IMG/VR virus record: IMGVR_UViG_3300037264_005121
Span: 1 to 41,854 of that record
DNA: 41,854 nucleotides
From: a virus
Strand: one strand, 5' to 3'
The notes beneath the pieces were generated by a model that saw only the letters and a list, made by a program, of their open reading frames with translations, did no database searches and had not been told where the DNA came from. Both the position numbers and the translations under genes were made by a program. Every line of letters starts with the position of its first letter. The stretch's first letter is position 1. Shown piece after piece: positions 1 to 41,854 of this stretch.

Positions 1-272
1 GCACCGCGATCAACATCCAGACTGGCGTCTACGCGGGCGCGGGCTCCCCGGCTCCGGTGACGGGCGACGTGAACGTCACCTTCCCGGCCTCGGGTGCGCT
101 GTTCAAGGACGATGGACGGATCGAAGTCCACTTGAACGGGCAAGACTTGGACAAGGGTGACGGCGCGGGCAACGGCGTAGCAGAATGGGTCTCCGCGACA
201 CAGATCAAACTCAGCTTGAAGGTCAAGCCGAAGGACACGATCATGGTTCGGGCTCCGTTCCCGACCGCGTAA
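1..272 (+). CDS. Virion structural protein, C-terminal end only
   Basis: The reading frame is open from the window edge (first full codon at base 3) to a TAA at 270-272, so only the last 90 or so residues are visible. The visible part is a small beta-rich domain with the pattern 'INIQTGVYAG...LFKDDGRIEVHLNG...W.S.TQI'. The same pattern closes the next gene ('FNVQTGVFSG...EFRDDARCKIWRNG...W.STTQV'), so the two neighbours share a related C-terminal domain. 'LNG' domains of this kind are common at the ends of phage fibre or capsid-decoration proteins. A head or appendage role is inference. The next gene begins 13 bases after the stop, with an AAGGAG ribosome site overlapping this stop codon. Confidence 0.75.
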   Translation, partial: TAINIQTGVYAGAGSPAPVTGDVNVTFPASGALFKDDGRIEVHLNGQDLDKGDGAGNGVAEWVSATQIKLSLKVKPKDTIMVRAPFPTA

Positions 273-285
273 GGAGAGCCTCCGC

Positions 286-1383
286 GTGAGCAATCTCGAC
301 CAAGAAACTCAGATCCGCAACTCGGATGTCTACGACGACACCCTCGCCGCCGGGGCTGGACTCGAAACGCCCGTCGCTACCGACGCGAACATTCTGTGGG
401 ACTTGAACGCGCTTCGTTCGCAGCTTCGCAGGGTTATCGACCCGCAGGCGCTCGTCGGCACGGCTGACTGGTACGTGTCCGTCGCGACGGCCCTCGACAA
501 CTTCGGACTGCGCCAGATCCACGACAAGAAGTTCGTCTTCAAGATGCCGCGCGACACGAACAACGCCTTCACGCTCGGCGCGGGCGCGATGGGTCGCCTC
601 GTCTCGTCTGCCATGGTCGCGGGCGGTGCGGGTATCATCGCGGTCGGACCGTCGAGCGGGCAGAACAACGCGTACCTCGCCGCGACCGAAGCAAACTTCA
701 CCATCGCTGGAACACTCGGCGTCGGTCTGAGCGTCGCTGCGTCGTCGCAGGCCGTCGTGCTCAACGAAGTGGACATCTTCGTCGGGACGACCAACGATCC
801 TCCGCTGGACGGCGGCGCTCGCGTCTTCGGCTTGCTCCAGGTGCTCACCGGCACGGCAGATGGCACGGCCATTGCGGCTGCGGCGAGCGAGAACCTCCAG
901 ATCAGTTTCGTGAAGATCGACCCGACGACGGATGCCGTCATCGCCGTCACGCTCCCGGCTGCGACGTACCAGTTTCAGCTTCCGTTCCAGCAGTCGTTCT
1001 ACGGGCTGGACCGGGGCGCGTTCTTGTCGGGCGGAATGCTGCCGGACATCATCGACCCCGGCTCGACGGTCGCGCGTCTTCCGTGGCGGCAGTTCAACGT
1101 CACCGCCGACGCGGCGGCAGCGGAAACGTTCAACGTCCAGACGGGCGTCTTCTCGGGCACCGGGACCACGACGACGTTCTCCAGCTTCGGCACGCCGGTC
1201 ACGCCGAGTACCGCTGTGGAATTCCGCGACGATGCTCGGTGCAAGATATGGCGGAACGGCGTGCTCCAGGCCAAGGGCGCGGGTGAGGACGTGACGTGGG
1301 TCTCGACGACCCAGGTGAGCTTCACGGACAAGGTCAAGACGGGCGACCGTATCCAGATCGAAAGCCCGGCCACCTTCGTCTAG
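286..1383 (+). CDS. Virion structural (head/appendage) protein
   Basis: The 365-residue product starts at GTG 286 with AAGGAG 9-10 bases upstream. The N-terminus ('QETQIRNSDVYDDTLAAG', then 'DLNALRSQLRRV') has the QIR...YDD...DLN.LRSQL signature that recurs at the start of many phage surface or decoration proteins. The middle is small-residue-rich beta sequence. The last 85 residues repeat the C-terminal domain of the preceding gene. There is no signal peptide or membrane segment. Position ahead of the connector genes suggests a head decoration, head fibre or similar structural protein. I do not see enough to call it the major capsid protein. Confidence 0.7.
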   Translation: MSNLDQETQIRNSDVYDDTLAAGAGLETPVATDANILWDLNALRSQLRRVIDPQALVGTADWYVSVATALDNFGLRQIHDKKFVFKMPRDTNNAFTLGAGAMGRLVSSAMVAGGAGIIAVGPSSGQNNAYLAATEANFTIAGTLGVGLSVAASSQAVVLNEVDIFVGTTNDPPLDGGARVFGLLQVLTGTADGTAIAAAASENLQISFVKIDPTTDAVIAVTLPAATYQFQLPFQQSFYGLDRGAFLSGGMLPDIIDPGSTVARLPWRQFNVTADAAAAETFNVQTGVFSGTGTTTTFSSFGTPVTPSTAVEFRDDARCKIWRNGVLQAKGAGEDVTWVSTTQVSFTDKVKTGDRIQIESPATFV

Positions 1384-1395
1384 TAGGAGCGCCTT

Positions 1396-2844
1396 GTGAG
1401 CAAGGTCGCGGCTGACCAGATCACGTTTCCTACGGGGAACGTGCTCTGGGTGGACAAGAACGGCAACGACGGAGAGGGGGCGCGCGGCAAAGGCGCGCTC
1501 CCTTTCCTCACCATCCAGGCAGCGATCAACGCCGCCGTGGCTGGCGACCTCGTGCTCGTCCGCCCTGGCACCTACAGCGAGGTCATCACCTGTAAGGACG
1601 GCGTCTCGGTTCGTGGGCTCGACCAGCGGACGTGCGTCATCTCCTACACGGGCGCCGCGACGGCCACGGTCGTCACGCTTGCCGAGTCCATGCACTTCTC
1701 GGGCTTCCGCATGGCTCTCTCGCCATCGGCGGGCGTGACGACCGGGATCTCGATGCCCGCTACGACCAACGCAACGTCGATGGTTCAACAGATTCGTCAG
1801 GCGGCGAGCCCGACTGGCTCGGGCTCCGTGCGCGGGTTCGTGATCTCGGGAACAGGGGTCGGTACGCCTGAACATCGCGCTGTCGAGTACAGCGTGCTCA
1901 TGGGCGCCGGGGCGGCTCAGTCTGCCGTCGAGGTCACTGGCACCGGCACGAGCTTCCTCAAGTCGAGCGTGTTCGCTGGTGGGACTGGGATCGGGCTCAA
2001 GGTCGGGGCCGGGACGACTGTCCACTGTACGCTCAATCGCTGCACCGGCACCGTGCGCGGGATCGACGTGGCCGCTACGGCTTCGCTCACGATTGACCTC
2101 GGCACGACCTACAACGAGATCCTGAATCTCGGAACGCTCTACCGAGACCAGAATGTCTATGGTCGAAGCAACTTCACGGCGGTCGTCGGTCCGACCACGT
2201 CGGACGACACGACGAAGGGCTACGCGCCGGGGTCGTTCTGGCTCGACACAGTGTCGGGCACGCTCTACACCTGTGCCTCGGCGGAGGCTGGTACGGCCTT
2301 TTGGTCGTTCATCCAGACACCCAACAACGATGTTGGTGATGACCGACCTGGCGAGTTCTTCCTAGGCGACCTTCTTAGCTACGCTGGTTCGGCCAACCAG
2401 ACCGCCTCGGAGATCCAGTACGCCCGCGTCTGGCTCACAGCCGGTATCGCGCTCAAGGCCATGGTCTTCTTTCAGGACGCGGGTGGCAACCCTGCGCGCG
2501 ACGTTCGCATGGGACTCTATTCGCAGACGACGCCGACCGACACGGCGGGCGTCCCGGTTACGCGAGTGGCGCAGACGGCGAACTGGGACACGCAAGCGGC
2601 TGATAATGGCAAGTTCGTCCGCGTCGTTCTCACCGCCGACTACACCATCACTGTCTCGGGCTATTACTGGATCGCGCTCATCACGGACTCGACCTCGCTC
2701 TCGTTCGCGTCTACGGCTGTTGCGCGCACGAATCTCTGGCCTGTGCGTCGTGAGACGGGGGCGACGACGGTTCTCCCTGCGACGGCGGGTACGCTCTCGA
2801 ACCCAACGAGCGCGCTGCTCTACTGCGCCGCTTCGGAGACTTGA
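1396..2844 (+). CDS. Beta-helix virion protein (pectin-lyase-like fold)
   Basis: This 482-residue protein starts at GTG 1396, with TAGGAG just upstream. Residues about 17-75 carry the classic opening of a right-handed parallel beta-helix: 'LWVDKNGND', 'PFLTIQAAINAA', 'GDLVLVRPGTYSE', then 'GVSVRGLD'. Short repeated beta strands continue to about residue 250. The C-terminal third (from about residue 315) looks like a separate beta-sandwich domain with 'YTITVSGYYWIALITD', the sort of module seen in carbohydrate-binding or fibre proteins. In phages such proteins are tail spikes, head fibres or surface decoration that touch host polysaccharide. No catalytic residues can be assigned. It lies among other structural genes with a 12-base gap to the preceding one. 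Confidence 0.7.
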   Translation: MSKVAADQITFPTGNVLWVDKNGNDGEGARGKGALPFLTIQAAINAAVAGDLVLVRPGTYSEVITCKDGVSVRGLDQRTCVISYTGAATATVVTLAESMHFSGFRMALSPSAGVTTGISMPATTNATSMVQQIRQAASPTGSGSVRGFVISGTGVGTPEHRAVEYSVLMGAGAAQSAVEVTGTGTSFLKSSVFAGGTGIGLKVGAGTTVHCTLNRCTGTVRGIDVAATASLTIDLGTTYNEILNLGTLYRDQNVYGRSNFTAVVGPTTSDDTTKGYAPGSFWLDTVSGTLYTCASAEAGTAFWSFIQTPNNDVGDDRPGEFFLGDLLSYAGSANQTASEIQYARVWLTAGIALKAMVFFQDAGGNPARDVRMGLYSQTTPTDTAGVPVTRVAQTANWDTQAADNGKFVRVVLTADYTITVSGYYWIALITDSTSLSFASTAVARTNLWPVRRETGATTVLPATAGTLSNPTSALLYCAASET

Positions 2845-2845
2845 C

Positions 2846-3598
2846 ATGCCTGCGATTCCCGACCTCCACGCGGTCATTCAGCAAGAGCGGAACACCGTAG
2901 GGCACTACCGGATCATTCCGCTCTTGCTCGCTGCCGTGCCCGCAGGCCAAACCCGCTACGTGGACTTCGTGGTGCCCGACTACACGCGCGGGCTCGACTG
3001 GCTCTCGGCGCTGTTCTGCGGCGGGGATCAGGTCGAGACCGGCGACCTCGTGTGCGCGGGCAAGCTCCTGTTCGGCCAGATCGCTCAAGTTGCCGTGCCT
3101 GCGACGGCGGGCGACACGTCCATTCTTATCGTGGGACCGATGGGCGTCCTCCTCGACGCGAGCGACGGAGGCGCGCTCTCCGAAGGCTTCTACCTCTCGT
3201 TCGGGACGGAAGCCACGACCGCCGCAGGACTCAACGCAGGCCCACCGTCGATCAGCGGAGCCCGCACCTGGAGCAATCCCGACCAGGAGCTTCGCGAGTA
3301 CGAGATCAAGCGTTACTCGGGGCAGACCCTTATCGGCGGCGGTATGTGCGTGGTCACGGTCACGCTGTTCACGGCGCTCGAAGCGGACGTGGCGGCAGAT
3401 ACCTCGGCCAACCTCGTGTCGGTCGCGATCCCCGAGCCGCTCACAATGGTCAAGGGTGAGACTCTCGACGTGGGCGGGCAGAGCCTCGTTTCTGGCCCCA
3501 TGCCTCCGGGGGCTCGCTTGCGCGCGGGGTTCAGGAACAACGGGGCGTCGTCCAAGACAGTCTGCGGGAAGCTGTTCTGCATGTTCGGCGGCTCGTGA
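2846..3598 (+). CDS. Hypothetical virion-associated protein
   Basis: I chose ATG 2846, one base after the stop of the previous gene and preceded by GGAG at 2835-2838. The frame stays open further upstream, but that part is an arginine-rich shadow of the preceding gene. The product is 250 residues ('MPAIPDLHAVIQQERNTVGH...'), mostly beta and small residues, with no membrane segment. It has Cys-containing strands near the C-terminus ('KTVCGKLFCMFGGS'). The family is not recognised. Position between the beta-helix protein and the PLA2-like gene, and virion-like composition, suggest a minor structural protein. Confidence 0.65.
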   Translation: MPAIPDLHAVIQQERNTVGHYRIIPLLLAAVPAGQTRYVDFVVPDYTRGLDWLSALFCGGDQVETGDLVCAGKLLFGQIAQVAVPATAGDTSILIVGPMGVLLDASDGGALSEGFYLSFGTEATTAAGLNAGPPSISGARTWSNPDQELREYEIKRYSGQTLIGGGMCVVTVTLFTALEADVAADTSANLVSVAIPEPLTMVKGETLDVGGQSLVSGPMPPGARLRAGFRNNGASSKTVCGKLFCMFGGS

Positions 3599-3720
3599 CG
3601 CGCCAGAGCCCGAGTGATGCGCGCTTCCAGGTCGAGCGAGTGCTGGATGGGCAGTCGGTGTCCGTTGGGGAGATCAGGGAAGATCCGAGTAAGCCTTGGA
3701 AGATCGGGGAGAAGCTGTGA
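3595..3720 (+). CDS. Small hypothetical protein, 41 aa
   Basis: GTG 3595 overlaps the TGA of the preceding gene (GTGA). The frame then runs 41 codons to a TGA that itself overlaps the next GTG (GTGA at 3717-3720). The peptide is polar and charged: 'MTRQSPSDARFQVERVLDGQ' followed by 'SVSVGEIREDPSKPWKIGEK'. The chain of two translational overlaps, and the lack of any other explanation for this stretch, support a real small gene. No family is recognised. Confidence 0.45.
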   Translation: MTRQSPSDARFQVERVLDGQSVSVGEIREDPSKPWKIGEKL

Positions 3721-4088
3721 CCGCCCTGCGCTACGAAGACCTCACGCCCGCTGAGAAGGCGTGGATGTGCAACGGGTGCGGCCCGAAGCTCGGCGTCATG
3801 CCCGACCTCGTGCCCGAGTTCATCTTCCACGAGGCGTGCCAGGTCCACGACTTCGACTACTGGTTCGGGAAGTCGGCTCGCGACCGCAAGCAGGCCGACC
3901 AGCGGTTCCTTGACAACATGCTGGACCTCGCTGACGGGCAGCGGTCGTGGTGGTCTCGCAAGTGGTACAGCTTCCTCGCGTGGCGCTACTACGCTGGAGT
4001 GCGTAGCTTCGGGGCGAAGGCGTTCAGCTTCCGCGATCACTACGCGACCCATGACGATCTCGTGCTCGAGATGCGCGCCGATCCGTAA
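3717..4088 (+). CDS. Phospholipase A2-like protein
   Basis: GTG 3717 is preferred over the in-frame ATG at 3696 because GGGGAG lies 6-7 bases upstream and the GTGA overlaps the previous stop. The 123-residue product has the two hallmarks of the phospholipase A2 fold. One is a Cys/Gly calcium-loop-like segment, 'CNGCGPK' (residues 18-24). The other is an active-site helix, 'HEACQVHDFDYWFG' (38-51), with the His-Asp pair at 44-45. A second helix with 'ADQRFLDNM' (60-68) supplies a conserved Asp. Known PLA2 enzymes cleave the sn-2 ester of phospholipids. Here the role could be host envelope damage at entry or lysis, or simply a structural use of the fold. The aromatic-rich C-terminus ('WWSRKWYSFLAWRYYAG') may bind membrane. 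Family assignment is from motif pattern only. Confidence 0.65.
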   Translation: MTALRYEDLTPAEKAWMCNGCGPKLGVMPDLVPEFIFHEACQVHDFDYWFGKSARDRKQADQRFLDNMLDLADGQRSWWSRKWYSFLAWRYYAGVRSFGAKAFSFRDHYATHDDLVLEMRADP

Positions 4089-4138
4089 GCGTCGGCGTAG
4101 CGGTAGACAGCTCGTCCGTGTAGTGTGATGAGTGCCGG

Positions 4139-4459
4139 GTGTCCATCCGGCGCAAGGGGTCCGCTTCTCCGATGGAGGCCAGTTTGCTCGCGGAGGCGTT
4201 CAAGGGGCTTGTTGCCGCTGGCCCTGTCGCGATGGTGCTCGGGCTCTTCTGCTGGGTACTCTGGAAGCAAAACACGGCTCTTCTCAGGAAGCTCGACCGG
4301 CAGCATGACAAGATGCTGAAACTGGCCGTGCGTGTGCAGCGTGCCGTTGAAGTGCTCGCGGGGGTCGAGCACGAGCACACGGAAGTTGAAGATGTGCTAG
4401 CCGAGGAGGCGCAAGAGGACGAGCAGGCCAAGAAGCGGGATCAGAAGGACATCGAGTAA
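4139..4459 (+). CDS. Small membrane-anchored coiled-coil protein (holin/spanin-like candidate)
   Basis: The product is up to 106 residues from GTG 4139, or 95 from ATG 4172. Neither start has a strong ribosome site, so the start is uncertain. After a short N-terminus there is one transmembrane helix ('GPVAMVLGLFCWVLW'). A long, highly charged, probably coiled-coil tail follows ('LLRKLDRQHDKMLKLAVRV', then many E/K/D residues). One membrane anchor plus a charged helical tail is seen in some phage holins and spanins, but also in other small envelope proteins. It sits just after the PLA2-like gene, which may hint at shared work on membranes. Confidence 0.5.
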   Translation: MSIRRKGSASPMEASLLAEAFKGLVAAGPVAMVLGLFCWVLWKQNTALLRKLDRQHDKMLKLAVRVQRAVEVLAGVEHEHTEVEDVLAEEAQEDEQAKKRDQKDIE

Positions 4460-4470
4460 AGGAGCAAGGT

Positions 4471-4785
4471 ATGGACGCTATCGCCGCGCGGCGCACTGAC
4501 CCGGACGAGGAAGCGCTGGATGCCGTGATCGAGAAGATCGACCGCGTGCTTCCCCTGATCCATGCGCGTGTAAGCGACATCCGGTCGGGGAGGACCCCGA
4601 CTTCGGGTTTCAAGCTCAGCAACATCCGAAGGACGAAAGCTGTGTTTGAGGGGATCGCCGACGACTCGCTCCTCACCGACTCCAAAGAGGACATCCGTCT
4701 CAAGCGAGACACTGACGTAGATGAAGCTGTGAGGTCGCGGCCCCATGAGAGCCGGATCATCCGGCTATGGCGGCGGGCGCGGTAG
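4471..4785 (+). CDS. Hypothetical charged protein, 104 aa
   Basis: ATG 4471 follows a clear AAAGGAG site by 6-7 bases. The 104-residue product is helical and highly charged ('DPDEEALDAVIEKIDRVLP', 'DSKEDIRLKRDTDVDEA') and ends in a basic stretch ('RIIRLWRRAR'). There is no membrane segment and no recognised family. It is the last gene before a 115-base gap that precedes the connector genes. Confidence 0.6.
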   Translation: MDAIAARRTDPDEEALDAVIEKIDRVLPLIHARVSDIRSGRTPTSGFKLSNIRRTKAVFEGIADDSLLTDSKEDIRLKRDTDVDEAVRSRPHESRIIRLWRRAR

Positions 4786-4807
4786 CATTCGTCCCGTTCC
4801 GACTTGC

Positions 4808-4835
4808 TTGACCGTGCTATCGCGGGTACTATCAC
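4808..4835 (+). promoter_or_regulatory. Candidate sigma70-like promoter
   Basis: In the 115-base gap before the connector gene, TTGACC (4808-4813) and TATCAC (4830-4835) are separated by 16 bases. This is the only non-coding break in the structural region up to 26620 long enough for a promoter. The -10 match is modest, so this is only a candidate. Confidence 0.3.
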
Positions 4836-4900
4836 ATCGTCCGACGACGTGAGACGGCGAGCCCTTAGCTCACCGGCACTGAGGACAAGGCAATCTCCGA

Positions 4901-5575
4901 ATGAGCGACCCGGCTTTCATCGTCGATCGTGGCGGGATCATCCCCGTACCGTACTCGGCGACAGAGCGTGTTCTGCTCATGACCCAAGGGAAGAATGATC
5001 GCCGGAACACTCCGAGTGTCTGGTACTGGCGTCTGATCCTCGACGACGAGGCCGGTGGCGCGACCGCCGATGACGACTACGGCGAGACGACCGAGCCCGA
5101 GCGACGCTACGCCGAGCCGATCCCGGTTCACATCTACGTGGACTGGGCCGCAGGGACCGTGAAGCGCGGCGCTGCGAAGAACAAGTTCGGCGGCACAGGC
5201 GAGATGAAGGGCAAGGGCGAAGGCCCGCAGGTCGAGACGACTGGAACTGCTTCTATTGGGCTCTCGCGCGCCGAAGCTCGTCGCCTCGGGCGGATTTTCC
5301 AGACTCGCGACGACGCCGAAGGGCTCGTCGCCGACCAGGTGCGAAAGGACTTCGTCTTCATCCCGCGCCCGGAAGACATCTTCCTGGCGCGCGGACGCTA
5401 CTACGAGATCCTCCAGCTCAAGCCCGAGTGGTGGGGGCCAACCGACATCGTCTCTCGCTGGTTCGGAACCGCGACGATGCTTCGAGACAACACGACGGAA
5501 GTGGGGCTGCCGCACCTCCCCAAGCCGCCGTCTCTCAAGCCTCCGCTTCCGACCGGCACGCCGTGGGTCGGGTGA
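4901..5575 (+). CDS. Head-tail connector / neck protein (putative)
   Basis: ATG 4901 opens a 224-residue protein. A weak AAGG lies 10 bases upstream. The C-terminal half has 'KDFVFIPRPEDIFLARGRYYEILQ', here cited as two parts: 'VFIPRPEDIFLARG' and 'RYYEILQLKPEWWGP'. The pattern of a Pro-containing loop followed by 'G.YYEI' resembles small beta-barrel adaptor proteins that sit under the portal. A proline-rich tail ('KPPSLKPPLPTGTPW') ends the chain. It is followed directly by a recognisable tail-completion gene and then sheath and tube, which is the usual place for connectors. The exact family is not settled. Confidence 0.5.
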   Translation: MSDPAFIVDRGGIIPVPYSATERVLLMTQGKNDRRNTPSVWYWRLILDDEAGGATADDDYGETTEPERRYAEPIPVHIYVDWAAGTVKRGAAKNKFGGTGEMKGKGEGPQVETTGTASIGLSRAEARRLGRIFQTRDDAEGLVADQVRKDFVFIPRPEDIFLARGRYYEILQLKPEWWGPTDIVSRWFGTATMLRDNTTEVGLPHLPKPPSLKPPLPTGTPWVG

Positions 5576-5579
5576 CCCG

Positions 5580-6272
5580 ATGCCCAAGATAGTCGGCAGG
5601 AGGTTTGGCAAGGATGCGGAGGTAGAGGTCGAGGTCTCGCTTGTGGCAGGCACGAAGAAGGTTCGTCTTGACCCGCGCTTTACAGGACCGAACGCCGTCT
5701 TCAAGCTCCCGCAGGTCTTCATGAAGGTGCTCGCGAAGCGGTCGCTCACCGACATTCGCATCCTGGCCGAATCGTCGCGGCAGTACATGGTCGATCGGAT
5801 CTACGCTGGTAAGGCTGGTGCGAGTCGGAAGGTCGCGACCAAACCGATCTTCCCGCACACTCAGCCGAATTCGGCTGCCAAGCCGTTCATGCTCCAACCG
5901 CTCACGAAGAAGTACCGTAGGTGGAAGAAGCTAAAGAAGCTCGATGGGCGCCTCCTCATCGCTCTCGGCGATTACACCAGGGCGCTCGAGGTCAAGAAGG
6001 TCAAGCGCAGCGGCACCGACGTCGCCTATCTCATGACGATCTCGCCGCAGAAGCGGCACAAGGAGCGGCGTCCTGGCAAGAAGAAGTTGCAATCGCTCAC
6101 GATGCGGCAGCTCGCCGCGGTTCTCGAGTTTGGGTCCAGTAGTAGGATGATCCCCGGACGCCCACACTGGAAGCCCACAGCCAAGGAGATGACGCGCCGG
6201 TTCAAGAAAGCACCTGACAAGATGCTCGCCTCGGCGCTCCGTGACTTCTTGCGGAAGGCGAAGGGGGCGTAG
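5580..6272 (+). CDS. Tail completion / minor tail protein (HK97 gp10-like)
   Basis: ATG 5580 lies 4 bases after the previous stop. The frame is open further upstream, but that part is shadow sequence. The product is 230 residues, basic, and carries near residues 175-205 the typical motif of HK97 gp10 / Mu gpG-type tail-completion proteins: 'AAVLEFGSSSRMIPGRPHWK', that is, 'EFG' followed by 'IPGRP'. In that family the protein joins the head adaptor to the tail tube. Basic helices ('KKYRRWKKLKKL') flank the motif. Neighbours on both sides are connector-type genes. Confidence 0.65.
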   Translation: MPKIVGRRFGKDAEVEVEVSLVAGTKKVRLDPRFTGPNAVFKLPQVFMKVLAKRSLTDIRILAESSRQYMVDRIYAGKAGASRKVATKPIFPHTQPNSAAKPFMLQPLTKKYRRWKKLKKLDGRLLIALGDYTRALEVKKVKRSGTDVAYLMTISPQKRHKERRPGKKKLQSLTMRQLAAVLEFGSSSRMIPGRPHWKPTAKEMTRRFKKAPDKMLASALRDFLRKAKGA

Positions 6273-6275
6273 CTC

Positions 6276-7037
6276 ATGTACCAGCCGATGTACGAGGCAG
6301 TCCGCGACTTCTTCGCCCGCGCCAAGCACGGCGGCGAGGTTGTCCCGACCATCTTCGCCCGCACCGACCGTGCTCACATGGAGCTCGCCCGCATCATGAA
6401 GCGACGGCTCCAGGGGAAGAAGGCCGTCGCGGGCGAGACGGAGCAGGCGCCGCCCGCTGACACGAAGCAGGCGATCGAGGATCGCCCGGCGCCGGTGCCG
6501 TTCATGTCGGTGTGGCTCACGCCACCGCAGTACGATCCCACGCGCGCGAACACGATGCACCGCTTCAAGGTCGCCGAGAACCGCGACGCTGGCACGGCGC
6601 TCGTCATGCGCTTCCCGCGCCCGGTCACCTCAGACGTTCAGGTTGACCTCTGGTGCGGCTCCAAGGGTGGCGAGCGCATCGCGAACGACATCCAGGCGCA
6701 GATCGACCTCCAGTTTCTAGCGGAGTCGGTATACCTGCCCATCGACTGGACGCTCGAGAAGTGGTACAAGCCACCCTTCAATGTTCTCCCGCACGCTCGG
6801 TTCCTCGGCAAGACTCGTGTCCGTCTCATCACGGAGGGCTGGACTGACAACTCCGACATTGAGTGGGAGCGTGGGCCGAAAGAGACGCGTCGGACGTGGA
6901 CGGGGCGGCTCGAGGGTTACATCGCGTACCGTCCGAACGAGGCCCGTCTCGTTCGGTCAGTGGTTCTGGACGTGGAAGACGCCACGGTCGATCCGTCGTT
7001 TCACATCGGCGATCTGACCATCGGTGGGGATGACTAA
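6276..7037 (+). CDS. Tail terminator / neck protein (putative)
   Basis: The 253-residue product starts at ATG 6276, three bases after the previous stop, and ends 27 bases before the sheath gene. The N-terminus is helical ('MYEAVRDFFARAKHGGEVVP'). The centre and C-terminus are beta-rich with 'PHARFLGKTRVRLITEG' and 'WERGPKETRRTWTGRLEGY'. No strong family motif is visible. The assignment rests on position: the gene directly before the sheath is often the terminator or neck protein that caps the tail. It could equally be another connector. Confidence 0.45.
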   Translation: MYQPMYEAVRDFFARAKHGGEVVPTIFARTDRAHMELARIMKRRLQGKKAVAGETEQAPPADTKQAIEDRPAPVPFMSVWLTPPQYDPTRANTMHRFKVAENRDAGTALVMRFPRPVTSDVQVDLWCGSKGGERIANDIQAQIDLQFLAESVYLPIDWTLEKWYKPPFNVLPHARFLGKTRVRLITEGWTDNSDIEWERGPKETRRTWTGRLEGYIAYRPNEARLVRSVVLDVEDATVDPSFHIGDLTIGGDD

Positions 7038-7064
7038 GCCGCCAGGCGGCAGGAGTGATGCACC

Positions 7065-10000
7065 TTGGGGTCACCGAACATCTCGATCAACCTGTTCGAT
7101 CTGACGACGTACACTCCCCAGGCAACCGACGCGATCGTCGGTTGTGTCGGCCCCTCAACGAAAGGCGCCGTCAACACGATCACCGACGTGACGGACGAGG
7201 GTAACTTCGTCAGCCTTTTTGGGCGCCCGCCCGCCGCGCGTATGTATGCGCAGCGCGCTGCGATCCGTTACTTCAAGAGCGGCAACAAGCTCAAGTTCGT
7301 TCGCATCGCTGGACTGAATCTTGCCACCGCCGGGCTCACGCTCAAGGATGCGACAGGGCTCCAGTCGATCGTCATTCTCCAGGCGGCATCGCCTGGCTCC
7401 TGGGCGAACGCAGAGCTCAAGGTTTCTGTGCTCCACAACGGAACCTCGAGCTACTCGATCCAGGTCTACTTCCTGGGGCAGCTCGTCGAGCAGTTCCTCA
7501 ACCTCGACAACGGGATTGTCGCGACGCGGATCAACTCCGGCTCGAGTCGCATGACGGCGGTTCTCGCCCCAGGTGCCGGGACGACATTCCCCGGGCAAAC
7601 GATCGACTCGGTCACCGGCGCGATCACGCGGCTCAACTTCACGGACGGCAACGACGGTGCGTTTGCTTCCACCGACTCCTTCTACTCGAGCACGGGCGGT
7701 GTCGCCGGGTCGCGCTTCTACGGAAAGATGGATACCGTGGGTGGTAGCAGGGTGTTCGACAACATCCTCGCGATCACGCCTGCGCTCGCCGGTGTGGCGG
7801 TGATCCGTGGTACGGTCGGCATGGCCGTCGTACCGGGCACGTTCACGATCCGTGTCCAGACTGCCGTCGGTCCGGTCTTCGTCGAGCTCGCCGACAACGG
7901 TAATCTCTCCTACGGCCCCGGCGGCGCCGGTGTCGGCCTTCTCGTGCCAGCCGCCGGTGCGCACAGAGGCTTCATCGACTACCGCACGGGTGCCTGGGGC
8001 GTCCAGCTCAGCGGCTCCTTGACCTTCTCCGGTGGCACGGTCGATGGCATCTGGACTCGTGCGAACACCGAGAGCGTCGGTGCGACCGCTGCGGGCGTCG
8101 GGGCCTACGCCGGCAACCTCTCGGCGTTCCCGCTCGGCGTCGGCTTCTTCAACTCGAACCGCGTCGTCATCACGGTGCCGATCTCCGAGCAGGTCGGCCT
8201 CCCTACGGGCGGTGCCACGACGGCTTCCTCCGAGGTGACGCTCAAGACGCTCGCTGGCTGGATCGTGCCGGGCTCGATCGCGCTCACGCCCACGCACCCG
8301 ACGCTCGCCGTCCCGGCGCCGGTCTACGACGATGGCTTCGGCGGCTGGCGGACCGCCCCGGCAGGCGCCGGCACCCCGGCGGTCGGCACGGTCGACTACC
8401 GCACGGGCGTGTTCTCGATCACGTGGCCCGACATTGCCATGCCCGCCGCCGGTGCGCTCCTCGCGAGCTACGCGATCCAGCTCATCGACATGGGCGGCGG
8501 CGCGGTGCCGGGTACGCTCGGCACGTTCCGCACGCTCCTGATCTCGACGAGCACGGTCGGTGGCGCGACGGCGACAAGCACGGACGTGGGCTCTGTCCCG
8601 TTCGAGCTCCCGGTCTACCCCGGCTCGGTCAAGGTCGTCATCTCGGATGTGGGCGGCTCGCCCTTCACCGCGTACGACGACGGTGTCGGCGGTTGGCTCA
8701 CCAAGCCCCGCGGCGATCCGCGTGCGGTCGCGGTGACCGGTTCGATCACCTACTCCACTGGCGCGTGGACGATCACGCCCGGCGGCGCCATCGCGGTCGC
8801 GGCCACGATCACGGCGTACTACACGAAGGCCGTCCAGTCGCAGAGCCGCCGCTACCTCCGCGGCACCGGTCCGCAGTTCGTCGCCAACGTCACACCGAAC
8901 GTGACTGGGCTCAACCTCGCGAACCCGGCCACAGCCAACGACTTCGACAGCCCCAACTTCCTCGACCACAGCACGGGTGAGTTCGGCTTCACGCTCGATC
9001 TCATCACGACCGGCAGCCAGACCTTCAACCTCGCAGACGGCGCCGCGCTCACGGCGGTCTACATCCCGGCGACGATCTTGGGCTACGGCGACGGCACGAC
9101 CGTCACGTTCACAGGTACGCTTGCTCCGGCTCCCTTCCGCCGGCAGGCCAACCGGCTCGTCGGCTTCCAGGGGGCCGAGTTCTCGGTCGCCGGTTCCGGC
9201 GATCCGCAGGTGACGTTCGCGGCGCTCGGTACCTCGGCGGCTGCCGACTACTGGATCGAGAACGTGGCGCTCTCCACCGACCCCGACAATCGTCTCGACT
9301 TCCGCAACGGCTCCGCGTCGATCAAGTGGACGGGCGCTCCTCTCCTCGACGAAGCGACGTTCGTCGTGGCCGAGGAGGTCGTCGCTCACGTCGAGTCGCG
9401 CTACCCTGGCGACATCGGGAACGAGCGAACCATCCTGGCGGACGGTCTCTACGTCGTGGTCGACTCAGATCCTACGGTTACCGGCACGCTGCGCTTGCGT
9501 GTCCTGTTCGGTGCGGCGACTGTCGAGAGCTTCGGGCAGGCCACCACGCTCGCTGAGCTCGTCACCAAGGTCAACGACCCGACGAACGGCTCCGACTTCG
9601 TGACGCTCACGTCGACTTCGGCGGGGTCGTTCATCCCCGTTGACGTCGGCGCTTCGCAGAGCTGCGGCATGGGTGGCGCTTTCACGACCTCCGACGTGAT
9701 CGGCACGAAGGTCGGCCAGACCTACACCGGCATGCAGATGTTCCAGAACGACGAAGTCGTGCCCGTCGACTGGCTCATGGTTCCGGGGCAGTGGCACCGT
9801 CAGGTGATCCAGGGGATGCAGACGTTGTGCGAGCGCAACCGCCGTCTCTGCATCGGCATCGTCCCGAACTCCGACGAGACCGATCCGTTCCAGCATCGGA
9901 ACTTCATCAACGGCAACTACAACGCCGCGGTCGGCAACCCTGGCGTCGCGACCGCGCGCGTGCCGTACCCGCCGCTCGTGGCCGTCGACTCGAGTCAGCT

Positions 10001-10637
10001 CACCTACGTGGCGCCGTGGATGGAGTACCTCGACACCTACTCGAACACGACTCAGTTCGAGCCCATGGATGGCGACGTGGCAGGTCTCGTCGCTGCGACG
10101 CCGCACCCCTGGTACCCGATCGCCGGCCTCCGCCGCGGTCGCGTCACCGGCGATCAGCTCCGCTACAGCGCCTCGTCGGACGATCGCGACCTGCTCTACG
10201 GCCAGGTCGGCAACGTGACCGAGGTCGTGAACACGGTCATTCGCAAGGAAGGCCGCGGTCTCGTTCTCTACGGACAGCGTACGTGCCAGCGCGCGCCGAC
10301 TGCTCTCGATCGCATCAACGTCCGCTGGACGATGAACACGATCATGAAGCAGATCAACCTCGCCAGCCAGGAGTTCCTCTTCGAGCTCAACGATCCGATC
10401 CTCTGGCGTGAGGCGCAGGCGACGCTCAACGGGATCGTTCAGCCGATCATCGAGGCGCGTGGTCTCCAGCAGGCCCAGGTCATCGTCGACTCGACGACCA
10501 ACACGCCGGACGTGATCGACCGCCTCCAGATGAAGGGCAAGCTCTTCGTGAAGCCGTCGCTCGCGGTCGAGGACATCGAGTACGACATGATCCTCACAAG
10601 CCAGGGCGCCACGTTTTCTACGGTAGTGACCGGGTAA
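7065..10637 (+). CDS. Contractile tail sheath protein with large central insertion
   Basis: The start is TTG 7065, with GGCAGGAG ending 10 bases upstream; an ATG at 7058 is out of frame. Residues 1-85 are a sheath N-terminus ('YTPQATDAIVGCVGPSTKGA', 'LFGRPP', 'KLKFVRIAG'). The last 260 or so residues are unmistakable sheath core: 'APWMEYLDTYS', 'PIAGLRRGRVTG', 'DLLYGQVGNVTEVVN', 'LVLYGQRTCQ', 'FLFELNDPILWREAQ'. At 1190 residues it is nearly twice T4 gp18 (659). The extra mass lies at about residues 245-720 and consists of repeated small beta-domains with 'YDDGFGGW...GTVDYRTGVFSI'-type signatures. A 'PG.W.N' sheath subdomain appears to occur twice (about residues 109 and 784). It forms the contractile outer cylinder around the tube encoded next. 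Confidence 0.93.
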   Translation: MGSPNISINLFDLTTYTPQATDAIVGCVGPSTKGAVNTITDVTDEGNFVSLFGRPPAARMYAQRAAIRYFKSGNKLKFVRIAGLNLATAGLTLKDATGLQSIVILQAASPGSWANAELKVSVLHNGTSSYSIQVYFLGQLVEQFLNLDNGIVATRINSGSSRMTAVLAPGAGTTFPGQTIDSVTGAITRLNFTDGNDGAFASTDSFYSSTGGVAGSRFYGKMDTVGGSRVFDNILAITPALAGVAVIRGTVGMAVVPGTFTIRVQTAVGPVFVELADNGNLSYGPGGAGVGLLVPAAGAHRGFIDYRTGAWGVQLSGSLTFSGGTVDGIWTRANTESVGATAAGVGAYAGNLSAFPLGVGFFNSNRVVITVPISEQVGLPTGGATTASSEVTLKTLAGWIVPGSIALTPTHPTLAVPAPVYDDGFGGWRTAPAGAGTPAVGTVDYRTGVFSITWPDIAMPAAGALLASYAIQLIDMGGGAVPGTLGTFRTLLISTSTVGGATATSTDVGSVPFELPVYPGSVKVVISDVGGSPFTAYDDGVGGWLTKPRGDPRAVAVTGSITYSTGAWTITPGGAIAVAATITAYYTKAVQSQSRRYLRGTGPQFVANVTPNVTGLNLANPATANDFDSPNFLDHSTGEFGFTLDLITTGSQTFNLADGAALTAVYIPATILGYGDGTTVTFTGTLAPAPFRRQANRLVGFQGAEFSVAGSGDPQVTFAALGTSAAADYWIENVALSTDPDNRLDFRNGSASIKWTGAPLLDEATFVVAEEVVAHVESRYPGDIGNERTILADGLYVVVDSDPTVTGTLRLRVLFGAATVESFGQATTLAELVTKVNDPTNGSDFVTLTSTSAGSFIPVDVGASQSCGMGGAFTTSDVIGTKVGQTYTGMQMFQNDEVVPVDWLMVPGQWHRQVIQGMQTLCERNRRLCIGIVPNSDETDPFQHRNFINGNYNAAVGNPGVATARVPYPPLVAVDSSQLTYVAPWMEYLDTYSNTTQFEPMDGDVAGLVAATPHPWYPIAGLRRGRVTGDQLRYSASSDDRDLLYGQVGNVTEVVNTVIRKEGRGLVLYGQRTCQRAPTALDRINVRWTMNTIMKQINLASQEFLFELNDPILWREAQATLNGIVQPIIEARGLQQAQVIVDSTTNTPDVIDRLQMKGKLFVKPSLAVEDIEYDMILTSQGATFSTVVTG

Positions 10638-10661
10638 CACAAACGACTTAGGAGGCCGCTG

Positions 10662-11216
10662 ATGCCCATCTCCGCTTTCAGGTACGCCGGGCAGGTCTTG
10701 GCCCAGGCCGCAGGTATCTTTGATCCGCAGAAGCAGAACACCGGCATGCTCGAGCTCGTCATCGACAAGCTCGTGCCAGGCGGCAAAGAGATCCTCACGC
10801 TCTCCCTCGAGAAGTTCGAGGTGCCGGGGCGCGAGGTCGAGGTCGGCGACCTTCACTACCTGAACGGCAGCGTTCACTACCCCAAGAAGCCGACCCCGCA
10901 GGCGAACATCTCGGTGACCTACCGCGACTTCCCGCTGGCGAAGTCGCGGTCGGTCCTCCAGCGGTGGTTCGAGAAGGTCTACCACGAGGAAACGGGGCTC
11001 ATGCTCGTCCCGTCGATCCTCAAGGCGACAGGCTTCGTGGTCCTCTTCAACGAGACGGGCCTGTTCGCGCGGACTGGCCTGCTCATGGGGGCCTGGATCA
11101 CCAAGATGCCGACCGTCACGGTCGACTTCTCGGTCGGCGATCACATGACGATGGAGACCGAGATCGCCTGCGATCGGCTGATCTGGTTGCCCGACCTTCA
11201 TTCACCGTCTCCGTAA
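10662..11216 (+). CDS. Tail tube protein
   Basis: The start is ATG 10662 with TAGGAGG 6-8 bases upstream. The product is 184 residues, the usual size for a T4 gp19 / contractile-tail tube protein. Motifs include 'FEVPGREVEVGDLHYLNGSV' and 'ISVTYRDFPLAKSRSVLQRW', followed by 'WITKMPTVTVDFSVGD', which match tube-protein strands. It forms the inner tube on which the sheath assembles. Position directly after the sheath, with a 24-base gap, is the standard order. Confidence 0.85.
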   Translation: MPISAFRYAGQVLAQAAGIFDPQKQNTGMLELVIDKLVPGGKEILTLSLEKFEVPGREVEVGDLHYLNGSVHYPKKPTPQANISVTYRDFPLAKSRSVLQRWFEKVYHEETGLMLVPSILKATGFVVLFNETGLFARTGLLMGAWITKMPTVTVDFSVGDHMTMETEIACDRLIWLPDLHSPSP

Positions 11217-11224
11217 CCGGTTTA

Positions 11225-11241
11225 GCCGCGTAGAGCGCGGC
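11225..11241 (+). other. Short stem-loop between tube and chaperone genes
   Basis: GCCGCG (11225-11230) pairs with CGCGGC (11236-11241) across a 5-base loop. It lies 9 bases after the tube stop and is not followed by a T-run. It may attenuate transcription after the abundant tube protein or stabilise the mRNA end; function is a guess. Confidence 0.3.
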
Positions 11242-11264
11242 AACGCAAAGCAAGGGGAAACAGA

Positions 11265-12347
11265 ATGAGCGAAACGCAGATGCCGCCCATCGGGGCGCCG
11301 CCGGTCATCACGGCGCCGCGTCCTGCCGTCACGCAGCGCGAGGAGATTCCTGGGGTTCCCCAGGAGCTTCTCGAGCGCGCGCGAGCGGCGCAGCTCAACT
11401 TCACGCCCGGAGGAGTTGCCGGACCATACGCGCGGGTGCCGGCGCCGCCGGCTTCGCGCGCGGTCGATCCGCTGAGTCAGCCGTTCAAGCTCCCGAGCGG
11501 TGGGATCTTCTATCAGAAACTCGCCCCAGGGCACACCGGGGAGATCCTCATCAGTCCCATGCGTGGCGAACAGGAGGAGACGATCGCCAGCGCTGCGGAT
11601 CTACCGAACGCCGGCGCCGCGGCGCTGCGGCACGTCACCTCTCAGTGCTTCGACACGAAGGGTATCCCGTTCCCGGAGCTGTTGCTCCTAGACTGGAACT
11701 CGGCGCTGCTCCAATTCTACGCGCAGTCGGTCGGCGATGACACGCTCGAGTTCGGTCAGCTCATACACCCGACGTGCGGGCAGTCGGACAACTACAAGCT
11801 CAAGCTGTCCGAGCTCCCGAGCACAAGCCTTCGAGCTGCGCAGCCGGGGGAGCCTGCGAACTGGCCGGCGTCGGCGCCTCTCAACCCGGAGGAGCTCGCG
11901 ATCCTAGCGATCGAGGGTAAGGCCGGTGCCGAGATTCGGGTCATTTCCGAAGTTGATGCCACCGAACCGTTCAAGATCCGCCTCAAGAACGGCACCGAGA
12001 TCGCTTGGCGCTACGCGCGCGTGCGCGACCTCGTAGTGGCGGAGGAGTACATTAGCGCGCTCGGCGGCATCGCCAGCGCGATAGGGTCGCAGAGCGGTAA
12101 GTTCAACAACTTCCTGACCGCACTTCACATCGTGGCGATCAACGGGAAGGTGGTTTCCGGGTCGCTCGAGGCGCTGAACTGGATCAAGAGCTCGCCCACG
12201 TGGCTGCTCGAAGGGTTGCGTAAGGACATCCTCGATCGTTCCTTCGGGTACGAGACCGAGCCGAGGCTCCGCTGCAAGAAGTGCGGCGGGAGCTGGAAGG
12301 TGGACTTACCCACTGAGGGTGGGCTTTTTCGTTCACCTGGGACCTGA
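11265..12347 (+). CDS. Tail assembly chaperone / T4 gp26-type protein
   Basis: ATG 11265 is preceded by AAGGGGAAAC. The 360-residue product has a proline-rich, flexible N-terminus (residues 1-75). It then has 'FKLPSGGIFYQKLAPGHTGE' and 'ILISPMRGEQEETIA', the opening pattern of the T4 baseplate gp26/gp51-like family. Near the C-terminus is a zinc-ribbon half, 'RCKKCGGSWKVDLP'. It lies between tube and tape measure, the slot for tail assembly chaperones. The zero frame ends at TGA 12345-12347, but a second frame (+1) overlaps from 12319 and continues the expected pattern, so a frameshifted long form is likely. Whether it is a pure chaperone or also a baseplate component cannot be decided here. 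Confidence 0.65.
   Translation: MSETQMPPIGAPPVITAPRPAVTQREEIPGVPQELLERARAAQLNFTPGGVAGPYARVPAPPASRAVDPLSQPFKLPSGGIFYQKLAPGHTGEILISPMRGEQEETIASAADLPNAGAAALRHVTSQCFDTKGIPFPELLLLDWNSALLQFYAQSVGDDTLEFGQLIHPTCGQSDNYKLKLSELPSTSLRAAQPGEPANWPASAPLNPEELAILAIEGKAGAEIRVISEVDATEPFKIRLKNGTEIAWRYARVRDLVVAEEYISALGGIASAIGSQSGKFNNFLTALHIVAINGKVVSGSLEALNWIKSSPTWLLEGLRKDILDRSFGYETEPRLRCKKCGGSWKVDLPTEGGLFRSPGT
12317..12330 (+). other. Candidate programmed +1 frameshift site
   Basis: Zero-frame codons here read GGT GGG CTT TTT CGT. The T-run within GGGCTTTTTCG could let the ribosome move +1 into the frame that reads GGC TTT TTC. The zero frame gives '...PTEGGLFRSPGT' and stops. The +1 frame gives '...EGGFFVHLGPDPTKW...' and runs to 12579. 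A Phe-Phe after the zinc ribbon suits this family better, and overlapping frames before the tape measure are a known feature of tail chaperones. Confidence 0.45.
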
Positions 12348-12579
12348 TCCAACGAAGTGGCTCGCACGACCGCCGGAATTGATCTCAGAGGAGCGGTTCC
12401 GGCTCATGCGCGCAGGGGTTTCTTTCCGAGATTGGCAGGTCATGTCGCGATGGCAAGTGAAGGACATCGCGGTGCGACACAAGATGGTTACTGGGCATGT
12501 GCTGAAGGAGATTGATACTAGCAAGGATAAGCTGAGCAGTTCTATTTCGGCGGTGGTGTCGAGGATCTTGGGCATCTAG
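12319..12579 (+). CDS. Tail assembly chaperone, frameshift extension
   Basis: An open frame, +1 relative to the upstream gene, overlaps its last 29 bases and runs to TAG 12577-12579. If translated alone it would start at GTG 12319, but there is no convincing ribosome site. As an extension it adds about 85 residues: 'LGPDPTKWLARPPELISEER', then 'FRLMRAGVSFRDWQVMSRW'. The helix pattern of 'R..L...G.S..D...M' is typical of the second half of gpE/E'- or gpG/GT-type chaperones. It ends 10 bases before the tape measure gene, which it would help to assemble. Confidence 0.55.
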   Translation: MGFFVHLGPDPTKWLARPPELISEERFRLMRAGVSFRDWQVMSRWQVKDIAVRHKMVTGHVLKEIDTSKDKLSSSISAVVSRILGI

Positions 12580-12589
12580 CGAGGCCGAC

Positions 12590-14539
12590 GTGCCGGACCA
12601 AAAACAGACATTCACGTTCGCATTTGCTGTTAAGGGTCTCGGGGCCATGACGCGCGGCATGGCCTCTGTGTCCAAGATGGCCTGGCTCGCTGGTACCGTC
12701 GTTCTGAACAGTGCTGCCAAGAGCGCCAAGGCTGTATCTGGGCTCTCCAAAGTTGGCATCGCGTACTCAAAGATATTGAAGGACGTTGCCAAGACTGGCG
12801 CTACGCCTATAGCCCAGATGCTCAAACCTGTCATGCGCACATCGGGTGGCTTTGCGGCTGCTACTGGCAAGGCTGTCAGGCAACGTCTAGCTACGCCTGG
12901 GATAAAAGAAGCCGAGCAGAAGGCAACGGAGAAGAAAGACACACTACGCAAACTAGCTGGTTGGGCTGGGCTGGTTAAGAAGATGTCTCGTGTAGAAATG
13001 GCTGGACTTCGAGAGAACGCGACCCGAGACAAGCGCCAGCAAAAGAAAGATACGCTACGCAAACTTACTGGTTGGGCTGCTCAGGTCAAGGAGATGATGA
13101 AGCTAGAAACTTCCGCGGCTCGCGAAGACTACGTGCGCAGCGGGGCCAGACTAAAGAAGATGGGCAGGCTTGAGCTCGCGGCGCTTAGAGAGAACGCCAT
13201 CAGGAAGAAAATTTCGCTTGCACTCGCAGCCAAGGACGCAGCCAAGGACGCCGCCAAGGGCGGGCCGTGGCGCCGCTTTGCGCTTGAGGTCCGCGACCTG
13301 GATCGCGAGGTCAAGCTGCTCCTATTCCCGTTCAAGTTCTTCGGCAAGATAGCCGCGCTGCCGTTCAAGGCCATCTACGGCGCAGCCAACTTGGCAGGGA
13401 AGACACTCAACGTCTTCATACTGAGACCACTTCGCGCGATGCTCACCATCTCGCGCGTCGCGGGCAAGGGTTTCAAGCTCCTCGGTGGCGCGATCTCGAC
13501 GGCGTTCTCCGTCGGTCTAGGTCCGATCGGTATCTTGCTCAAGCTGTTCTCGCCGCTTCTCGAGATGGTCGCCAAGTTCCTAGAGCCTGCGTTCGAGTCG
13601 TTCGCCGCGGCGATCGAGGTCGCGCTTGGCCCGCTCGACTTCGTAATCGAGACGCTCATGCAACAGTTAGCGCCTATCATCGCAGACACGATCAAGCCGT
13701 TCGTCGGGCTGATCATCGCGTTCCTTGCCGACACTGCGCCGGGGTTCATCAAGTGGTTTGCAGGGATGGCCGCGCAAGCGGCGCCGCTTGCGGCAGAGCT
13801 GGCCGCGAAGTTGGTGCCGGCGATGAAGGACATGGTCGAAAACATTCAGAAGTTCTTTGTCCTCTACGGTCCAGACATCCTGGCGTTCGGGAAAAAGGTG
13901 TGGGACTTCTGGTCGAACGCCAGCGACTACATGAAGAAGTTCAACATTCTCTTCATCGACCCGATCGTCGACGGCATCAAGGGCATCTGGAAGACGGTGC
14001 AACCGTTCGTGCAGCCGATATTCGACGCGATCGCGGAGTTCGTGGCAGGGCTCGAGATTGTCAAGAAGGCCAAAGCGTACTTTACAGGTGAAGCTGAGAG
14101 TGTGGTTGGCCCCGGGGCTGGGACAACTGTCGTTACCGATCAACGGAAAGCGACTAACAATCGCATAGCTGAGTTGATGGTAAAGGGTGTGCCGCGCGCG
14201 CAGGCCGAGGAGCAGGCCAGGAATGAGTGGCTTGCTGCGCCTGCACCTGGTGGCGCCAAGCGAATGGCGAAGGGTGGCATCCTTGTTGGTGAGGCTGGTC
14301 CTGAAGCCATCCTGCCGCTTCGCGCGGACGCCTTCGCGGGGGTGCTCGGGCCTCTCATGCTCCCTGGTTTCGCTTCCATCGTGAGCGAGCTCCAGGCTGT
14401 TCGTCGGGTGCTCCAGGGCACGCTCGTGGTGCAGTCGAAGGATGACGCTGGCAGCGGCAGTAGAACCAAGCAAGGCGGCGCTCGCGCTCAAGAGGACGCA
14501 GACTTGGGCGAGAGCTTCGGGATGGTCCCGGCATGGTAA
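12590..14539 (+). CDS. Tail tape measure protein
   Basis: The start is GTG 12590 with GAGG 5 bases upstream. The 649-residue product is helical, basic at the N-terminus, and hydrophobic in the middle. It has several long apolar helices (about residues 240-410, e.g. 'GPIGILLKLFSPLLEMVAKF'), as in tape measure proteins that line the tube and enter the membrane. The C-terminus carries the tape-measure signature 'AKGGILVGEAGPEAILPLRA' (about residues 561-580). A 37-residue repeat begins at residues 115 and 152 ('KKDTLRKLAGWAG...' and 'KKDTLRKLTGWAA...'). The length sets tail length in this family. It is preceded by the chaperone pair, as expected. Confidence 0.88.
   Translation: MPDQKQTFTFAFAVKGLGAMTRGMASVSKMAWLAGTVVLNSAAKSAKAVSGLSKVGIAYSKILKDVAKTGATPIAQMLKPVMRTSGGFAAATGKAVRQRLATPGIKEAEQKATEKKDTLRKLAGWAGLVKKMSRVEMAGLRENATRDKRQQKKDTLRKLTGWAAQVKEMMKLETSAAREDYVRSGARLKKMGRLELAALRENAIRKKISLALAAKDAAKDAAKGGPWRRFALEVRDLDREVKLLLFPFKFFGKIAALPFKAIYGAANLAGKTLNVFILRPLRAMLTISRVAGKGFKLLGGAISTAFSVGLGPIGILLKLFSPLLEMVAKFLEPAFESFAAAIEVALGPLDFVIETLMQQLAPIIADTIKPFVGLIIAFLADTAPGFIKWFAGMAAQAAPLAAELAAKLVPAMKDMVENIQKFFVLYGPDILAFGKKVWDFWSNASDYMKKFNILFIDPIVDGIKGIWKTVQPFVQPIFDAIAEFVAGLEIVKKAKAYFTGEAESVVGPGAGTTVVTDQRKATNNRIAELMVKGVPRAQAEEQARNEWLAAPAPGGAKRMAKGGILVGEAGPEAILPLRADAFAGVLGPLMLPGFASIVSELQAVRRVLQGTLVVQSKDDAGSGSRTKQGGARAQEDADLGESFGMVPAW
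12932..13153 (+). repeat. 111-bp tandem repeat inside the tape measure gene
   Basis: Two copies (12932-13042 and 13043-13153) encode 37-residue units starting 'KKDTLRKL.GWA..VK.M'. A degenerate partial copy of the second half ('KKMGRLELAALREN') follows at about 13156. Repeats in tape measure genes are a common route to changes in tail length. Confidence 0.6.
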
Positions 14540-14548
14540 AGGTGCATC

Positions 14549-15442
14549 ATGGCTGACCTTTTTAGCGCAGTGCTCTCGATTCCTGCGGCGCTCAGCCGAT
14601 CCATCGGGTCGATAGCGCCAGCACCCGGTGCGCTCGTGATTGAAGATCCGCCGAACGACTCGAAGCTGCGCACGCGGCTCAGCTTTCAGAGCTACCCCGA
14701 TACGATTGAGGAGGTCTACACGCTTACGCAGTACCGCGAGATCGCCGCGACGCGTATGTCGCAGCCTGGCTTCGTGGCTTATCGCGGCGGCAACTGGGGT
14801 GCGTTCCCGCTCGAGCTCCAGTTCCGGGCCGGTTTGGATGTCGGCAAGGATGCCGCAGGCAAGTCAGCATCAACCCCTGTGCTCGATCCGATCCCCTCGA
14901 ACCCGTTCAAGGCGTACCTGCCGACGCGAAACTCCCCGGACTTCGACACCCCGCAGATGCAACAGCAGCTCATTGACAACGAGATCAACGTGCGGTGGTG
15001 TCAGGCACTCGCGTTCCCCCTAGCGCGCGGGCTCGGCGCCACTGCTCAGAAGCAGATCATCGGCTCCAAGGTCAACGCCGGAGCACAGGCGTCCGAGCTC
15101 AGCAGTACAGGTGCCGCTATAGCTAACCTTCAACGCTTCGACCCGCCGATCATCCTGATTCAGTTCGGGAGCTGGCTCACGATTCGTGGCTACGTGACGA
15201 GTGTTACGATTAAGTGGGAGCGTCCGTTTCACCCTCGCACTGGACGCGCGTACGGCGCGACGGTCGATTTCCAGTTTCAGCCGCTCATGCCCTTCTACCC
15301 GAACTTCCAGTCGATCGCGAACCAGTCTGGTGATGAAGCCTACGTCGCGCGAACCGACCGGCTCCGAGCCGCAGCCGATGTACGCGCTGCGCAGTCCAAC
15401 AACGCGGCGAGCAATCTCGAAGCGCGCGTAGGTGGTGGCTGA
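14549..15442 (+). CDS. Baseplate tail-tube-junction / hub protein
   Basis: ATG 14549 follows AAAGGTG. The 297-residue product ends with a strand-rich core: 'PIILIQFGSWLTIRGYVTSV' and 'TIKWERPFHPRTGRAYGATV', followed by 'DFQFQPLMPF'. This 'FG..L.IRG...S..I.W..PF.P.TG.P/AYGA.V' pattern is typical of hub or tube-cap proteins that carry the tube onto the baseplate, such as the T4 gp48/gp54 functional class. It lies between the tape measure and the LysM-like protein. It overlaps the next start (TGATGG at 15440-15445). The exact T4 counterpart is uncertain. Confidence 0.6.
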   Translation: MADLFSAVLSIPAALSRSIGSIAPAPGALVIEDPPNDSKLRTRLSFQSYPDTIEEVYTLTQYREIAATRMSQPGFVAYRGGNWGAFPLELQFRAGLDVGKDAAGKSASTPVLDPIPSNPFKAYLPTRNSPDFDTPQMQQQLIDNEINVRWCQALAFPLARGLGATAQKQIIGSKVNAGAQASELSSTGAAIANLQRFDPPIILIQFGSWLTIRGYVTSVTIKWERPFHPRTGRAYGATVDFQFQPLMPFYPNFQSIANQSGDEAYVARTDRLRAAADVRAAQSNNAASNLEARVGGG

Positions 15443-15786
15443 TGGCGATCTTCGAGATAGACCTCGATCCCATCAGTCCCTATGTGGCGACGGGGATCTT
15501 CTCCAAGGGTGGGAAGACCTTCTTCGGCATCTGGAATCCTCCCCTTGTTCGCATCGACGGCGATGAGGCGGAGGTTATCGTTCAAGAAGGGCAGGAAGGG
15601 CAGCTCGATCTCTTTGCGGACTCCGAGTACAACGATCGTCGCCTGTGGTACGTCATCGCACAGGCTAACAAGATAGACTTCCCGCTCCGCGACGTGGTCC
15701 CTGGGATGCGACTCATCATCCCCAAGATCCCCAACGTCAACGCAGCGCTTCAGGCGTTTGCCCGGCGAGCAGGGGCGCAGACCTGA
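15442..15786 (+). CDS. LysM-like baseplate protein (gp53 / tail protein X type)
   Basis: The 114-residue product overlaps both neighbours by a base. The C-terminal half has the LysM/gp53 pattern 'GQLDLFADSEYNDRRLWYVI', then 'AQANKIDFPLRDVVPGMRLI' and 'IPKIP'. This is a sequence with 'LW.VIA.AN', 'P...' and 'G..L.IP'. In T4-like and P2-like tails such proteins link the hub or wedge and may touch peptidoglycan. The N-terminal 50 residues are an extra short beta region. Context (junction protein before, D-type hub after) supports a baseplate role. Confidence 0.78.
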   Translation: MAIFEIDLDPISPYVATGIFSKGGKTFFGIWNPPLVRIDGDEAEVIVQEGQEGQLDLFADSEYNDRRLWYVIAQANKIDFPLRDVVPGMRLIIPKIPNVNAALQAFARRAGAQT

Positions 15787-16985
15787 TGTCACTCAGCGCT
15801 ACCGGCGGACTGGAGATGCAGATCGACGGCGGTCCCGCGCGCGATGTGACTCCGTTCCTGCGCAAGTTCGTGTGGCGCGAGAGCATGATCGCTGGTGGGT
15901 GGTATTGGGAGGCGCGCTTCTCGACCGAGACGTGGGAGGAGTGGGAAGACCTGATTCTTGGGCGCGATAGCTCCGACCTGCGTGTACGTCTCAAGCAGCA
16001 AGGCGGAGTCGAGGAGGCGACCGAGTGGCGACGCATGTACATCGACCACGCCAAGACATCTTTCCGCGGGACGACACTCATCGGGCGAGTCTTTGGCGGT
16101 GACATCCGGCTTGCTATGCAAGAGAAGGCGCGCACGAGGACATGGAAGGACGCGACGGTCTCCGATGTCCTTAGCGACATAGCCGATGAGTGGAAACTCA
16201 CCCAGGACATCAAGAACACCGCTGGGCGGCGTACATGGTGGCAGCTTCGTGAGGATGATTGGACGTTCGCCAGGCGGCTAGCGGCAAGTGCGGCGACCGG
16301 GTCTGGGCGCGGAGACGCGTATATGTGGGTCGACGGCAGCAACCTGCGCTTCGATTCGCCGAGCACCAGCGAAGCCAGCGCGCGGCGCCACGACATGCGC
16401 ACGCTCGAGAACCGCGTGGACCGTGTGCTCGTCGCGTACAACGGCAGGAACGTCGACCGCGCCGGCGGCATGACGCTCCGGCGTATCGGGTACGACTTCA
16501 AGACGAAGGCTGCGATCCCGTTCGTGGTCGATGCCAACGCTGCAAGTGCGTTCCCAGCGCTAGCCCCGCGGCTACCGCGCGCTATGACAAGCGGGCTCCG
16601 TATTCACCCGACCTTCGAGGAGACGCGCGCGCTCGTCGAGGAGTCCGCGCGCGCCCAGTGGGGGCAATCGGCGCAGCGCTACTACTCGGCGCGAATTGAC
16701 ACCCGTGGTGACTTGACGCTAAAGCCGGGTGTCGTCCTTGAAGTCCTGGGGAACCTGAGCGATCGACAGGAGGCGCCGTTCTTCGGACGATACGCTGTGC
16801 TCGAGGTCACACACGCGCTTGTAGACAGCGTGATCGTTACGTCGGCGACTTGCTTCCGCCGCGAGGCTGGTATCGGTGACGCGAACACGTCCGGGTCTGG
16901 CACGACGACAGCGTCCAGGGACAAGTTCCGGGTCGATCAGCCGCAGAAGGCCAAGGTCACACGTCAGGTGGAGGCGATCAAGTGA
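15786..16985 (+). CDS. Baseplate hub protein, late control D / gp27 type
   Basis: The 399-residue product starts at ATG 15786, overlapping the previous stop. It has the gpD-family layout: an N-terminal beta region ('ARDVTPFLRKFVWRESM'), a middle section ('TWKDATVSDVLSDIADEW', the helix before the core), then 'WWQLREDDWTFARRLA' (about residues 151-166), the conserved 'Q...ED/TD..F..RLA' helix. 'LKPGVVLEVLGNLSDR' and 'FGRYAVLEVTHAL' near the end are the closing barrel strands. In the mature tail, three copies form the hub that holds the spike encoded next. It overlaps that gene by GTGA. Confidence 0.82.
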   Translation: MSLSATGGLEMQIDGGPARDVTPFLRKFVWRESMIAGGWYWEARFSTETWEEWEDLILGRDSSDLRVRLKQQGGVEEATEWRRMYIDHAKTSFRGTTLIGRVFGGDIRLAMQEKARTRTWKDATVSDVLSDIADEWKLTQDIKNTAGRRTWWQLREDDWTFARRLAASAATGSGRGDAYMWVDGSNLRFDSPSTSEASARRHDMRTLENRVDRVLVAYNGRNVDRAGGMTLRRIGYDFKTKAAIPFVVDANAASAFPALAPRLPRAMTSGLRIHPTFEETRALVEESARAQWGQSAQRYYSARIDTRGDLTLKPGVVLEVLGNLSDRQEAPFFGRYAVLEVTHALVDSVIVTSATCFRREAGIGDANTSGSGTTTASRDKFRVDQPQKAKVTRQVEAIK

Positions 16986-17932
16986 CCGCATCTACGTCGG
17001 AGCCGCGAGACGTCGGCGGGGCTAAGTGGTTCGGACTCTACCCTGGCGCGGTCATCTCGGACGAGGACCCGGACAAAGCAGGGCGCGTACAGGTCCGCGT
17101 CGACCAGATCTACGGCGCCCCGGATGAGGACGAGAAGATCGAGGACGACGACCTCCCGTGGGCGAAGCCTATGTTCCCGGTCTCCGGCGTCAAGAGCGGC
17201 GAGTTCCATGTCCCTCCGGTCGGCGCCACGGTCTGGATCGCGTTCTGGGGCGGCAACCCGGAGCAGCCGGTGTGGTTGGGTGGATGGTTCACACCGGATG
17301 ACGTCCCGGACGCCGCGAAGTCTTCGTACTCTCCTGGACCCAAGACGCGCATCGTGCGCACCCAAAACAATCACGTGTTCGAGATGCGGTGGAAGCAGGA
17401 TGAGGAGGAGATTCATCTCGACACAGCGGGCGGGCAGAAGCTCCGGCTTGTAGACGCAGACGCGCTCGATGGTCCCAAGGTCGAGCTCACGACGGTCGGC
17501 GGCTTCAAGCTCACGCTCGATGAGAAGGGGGAGAAGGTCACGCTCGAGACGCCGGGTGGGCGTTCGGTCCTTCTCGATGATGACAACGAGAAGGTTGTCG
17601 TCACGACGCCGCAGCACATGATCGAGCTCGACGATGCCGGTGGCAAGGTTACGATCGAAGCAACCGGCGACGCGGAGGTCACAGCGACGGCCAACGCGAG
17701 CTTCGTGGCAACCGCACTGGCGAAGCTGGCCGGTGCGCAAGTGACGGTAGGCTCGGATGCCGGCGCACACAAGAAGCTCATGGACGAGCGATTGATCGCG
17801 CTGCTCAACATCATGATCGTGACCTTCAACGCACATGTGCACATCGGGACACCAGTCACGTCGCCACCGTTGTCCTTGCAGGTGCCGGTTATAGTCGACG
17901 CGGCAAACACAACAATCGCGAAGGCGGACTGA
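16982..17932 (+). CDS. Baseplate central spike, gpV/gp5-type
   Basis: GTG 16982 overlaps the preceding TGA. Of 316 residues, about 17-105 form the OB-fold domain of gp5/gpV: 'YPGAVISDEDPDKAGRVQVR', 'DDLPWAKPMFPV', 'HVPPVGATVWIAFWGGNPEQ', 'PVWLGGW'. Residues about 125-235 are short repeats of the type 'G.K..L.D....V.L.T.GG...LL.D', which should build the triple-stranded beta-helix needle. No lysozyme domain like that in T4 gp5 is present. A C-terminal His-containing segment ('FNAHVHIGTPVTSPP') is typical of spike ends that bind metal. It would sit at the tip and pierce the outer envelope. Confidence 0.87.
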   Translation: MTASTSEPRDVGGAKWFGLYPGAVISDEDPDKAGRVQVRVDQIYGAPDEDEKIEDDDLPWAKPMFPVSGVKSGEFHVPPVGATVWIAFWGGNPEQPVWLGGWFTPDDVPDAAKSSYSPGPKTRIVRTQNNHVFEMRWKQDEEEIHLDTAGGQKLRLVDADALDGPKVELTTVGGFKLTLDEKGEKVTLETPGGRSVLLDDDNEKVVVTTPQHMIELDDAGGKVTIEATGDAEVTATANASFVATALAKLAGAQVTVGSDAGAHKKLMDERLIALLNIMIVTFNAHVHIGTPVTSPPLSLQVPVIVDAANTTIAKAD

Positions 17933-17933
17933 A

Positions 17934-18326
17934 GTGGTACTCGGACGATTCGCCGGCCCTGCCTACCCGTTCGGACCGTCTCCCGCGCTCGTGCTTGGGC
18001 CGAAGCCGGACGCCAACGTCATCCTCTCGTCGATCTGCAACATCATCACGACGCCCAAGGGGTCGGTTCCGTACAACCCGAAGCTCGGCAGTCGTGTGCC
18101 GTACCTCCTGTTTGACATCAACGACGAGGTGACGCAGGGACTCGTCCGCTACTACACCTTGAAGGACGTATCCGAGCAGGACCCGCGGGCGATTATCAAC
18201 CGTGTCACCATTGACGTCCCGGTGGACGGGCACACGATCATCGTCCTGATCTCGTTCTCGATAGCCGGCGACGCGCTGGGTCAGGTACACTCGGCACCTG
18301 TCTACTTCCCTAGAGTCGAGGGTTGA
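17934..18326 (+). CDS. Baseplate wedge protein gp25/W-like
   Basis: GTG 17934 starts a 130-residue protein one base after the spike stop. It has the gp25-family pattern: 'NVILSSICNIITTPKGSVPY' followed by 'NPKLGSRVPYLLFDIND', where 'I...I.T..G...Y.P..GS..' is the core signature. The helix 'DEVTQGLVRYYTLKDVSEQD' and 'PRAIINRVTIDV' follow. In T4 and related injection systems this protein nucleates sheath assembly at the baseplate. The next gene is its usual partner, the J/gp6 wedge. Confidence 0.85.
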   Translation: MVLGRFAGPAYPFGPSPALVLGPKPDANVILSSICNIITTPKGSVPYNPKLGSRVPYLLFDINDEVTQGLVRYYTLKDVSEQDPRAIINRVTIDVPVDGHTIIVLISFSIAGDALGQVHSAPVYFPRVEG

Positions 18327-18327
18327 C

Positions 18328-21300
18328 ATGGCGATACCCGGGCTGGCCCCCAGCATCGATTACCTGGCGCGCGAGTTCGCTGTGATCCGGCAGCGGGCGT
18401 TCGATCTACTCAAGCTCCGTGTCGGTTCGTTCCGCTACGATGCGTTGCTGTCTACCGACGTAGTCCCGGCTATCATTGACGTGCTCTCGTGGTTCCACGA
18501 GCAGAACGCGCATTACTTCAACCGCGCTCAGCGGAACAGTCTTCTGCTCCTGGCTGACACGCGCGAGGCTATGGTGCCGCTTGCTCGCGCTGTTGGCTAC
18601 GAGATGCGACCCGCAACGTCAGCTTCGGTGGCGGTGCAGGTGACTGTCGATCCGCCACAGGCTGTGCCGATCACCCTTCGCAGGGGTGCGCGTGTGGCAG
18701 TGGGTGATCTCACTTTCGAGGTCGCAGAGGACACGATCATCCCCGCCGGAGCGCGCGTTTGGCCGGACGGCACGACGGACGACCTGGTGATCTTGGTTGA
18801 GGGCACGACGCGCGAGGAGAGTTTTCAGTCGGACGGTTCGCAGTTCCAGGAGTTTACGCTTGGTCAGCCCGGTGTGATCGAGGGCAGCGTCTCGACGGAT
18901 GTAGCCGATGAGGTGTGGACTCCGACTGAGAGTCTGGTCTTCATCGAAGGTACTCAGCGCGGGCGCGACACGTTCGCGGGCGCTGGCGTCGACAACCAGT
19001 CCGTGCAGTTCTCGCTTCTATTCGCGCTTATCGACCAGAACGATGAGGATCGGCCCATCGTGCTGGTTACCCCGCCTGGCGGAAATCCGCAGGACGCTGA
19101 GCGGTGGTTGCAGGTCGCGACTTTCACCGGCGCTCCCAATGAGTTCATCCTCTCGCAGACGGTCGATGGTGTGACGACGTCGCAGTTTGGGACTCTGGCG
19201 GCTGGTGCCGCGCCGCTCGAGGACTCGAGCATCGACGTGCTCTACTTGATCGCAGGCACGCAGAAGCGCTACCAGCTCACGTTCGACCCGGACAGCGTGG
19301 CGACGATCCGTTTCGGTGACGGTGTGTTTGGTTCGATCCCATCTGCCGGTGCTACGGTTACATCGACCTATCGCACTGGTGGCGGCGTCCGCGGCAATGT
19401 CCCGGCAGGTGCGATCGAGGCGACTCTCCAGGGCTTCCTTCCGAACGGCGCGACCTTCGGCGTTTCGCTCAACAACGCCAGTGCGGGCTCGGGCGGAGAG
19501 GCGGCGGAGACTGTTGACCACGCTCGCTTCTTCGCGCCCAAGTTCGCGAAATCGAACGATCGCGCTGTCACCAAAGAGGACTGGACAACGCTCGCCGCCA
19601 CGTTCACGGACCCTGTCTTCGGGGCGCCGGCGCACGTGAACGCGTACCTGAAACAGAAGGTGCCCGAGCTAAACACCGTTCAGGTCGCGGCGTGGGGGCG
19701 CGACCAGGATGGGCGCCTTGCCACGGCTGGTGAGTCACTCAAGGCAGGGGTCAAGAACTTCCTCGACTCGCGGCGCACCATCACAACGGTCGTCGAGATG
19801 GTCGATGGTCGAGTCATGATCGTCGACGTTGAGGCCGACATCACCCTTGAGCCTGGGCGGTTGCGGCAGGTTGTCTTCGCCGATGTCACCACTGCCATCG
19901 TCGCTTTCTTCTCGAGCTCCGAAGTGTTGCCGGGGGTCGACCTCTCGATCTCGAAGCTGTACCGCTCGATTCAGGACACCGATGGGGTCGCTTACGCCAC
20001 GATCACCAAGGTCGTGTGTGCTGAGCGGATCACGCTTGCCGTCGGGACGGGCGACGGGCTCACGGACCTTTTCGCAGGTGACTTCCTGCTACCGGAGGGT
20101 ACGTCCATCGCGCTGTTCTCTGTCGCTGTCATGGTTGGGGCGCAGGCAGCCACCGATGAGGGTGGCGGTGGGTTCATCGGCGACGTTTTCCCTGGTATCG
20201 CGGTTGGGCTCACAGGCAACGCCATCAACTACGTGACCGGTCGCTTCTCAATTCAGTTCGGTGCGCCGCCGGACACTGGCGCACTGGTCGTAGCTGAAGC
20301 GCGGCGGACACTGTTCGCGGCGGTCATAGAAGACCTCGGCGGCAGCGATGGGCTGATCGACCGACTTAACAGCGCTACGCTCTACTACCCGATTCTCCAA
20401 CGCGCTACGCGAGGTGTGTGGGCTGGCGATCCGCACAAGGTCATCGACGCCTTTCGCATCTCGACCACCTCGCAGTTCCGAGGTCGGCTACCTTCGGGCG
20501 TCGACACGCTCTCGCTCGTCATCGAGGACAGCACCGGTGTTCCGCAGGTGCTCACCGACAACGGGCTGGGTGCTCTGGTGGGCGCAGGGGCGGGTACGGT
20601 TTCCTACTCCACGGGCGAGATCATCTTCACGTTCGGCGCCGCACCTACTTTGCCTGTGCGCGCACGATGGACGACCAGCAAGGTCGACGTGCTCCTGCCT
20701 GCTGATTATCTACCCTTCACCAAGGGTCGCGTCTTCTTCTGGGGTGGGTTCGACGCCGATGGGCTCCAGCCGGTAGCACCTGTCGGGGCGCAGCTCATCG
20801 CCTACGACGACGGCGACGGCGTGATCGCAGGTAACGTTCTTCCGGGTGGGCTGCTTGTGCATGAGACGGGGCGTGCGCAGTTCTCGTGGAACGTGGTTCC
20901 GCCTCCTGGACCCGGCGGCGGGGCTACTGTCGTTGCGACGCTCACGCAAGTGCCGGACGGGGTCCTCAAGATCTTCGACTTCACGACCGGCTCGAACCTC
21001 TCGCGAAGCGGTCTCGACGGCGAGGGGCGGCTCCGCTTCCAGCTCACCGACCTTGCCACACCCGGAGTCTCCTTCGAGGACGCCTACGACAACTGGCAGG
21101 GCGGGGTGCACGGTCTCAGTCTCGACCGCAACGGCGACAACTATCTCAACTACACCACCGGTGTCGGCAGGATCACGTTCCTGGTGGCGCCGGCGGTTAC
21201 TGCGCCCGGGACGTTCATCATCAAAGTCACGAACGTGGCGGTTCTTCTCTACTCGGCGTTCGTCTTCCGGGCTAAGACGCCGAGCGCTCCCGGCCTCGAC

Positions 21301-21579
21301 GCCGGGCTCTTCGCCGACAACAACGGGCGCTTTTGGGGGCCTCCTGGCTCGGGGCCGGTCAACGCTTACCCAACAGATGCGCTCGACCACCTTCGCGGGC
21401 GCTACAAGGCACAGCTCGCCAGCGGTGTTATTGCCGCAGGTCGCCCGCTCGAGCTCACCTACGACACGATCCAAGGCGTTCCGCCGGCGTTGAACATCAC
21501 GGTTGTCGATGACCAGATTGCGACGCCGGGACGCGTCGCGCTGACTGAGCGCGCGCCCGAAGTTCAGGGGCTCTTCTGA
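18328..21579 (+). CDS. Baseplate wedge protein J/gp6-like with repeated beta-domains
   Basis: ATG 18328 starts one base after the gp25-like stop. The 1083-residue protein opens with a J-type N-terminus ('LKLRVGSFRYDALLSTDVVP', 'NSLLLLADTREAMVPLARAV', 'GYEMRPATSASVAVQVTV'). The core strands ('TIRFGDGVFGSIPSAGATV', 'GGGVRGNVPAGAI') and C-terminal wedge part ('FDLSISKLYRSIQ'-type, seen as 'GVDLSISKLYRSIQDTDGVA') fill residues about 1-565. After that come about four copies of the 'DDG/DNG...Y.TG' beta-domain (about 20020-20310, 20437-20688, 20692-20960, 20957-21236). A typical J protein is 300-660 residues, so the C-terminal half is an expansion. It overlaps the I gene by one base (TGATG). Confidence 0.85.
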   Translation: MAIPGLAPSIDYLAREFAVIRQRAFDLLKLRVGSFRYDALLSTDVVPAIIDVLSWFHEQNAHYFNRAQRNSLLLLADTREAMVPLARAVGYEMRPATSASVAVQVTVDPPQAVPITLRRGARVAVGDLTFEVAEDTIIPAGARVWPDGTTDDLVILVEGTTREESFQSDGSQFQEFTLGQPGVIEGSVSTDVADEVWTPTESLVFIEGTQRGRDTFAGAGVDNQSVQFSLLFALIDQNDEDRPIVLVTPPGGNPQDAERWLQVATFTGAPNEFILSQTVDGVTTSQFGTLAAGAAPLEDSSIDVLYLIAGTQKRYQLTFDPDSVATIRFGDGVFGSIPSAGATVTSTYRTGGGVRGNVPAGAIEATLQGFLPNGATFGVSLNNASAGSGGEAAETVDHARFFAPKFAKSNDRAVTKEDWTTLAATFTDPVFGAPAHVNAYLKQKVPELNTVQVAAWGRDQDGRLATAGESLKAGVKNFLDSRRTITTVVEMVDGRVMIVDVEADITLEPGRLRQVVFADVTTAIVAFFSSSEVLPGVDLSISKLYRSIQDTDGVAYATITKVVCAERITLAVGTGDGLTDLFAGDFLLPEGTSIALFSVAVMVGAQAATDEGGGGFIGDVFPGIAVGLTGNAINYVTGRFSIQFGAPPDTGALVVAEARRTLFAAVIEDLGGSDGLIDRLNSATLYYPILQRATRGVWAGDPHKVIDAFRISTTSQFRGRLPSGVDTLSLVIEDSTGVPQVLTDNGLGALVGAGAGTVSYSTGEIIFTFGAAPTLPVRARWTTSKVDVLLPADYLPFTKGRVFFWGGFDADGLQPVAPVGAQLIAYDDGDGVIAGNVLPGGLLVHETGRAQFSWNVVPPPGPGGGATVVATLTQVPDGVLKIFDFTTGSNLSRSGLDGEGRLRFQLTDLATPGVSFEDAYDNWQGGVHGLSLDRNGDNYLNYTTGVGRITFLVAPAVTAPGTFIIKVTNVAVLLYSAFVFRAKTPSAPGLDAGLFADNNGRFWGPPGSGPVNAYPTDALDHLRGRYKAQLASGVIAAGRPLELTYDTIQGVPPALNITVVDDQIATPGRVALTERAPEVQGLF

Positions 21580-22772
21580 TGGCTGACAATCGCGAACCTC
21601 AGAATCAGTTAGCTGTACGGCTCTACGCGCGGCTGCTTCCGCTCATCCAGACGCAGGACCAAAAGAGCGGGGCGCAAGGCTACATCTCGCACTGGGATGA
21701 TGCCGCTCCGTGGGACTCCGGTGACCCTACGGATGTCTGGGATGCCTTCGGCGCCTCGCCGATCATCCAGGAGCTTTTCTATGTCCTCGAGACGCTCGAG
21801 GGTGAGGACGTACAGGTGCTCGAGAGTCTTCTCGATCTCGTGGACCCGCTCAAGTGCCCCGTCGAGCTCTTGCCGGACATCGCCGCATCGCTAGGCTACA
21901 AGCTCGCGGACAGCTTGGATGAGGCGGCGCGTCGTGTGGCGCTCATCGGTCTGTTCGATGCCTACAAGTCCCGGGGGCGCAGGATCTCGTTCGATGTGTT
22001 CTTTCGTCTCCTCGGCTTCAGGGTCTTCAAGATTTCCCCGCTCTGGAAGAAGGACATCCACGAAGAAAACAACGACTACTCCGAGACGCAGTGGGAGACA
22101 GCGCCGATCGTCGGGGCTCCCGTTGGCCCTGCTGGCAACGTCACCTACACCGGGCGCTTTGCCGACACGCCGATTCGCCCAACGTCACTCAGGATCACCG
22201 ATACGAGCGACGTGATTCGAGATGACGGTCGCGGTGGTCTGCTCGGCCCTTCGATCGAGAGCGGGACGATCAACTACGAGTCTGGTGACTATGTCGTCTC
22301 TTTCGCAGCCGCCGCGGTCGGTGCTGTGACGGCGGACTTCGATCAGATCACCGAGGAGTGGCCTTACCACGCGGCACGCATCGACCTCGAGCTCGAGGTC
22401 AACCCGCTCGGCGGCGCACCTCCGCTCATCGATCTCGAGTTCGCGAAGTCGCTGCTGAGTCGGATCGAGGAAGTGCGCCCGATCCATGTTCTCGTTCGCA
22501 AGCTGGGCATCATCGTCGCGCTCGACGACACGATGGCACCGGTCGCGACGGATCAGGTTGCATGCGTCACCGAAGCTCGCGACGACCGCGCGGTGATTCG
22601 GACGCGCGATCTCCTGGACCTGGCGACGACGAGCGAGGATGCGGCTATCGTCGAGGAGATCGTGGGTGGTATAACCACGAAGATGCAGGTGCTCTTTGAG
22701 GAGCCCACCGTTGCGATCTGCCCACTCGACATGCTCATCATAACTGCTGGTGGACCTGACATTTATGTGTGA
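21579..22772 (+). CDS. Tail protein I-like, with one inserted beta-domain
   Basis: ATG 21579 shares its A with the preceding stop. The 397-residue product has the P2 I-family signature at about residues 90-145: 'CPVELLPDIAASLGYKL', 'DEAARRVALIGLFDAYKSRG', 'ISFDVFFRLLGF'. In P2-like tails this protein sits between wedge and fibre. At about residues 186-258 is one copy of the beta-domain found in the sheath and J protein ('IRDDGRGGLLGP...GTINYESGDYVVSF'). The family is normally about 180-240 residues, so the C-terminal part is extra. Fibre genes follow. Confidence 0.78.
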   Translation: MADNREPQNQLAVRLYARLLPLIQTQDQKSGAQGYISHWDDAAPWDSGDPTDVWDAFGASPIIQELFYVLETLEGEDVQVLESLLDLVDPLKCPVELLPDIAASLGYKLADSLDEAARRVALIGLFDAYKSRGRRISFDVFFRLLGFRVFKISPLWKKDIHEENNDYSETQWETAPIVGAPVGPAGNVTYTGRFADTPIRPTSLRITDTSDVIRDDGRGGLLGPSIESGTINYESGDYVVSFAAAAVGAVTADFDQITEEWPYHAARIDLELEVNPLGGAPPLIDLEFAKSLLSRIEEVRPIHVLVRKLGIIVALDDTMAPVATDQVACVTEARDDRAVIRTRDLLDLATTSEDAAIVEEIVGGITTKMQVLFEEPTVAICPLDMLIITAGGPDIYV

Positions 22773-22785
22773 GGACAGGTGAGTC

Positions 22786-23274
22786 ATGCCTAGCCCCGAA
22801 GCGAGCGGCCTCTTCATCTTCGATGAGCCCCAGGCTGGCGCGCCGCAGCGTTCGCAGGAGGTTCGCAACAACTTCGAGGCTGTCGTCCGTGCGAACTTTG
22901 GCACCGACCCCACCAAGCCGGCGGTCGCGCGCGATGGGATGTCGCGGGTCCTCAAGGATGGCATCACCGGCGTAGTGCGTCTCCAGTACTACTTGAACGG
23001 TGGGTGGCGGACGTTCGGACAGTTCCTCGAGCTGGGCGTGCCGGTAGGCACCAAGAAGATCTTCCAGTTCACACCGGCGAGCACTCCGTGGACGATCACA
23101 CACAACCTCGGAAGTCAGCCGCTCGTGCAGGTATACGACGCGACTTACAAGCAGCTACAGGCTGTCCCGGCGGCGCCTGGTGCTGACCAGTACATTCTCC
23201 AGCACTCAGGGTCGAACGTGACGATCGTGACTCACGCGGCGCCTGCTTCTGGTTACGCCATTGTGCTAGGGTGA
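22786..23274 (+). CDS. Tail fibre-associated protein
   Basis: ATG 22786 has AGGTGAG upstream. The 162-residue product is helical at the start ('PQRSQEVRNNFEAVVRANFG'). It ends in a beta-domain with 'WTITHNLGSQPLVQVYDAT' and 'ILQHSGSNVTIVTHAAPASG', the 'HNLGS.P.VQVYD' pattern of tip domains in many phage fibres and appendages. Position after the I protein and before two larger fibre genes fits a short fibre or fibre-attachment protein. The stop overlaps an alternative GTG start of the next gene. Confidence 0.65.
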   Translation: MPSPEASGLFIFDEPQAGAPQRSQEVRNNFEAVVRANFGTDPTKPAVARDGMSRVLKDGITGVVRLQYYLNGGWRTFGQFLELGVPVGTKKIFQFTPASTPWTITHNLGSQPLVQVYDATYKQLQAVPAAPGADQYILQHSGSNVTIVTHAAPASGYAIVLG

Positions 23275-23282
23275 TACCTACC

Positions 23283-24134
23283 ATGGAATCGAAGATCTTG
23301 GATCGTGCGCGCAAGCTGGCGAACCGTGGTGCTGTAGCGACGCAGCGCGGCAGCGCCGATGTGGGGCCGACCATGGTCGGCAGGCTCATCGTCGAGATGC
23401 GCGCGGTGGACCCATCCACAGGTGTGAAGGCCGACTGGGTCAAGGTCGTGGACGACGCGAACCTGGTCGTCACGAACGCGCAGCCTTTGACCGCGCTCAT
23501 GGCGATCGGTGCCGCGAACGCGCCGCTCAACTACATCGAGCTCGGCGACCCTCTCGTTCCCACTCCGCCGGCGCTCGCTGACATCACGCTCCAGCAAACG
23601 ACCGGGCAGCGCAAAGCTGCCGTGCTCACCACGTCGGGCAACGTTGCGCAGGCCGAAGTTCTCTTCCTCGTGGGAGAGGCGAACGGTTTCACGTTCACCG
23701 AGGCCGGGCTCTTTACCGGGCCGTTCGCCGCGGGCGGACTCTACGCGCGGAAGATCTTCACCGGCATCACGAAGACCGTGGCGTTCGAGCTCCGGCTGCG
23801 ATGGCACATCACCTACCTGGTGCAGACGACGGGCGGTGACTGCACAGGCATCGGGATCATCGGGCCTGGCACTCTCTCGAGCCACACCTACTCCATCGCC
23901 GCAGGCGGCGAGGTTGCGGTCGCGGCGACCTTCGACTTCGTGCCTGGCGCCAACCACCTCGATGTGTTCCTGAACGGAACCAGGCTCGCGCCCGGCATCC
24001 ACTACAACGAGGCGAGCCCGCCGCTCAATGCTCCGACGCTGGGTCCCGCTGCCAGCAAGGGCATAAACCTCATCGCGCCGATCGTGCTCATCGCCCTTGA
24101 CAAAGTACTGCTCGTTCACCGGACGATCGTGTAA
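23283..24134 (+). CDS. Tail fibre protein (P2 H-like N-terminus)
   Basis: ATG 23283 is chosen over GTG 23271 because AGGGTGA lies 8 bases upstream. The 283-residue product has the fibre pattern 'NGFTFTEAGLFTGPFAAGGL' followed by 'YARKIFTGITKTVAFELRLR' and 'WHITYLV'. In many tail fibres 'ITEAGLF...L.AR..F..I.KT....L...W.I.F' marks the attachment domain. The C-terminal 80 residues hold an 'LNG' beta-domain ('HLDVFLNGTRLAPGIHYNE'), similar in pattern to the ends of the first two genes of the window. Probably the proximal fibre part attached to the baseplate. Confidence 0.72.
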   Translation: MESKILDRARKLANRGAVATQRGSADVGPTMVGRLIVEMRAVDPSTGVKADWVKVVDDANLVVTNAQPLTALMAIGAANAPLNYIELGDPLVPTPPALADITLQQTTGQRKAAVLTTSGNVAQAEVLFLVGEANGFTFTEAGLFTGPFAAGGLYARKIFTGITKTVAFELRLRWHITYLVQTTGGDCTGIGIIGPGTLSSHTYSIAAGGEVAVAATFDFVPGANHLDVFLNGTRLAPGIHYNEASPPLNAPTLGPAASKGINLIAPIVLIALDKVLLVHRTIV

Positions 24135-24146
24135 CAGGAGATCAGC

Positions 24147-25919
24147 ATGGCAACTCTCGACGTCGTTCCGGCGCGTCAGCTCGATCTCGGCGCCGCGTCG
24201 TGGTTTCGGGCCGAGGCCAATGTTCCTCCCGACAACCAGGCCAATCTCAAGGCTGGCTGGGCGCACATCGGCGGGCAGATCGTCGTCGACCGCTTCACGG
24301 CTGGCGATCAACTGACAGGCACCTTTGCCCCGGTGGCAGTCGGATTCGAGCGCTGGGACCTCATCACGCTCGACTCAACGGGCGCCCCTGCCATCACGCA
24401 AGGCACCCCCATCGCCGCCCCGGCGCCGCTGTACAACGGTGCGCCGGGTTACACTTTCGGACCTGCGCCGCCGGATCAGTTCCCGATCGCCTACGTGTTC
24501 GTCGACGAGACGGTCACAGCCGTCATCTCCTCCGGCGACATCACCCCGGTGATCGGGCTGATCGAACTGCGGCGGGCTCTTGAGGGGCATCGCATCGACA
24601 AGGGTGCGACCGGCGCTCCGCCTGTGGGCGTGAGTACGGTCGTCACTGCGTTGTTCGCGGGTGAGACCGCTGGGACAGGTGTTGCCCGCGGCGTCGCCAC
24701 GACCGCGCCGCTCAACCTCGTCCGACTCCTCGATCAGAACTTCCGTCTCATCAAGTTCGCGGCGACCGAGGCTGAGATCTTCGGGCGGCTCACGCATGCG
24801 GCTGGGGTATGGACGCTTACGTACCGCTACATCGATGCCGCAGGTGTCGAGCAGACCGTCGGGAACATCGCGACCGACACAACCGCCGCGGTCACGAATG
24901 TGCGCCTCGTCTCCGTGCCGAAGGTCTTCTCGAAGGACGAAGCCACGCGGCCCATCTTCGACAACACAAGCAGCCCGCCCGCCTCCGCCGCGGCGTCTGC
25001 TTCCTTGGTGCCGTTCGGCGGCGATGGCACCCTGGGCTCCATCACGTTCTTTGTGAGCGCGCCGATCGCCGGCATCTTCAACTTCACGAGCGTCACGATA
25101 GACCCGGGCGTGGTGCTCACACTCACGCAGTACCGCGCGCTCCACTTGAAGTGCCGCGCCAACTTCACGAACAACGGCACGATCTCGGCGGTAGGTTCTG
25201 GGTTCAACAGCGGCACCGGCGGCGCGAAGGCCATCGGTGGTGTCGTCGGTAACCCTGGGTCGGCCCCTGCTGCGAGTGAGCTGTTCGGCTTCTCGCCTGG
25301 GGGTGGCGGTGGTGCCGGTACGGCAAACGCCGGAGCTCTCTTCAACGGCGGCAACGGCGGCGCAGGTGGTCCCGGCTTCTATGACGGTCGTGTGGGCGGC
25401 ACTGCTGGAGGCGCCAACAGTGGGGCAGGAGGCGCCGCTGCGGCAAGCCCTGCCGCGCACGCCTGGCTCTACGACCTCGATCCTCCGGTCGGGAGCTTCG
25501 GGCGCGCTGTCGCGCCGGGTTCGGGCGGTGGTGGAGGTGGTGGAGGCGGCGGCAATGCCCCCGTCAACCCGACAAGCGCAGGTGGCGACGGTGGCGACGG
25601 TGGTGGCATCGTCGTGATCGAAGTGCTCGGCAACGTTACCGAGGGCGTCATCAACTGCAACGGCGCCGCTGGTGTGGCTGGGTTCCCTGGCTGGGACGCC
25701 TTCGGTTTCAACGTCGGAGCAGGTGGCGGCGGTGGCGGTGGTGGTGGTGGACGTTACAGTCTCCTCTACGGAGGTACGCTCGCTGCTGGGACCGTGACCG
25801 TTGCTGGTGGCGCCGCTGGTGCTGCTGGGACCGATGGTGGCTACCCTGGCACTGGGCCTGCCGGCATCGGCGCCGCCGGTGCGGCAGGTGCCATGGTCCG
25901 CGTTAAGGTCGCTCCGTAG
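24147..25919 (+). CDS. Glycine-rich tail fibre adhesin
   Basis: ATG 24147 follows CAGGAGA. Residues 1 to about 150 contain a fibre-like N-terminal region ('RQLDLGAASWFRAEANVPPD'). The C-terminal half (about residues 350-590) becomes extremely glycine-rich, with blocks of consecutive glycines (e.g. at 25528-25551 and 25720-25749) and 'GG.GGAGG'-type strings. A Gly-rich sandwich of polyglycine-II helices is known from the T4-like gp38 adhesin of phage S16, which binds host outer-membrane protein through loops between the glycine helices. The same arrangement is a reasonable model here, with host-binding loops at 'AHAWLYDLDPPVGSFGR' and similar segments. Function is inferred from composition only. 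Confidence 0.68.
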   Translation: MATLDVVPARQLDLGAASWFRAEANVPPDNQANLKAGWAHIGGQIVVDRFTAGDQLTGTFAPVAVGFERWDLITLDSTGAPAITQGTPIAAPAPLYNGAPGYTFGPAPPDQFPIAYVFVDETVTAVISSGDITPVIGLIELRRALEGHRIDKGATGAPPVGVSTVVTALFAGETAGTGVARGVATTAPLNLVRLLDQNFRLIKFAATEAEIFGRLTHAAGVWTLTYRYIDAAGVEQTVGNIATDTTAAVTNVRLVSVPKVFSKDEATRPIFDNTSSPPASAAASASLVPFGGDGTLGSITFFVSAPIAGIFNFTSVTIDPGVVLTLTQYRALHLKCRANFTNNGTISAVGSGFNSGTGGAKAIGGVVGNPGSAPAASELFGFSPGGGGGAGTANAGALFNGGNGGAGGPGFYDGRVGGTAGGANSGAGGAAAASPAAHAWLYDLDPPVGSFGRAVAPGSGGGGGGGGGGNAPVNPTSAGGDGGDGGGIVVIEVLGNVTEGVINCNGAAGVAGFPGWDAFGFNVGAGGGGGGGGGGRYSLLYGGTLAAGTVTVAGGAAGAAGTDGGYPGTGPAGIGAAGAAGAMVRVKVAP

Positions 25920-25933
25920 AGTAGGGGGTTACG

Positions 25934-26620
25934 ATGGTTCAGGACTGTAGCTTCACGGTCACGTGTGTCTGTTGCGCCGGGCCTCCGCTGGTGAGCGTGC
26001 TGAACGGCGAGCTCGCCGCGTGGCGCAAGGCGCTTCAGGCCGGCGCGTCGATCGTACCCAAGTGCGCTGTGTGTGGATGCGAGTACGCACTCAGCGATGG
26101 CGTGACGGCGATCATCCCCGCGGATGTGAGCAAACCGGCGCTCACATCGATCGGACCGGCGACCGGATCGAAAGCCGGCGGTACGTCGGTCGCGCTAGTA
26201 GGGCACGCCTTCGACATCGGTACGCTCGTCGTGAAGTTCGACGGCGTGTCCGGTACCGGGCTCGTGGTCACAGACATGGACCATGCGACGATCGTCACAT
26301 CGGCGGCGCCGCGTGTCTTCGTCCGATGCCAAGGCGCTATAACGGGTACCCTTGCGGTCGGCGACACGCTGACCGGATCGGTGAGCGGCAAGACATGCGA
26401 GGTTGCCGGTAGCGGCGTTGTTGCTGGTGTGTTCGTGCTCACACTGGTCGCGCTCACCGGGCCGCTCACTCCCGGTGAGTTTCTCGAGAAGGACGCCGGC
26501 AACAAGGTCCAGGTCGCGGCGTCTGGTATCTACGCGCCGTGCGACGTGGCCGTCGAGAACGTGAACGGGATGCGCGTTACCGGTGCGAAGCTCGTCGGTG
26601 CCTTCACGTTCACGCCGTAA
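25934..26620 (+). CDS. IPT/TIG-domain protein with Cys-rich N-terminus
   Basis: ATG 25934 is preceded by AGGGGG. The 228-residue product starts with Cys pairs 'CVCC' and 'CAVCGC' (residues about 11-52), perhaps a small metal site. Residues from about 71 match the IPT/TIG Ig-like fold ('PALTSIGPATGSKAGGTSVA', 'FDIGTLVVKFDG'). The usual closing strands ('CDVAVENVNGMRVTGAKLVG', 'AFTFTP') come only after an extra segment of about 70 residues (about 126-195), so the Ig-like domain seems interrupted. Last gene of the tail cluster. Such domains decorate phage fibres and may bind surfaces weakly. A virion-accessory role is likely. Confidence 0.6.
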   Translation: MVQDCSFTVTCVCCAGPPLVSVLNGELAAWRKALQAGASIVPKCAVCGCEYALSDGVTAIIPADVSKPALTSIGPATGSKAGGTSVALVGHAFDIGTLVVKFDGVSGTGLVVTDMDHATIVTSAAPRVFVRCQGAITGTLAVGDTLTGSVSGKTCEVAGSGVVAGVFVLTLVALTGPLTPGEFLEKDAGNKVQVAASGIYAPCDVAVENVNGMRVTGAKLVGAFTFTP

Positions 26621-26649
26621 GCCAGCCCGCTGAACATGTTTCCCTTGCT

Positions 26650-26684
26650 GCGAGCCCTGGGGTGCGGTGATCCCCAGGGCTCGC
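26650..26684 (+). terminator. Perfect 13-bp hairpin at end of tail gene cluster
   Basis: GCGAGCCCTGGGG (26650-26662) pairs exactly with CCCCAGGGCTCGC (26672-26684) across a 9-base loop. It lies 30 bases after the last tail gene. No T-run follows (GGCGTTTCC), so it may be a Rho-independent terminator of weak form, an mRNA-end stabiliser, or a factor site. Confidence 0.55.
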
Positions 26685-26689
26685 GGCGT

Positions 26690-26717
26690 TTCCGTGTGCG
26701 GCGGAAAACAGGTAGGA
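26690..26717 (+). promoter_or_regulatory. Weak candidate promoter before lipoprotein gene
   Basis: Downstream of the hairpin, TTCCGT and TAGGAT lie about 17 bases apart, ending about 20 bases before the lipoprotein start. The -35 match is poor, so this rests mainly on position between a terminator-like hairpin and a new gene group. Confidence 0.2.
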
Positions 26718-26736
26718 TCTAGGGCGGAGGGAAACG

Positions 26737-27000
26737 ATGATTTTCAAGCGGTGCGTTCTCGTTCTCGCGCTTGTTTTCGTAGGCGGCTGCGTCGCGGCGG
26801 AGGACAAGAAGCTCATCTCTGTCGGCGCGGCAGTCGGTCAGGGGAACCTCAACGAGTGGGAGAAGCTCGCGCCTGCGAAGCAGAAGGAGGCGCACATGAA
26901 CCTCGTGGCGAGCTACTACATCCTCGACCACAGCATCAACGGACGCGAGCTCCCGGCATGGGTCACGTCGCTCATCGGCACCGCGAAGCCAGGGAACTGA
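26737..27000 (+). CDS. Small lipoprotein (possible o-spanin/Rz1-like)
   Basis: ATG 26737 has GGAGGG 5-6 bases upstream. The 87-residue product has a classic lipoprotein signal: basic start ('MIFKR'), hydrophobic core ('CVLVLALVFV') and lipobox 'VGGC' with the modified Cys at residue 18. The rest is polar ('EWEKLAPAKQKEAHMNLVAS'). A small lipoprotein next to a holin-like gene recalls o-spanins (Rz1), although the usual proline-rich sequence is missing. It could instead be an exclusion lipoprotein. Lipidation in the outer membrane is expected only if the host is diderm. Confidence 0.6.
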   Translation: MIFKRCVLVLALVFVGGCVAAEDKKLISVGAAVGQGNLNEWEKLAPAKQKEAHMNLVASYYILDHSINGRELPAWVTSLIGTAKPGN

Positions 27001-27002
27001 CC

Positions 27003-27437
27003 GTGGGGCTCGACAAGCTCCCTGCGATGCTCGCGGCTCGGGCCGAGAAGCAGGCGGACAAGTGGGTCGATCAGGGTGTCGAGTCGCTGCGCTCGAAGAT
27101 CGTGCCCAAGCTCCCTGCTGAGACCGCCGGTATTGCGTACGCGGTGGCGGACGTGCTCAACACCGACAAGGCGACGCTGCACGAGATCACGCACGGCGGG
27201 TTCACGGCAATCGCGAGCTATCTCGCGCTCGGCAACGAAGATGATGCTTACCTCATCTTCCTTGCGGAGCGGGCTACGTTCGAGGAGCGACAGAACGCAC
27301 TTCTCGGCGCGATGCGCGCGTCTGTAGGTGCGAAGGTGTCGCGTGATGAGATGTGGGCGAAGGTCAAGAAGCTCGCCATCGAGGTTCTCCAGGTAGCTGG
27401 GAAGATGGCGATCCCGCTTCTCTTGGCGATGTTGTAG
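27003..27437 (+). CDS. Hypothetical protein, 144 aa
   Basis: The frame is open from 26667, but GTG 27003, two bases after the lipoprotein stop, is the sensible start. The product is helical and charged ('AARAEKQADKWVDQGVESLR'), with a possible apolar tail ('VLQVAGKMAIPLLLAML') that could touch membrane. No family is recognised. Lying between a lipoprotein and a holin-like gene, it may belong to a lysis or envelope group. Confidence 0.6.
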   Translation: MGLDKLPAMLAARAEKQADKWVDQGVESLRSKIVPKLPAETAGIAYAVADVLNTDKATLHEITHGGFTAIASYLALGNEDDAYLIFLAERATFEERQNALLGAMRASVGAKVSRDEMWAKVKKLAIEVLQVAGKMAIPLLLAML

Positions 27438-27447
27438 GGAGGGGATC

Positions 27448-27717
27448 GTGGTCGGAGTGCTGTTCGGGACGCTCAAGGAACTCCTCGACTCGAAGAAGTT
27501 TGTCGCGGGAATCACAGCGGCAGCGACCGCGATCATCATCGCGTACTGCGCGAAGAGGGGGATCGTGTTCGACAAGGAACTCGCTGACGAGGTCGTGAAG
27601 ATCATTGTCGGGTCCTCGTCGGCGTACGTGATCTCGCAGGGTGTCGCGGATCACGGTAAGGAGAAGGCCAAGGAGGAGGCCAAGCCCTCGTCACCTTCGC
27701 CGACTCCGGCAGTGTAA
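27448..27717 (+). CDS. Putative holin
   Basis: GTG 27448 has GGGAGGGG upstream. The 89-residue protein has one clear membrane helix ('FVAGITAAATAIIIAYCA') and a second weaker one ('IIVGSSSAYVISQGVAD'). A charged, Lys/Glu- and Pro-rich tail follows ('HGKEKAKEEAKPSSPSPTP'). Size, layout and the 'AY...QG.AD..KEKA' pattern resemble a group of small phage holins. No endolysin gene was found nearby, so the lysis assignment is by form only. Confidence 0.55.
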   Translation: MVGVLFGTLKELLDSKKFVAGITAAATAIIIAYCAKRGIVFDKELADEVVKIIVGSSSAYVISQGVADHGKEKAKEEAKPSSPSPTPAV

Positions 27718-27760
27718 GCCGCACCGCAGCAACAGGTCGGAGCGCTTCCTGCTTTTACGC

Positions 27761-27791
27761 TTGCGCTCCAATCGACAGGCGGTATTATTCG
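27761..27791 (+). promoter_or_regulatory. Candidate promoter before replication genes (GGTATTATTCG motif)
   Basis: In the 99-base gap before the UDG gene, GGTATTATTCG (27781-27791) contains a good -10 (TATTAT, 27783-27788). TTGCGC lies 16 bases upstream as a possible -35. The identical 11-mer recurs at 32289-32299 before the SSB-like gene, suggesting a phage-specific promoter class. Confidence 0.45.
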
Positions 27792-27816
27792 ATGGCGTTC
27801 GGGGGCTGTCGGCGCC

Positions 27817-28689
27817 ATGTTCGTCTACGTGTCCGCGCACGGGCTAGATCCGCAGCCTGTGCTCACAACTCTTATCTCGCCCACCCCGCAGAGCGACGCG
27901 GCGGTCGTCGAGATCGCGCGCGGCGCCGAGCCGCTTGCGATCAGGAACATCCGGCAGTTCGAGCTGTCACCCTACATGCCGGCGCTCTCGACCGATCCGC
28001 AGATCGCCGTGAACCAGGTGAAGGACCGCTACCTCTCGTGCGCGCGGTGCCACCTCGCGGAGTCGCGCAACTACATCGTCTTCACGCGCGGCAACCTCTA
28101 CTCGCCCGTGCTCGCACTCGGCGAAGGGCCGGGCCGCGAGGAAGACAAGAAGGGGGTTCCGTTCATCGGACGATCGGGGCGTCTCCAGAGCGAACTCTTT
28201 CGCGAAGCGGGGCTCGACCCTGACCGCGACATTGCGTGGGCAAATATAATCGGCTGTAGGCCGGTACTTGACAGGTGGAGCGGCGACCGCCCGCCGACCG
28301 AAGTAGAGAAGCTCGCGTGCTCGGAGCGGTTGCTTCTCCTGCTCCACGCGATCCGCCCGCGCGTCGTGATCTGTCTCGGGCAAGTCGCCACGACGGCATT
28401 CTTCGCGGAGCCGCCGCCGCTTTACCGCTGGATCGGCCCGGTGGCCTCGACCATAGCGCCGGAGGACTGGGTGATCTTCGCCCACGTCCCGCACCCCGCT
28501 GGGCTCCTTCGCACGCTCGCGTCGCCGTTCACCTACGCGAAGTTCAAGAGCACGCAGATCTTCTTCCGCGAGCTCAAGGCGAAGCTCCCTACGCTCCAGA
28601 AGGTGGCGAGCTGGCCGTTCGGCGTCCAGTACGTTGACAAGTTCCTCGCCGAAGGAAAACCAATGCTCGGAAAGGCGGTCGCGAAGTAG
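27817..28689 (+). CDS. Uracil-DNA glycosylase, family 4-like (Fe-S)
   Basis: ATG 27817 is used; the ribosome site is weak, so a later start is possible. The 290-residue product matches family 4 UDG: 'LALGEGPGREEDKKGVPFIG' (motif 1, E at residue 103), 'WANIIGCRPVLDRW', 'RPRVVICLGQVATTAFF', and 'HVPHPAGLLRT' (motif 2). Cys 75, 78, 147 and 168 have the spacing pattern expected for the 4Fe-4S cluster. The enzyme removes uracil from DNA. It heads a run of replication genes (winged-helix, loader, helicase, primase), so it likely protects replicating phage DNA, and the phage genome is not expected to contain uracil in place of thymine. Confidence 0.85.
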   Translation: MFVYVSAHGLDPQPVLTTLISPTPQSDAAVVEIARGAEPLAIRNIRQFELSPYMPALSTDPQIAVNQVKDRYLSCARCHLAESRNYIVFTRGNLYSPVLALGEGPGREEDKKGVPFIGRSGRLQSELFREAGLDPDRDIAWANIIGCRPVLDRWSGDRPPTEVEKLACSERLLLLLHAIRPRVVICLGQVATTAFFAEPPPLYRWIGPVASTIAPEDWVIFAHVPHPAGLLRTLASPFTYAKFKSTQIFFRELKAKLPTLQKVASWPFGVQYVDKFLAEGKPMLGKAVAK

Positions 28690-29112
28690 ATGCTCTCGAG
28701 TAAGGACTACCTCGCGCAGCTCGTTCAGTCGCGCGCGCTCTACCGTGCCATGCTGCAAGAGGCATTGAGTCTCTTGCCGGCGAAGGGCACCGACAAGCTC
28801 GAACCACTCGAGAGCTTCACGGCGCTTGCCACGTTCGCGAAGCAGCTCAACGTCTCGCGGAAGACGCTAGCGGCGGACATGCGCCGGCTCGAGCACTTCA
28901 AGTGGGTGCAGATCGACGGTGAGGTGCGCGTCCTCGGGCGCCGCGACGCCGAGGGTGTCTACCTCATCGCGGACCTCGCGGCGCAGAACGCCACGGGCGA
29001 CCCGCGCCTCGTCTCCGATCTCGTCGTACCGGACATCCTGCGCGTGAAGGCCGCGGTGAAGGACGACACGTCGGCGCACCGTACCGGCCTCGGTCGCAGG
29101 TGGACTCCGTGA
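28690..29112 (+). CDS. Winged-helix DNA-binding protein
   Basis: ATG 28690 begins directly after the UDG stop. The 140-residue product has a winged helix near residues 40-85: 'FTALATFAKQLNVSRKTLAA' then 'DMRRLEHFKWVQIDGEVRVL', i.e. helix-turn-helix and wing strands. It overlaps the helicase loader gene (GTGA at 29109-29112). Small winged-helix proteins beside a DnaC-like gene are often replication initiators or primosome partners. A regulator is also possible. Confidence 0.6.
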   Translation: MLSSKDYLAQLVQSRALYRAMLQEALSLLPAKGTDKLEPLESFTALATFAKQLNVSRKTLAADMRRLEHFKWVQIDGEVRVLGRRDAEGVYLIADLAAQNATGDPRLVSDLVVPDILRVKAAVKDDTSAHRTGLGRRWTP

Positions 29113-29741
29113 CCCGCGCCATTCGCGAGCGCATGCAACCGGATGACCCGCATGAGTGGCGCGAGAGTCTCCGTGCGGCACGTATCCCAGACCGCTTCTG
29201 GACGGCTACTACTGCTGCCGTGCGGGACCCTACTGTCCGGCAGTGGGGTGAGATGATGCTGGTCCACCCCGAGCTGTGGCTTGGCAAGGGCTACGGTGCT
29301 TTCTTCCACGGCCCCGAGAACACTGGCAAGAGCTCGCTCGCGGCGATCTTCGCCATGGAGGCGCTGCGCCGCATCGAGCAAGTCCTCTGGCTGCACGTCC
29401 GCGACGTGCCGGCGGTGCGCTTCCGAGAGAACCCCGAGTTTGCCAAGGTGGACGATCTCCTTCATCAAGCCGACTTCCTCGTGCTCGATGACCTCGGCGC
29501 CGAGCGGTTCAGGATGTCGAGCGCCGCCGGTCCCGCGCTCGAGGAGACGGTGCGGATTCTCTACGAGCGGAATCGGTCGGTCTTCGTCACGTCGAACTTC
29601 TCGTGGAAAGCCTTCGACGAGCACTACTCGAAGGAAGCTCGCCCGCTCGTCTCTGTGCTGAACCGCGTCGTCATCCCGGTGGCGCTGACCATCCCGTGGC
29701 CGGGCGAACCTGGACCGGACATGCCGCGCGTGGGGGTCTAG
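29109..29741 (+). CDS. DnaC/IstB-like helicase loader ATPase
   Basis: GTG 29109 is chosen over GTG 29100 because AGGTGG lies 5 bases upstream and GTGA overlaps the previous stop. The 210-residue product is an AAA+ ATPase of the DnaC class. It has Walker A 'FHGPENTGKSSLAA' (about residues 66-79), Walker B 'FLVLDDLGAERF' (about residues 122-133) and a sensor region 'SVFVTSNFSWKAFDEHY'. DnaC-like proteins load the replicative helicase on DNA. The helicase gene starts at the last base of this stop codon. Confidence 0.82.
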   Translation: MTRAIRERMQPDDPHEWRESLRAARIPDRFWTATTAAVRDPTVRQWGEMMLVHPELWLGKGYGAFFHGPENTGKSSLAAIFAMEALRRIEQVLWLHVRDVPAVRFRENPEFAKVDDLLHQADFLVLDDLGAERFRMSSAAGPALEETVRILYERNRSVFVTSNFSWKAFDEHYSKEARPLVSVLNRVVIPVALTIPWPGEPGPDMPRVGV

Positions 29742-31180
29742 TGGACATCGAAGGGCTCTACTACTCCTCGCTCCTCTCGCGCGGCTCTGTCGGCGATCTC
29801 CGGCTCGTTCAACGCGAGCATGTCTCCGAGCTGTGGCAAGTTGTGCACGATTGGATCGTCGCCTTCGTCCAGCAGGAGAGGCAGCTCCCCCAGGCGATCA
29901 CGCTCGAGCAGACGTTCTACGGGCGCACACCGCTCGGCAGCGCGCAGCTCCCCCAGGCGTACGAAGCACCCTCCCACTACGCCGGGCTCATCCGCGAGAA
30001 CGCGATGCGCCTTGCCATGGAGGCGGGGTTCAGCGAGAAGGTCGGACAACCGCTCCGCGAGCTGAAACCAGGAGAGGCGCTCGCCGGGGCGAAGTCGGTC
30101 ATCTCCGATGTCTCGCGGCAGTTCCGCGACCTCGACCGCGGGCTCGTCCTCCCCGAGATGTCGGTCAGCACGCAAGCGCGCTACGCCGACTACCAGTTCC
30201 GCAAGATCGCCGGTACGCAGGTCGGTGTCCCGACGCCCTGGCCTTCGCTCACACGCGCCACGGGCGGGCCGCGTCCTGGTGAGATGTGGGTGATCCTCGC
30301 CCGCCCCAACATGGGCAAGTCGCTCGCCTCGGCGGTCATGGCGACCTTCCAGCGGGAGTGCGGGCTCCGGGTCCTCTACGTCTCCATGGAGACGCCGCCC
30401 ATGGGCGCGCTCCCGAAGGACCCGCGGCACCGCGTCGTGGGCTACGGCGCCACGCGGCGCTGCATCCGGTGCTTCGACCCCGCGGCGGACCCGGCGTACC
30501 TCTGCCCCGCTGCCGCTACGCCGCGGCAGCGTCTCACGATCCGCTTCGACTCGCTCGGGGCTCGCGTCTCCATGTGGCGATTCCTCAACGGGCAGCTCAC
30601 TCCACTCGAGGAGACCGCGCTCCAGAAGTACTACCGGCGGTGCGAGCGCTACCCTGAGCTCGGGTGGGGGCCGCTCAAGATTGTCGCGGCGCCCTACATC
30701 CGCTCGGTCATGGATCTCGAGACGGAGATCCTCGAGCTTCAACCGGACGTGGTCTTCTGGGACTCTGCCTACCTTGCGATCCCACACACCGGGGCCAAGA
30801 AGATGAACGAGGCTGCGAGTGAGTTCATCGTCGACACGAAGCTCATGCTCGAGCGCGTGGCCGTGCCGGGCATCCTCACCTGGCACTTCAACCGCGACAT
30901 CGACCGCGACGCCATGGACGCGACGCAGAACAGCGCGGCGCTCACCGACGAGGTCGGGCGCGTCTCCGACGTGATGTTGGGGCTGTTCCGCCCGCCGAAC
31001 ATCGTGAAGGCCGGGGAGGCAATGATGAAGTCATTGAAGGTGCGAGACGGTCTCGCGCTCAGCCGCATGCGCACTAGATTTGAAGTTAAGGAGCGAGTCG
31101 ACTTCCGCGAGCTTGCGGAGCCCGAGGACGAGAAGCAAGAGGCGGCGAAGGATGCACCGGCAGAGGGGAAGAAGACGTGA
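29741..31180 (+). CDS. Replicative DNA helicase, DnaB/gp41-like
   Basis: GTG 29741 overlaps the loader stop (TAGTG). The open frame extends upstream, but only as shadow. The 479-residue product has an N-terminal helical domain (1 to about 150) and a RecA-type core. The core has Walker A 'LARPNMGKSLASAV' (about 185-198), 'LYVSMETPPMG' (the E of motif H1a), Walker B 'DVVFWDSAYLAI' (about 336-347) and 'GILTWHFNRDIDRD' (about 377-390), the equivalent of the 'SQLNR' motif. Between H1a and Walker B is an unusual insertion with 'CIRCFDPAADPAYLC' (about 241-255), which may bind metal. A charged tail ends the protein. It unwinds DNA at the fork with the primase encoded next. Confidence 0.82.
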   Translation: MDIEGLYYSSLLSRGSVGDLRLVQREHVSELWQVVHDWIVAFVQQERQLPQAITLEQTFYGRTPLGSAQLPQAYEAPSHYAGLIRENAMRLAMEAGFSEKVGQPLRELKPGEALAGAKSVISDVSRQFRDLDRGLVLPEMSVSTQARYADYQFRKIAGTQVGVPTPWPSLTRATGGPRPGEMWVILARPNMGKSLASAVMATFQRECGLRVLYVSMETPPMGALPKDPRHRVVGYGATRRCIRCFDPAADPAYLCPAAATPRQRLTIRFDSLGARVSMWRFLNGQLTPLEETALQKYYRRCERYPELGWGPLKIVAAPYIRSVMDLETEILELQPDVVFWDSAYLAIPHTGAKKMNEAASEFIVDTKLMLERVAVPGILTWHFNRDIDRDAMDATQNSAALTDEVGRVSDVMLGLFRPPNIVKAGEAMMKSLKVRDGLALSRMRTRFEVKERVDFRELAEPEDEKQEAAKDAPAEGKKT

Positions 31181-31246
31181 CCATGCGGACCTGGGCAACG
31201 AGCAGGGACCGTGGCCTCCGGCTTCCGCTCGTCTGGGGGCGGTGAC

Positions 31247-32257
31247 ATGGACCGTAGTTTGGTTCTCGAGTTCGCTCGTCTGGTTGATTCGCCTGTGGAG
31301 AAGGAACGATCGTCGAACGTGATGCTCCGCTGCCCCTTCGAGCACATGCACCCGAAGCGTGGCAAGTCGATGACGCTCTCGGTCAAGGTCGAACCCGGCC
31401 AGCCGTCGGTCGCGAACTGCTTCGTTTGCGGGATCAGCGGTCGTCTCTACACGGGGTCGCAGGAGCACCCTGGCGTCTACGAGCAAGCGCAGCGCACGCT
31501 AGGCGGTTTCGAGATGGCGCTCAAGTTCCTACAGGAGTTCGACCGCGGCGACTTCATGAGCGTCCTCTCGGCGGCGCGCTCGCCGCTGCTCAAGAACACC
31601 CCAAGCGCTGAGCCCTCCTACCAGCTCGAGCGTTACGTCGCGCGCTGCTCGCGCTTCGTACCGACCTACCTGGTCGAGCAGCGCGGGATCGTCAGGGCCG
31701 ACGTGGAGAAGTGGCGCCTCGGCTTCGACGAGAAGCGGAACCGCGCCGTCTTCCCGGTGTGGAACGAGCAGCGCTTCCTCGTGGGCTCGACGGGTCGCTC
31801 GGTGCTCCCGGACGGCGTCGACCCTCCCCGTTACAAGGACTACCCGCCTGAGTTCGCGCGTGTGAAGACGCACTTCTTCTACGGTGAGCACCTCGTCGAC
31901 GCGACGCTCGAGCACGTTTACCTCTGCGAAGGCCCGCTCTCCGTGATCTACGCCGCGCGCGTGCTGACGAACGTCCTCGGCATGTTCGGCGCGTCCACGG
32001 GCGTCACCCCCGAGCGGCTCGCGAAGCTCCGCCGGTGGGCGCGGAAGGTCACGATCATCTTCGACGGCGACGTCGCTGGGCGTGAGGCCGTCTTCGGTAA
32101 GGTCGATCCTCACGGGCGTCACCACGAGGGGCTCCGCGACGTTCTGCGGCAGCACTTCGTGGTCGAGGTGGTCACGCTCCCTGAAGGGCAGGACCCGGCG
32201 TCCATCCAACCTGACGTGCTGCTTCACGCTGTCCGGGCAGCACGTTACGTCATCTAG
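31247..32257 (+). CDS. DnaG-like primase (zinc finger + TOPRIM)
   Basis: ATG 31247 with GGTGA close upstream is preferred; GTG 31211 is an in-frame alternative. The 336-residue product has an N-terminal zinc site (Cys29 and His35 in 'LRCPFEHMHP', Cys58 and Cys61 in 'NCFVCG') and a TOPRIM core. The core has 'VYLCEGPLSVIYA' (catalytic Glu about 228), 'GMFGASTGVTPERL', and 'VTIIFDGDVAGREA' (Asp 273 and 275). This is the domain order of bacterial-type primases. It would make RNA primers at the fork with the DnaB-like helicase. It is shorter than DnaG and lacks a clear C-terminal helicase-binding domain. The window's second primase (from 40460) is of an unrelated type. Confidence 0.83.
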   Translation: MDRSLVLEFARLVDSPVEKERSSNVMLRCPFEHMHPKRGKSMTLSVKVEPGQPSVANCFVCGISGRLYTGSQEHPGVYEQAQRTLGGFEMALKFLQEFDRGDFMSVLSAARSPLLKNTPSAEPSYQLERYVARCSRFVPTYLVEQRGIVRADVEKWRLGFDEKRNRAVFPVWNEQRFLVGSTGRSVLPDGVDPPRYKDYPPEFARVKTHFFYGEHLVDATLEHVYLCEGPLSVIYAARVLTNVLGMFGASTGVTPERLAKLRRWARKVTIIFDGDVAGREAVFGKVDPHGRHHEGLRDVLRQHFVVEVVTLPEGQDPASIQPDVLLHAVRAARYVI

Positions 32258-32288
32258 TTCAACCGCTCGCCAGTCGTCGGTGGCATGT

Positions 32289-32299
32289 GGTATTATTCG
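32289..32299 (+). promoter_or_regulatory. GGTATTATTCG motif before SSB-like gene
   Basis: Second exact copy of the 11-mer found at 27781-27791, here 75 bases before the SSB-like start. TATTAT fits a -10 box; no good -35 is visible, so an extended -10 or phage-specific sigma factor or activator is possible. Confidence 0.4.
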
Positions 32300-32326
32300 C
32301 ACGCCTCCATGGGGAGAGCATGCAGT

Positions 32327-32358
32327 ACCCGTAAAGGGTGGATACGCCCGCTTAGGGC
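32327..32358 (+). promoter_or_regulatory. Two small hairpins in SSB-like gene leader
   Basis: ACCC-GTAAA-GGGT (32327-32339) and GCCC-GCTTA-GGGC (32346-32358) form adjacent 4-bp stems with 5-base loops. They sit just ahead of the AGGAGA site for GTG 32374. Leader hairpins near an ssDNA-binding gene could allow translational self-control, as known for T4 gp32, but that is inference. Confidence 0.25.
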
Positions 32359-32373
32359 AAACAGGAGATCGAA

Positions 32374-33831
32374 GTGAGCAAGTTGCAAAGCGGCTACGAC
32401 CATAGCCCGCCGGACATCGACTACGAGTCCTCGCGGGAGACGAAGATGTTGTCTATCTACCCCGGCAAGGAAGTCATCGTGTCGGTGCTCGACACCGCGC
32501 CCGTGCGTGTCATGCGGCACAAGCTCTACATCAAGGGCGACCGCGGCGCGAAGCACAAGCGCGCCACGTGCTGGGGGTGGAACCCGGACGAGCACCCGCA
32601 GCTCCCGAAGGGTGTCGCGTCTTGCCCGCGGGAGTGCATCTCGTGCAACGCGATGCTCGTGTCGCCGGCGAAGGACTTCATCGGGCGCGGGCTCTGCTAC
32701 TACCTCTCGGTCATCAACGAGAGCGACGTGACCGACCAGAACGGGCGGCAGCTCTTCGACAAGCAGGGGCGCCCCTACAAGGACACGAAGCGTCTCCTCG
32801 AGCTCGACTGGAAGGGGTACCAGTCCTTCCAGCAGAAGGCGAAGACCTACGGCCAGCTCGCCGGCATGCGCTTCCGCGTGAACCGGAGCGGCCCGCCGCC
32901 GGGGCAGAAGAACATCCAGTCGCCCACCTACGGCGACATCTGGGAGCCGCTCGACGTGAAGCCGGTGGACCTCGTGCGTCACTTCTGGCAGTCGCCGGTG
33001 ATCGCGCGCGTCCAGGAGGGCAACGCGCGGAAGTCGAGCACGGTGATCCCGCACGAGCAGGCTGTCCGCGAGCTCGTGAAGCCCTTCAACTACGACGAGG
33101 AGGTCGGCGAGTACAGCGCGGAGGAGCACGGGCGCTTCGTCGCGTACGCCGAGGGCATGTTCGGTCGCTTCCAGGGCTCGCAGACGCAGCCTGGCGGCTA
33201 CGCGCCCCCGCCGCCCCCTCCCGGTGCGATGCCGAACTACGCGTCGGCGCCGCCCGCCAGTGCGATGCCGAGCGGGCAGGTGCCGAGCTACTCGCAGGGA
33301 CCGCCGCAGCCCCCCGCGGCTCCGCAGTACGCGCCGCCGACGCAGGCTCCCATGCCCGCGCCGAGCCCGTTCGTCGGCGCCCCGGCAGGGCCGACGCCTC
33401 CGTGGCAGCAGCCGGGGCCGCAGGGCGCTCCGCCGCAGCCGCAGTACGCCCCGCCTTTCTCGCCGCCCGGCGGCGCGCCCCCGCAGGGCTTCCCGTTTCC
33501 GCAGGGTGGCTACCCCGGCGGGCCTCCGCAGCAGCAGCAGTACGCTCCCCCGCAAGGCTACGGTGCCCCTCCGGGCTACCCGGCGCAGCAGGTGCCCGGT
33601 CAGCCGCCCATGATGGGCACGCCCCGGCTTCCCGCGGCCCCGGACCCCGCCGGCGCTCGGCAGGCGTCCTACGCGGCGCCCCCGTCCATGGGAGCACCGC
33701 AGGGTGGCTTCTCCATGCCGACTGGCCCCATGCCGGGGATGCCGCAGCCCGCGCAGCGTCCGCAGGGCGACTACGGTGCGCAGGGATGGTCGTCGGCGCC
33801 TCCGGGCGCCGCTGACGACGACCCGATCTGA
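32374..33831 (+). CDS. Single-stranded DNA-binding protein-like, long Pro/Gln/Gly tail
   Basis: GTG 32374 has AGGAGA 6-7 bases upstream. Of 485 residues, about 1-260 are folded. There is a beta-rich core with a Cys cluster ('CWGWNPDEHPQLP', 'CPRECISCNAML') suggesting zinc, then 'DIWEPLDVKPVDLVRHFW'. Residues about 267-480 are a low-complexity tail rich in P, G, Q, A and Y ('YAPPPPPPGAMPNY'-type). The chain ends in 'GAADDDPI', which resembles the acidic tip ('DDDIPF') that bacterial SSBs use to recruit partners. Position between primase and polymerase agrees with an SSB role (gp32-like function). Sequence family is not certain. Confidence 0.65.
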   Translation: MSKLQSGYDHSPPDIDYESSRETKMLSIYPGKEVIVSVLDTAPVRVMRHKLYIKGDRGAKHKRATCWGWNPDEHPQLPKGVASCPRECISCNAMLVSPAKDFIGRGLCYYLSVINESDVTDQNGRQLFDKQGRPYKDTKRLLELDWKGYQSFQQKAKTYGQLAGMRFRVNRSGPPPGQKNIQSPTYGDIWEPLDVKPVDLVRHFWQSPVIARVQEGNARKSSTVIPHEQAVRELVKPFNYDEEVGEYSAEEHGRFVAYAEGMFGRFQGSQTQPGGYAPPPPPPGAMPNYASAPPASAMPSGQVPSYSQGPPQPPAAPQYAPPTQAPMPAPSPFVGAPAGPTPPWQQPGPQGAPPQPQYAPPFSPPGGAPPQGFPFPQGGYPGGPPQQQQYAPPQGYGAPPGYPAQQVPGQPPMMGTPRLPAAPDPAGARQASYAAPPSMGAPQGGFSMPTGPMPGMPQPAQRPQGDYGAQGWSSAPPGAADDDPI

Positions 33832-33848
33832 TACCTAACCCGACCAGG

Positions 33849-33907
33849 TGAGCGGGGCACGAGGTAGAAAACGCCGTCCTTTCAGGCCGGTCCTCGTGCC
33901 CCGCTCA
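33849..33907 (+). other. Long 16-bp hairpin before DNA polymerase gene
   Basis: TGAGCGGGGCACGAGG (33849-33864) pairs exactly with CCTCGTGCCCCGCTCA (33892-33907) across a 27-base loop. It fills most of the 95-base gap between the SSB-like gene and the polymerase gene. No clean T-run follows (TCGTTTCCCC). It may be a terminator, processing site or a structured regulatory RNA; the loop has a CTTTCAG segment like a tRNA anticodon loop, but the whole is not a tRNA. Confidence 0.55.
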
Positions 33908-33926
33908 TCGTTTCCCCGAGGGGCCT

Positions 33927-36434
33927 ATGCTCGCTGAAGCTCCGGTCATGGCCGGGCCGCAGCCGCGTCGCATCCTGACGCCCAAGGAAGCGATCCCGCT
34001 CCTGCTCGACCCCCGCATCTCGCCGGTTGTCTCGCTCGACACCGAGTTCGGCGAGCGCGGGAAGGACGTCCCTGCGTGCCGCGCGAGGCTGAACGGCCTC
34101 TCGCTCGGCGGCGGCACGCCTCAGACCGGACATTTCGCGACCTTCTTCCCGTTCGACAACAGCCCCAACGCGATGCCGTGGGCCGACCTCCGCGACCGCG
34201 TTCTCATCCCGATCATCTCCGACCCGGCACGCGGGCTTGTCGAGCACCCGCTCAAGGTCGACATGCAGGTGGTGCGCCAGCCCGCCCGCGGCATCCCGCG
34301 CGACGCGTGGAAGTGCCGCATGTTCTGCACCATGTCGATGGTCCACATCCACGACGAGAACTTGCCGAAGGGCTTGAAGGAGCTCGGCGACTGTCTCCTC
34401 GGGGTGAACGACCTCGCGTCCTACAAGCAGGTCCAGCGGGAAATGGACCGGATCAAGAGGGACGGCACGAAGGCGGTCAAGGCACAGATCAAGGAAGCGC
34501 TCGCGGTCTACAAGGAGTTCCGCGCCAAGTCCGACAAGGCGCAGGTACCGATCGACCGCTCGTGGCCGCTCTGGCAGCAGCTCGCCATGGCGCTACCGTC
34601 GAACAAGCTCCTCCCGCGCGACCAGCGACTCAAGGTACGCGACCTGGCTACGCGGCTCGAGCCCAAGCTCTCTGAGCAGATCCTCGGCGAAGCGCAGCGG
34701 AAGGCCGCGGATCGGTTCGCGCTCTACGGCGCCGAGGACGCGCTCATCACAATCGAGCTGCTCTACTACCTCGCGACGCGCTTACCACCGGACCTCTGGT
34801 CGTTCGTCGAGTTCGAGCGGCAGGTGTGCCACCCCATCGTTACGGAGATGGAGGAGACCGGGCTCAAGATCGACCTCCCACGGCTCGCGGCGATCCGCGT
34901 CGCTATGGAGAAGGCGATCGAGGTCGTGCGCGCGGACGTGATCGCGCGATGGGGCTTCAACCCCGCGACCGGCCAGAAGACCGACCTCGGCACCGATGAC
35001 GCCGACACGGAGTTCAACCCGGCGTCGAACGATCAGATCGCCCACATCGTGTGGAACGTCTGGAACCTCCGCCCGCCGCCGTTCGCGACGAAGAACAACA
35101 AGCTCCAGCCGAAGTTCCAGCGGGCGAAGGATGGGCTCTGCATCTTCGACAAGGAGATCCGAGCTTACCTCGCGGAGCACGCCCCCGAGCCCTACGCGAC
35201 GAACATCCGGTTGATCGGCGAGCTCGGGCGGCTCGAGAAGCTCCTCTCGACGTTCGTGCTACCGCTCATGAGCTACGCGCAGGACGACCCCGATCAGCGC
35301 GCGCACGCCGCGTTCTGGCCTGTCGGCGCACGCTCGAACAGATTTTCTTCGAGTGATCCGAACGCCGAGAACATCCCGCGCGCCTATACCATGCCGCTCA
35401 TCCCGGTCCCGGAGACTGCCGACTACACGAAGCCGCCGCCGGGCGTCGTGACAGGTACCGAGAAGGACAAGAAGACCGGGCTCGACAAGAAGATCTGGCG
35501 CGTCGAGTCCCTGCGGCGCGTCTTCATCGCCGAGCCGACTCCGGTGCTCTGGACTCCTCCGAGGCTGCGTCTCCCGCCCGAGCCGAACATGCTCGCCGTC
35601 GCCGACCTCGCGCAGATCGAGAATCGTTTCATTGCACACGAGTCCCAGGACCCAGCACTCCTCGAGCTGTTCCGTCGGTGGGACTGCTTCGAGTGCAAGG
35701 GCACCGGGCACACAGTGGAGCCACTTCACAAGTGCCCCAAGTGCGGCGCCCCCGACGGCAAGCGGGACAAGACGAAGCCCGACCAGCCCCCGATCAAGGG
35801 CTTCTGTCTCGGCAAGGACATCCACTCCCACTCGGGTTACTGCTTGGGCTTCTTCGCGAAGTACGGCCCAGCCGTCGGGCGAGAGAAAAGTAAAACCTTC
35901 AACCACGCCGTGTCTTACGGCATGGGGGCCAACACTTTAGCTAGGCGCGAGGGCATCGAGCCCGAAGAAGCACAGCGGATGCTCGACATCATGTACGCGA
36001 CCTACCCAGGTATCCAGCGGCTCACGTGGCGGGTCCGTCAAGAGATCGAGCGCACCGGCGCTGTGCGGCTGTTCTCGGGCCACGTCCGCCACTTCCCGAT
36101 CCAGAAGCTCCTCCGTGACTCGGGGAACTTCTTCGACTGGGAGTGGGAGGGCACGATCCGTGAGGGCGTCAACGTCCTCGCCCAAGGCGGCACGGGCATC
36201 CTCATGAAGCGCGCGATGATCAGCCTCTACGCGCGGCTCCAGACTGAGGAGGATCTCCTCGGCGTCCGAATTCTCTCGCAGGTACACGATGAGCTCGTGC
36301 TAGAAGGACCGAAGAGCCGGATCAAGGCAGGGCTCGCGGCGATGGTGTGGGAGCTGGAACACTCCGCGCCCGAGCTGTCGGTGCCCGTGATCTGCGAAGG
36401 CGCTATCGGAGCGGATTGGGGGTCATGTAAGTGA
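33927..36434 (+). CDS. DNA polymerase, family A, with zinc-ribbon insertion
   Basis: ATG 33927 opens 835 residues. The N-terminal exonuclease domain has 'VSLDTEFGE' (D38, E40), an Exo II-like 'VEHPLKVDMQVV' and 'YGAEDALITIELL' (Exo III). Polymerase motif A is 'ADLAQIENRFIAH' (D560, E565), motif B 'REKSKTFNHAVSYG' (R652, K656, Y664) and motif C 'SQVHDELVLE' (H787-D788-E789). All catalytic carboxylates are present. Two things are odd. The position equal to Phe762 of E. coli Pol I is His660. About 43 residues with 'CFECKGTGHT' and 'CPKCGAP' (C587, C590, C603, C606) are inserted between motif A and the 'DIHSHSG' helix. This is the likely replicative polymerase of the phage. Confidence 0.93.
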   Translation: MLAEAPVMAGPQPRRILTPKEAIPLLLDPRISPVVSLDTEFGERGKDVPACRARLNGLSLGGGTPQTGHFATFFPFDNSPNAMPWADLRDRVLIPIISDPARGLVEHPLKVDMQVVRQPARGIPRDAWKCRMFCTMSMVHIHDENLPKGLKELGDCLLGVNDLASYKQVQREMDRIKRDGTKAVKAQIKEALAVYKEFRAKSDKAQVPIDRSWPLWQQLAMALPSNKLLPRDQRLKVRDLATRLEPKLSEQILGEAQRKAADRFALYGAEDALITIELLYYLATRLPPDLWSFVEFERQVCHPIVTEMEETGLKIDLPRLAAIRVAMEKAIEVVRADVIARWGFNPATGQKTDLGTDDADTEFNPASNDQIAHIVWNVWNLRPPPFATKNNKLQPKFQRAKDGLCIFDKEIRAYLAEHAPEPYATNIRLIGELGRLEKLLSTFVLPLMSYAQDDPDQRAHAAFWPVGARSNRFSSSDPNAENIPRAYTMPLIPVPETADYTKPPPGVVTGTEKDKKTGLDKKIWRVESLRRVFIAEPTPVLWTPPRLRLPPEPNMLAVADLAQIENRFIAHESQDPALLELFRRWDCFECKGTGHTVEPLHKCPKCGAPDGKRDKTKPDQPPIKGFCLGKDIHSHSGYCLGFFAKYGPAVGREKSKTFNHAVSYGMGANTLARREGIEPEEAQRMLDIMYATYPGIQRLTWRVRQEIERTGAVRLFSGHVRHFPIQKLLRDSGNFFDWEWEGTIREGVNVLAQGGTGILMKRAMISLYARLQTEEDLLGVRILSQVHDELVLEGPKSRIKAGLAAMVWELEHSAPELSVPVICEGAIGADWGSCK

Positions 36435-36850
36435 TGAAGACTTGTCAGCGCTGCTTCTTCCCGGAGTCGCCCGATGATGCCGCGGTCTGCGCGAACTCCA
36501 ACTGCGCGGCGCCGTTCCCCGTTCGGACCGCGCCCGCCCCAATGCCGGCGGCGCCGCGGGAGCCCCGGCAGCTCGTGCGCGCCACCGACCCTGCGACCTC
36601 CTACGGCGGCGCCGTCGCGGCGGTCGCCAAGCTCGGCGAGACGCAGCGTCGCACTGTGGACGCTGTGCGCGCGCATCCGGGGCTAACCGCTCGCGAGCTC
36701 GCGCAGGCGGTGGGCGACGCAGACCCCCGCGACATCAACCGGCGGCTCAACGAGGTCGAGTCCGCGGGCCTCGTCGTCCGCCGTGGCCCGCGCCCGTGTT
36801 CGATCACGAACAAGCCATGTTCTACATGGTGGCCGAAGGAGGATGCATGA
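36434..36850 (+). CDS. Zinc-ribbon/winged-helix protein
   Basis: ATG 36434 (or GTG 36431) lies at the last base of the polymerase stop. The 138-residue product starts with a Cys-rich segment ('CQRCFFPESPDDAAVCANSN', then C) like a zinc ribbon. It has a proline-rich linker and then a winged helix: 'RTVDAVRAHPGLTARELAQA' and 'DINRRLNEVESAGLVVRRG'. It probably binds DNA as a regulator or replication accessory. 'ATDPATSYGGAVAA' before the winged helix is a pattern seen in small phage proteins of unknown role. Confidence 0.62.
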   Translation: MKTCQRCFFPESPDDAAVCANSNCAAPFPVRTAPAPMPAAPREPRQLVRATDPATSYGGAVAAVAKLGETQRRTVDAVRAHPGLTARELAQAVGDADPRDINRRLNEVESAGLVVRRGPRPCSITNKPCSTWWPKEDA

Positions 36851-37148
36851 AGAAGAAACGCAAAACACCACAGCGTCCATGTCCTCATTGCGGCGATCTC
36901 ATTCGGATCGACCGCGAGTGTTCGCGCATGACGTGCTTTGTGCTCAGGCAGCGTGCTGCGGTGTGGACATACCACACTGGGATGTGCAGAGCCGCGTACT
37001 CGCGGCGGTCGTCAAGGCGTTCGAGGACCGCGGTCCGGTCGAGGTCTCGGGGATCGACTGGGCGAAGCGCGAGGCCGAGACGAAGAAGCTCACCGAGGAG
37101 CGCGACTCGTACCGCAAGGCATGGCTCGAGGAGCGTGAGAAAAAGTGA
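36847..37148 (+). CDS. Small zinc-ribbon protein, reading frame apparently split
   Basis: ATG 36847 has a strong GGAGG 4-5 bases upstream and encodes 'MKKKRKTPQRPCPHCGDLIR' and 'IDRECSRMTCFVL', a plausible zinc site (CPHC...C.....C). After about 30-40 codons this frame turns into Arg/Ser-rich shadow sequence and runs to 37428, overlapping the next gene. The frame one base back instead becomes protein-like ('VDIPHWDVQSRVLAAVVKAF', 'WAKREAETKKLTEERDSYRK') and stops at 37146-37148, just before the next gene. Either a -1 frameshift (mutation, sequencing error or programmed) joins the two halves, or a second gene starts at GTG 36918. No clear slippery site is visible. Confidence 0.4.
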
Positions 37149-37154
37149 GTGCAC

Positions 37155-38288
37155 ATGTCAGTCTACGTCGATGACATGGAAGCTCCGTTCGGAAACATGG
37201 TCATGTGTCATCTACTCGCGGACACGACCGAGGAGCTTCTCGTCATGGCCGACAAGATCGGCGTCCAGCGGAAGTGGCTCCAGCACGGCGGGACCTTCAA
37301 GGAGCACTTCGACATCGCCCTCTCGAAGCGCGCGCTCGCCGTCCAGCACGGTGCGCGGGAGATCTCCTGGCGAGAGGCTTCCAAGATGGTGTTCGCGCGG
37401 CGCAACCCACGAAAGGTGGCAGGAGTGATCGAGCTCGTTCAAGGTGACTGCATCGAGGTGCTGGCGCGCCAGCCGGAGGGCGCGGTCGACGTCGTCGTGT
37501 GCAGCCCGCCCTACAACCTCGGCGTGAAGTACCGGAGCTACGCCGACACGATCTCGCGGAAGGACTACCTCGAGTGGACGGTGCGCTGGCTCACGGCGGT
37601 GCACCGAGTCCTCTCCGCCGAGGGCTCCCTGTTCCTCAACATCGCCGGGAAGCCGAGCTCGCCCATGGGGCCGTTCGAGGTGCTCATGGCGGCGTGCTCG
37701 GGCTTCAACGGTAGGTGGGTCCTCCAGAACACGTTCTACTGGGTGAAGTCGATCACGGTGCCAGGTCCCGACGGCGCACCGCACTCCGTTGGTCACTTCA
37801 AGCCGCTCAACTCCGAGCGCTTCGTGAACGACTGCGTCGAGTTCGTTTTCCATCTCACGAAGACCGGGTCGGTGCCCCTTGATAGACTGGCGATCGGCGT
37901 TCCGTACGCTGACAAGTCGAACGTTGGTAGGTTCGGCGCCGAAGGAAGACCCGACATCCGATGCAGGGGCAACGCGTGGCACATCCCCTACGAGACGATC
38001 ACGAACCGCGAGAAGGATCGTCCGCACCCGGCATCGTTCTCCCCGCTACTCGCCGAGTGGTGTTTCAAGCTCCACGGTCTGAGCCGGATACGCAAGACGC
38101 TCGACCCATTTTTGGGTATCGGTTCGACGGCAGTCGCGTCGGCCAAGCTCGGCCTCCCACATCTGGGGATCGAGTTGGACCCGACCGACATCCGCGAGGC
38201 TGCGACTCGTGTGGCGAGCGCGGGTGGAGTCGTCGCGCAGCCGACCGCGATCGTCGCGACGCGCGCCGATCTCCTGGTGGACTTCTGA
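37155..38288 (+). CDS. DUF4031 domain fused to N4/N6 DNA methyltransferase
   Basis: ATG 37155 is used (GTG 37149 possible). Residues 1 to about 85 resemble DUF4031: 'MSVYVDDMEAPFGNMVMCHL', 'ADTTEELLVMADKIGVQRKW', 'ALAVQHGAREISWREA'. From about residue 91 follows a DNA methyltransferase of the beta order: 'LVQGDCIEVL', then motif IV 'SPPYN' (117-121), and near the C-terminus motif I 'DPFLGIGSTAVAS' (317-329). SPPY is typical of N4-cytosine and some N6-adenine enzymes, so the base cannot be fixed. A strong internal start (GTG 37425) could also give the methyltransferase alone. The likely role is protection of phage DNA or tuning of expression. Confidence 0.75.
   Translation: MSVYVDDMEAPFGNMVMCHLLADTTEELLVMADKIGVQRKWLQHGGTFKEHFDIALSKRALAVQHGAREISWREASKMVFARRNPRKVAGVIELVQGDCIEVLARQPEGAVDVVVCSPPYNLGVKYRSYADTISRKDYLEWTVRWLTAVHRVLSAEGSLFLNIAGKPSSPMGPFEVLMAACSGFNGRWVLQNTFYWVKSITVPGPDGAPHSVGHFKPLNSERFVNDCVEFVFHLTKTGSVPLDRLAIGVPYADKSNVGRFGAEGRPDIRCRGNAWHIPYETITNREKDRPHPASFSPLLAEWCFKLHGLSRIRKTLDPFLGIGSTAVASAKLGLPHLGIELDPTDIREAATRVASAGGVVAQPTAIVATRADLLVDF
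37413..37427 (+). promoter_or_regulatory. Internal ribosome site and GTG start in methyltransferase gene
   Basis: AAAGGTGG (37412-37419 region) lies 5 bases before an in-frame GTG at 37425, which would begin a protein 'MIELVQGDCIEVL', the usual start of stand-alone methyltransferases. There is no stop between the upstream domain and this point, so both a fusion and a shorter product may be made. Confidence 0.45.
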
Positions 38289-38290
38289 CC

Positions 38291-38518
38291 GTGACGCGGG
38301 ACCCGGATGCTCTCCGCGCGCGTGTCCGTGAGCTCGAGGTCGCTCTCCGCGAATCGTTTGCGGAGAACTGGGCGCTCGTCACCGAGCTGGCACGTACGCG
38401 CGCGAAGCTCACGTTGGCGTCGCAAGTCAAGATGTACCAAGGCCCACGCGTGGCGACGCCCGCCCTCGATCTCCCGCCGGCGCCCGCGGCTCGCACTGAT
38501 CTTGCCGTCGACTTCTAG
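38291..38518 (+). CDS. Small coiled-coil protein, 75 aa
   Basis: GTG 38291 lies two bases after the methyltransferase stop. The product starts with a charged helix ('DALRARVRELEVALRESFAE'), likely coiled coil, and ends in 'ARTDLAVDF'. The end resembles the last residues of the methyltransferase ('TRADLLVDF'). No family is recognised. Its TAG (38516-38518) lies inside the palindrome CTAG that also contains the stop of the convergent gene. Confidence 0.55.
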   Translation: MTRDPDALRARVRELEVALRESFAENWALVTELARTRAKLTLASQVKMYQGPRVATPALDLPPAPAARTDLAVDF

Positions 38519-38718
38519 GCCAGCAGCTCGCCGGGTCCCAGGAGCCGGAAGCCGGCGTGGTGCGCCGCCTCGCGCTGTTCCTTCGTGGGCGTCCAGCCGA
38601 GGCGAACGATGTGCATGTCCGTTGCGATCGCGTTGTGGATCTGCGCGGCGCCGCTACAGAGCTGCGCCACGAGCTCGTTGGGCGGGATCTCCGTGGGGTC
38701 CGAGAACGGCTTCCTCAT
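38515..38718 (-). CDS. Small hypothetical protein, 67 aa
   Basis: The start is ATG at 38718 (minus), overlapping the kinase stop as ATGA. The longer open frame upstream is shadow. The product ('MRKPFSDPTEIPPNELVAQL', 'CSGAAQIHNAIATDMHIVRL') is helical and not recognised. The tail 'WTPTKEQREAAHHAGFRLLG' is basic and amphipathic. Translation is probably coupled to the dNMP kinase gene. Confidence 0.6.
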   Translation of the reverse strand: MRKPFSDPTEIPPNELVAQLCSGAAQIHNAIATDMHIVRLGWTPTKEQREAAHHAGFRLLGPGELLA

Positions 38719-39281
38719 GTGGCGATCTGCATGATGGTGGTGTGCGCGACTTTCTCGCGGAGCTGCTCGAGCGTTCCGTCGTTGAGGATGATCTCGTCGA
38801 AGAGCGCCTCGCCTTCGAGCGCACGCTTCCGCATGTCGCGGACCTCGGTCTCGCTCGGATGGAGATCGCTCTCGGGGAGCCCCGGACGGTAGACGAGGAC
38901 GTTCATGACCTTGGCGTAGCCCTCTAGCTGCTCGGCGGGGTTCGTGCGCTCGTTGTAGAAGCGCCCATCCGAGACCACGACCACGTCCGGCGACTTCGAG
39001 CTGCGCACGTAGTCGACGGTGCGGTCGATCCACACGTTCTTGTGGACGCCGTCGCGACCGACCGCGGTCCCGAACCACTGCCACCAATGCCGCGCCGTCT
39101 TCCCGTAGAAGAGCTTCGTCTCCTTCTCGGAGTCGGGGAGATCGTGCGGGACACCGATCAGAGCCTCGGCTCCGAGCTTGAGCGCGAGGGCGAACGAGAC
39201 GACCTTGCCACCGAGCTTCTCGGCGATTGCCGCGGCGACCTCGTTCTTCCCGTGTCGCTTCTCCCCGAATACGACGATCAT
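38715..39281 (-). CDS. Deoxynucleoside monophosphate kinase
   Basis: The start is ATG at 39281 (minus); the long open extension to 39845 is shadow. The 188-residue product has Walker A 'VVFGEKRHGKNEVAAAIA' (G6 to N13 region). It also has a dNMP-kinase core 'ARHWWQWFGTAVGRDGVHKN' followed by 'VWIDRTVDYV', close to the 'LQ..GTE..R....W' pattern of T4 gp1-like enzymes. 'VVVSDGRFYNER' supplies the Walker B-like segment. It phosphorylates dNMPs to dNDPs, feeding phage DNA synthesis. It lies on the strand opposite the replication genes. Confidence 0.78.
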   Translation of the reverse strand: MIVVFGEKRHGKNEVAAAIAEKLGGKVVSFALALKLGAEALIGVPHDLPDSEKETKLFYGKTARHWWQWFGTAVGRDGVHKNVWIDRTVDYVRSSKSPDVVVVSDGRFYNERTNPAEQLEGYAKVMNVLVYRPGLPESDLHPSETEVRDMRKRALEGEALFDEIILNDGTLEQLREKVAHTTIMQIAT

Positions 39282-39286
39282 TGTTT

Positions 39287-39979
39287 TCAAGCTACGTAGC
39301 CCCTTCTCGTTGAGTAGATGATCTTCTTCTTGACCGCTGCCTTGGCGCGCCGGCACTTCTTCCCGCACACGAGGGTGTTCACGTGCTTCGCTGAGAAGTA
39401 CCTGTCGCACATCCCGCAGGTCTTCGCGTAGCGCTTCGTCTTGCGTGTGCGCGCTCGCTCCTCGCGTTCCATGAGGAGTCGCTCGAGCTTGTTGTGTCGT
39501 CGGCAGCAGAACCGTTGGCGCTTCTCGGAGACGGCCTGGAGCCCAAGTCGTTCGAGCCGTTGCAGCATGGCGATCATGGTCACGCCGCACGCGAGGGCGA
39601 TCTGCTTCGCCGTGAAGCCCTTCGCGATCAAGGGCGCGACTTCGGTGCGCCAGCGCGCGTGCTCGAAGGCGGACTTCCGTGCGGCCCCGCGCGGCGCGAC
39701 GAGCGCGGCCTCGCTCGCAGTCAGGCGGTACTCGGACGGTGGGCGCCCGGTCTTCCCTGGCGCGTGCGGCCCTACCCGGAACTCGAGCTTGTGCCCGCGG
39801 CGCTGCTCGACGCGCAGGTGCGAGGCTACGTGCAGAGGTGGGCACCCCGTGGCCTCCGCGATCGCCTTGGCGGTGCGCCAGGCTCCGTCACGCGCGAGCT
39901 CGAAGATCCGCCGCTGTACGTTCGCGTCGGTGTCCCAAGTGTACTTACGTGGGCGGTGGTTCGGGCGGTGCCGCGCCAT
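39287..39979 (-). CDS. HTH protein with C-terminal zinc motif
   Basis: ATG at 39979 (minus) is preferred; GTG at 40066 is an in-frame alternative but its added N-terminus does not look coding and lacks a ribosome site. The 230-residue, very basic product has two helix-turn-helix-like segments ('AKAIAEATGCPPLHVASHLR' and 'KGFTAKQIALACGVTMIAML'). A C-terminal Cys motif follows ('CGMCDRYFSAKHVNTLVCGK' then KC). Likely a DNA-binding regulator. It lies between a ribbon-helix-helix protein and the dNMP kinase. Confidence 0.65.
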   Translation of the reverse strand: MARHRPNHRPRKYTWDTDANVQRRIFELARDGAWRTAKAIAEATGCPPLHVASHLRVEQRRGHKLEFRVGPHAPGKTGRPPSEYRLTASEAALVAPRGAARKSAFEHARWRTEVAPLIAKGFTAKQIALACGVTMIAMLQRLERLGLQAVSEKRQRFCCRRHNKLERLLMEREERARTRKTKRYAKTCGMCDRYFSAKHVNTLVCGKKCRRAKAAVKKKIIYSTRRGYVA

Positions 39980-40072
39980 CGGGACCGCCGGCTCGAAGAG
40001 CACATGACAGAACCGGAAGGCGCAGCGTTGGAGCTGCGCTCGGACAAGGACGAGGGGGTACTCCACAGCGAC

Positions 40073-40264
40073 TTACGCTGCGCCGACTTCGGCCTCAGAG
40101 GCGATCTGCGCCCCGGCGGTGGCGAGGAGGCGGATCATGTGCGACGTGGCCGTCGTCTCCTCTGCCTTCGCCTGCTTCTGGATGCGAGCGTAAAGCGAGT
40201 GCGGAAGGCGGAGTAGCACCCTCACGGAGTTGGCGTCGCCCTTCTTGTTGGCGTTCGCGGGCAT
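40073..40264 (-). CDS. Ribbon-helix-helix regulator, 63 aa
   Basis: The start is ATG at 40264 (minus), with GGGGAG about 8 bases upstream. The 63-residue product has the ribbon-helix-helix pattern: beta strand 'SVRVLLRLP', helix A 'HSLYARIQKQAKAEETT', helix B 'SHMIRLLATAG'. Such Arc/MetJ-type proteins bind operators as dimers. It is the first gene of the minus-strand cluster and faces the AEP-like primase gene across a 195-base gap, where it may act. Confidence 0.72.
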   Translation of the reverse strand: MPANANKKGDANSVRVLLRLPHSLYARIQKQAKAEETTATSHMIRLLATAGAQIASEAEVGAA

Positions 40265-40459
40265 GTCGTCGCTCCCCTGTCTGGCGTTCTACCACAACAC
40301 CCCGGACAACATCCAGCCGCGCCGTTTCGTTTTCCCCAGACCCTTGAGACCCAAGACATTGTGGCGTTTAGGGGATTGTGGTTGCGGGAGGTTAGGCTCG
40401 ATGGTTAGGATTTCCGTTTCGCGTCCTGGTCGGGTTGCGGCCCTAAGTCACGGTGCTAA
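40265..40459. promoter_or_regulatory. Divergent intergenic region with TTGTGG repeats
   Basis: The 195-base gap separates the minus-strand RHH gene and the plus-strand primase gene. ATTGTGG occurs at 40358-40364 and 40375-40381, 17 bases apart. An inverted related copy (ACCACAAC) lies at 40291-40298. They may be binding sites for the adjacent RHH or HTH protein. No strong sigma70 promoter could be chosen in either direction. Confidence 0.35.
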
Positions 40460-41854
40460 TTGAGTATAGCTTCAACGCTATCGAGCGGCTGCACCGTTGT
40501 TTTCGAGACGGTCTGCGGCCCCATCTCCAGTTACGACATTGACATAGAAGGACATCTCCGTGCTGGCCGAGGAAAGCCGCGCCCAAGTCCACCGTCCTCT
40601 TCGGACTTTTGGCGTAAGCTCCCGACCACCGAGTATCTTAGGACGCTGATCCTGGCCGCGGGGCACCGCGGTCGCGTCGTGCCTCCGAAGCTCCTTGATG
40701 TCGTGCTCAAGTTGTTCTCCGGTAACACCATCCCGCAGGTAGGGCGGCACGAGAACTTGGGCTACCGGAAGCTCTGGGCGCCGGGCTACCGGATCGACCG
40801 CGCGATCGCCTTCGAGGCGCACCTCCTTGGGATGTGGCATGCGGGCTCCTACCCCTTTGCCGGCGTCGGTTTCGGGTGCTCGTATGTCGTCTTTGATATA
40901 GACGACCACTCGCCCCCGACCGAACATGGTGCCTCTAACTCGTCGCCGCGACTGAGGAAGCTACTCGCCGTCCTGCGTGGAGTTGGGCTAGAGCCGGTCA
41001 TAGCTACTTCCATGGGCGGGCGCGGCTTCCACGTCTACGTTTTCCTGGACGCGTCTATCGCGCCTGATATAGCCCACCGCGCTGGCAAGGCGATCGTCGC
41101 CGCTGCGGGGATCACGGAGTGCGAGGTCCGTCCAAGCGAGCACCACCCGAAGGGGCTCGGCGCCGCCCACGCGTTGCCGCTCCACCCGTTCGACTGGTGG
41201 TTCGAGACCGGCGGCGATCTCCTCGATGAGCGCCTCCAGCCTGTGGGGCTCGAGCGCCGCGACGGTCTTCCTGGGCGGGACCCCCAGGCAATCCTTGAGC
41301 ACCTCGAGTACGCCCACGTGCACCGCAACCCCTGGCGCCTGGTCCACGAGCTCGCCGACGGGTCGGGGCTCCTTGAGCGGGTCACTTGTCAAGTCGGACC
41401 GTTCGTCGCCTCTGACCCCGAGCGCGAGTGGGACGACCGCAAGATCCTTCTCGCCATGGAGAAGCGCCATCCGCAGTTCAGGAAGGCGCTCAACACGCGA
41501 GCCTCCCGTTGGCCGGGTGCCCGCTCCGCGCGCGAGCTGACCCTTGCCCGTCTCATGGCGCGGCAGGGTGTCTCGAAGGATGGTGTCGTCGCGGCGCTCC
41601 TCGCGCTCGGCGGGAAGACCGCAGAGCGTCGCCTCGATCGCACTTACCTGGAGTCGCTCACCGAGTTAGGGCCGAGTAAGGGTCTCGCGCTCGAAGGGCT
41701 AGCCGGCACGCAAGTTCAAGTAAATCGACGTGGGCATGGCGAACATGTGGCGCCGAACAACGGTCCTTCCAGCACTTACCTTGCGCGTTTGCCTAAATGT
41801 GTTCTACATCTACAACAAGCATCATCTACCCCGCCAGGGCAGTGGAAGCGTGTC
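40460..41854 (+). CDS. Archaeo-eukaryotic-type primase/polymerase (incomplete at window end)
   Basis: The frame is open from just after TAA 40457-40459 to the end of the window with no stop. The start is uncertain: TTG 40460 is the first candidate and GTG 40679 the next. At least 464 residues are visible. The core has the AEP catalytic pattern: 'YVVFDIDDHSPP' (DxD motif, encoded near 40890-40925) and 'VIATSMGGRGFHVYVFLD' (the 'S.GG.G.H' motif, near 40997-41050). 'EVRPSEHHPKGLGAAHALPL' then 'HPFDWWFE' are the conserved basic/aromatic strand region of this superfamily. A helical region follows ('RELTLARLMARQGVSKDGVV'). AEP enzymes make primers or act as primase-polymerases. Why a phage with a DnaG-like primase needs this too is open. 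Confidence 0.72.
   Translation, partial: MSIASTLSSGCTVVFETVCGPISSYDIDIEGHLRAGRGKPRPSPPSSSDFWRKLPTTEYLRTLILAAGHRGRVVPPKLLDVVLKLFSGNTIPQVGRHENLGYRKLWAPGYRIDRAIAFEAHLLGMWHAGSYPFAGVGFGCSYVVFDIDDHSPPTEHGASNSSPRLRKLLAVLRGVGLEPVIATSMGGRGFHVYVFLDASIAPDIAHRAGKAIVAAAGITECEVRPSEHHPKGLGAAHALPLHPFDWWFETGGDLLDERLQPVGLERRDGLPGRDPQAILEHLEYAHVHRNPWRLVHELADGSGLLERVTCQVGPFVASDPEREWDDRKILLAMEKRHPQFRKALNTRASRWPGARSARELTLARLMARQGVSKDGVVAALLALGGKTAERRLDRTYLESLTELGPSKGLALEGLAGTQVQVNRRGHGEHVAPNNGPSSTYLARLPKCVLHLQQASSTPPGQWKRV

Follow-up and report, generated by a model that had tools for sequence, protein, structure and literature searches.

As a rule, a replicon is considered to have a single primase, and a class of phages that keeps two unrelated ones raises the question of what the second enzyme does. 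This question is posed by the IMG/VR virus record IMGVR_UViG_3300037264_005121, which was analyzed over its complete length of 41,854 bases (the window). Because the record has no end repeats, it is probably a fragment. The phage is contractile-tailed, because tail sheath, baseplate and tape-measure genes are present. The original prediction was that two unrelated primases are encoded in this one phage, a DnaG-type enzyme with zinc finger and TOPRIM motifs in a helicase operon, and a separate member of the archaeo-eukaryotic primase (AEP) superfamily starting near position 40460. Both proteins yielded the expected profile matches, and the catalytic motifs were complete in both, with none of the key residues missing.

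The gene of the DnaG-type primase extends on the plus strand from an ATG at 31247 to a stop codon ending at 32257 and encodes a protein of 336 aa. The protein matched the DNA primase family PHROG_47 (E 6e-32, with the match starting at residue 16) and the dnaG model TIGR01391 (E 9e-19, yet under the full-length cut-off of the model). It also matched a solved bacterial DnaG in the PDB (4e2k, E 5e-10), and the TOPRIM catalytic glutamate, the DxD motif (DGD) and the DPA motif all aligned with this structure. An N-terminal CHC2-like zinc finger (CPFEHMH ... CFVCG) was read from the translation, and a Pfam search of the ORF gave no separate zf-CHC2 match. The C-terminal helicase-binding domain is lacking; the 336 aa leave no space for it, and the protein stops within about 20 residues after DPA. 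A DnaG of nearly equal length (337 aa) was found in another phage record (G018).

The predicted location in a helicase operon was also confirmed. The DnaG gene is preceded on the plus strand by genes for a DnaC/IstB-like helicase loader (29100-29741; PHROG_50, E 3e-13; Pfam IstB_IS21, E 1e-6) and a DnaB-like replicative helicase (29603-31180; PHROG_19, E 1.5e-33; DnaB_C, E 3e-5), and it is followed in the same operon by a gene for a family-A DNA polymerase of 835 aa (33927-36434, plus strand; DNA_pol_A, E 4e-43; PHROG_17, E 2e-77). For the helicase, the positions are the limits of the ORF, and the true start lies inside them. At the level of the sequence, the gene at 31247-32257 is that of a DnaG-type primase with complete catalytic motifs.

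The second gene is an ORF of 465 codons on the plus strand (40460-41854) that contains no stop codon and is cut by the end of the record. The assignment to the AEP superfamily withstood a profile search, as the ORF matched the Pfam family PF22548 (AEP-TOTE) with an E value of 7e-8 and 32.8 bits, above the gathering cut-off of 27. The match covers the catalytic core (40811-41131), and an alignment of the window protein with 53 relatives from viral contigs was used to examine the motifs. Invariant in all 54 sequences were D146 and D148 of motif I (hhhDhD/E; YVVFDIDD in the window protein), the histidine and the glycines of motif II (sxH; SMGGRGFH191), and E222 of motif III (hD/E; CE222VRP). The DxD and S.GG.G.H motifs noticed originally are thus located in invariant columns. 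E222 aligns with the motif III residue of CAPP, E260 within the VEIFP sequence, which makes contact with the initiating nucleotide. Judged by these residues, the protein is a member of the AEP superfamily with all three motifs intact.

A structure of residues 45-410 was predicted with AlphaFold (AF2) from the 54 sequences (pLDDT 72, pTM 0.65); an earlier model from six sequences was too poor (pLDDT 41) and was replaced by this one. The model contains the RRM-like catalytic fold. A Foldseek search with the model retrieved the Prim-Pol domain of CAPP as the best PDB match (7p9j/7nqd; E 2.6e-7, target TM up to 0.70), followed by RepB', LigD and Prim-PolC. The profile of the 54 sequences matched CAPP with an E value of 3e-31, a match that is driven mainly by the relatives and places the family, not the single window protein. 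Downstream of the core, the model predicts a C-terminal helical domain (41270-41689, plus strand), which resembles PriCT only in its position and helix content; Pfam gave no match for this part of the protein. No Walker A motif was seen in the ORF at the place where fused relatives have one. The AEP is probably devoid of a fused helicase, but a C-terminal fusion is possible, since the ORF runs off the end of the record.

A tblastn search with the AEP against cultured phages gave no match, and matches to plasmids were weak (23-29% identity). Three stand-alone AEP relatives likewise had no match among cultured phages. A scan of bacterial genomes gave a single match, which reads as a LigD-type polymerase and was discarded. 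In viral contigs, close relatives were found neither for the AEP nor for DnaG or the family-A polymerase.

The limits of the AEP gene are less clear than its core. TTG 40460, near which the gene had been predicted to begin, is a weak start and is doubtful because a scan of coding potential, based on the codon usage of the phage itself, shows a rise only from around 40590. The following in-frame start is GTG 40679, the use of which would cut helices modelled with fair confidence, and it is uncertain which of the two is the true start codon. The final roughly 55 residues are also doubtful, because both the coding signal and the GC content fall after about 41690. The central part of the ORF matches the codon usage of the phage. 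A circular continuation of the ORF into position 1 was considered and rejected, as there are no terminal repeats and a stop codon follows soon past the join.

Upstream of the AEP ORF, an intergenic region with a GC content lower than that of its surroundings (40265-40459) leads to a divergent gene on the minus strand (40073-40264), which encodes a small ribbon-helix-helix (RHH; CopG/Arc-like) regulator of 63 aa (Pfam RHH_5, E 2e-3, below the cut-off). The AEP gene had been described as divergent from a cluster of small regulators. This is true of the RHH gene, but the other members are a weakly HTH-like gene that adjoins it (39287-40066, minus strand; Pfam HTH_23/HTH_7, E 0.03; PHROG Ren-like, E 4e-3) and a gene for a deoxynucleotide monophosphate kinase (DNMK; about 38715-39290, minus strand, start uncertain; Pfam DNMK, E 2e-9; PHROG_139, E 1e-31). 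Neither iterons nor a sigma-70-like promoter nor any origin-like feature was found in the intergenic region of the window.

The co-occurrence of DnaG with this type of AEP was quantified in viral contigs that had been gathered by searches from different seeds, and DnaG was searched in records of at least 30 kb. The tree of the AEP relatives splits in two. The helicase-free group comprises proteins of mostly about 450-530 aa with an AEP domain and a helical/HTH region, whereas the proteins of the helicase-fused group consist of AEP, PriCT-2 and an AAA_25 or D5 helicase, as checked in examples. DnaG was present alongside a helicase-free AEP in 8 of 21 records, which represent five lineages after merging of near-copies (G007/G008, G009, G010/G011, G018, and G060/G061), but alongside a helicase-fused AEP in 0 of 34. 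The contrast was significant in a Fisher test (p 3.6e-4 for the first 49 records; 0.003 after near-duplicates were merged), although the records are fragments and the absence of DnaG is weak evidence for any single genome. An additional DnaG match in G043 (E 1.5e-4, inside a frame of 3358 aa) was treated as a chance match. The contrast also follows the clades and is an association, not a functional proof: helicase-free AEPs are compatible with a DnaG partner or depend on one, and helicase-fused AEPs stand alone. This pattern was not found in the literature searched.

The phylogeny of the AEP core placed the window protein on the helicase-free side with full support. However, the placement is unsure because the branch length is 2.17, and in the tree alignment the identity to the relatives is at most 24%. 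In five of the eight DnaG-positive records (G009, G010, G018, G060, and G061) DnaG either forms a fusion with a DnaB-like helicase or lies beside one, and lagging-strand priming is therefore already present; in G010 and G018 a PHROG_405 DNA polymerase gene lies in the same stretch as DnaG. Where both primase genes could be located, the AEP gene is about 20-84 kb away from the DnaG gene, and the two are apart as in the window. Stand-alone relatives of the AEP are also encoded by the largest gene of staphylococcal plasmids of 6.4-7.4 kb, for which no other Rep gene is listed. An iteron search revealed repeats upstream of the AEP gene in G008 and G010, which are suggestive only. The GC-skew near the AEP gene in four other two-primase records was inconsistent as an origin test, as the gene was at or near the minimum in two records and near the maximum in one, and no such signal was present in the fourth.

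That the pairing recurs in no fewer than five further lineages of uncultured phages suggests that the AEP has a separate task and is not a duplicate of DnaG. Our preferred reading, to which we assign a probability of roughly 0.45, is that the AEP is an origin-initiation or auxiliary Prim-Pol beside the DnaG/DnaB replisome. The phage would possess a bacterial-style replisome of DnaC-like loader, DnaB-like helicase, DnaG primase and family-A polymerase and, apart from it, an AEP-TOTE/CAPP-like Prim-Pol, probably without a fused helicase, that would be expressed divergently from the RHH regulator. The AEP may act on single-stranded DNA, synthesizing primers or short strands de novo at a particular place or stage. 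Its most likely job would be the first strand at the origin, as is the case for plasmid Rep-type AEPs. DnaG, recruited by DnaB, would supply the repeated primers of the lagging strand, and the RHH protein may control the dosage of the AEP.

Two arguments favor priming at the origin or of the first strand: on 6-7 kb staphylococcal plasmids for which no other Rep is listed, the main gene encodes a helicase-free relative, and the lagging strand is already served by DnaG together with DnaB. A second mode of starting replication, one of the roles proposed originally, is the reading best supported by the context, i.e. by helicase-free AEPs located away from DnaG and on small plasmids. However, the lack of iterons and of a promoter in the window and the inconsistent GC-skew in other records count against an origin role. 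The lack of close viral relatives of either primase, through which conservation of the pairing in the phage's own lineage could be seen, also counts against it. More generally, helicase-free AEP-TOTE Prim-Pols might form a distinct second priming system in phages equipped with a DnaG-DnaB replisome, where they would be devoted to priming origins or first strands, so that the leading-strand start and lagging-strand priming would fall to two unrelated superfamilies; this generalization is tentative and less likely than not. If the AEP does fire origins, these phages would offer a simple system in which the leading-strand start is separated from lagging-strand priming.

The main rival to origin priming is a role in repriming, gap filling or translesion synthesis, in which the AEP would be a polymerase that helps replication forks past lesions or modified bases, while DnaG does all routine priming. 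The polymerase and strand-displacement activity of CAPP (PMC8211822), the closeness in fold of repair-type bacterial Prim-Pols (LigD, Prim-PolC), and the nucleotide-metabolism and repair genes of the phage (UDG at 27817-28689, and DNMK) are all consistent with such a role. However, Ku, a ligase or another repair partner was not recognized beside the AEP gene, and stand-alone relatives that are the main gene of tiny plasmids fit a replication initiator better. We regard repriming as unlikely.

Two further readings are less likely than repriming. The AEP gene could be a recently acquired, dispensable Rep gene of a mobile element, left over from a plasmid or satellite replicon at the margin of the phage genome and of no use to the phage. 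It is set apart, divergent from and adjoining a CopG-like regulator gene in the manner of a plasmid-style pair, and it is situated at the record end with a coding signal that fades toward either end of the ORF. The 465 open codons, the intact catalytic residues, a central part that fits the phage's own codon usage, and the repeated occurrence of the pairing, in no fewer than five other lineages, count against a mere remnant, and this explanation is rather doubtful. It is improbable that the AEP is part of a TOTE-like or CRISPR-adaptation-like conflict module and acts in defense or counter-defense. The Pfam family is named for TOTE conflict systems, PADLOC reported a weak Prim-Pol match (E 8e-4), and the nearest solved structure is CRISPR-associated. 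But TOTE systems are recognized by TPR, OB, TBP and effector genes nearby (PMC12458937), and neither TPR, OB or TBP genes nor RNase H, cas1 or cas2 were recognized among the genes searched on the readable (upstream) side of the AEP gene. In addition, the phage proteins of this Pfam family that carry a fused helicase have PriCT-2 and helicase domains and resemble replication proteins. The name 'TOTE' labels the family and does not show that a TOTE system is present here. Defense evasion, which had also been proposed, is unsupported in the window, as no defense genes were recognized beside the AEP gene. Finally, it is very improbable that the AEP continues past the record end into a fused helicase and serves as the main replicative primase, with DnaG as a secondary one: although the ORF is open at its end and in many phage AEP-TOTE proteins the PriCT is followed by an AAA_25 or D5 helicase, it is DnaG that lies inside the helicase/loader/polymerase operon, the Walker A motif of the fused relatives was not seen, and helicase-fused AEPs occurred with DnaG in 0 of 34 records.

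The pairing of DnaG and AEP is rare but known, from one published phage and from the at least five additional uncultured lineages described here, and its novelty was initially overstated. The published case, taken from the 2007 paper, is the B. thuringiensis phage 0305phi8-36, which encodes an AEP (orf181) and a DnaG (orf236); no clear reason for keeping both was given (PMC2147016). Like the phage of the window, it is contractile-tailed and encodes one AEP and one DnaG apart from each other, and its DnaG also lacks the usual helicase-association domain. The arrangement is reversed, however. In 0305phi8-36 the AEP, of the Pfam01896 type, adjoins DnaB and DnaG is elsewhere, whereas in the window the DnaB operon includes DnaG and the AEP-TOTE gene is apart.

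CAPP (PDB 7NQD/7P9J), a proven de novo primase-polymerase (PMC8211822), has the closest solved fold (target TM about 0.70). It shares with the window AEP the three motifs including the motif III glutamate, and plausibly a PriCT-like C-terminal domain. The identity is about 16%, and the TPR domain and the cas genes of CAPP were not recognized in the window. The phage AEP-TOTE/PriCT-2/helicase fusions (gp46 of Burkholderia phage BcepC6B, and the IMG/VR loci L008 and L009) have the Pfam catalytic domain in common with the window AEP, and in BcepC6B the AEP gene is likewise divergent from a regulator gene, that of a cI-like repressor. They differ by their D5 or AAA_25 helicase, and no DnaG was found in any of the 34 records tested for this group.

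AEPs are nearly as frequent as DnaG in phages, and helicase-free AEPs with PriCT and HTH domains occur in mobile elements (Kazlauskas et al., PMC5862659). The RepE/RepS and PrimHYQ families are such replication proteins of mobile elements, with AEP and PriCT and no fused helicase, but they belong to the PrimPol-PV1 supergroup (PMC5862659), whereas the window protein matched AEP-TOTE. The stand-alone AEP-TOTE proteins of viral contigs and small staphylococcal plasmids (L021-L050, L003, L200) are similar to the window AEP in length and in their composition of an AEP domain and a C-terminal helical region without a helicase. Several of them end in a winged HTH, whereas the C-terminus of the window protein is cut. 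Several also co-occur with DnaG/DnaB replisomes, and this association of helicase-free AEPs with DnaG is the part most worth following.

Several features of the window were observed in addition to its two primase genes. The replication operon was headed by a gene of the uracil-DNA glycosylase superfamily (27817-28689), and a single ORF at 37149-38288 encoded a fusion of DUF4031 and an N4/N6 DNA methyltransferase. The family-A polymerase (33927-36434) contained a four-cysteine zinc-knuckle-like insert, CFECKGTGHTVEPLHKCPKCG, at about residues 583-625, flanked on one side by the motif A-like DLAQIENR and on the other by the motif B region. The DnaB-like helicase (29603-31180) contained a Cys-rich insert, RRCIRCFDPAADPAYLCP, C-terminal to the Walker A region, and its Pfam match covered DnaB_C only in part.

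In three other viral records with identical sequence (L030:402-2384, L031:1854-3836, and L032:1854-3836), one protein appeared to join an AEP-TOTE domain with a DnaG-type CHC2-like zinc finger (CVLHNDSNPSAHII...YKCFGC). Among the viral records that encode both a helicase-free AEP and a DnaG-type primase, the DnaG genes of G007 and G008 contained in-frame TGA codons and those of G060 and G061 in-frame TAG codons, suggesting from the sequences that these four are phages with reassigned stop codons. Direct-repeat clusters were found upstream of the stand-alone AEP in two such records, G008 (50-nt and 21-nt repeats, L140:8543-9079) and G010 (TTTATGCAT, L142:9891-9978), and these are possibly origin iterons.

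A stand-alone AEP-TOTE protein was also encoded by the largest gene of two small staphylococcal plasmids, L200 (NZ_CP073901, 6455 bp) and L199 (NZ_CP155543, 7416 bp). This gene is annotated as hypothetical, and its product is a candidate Rep protein.
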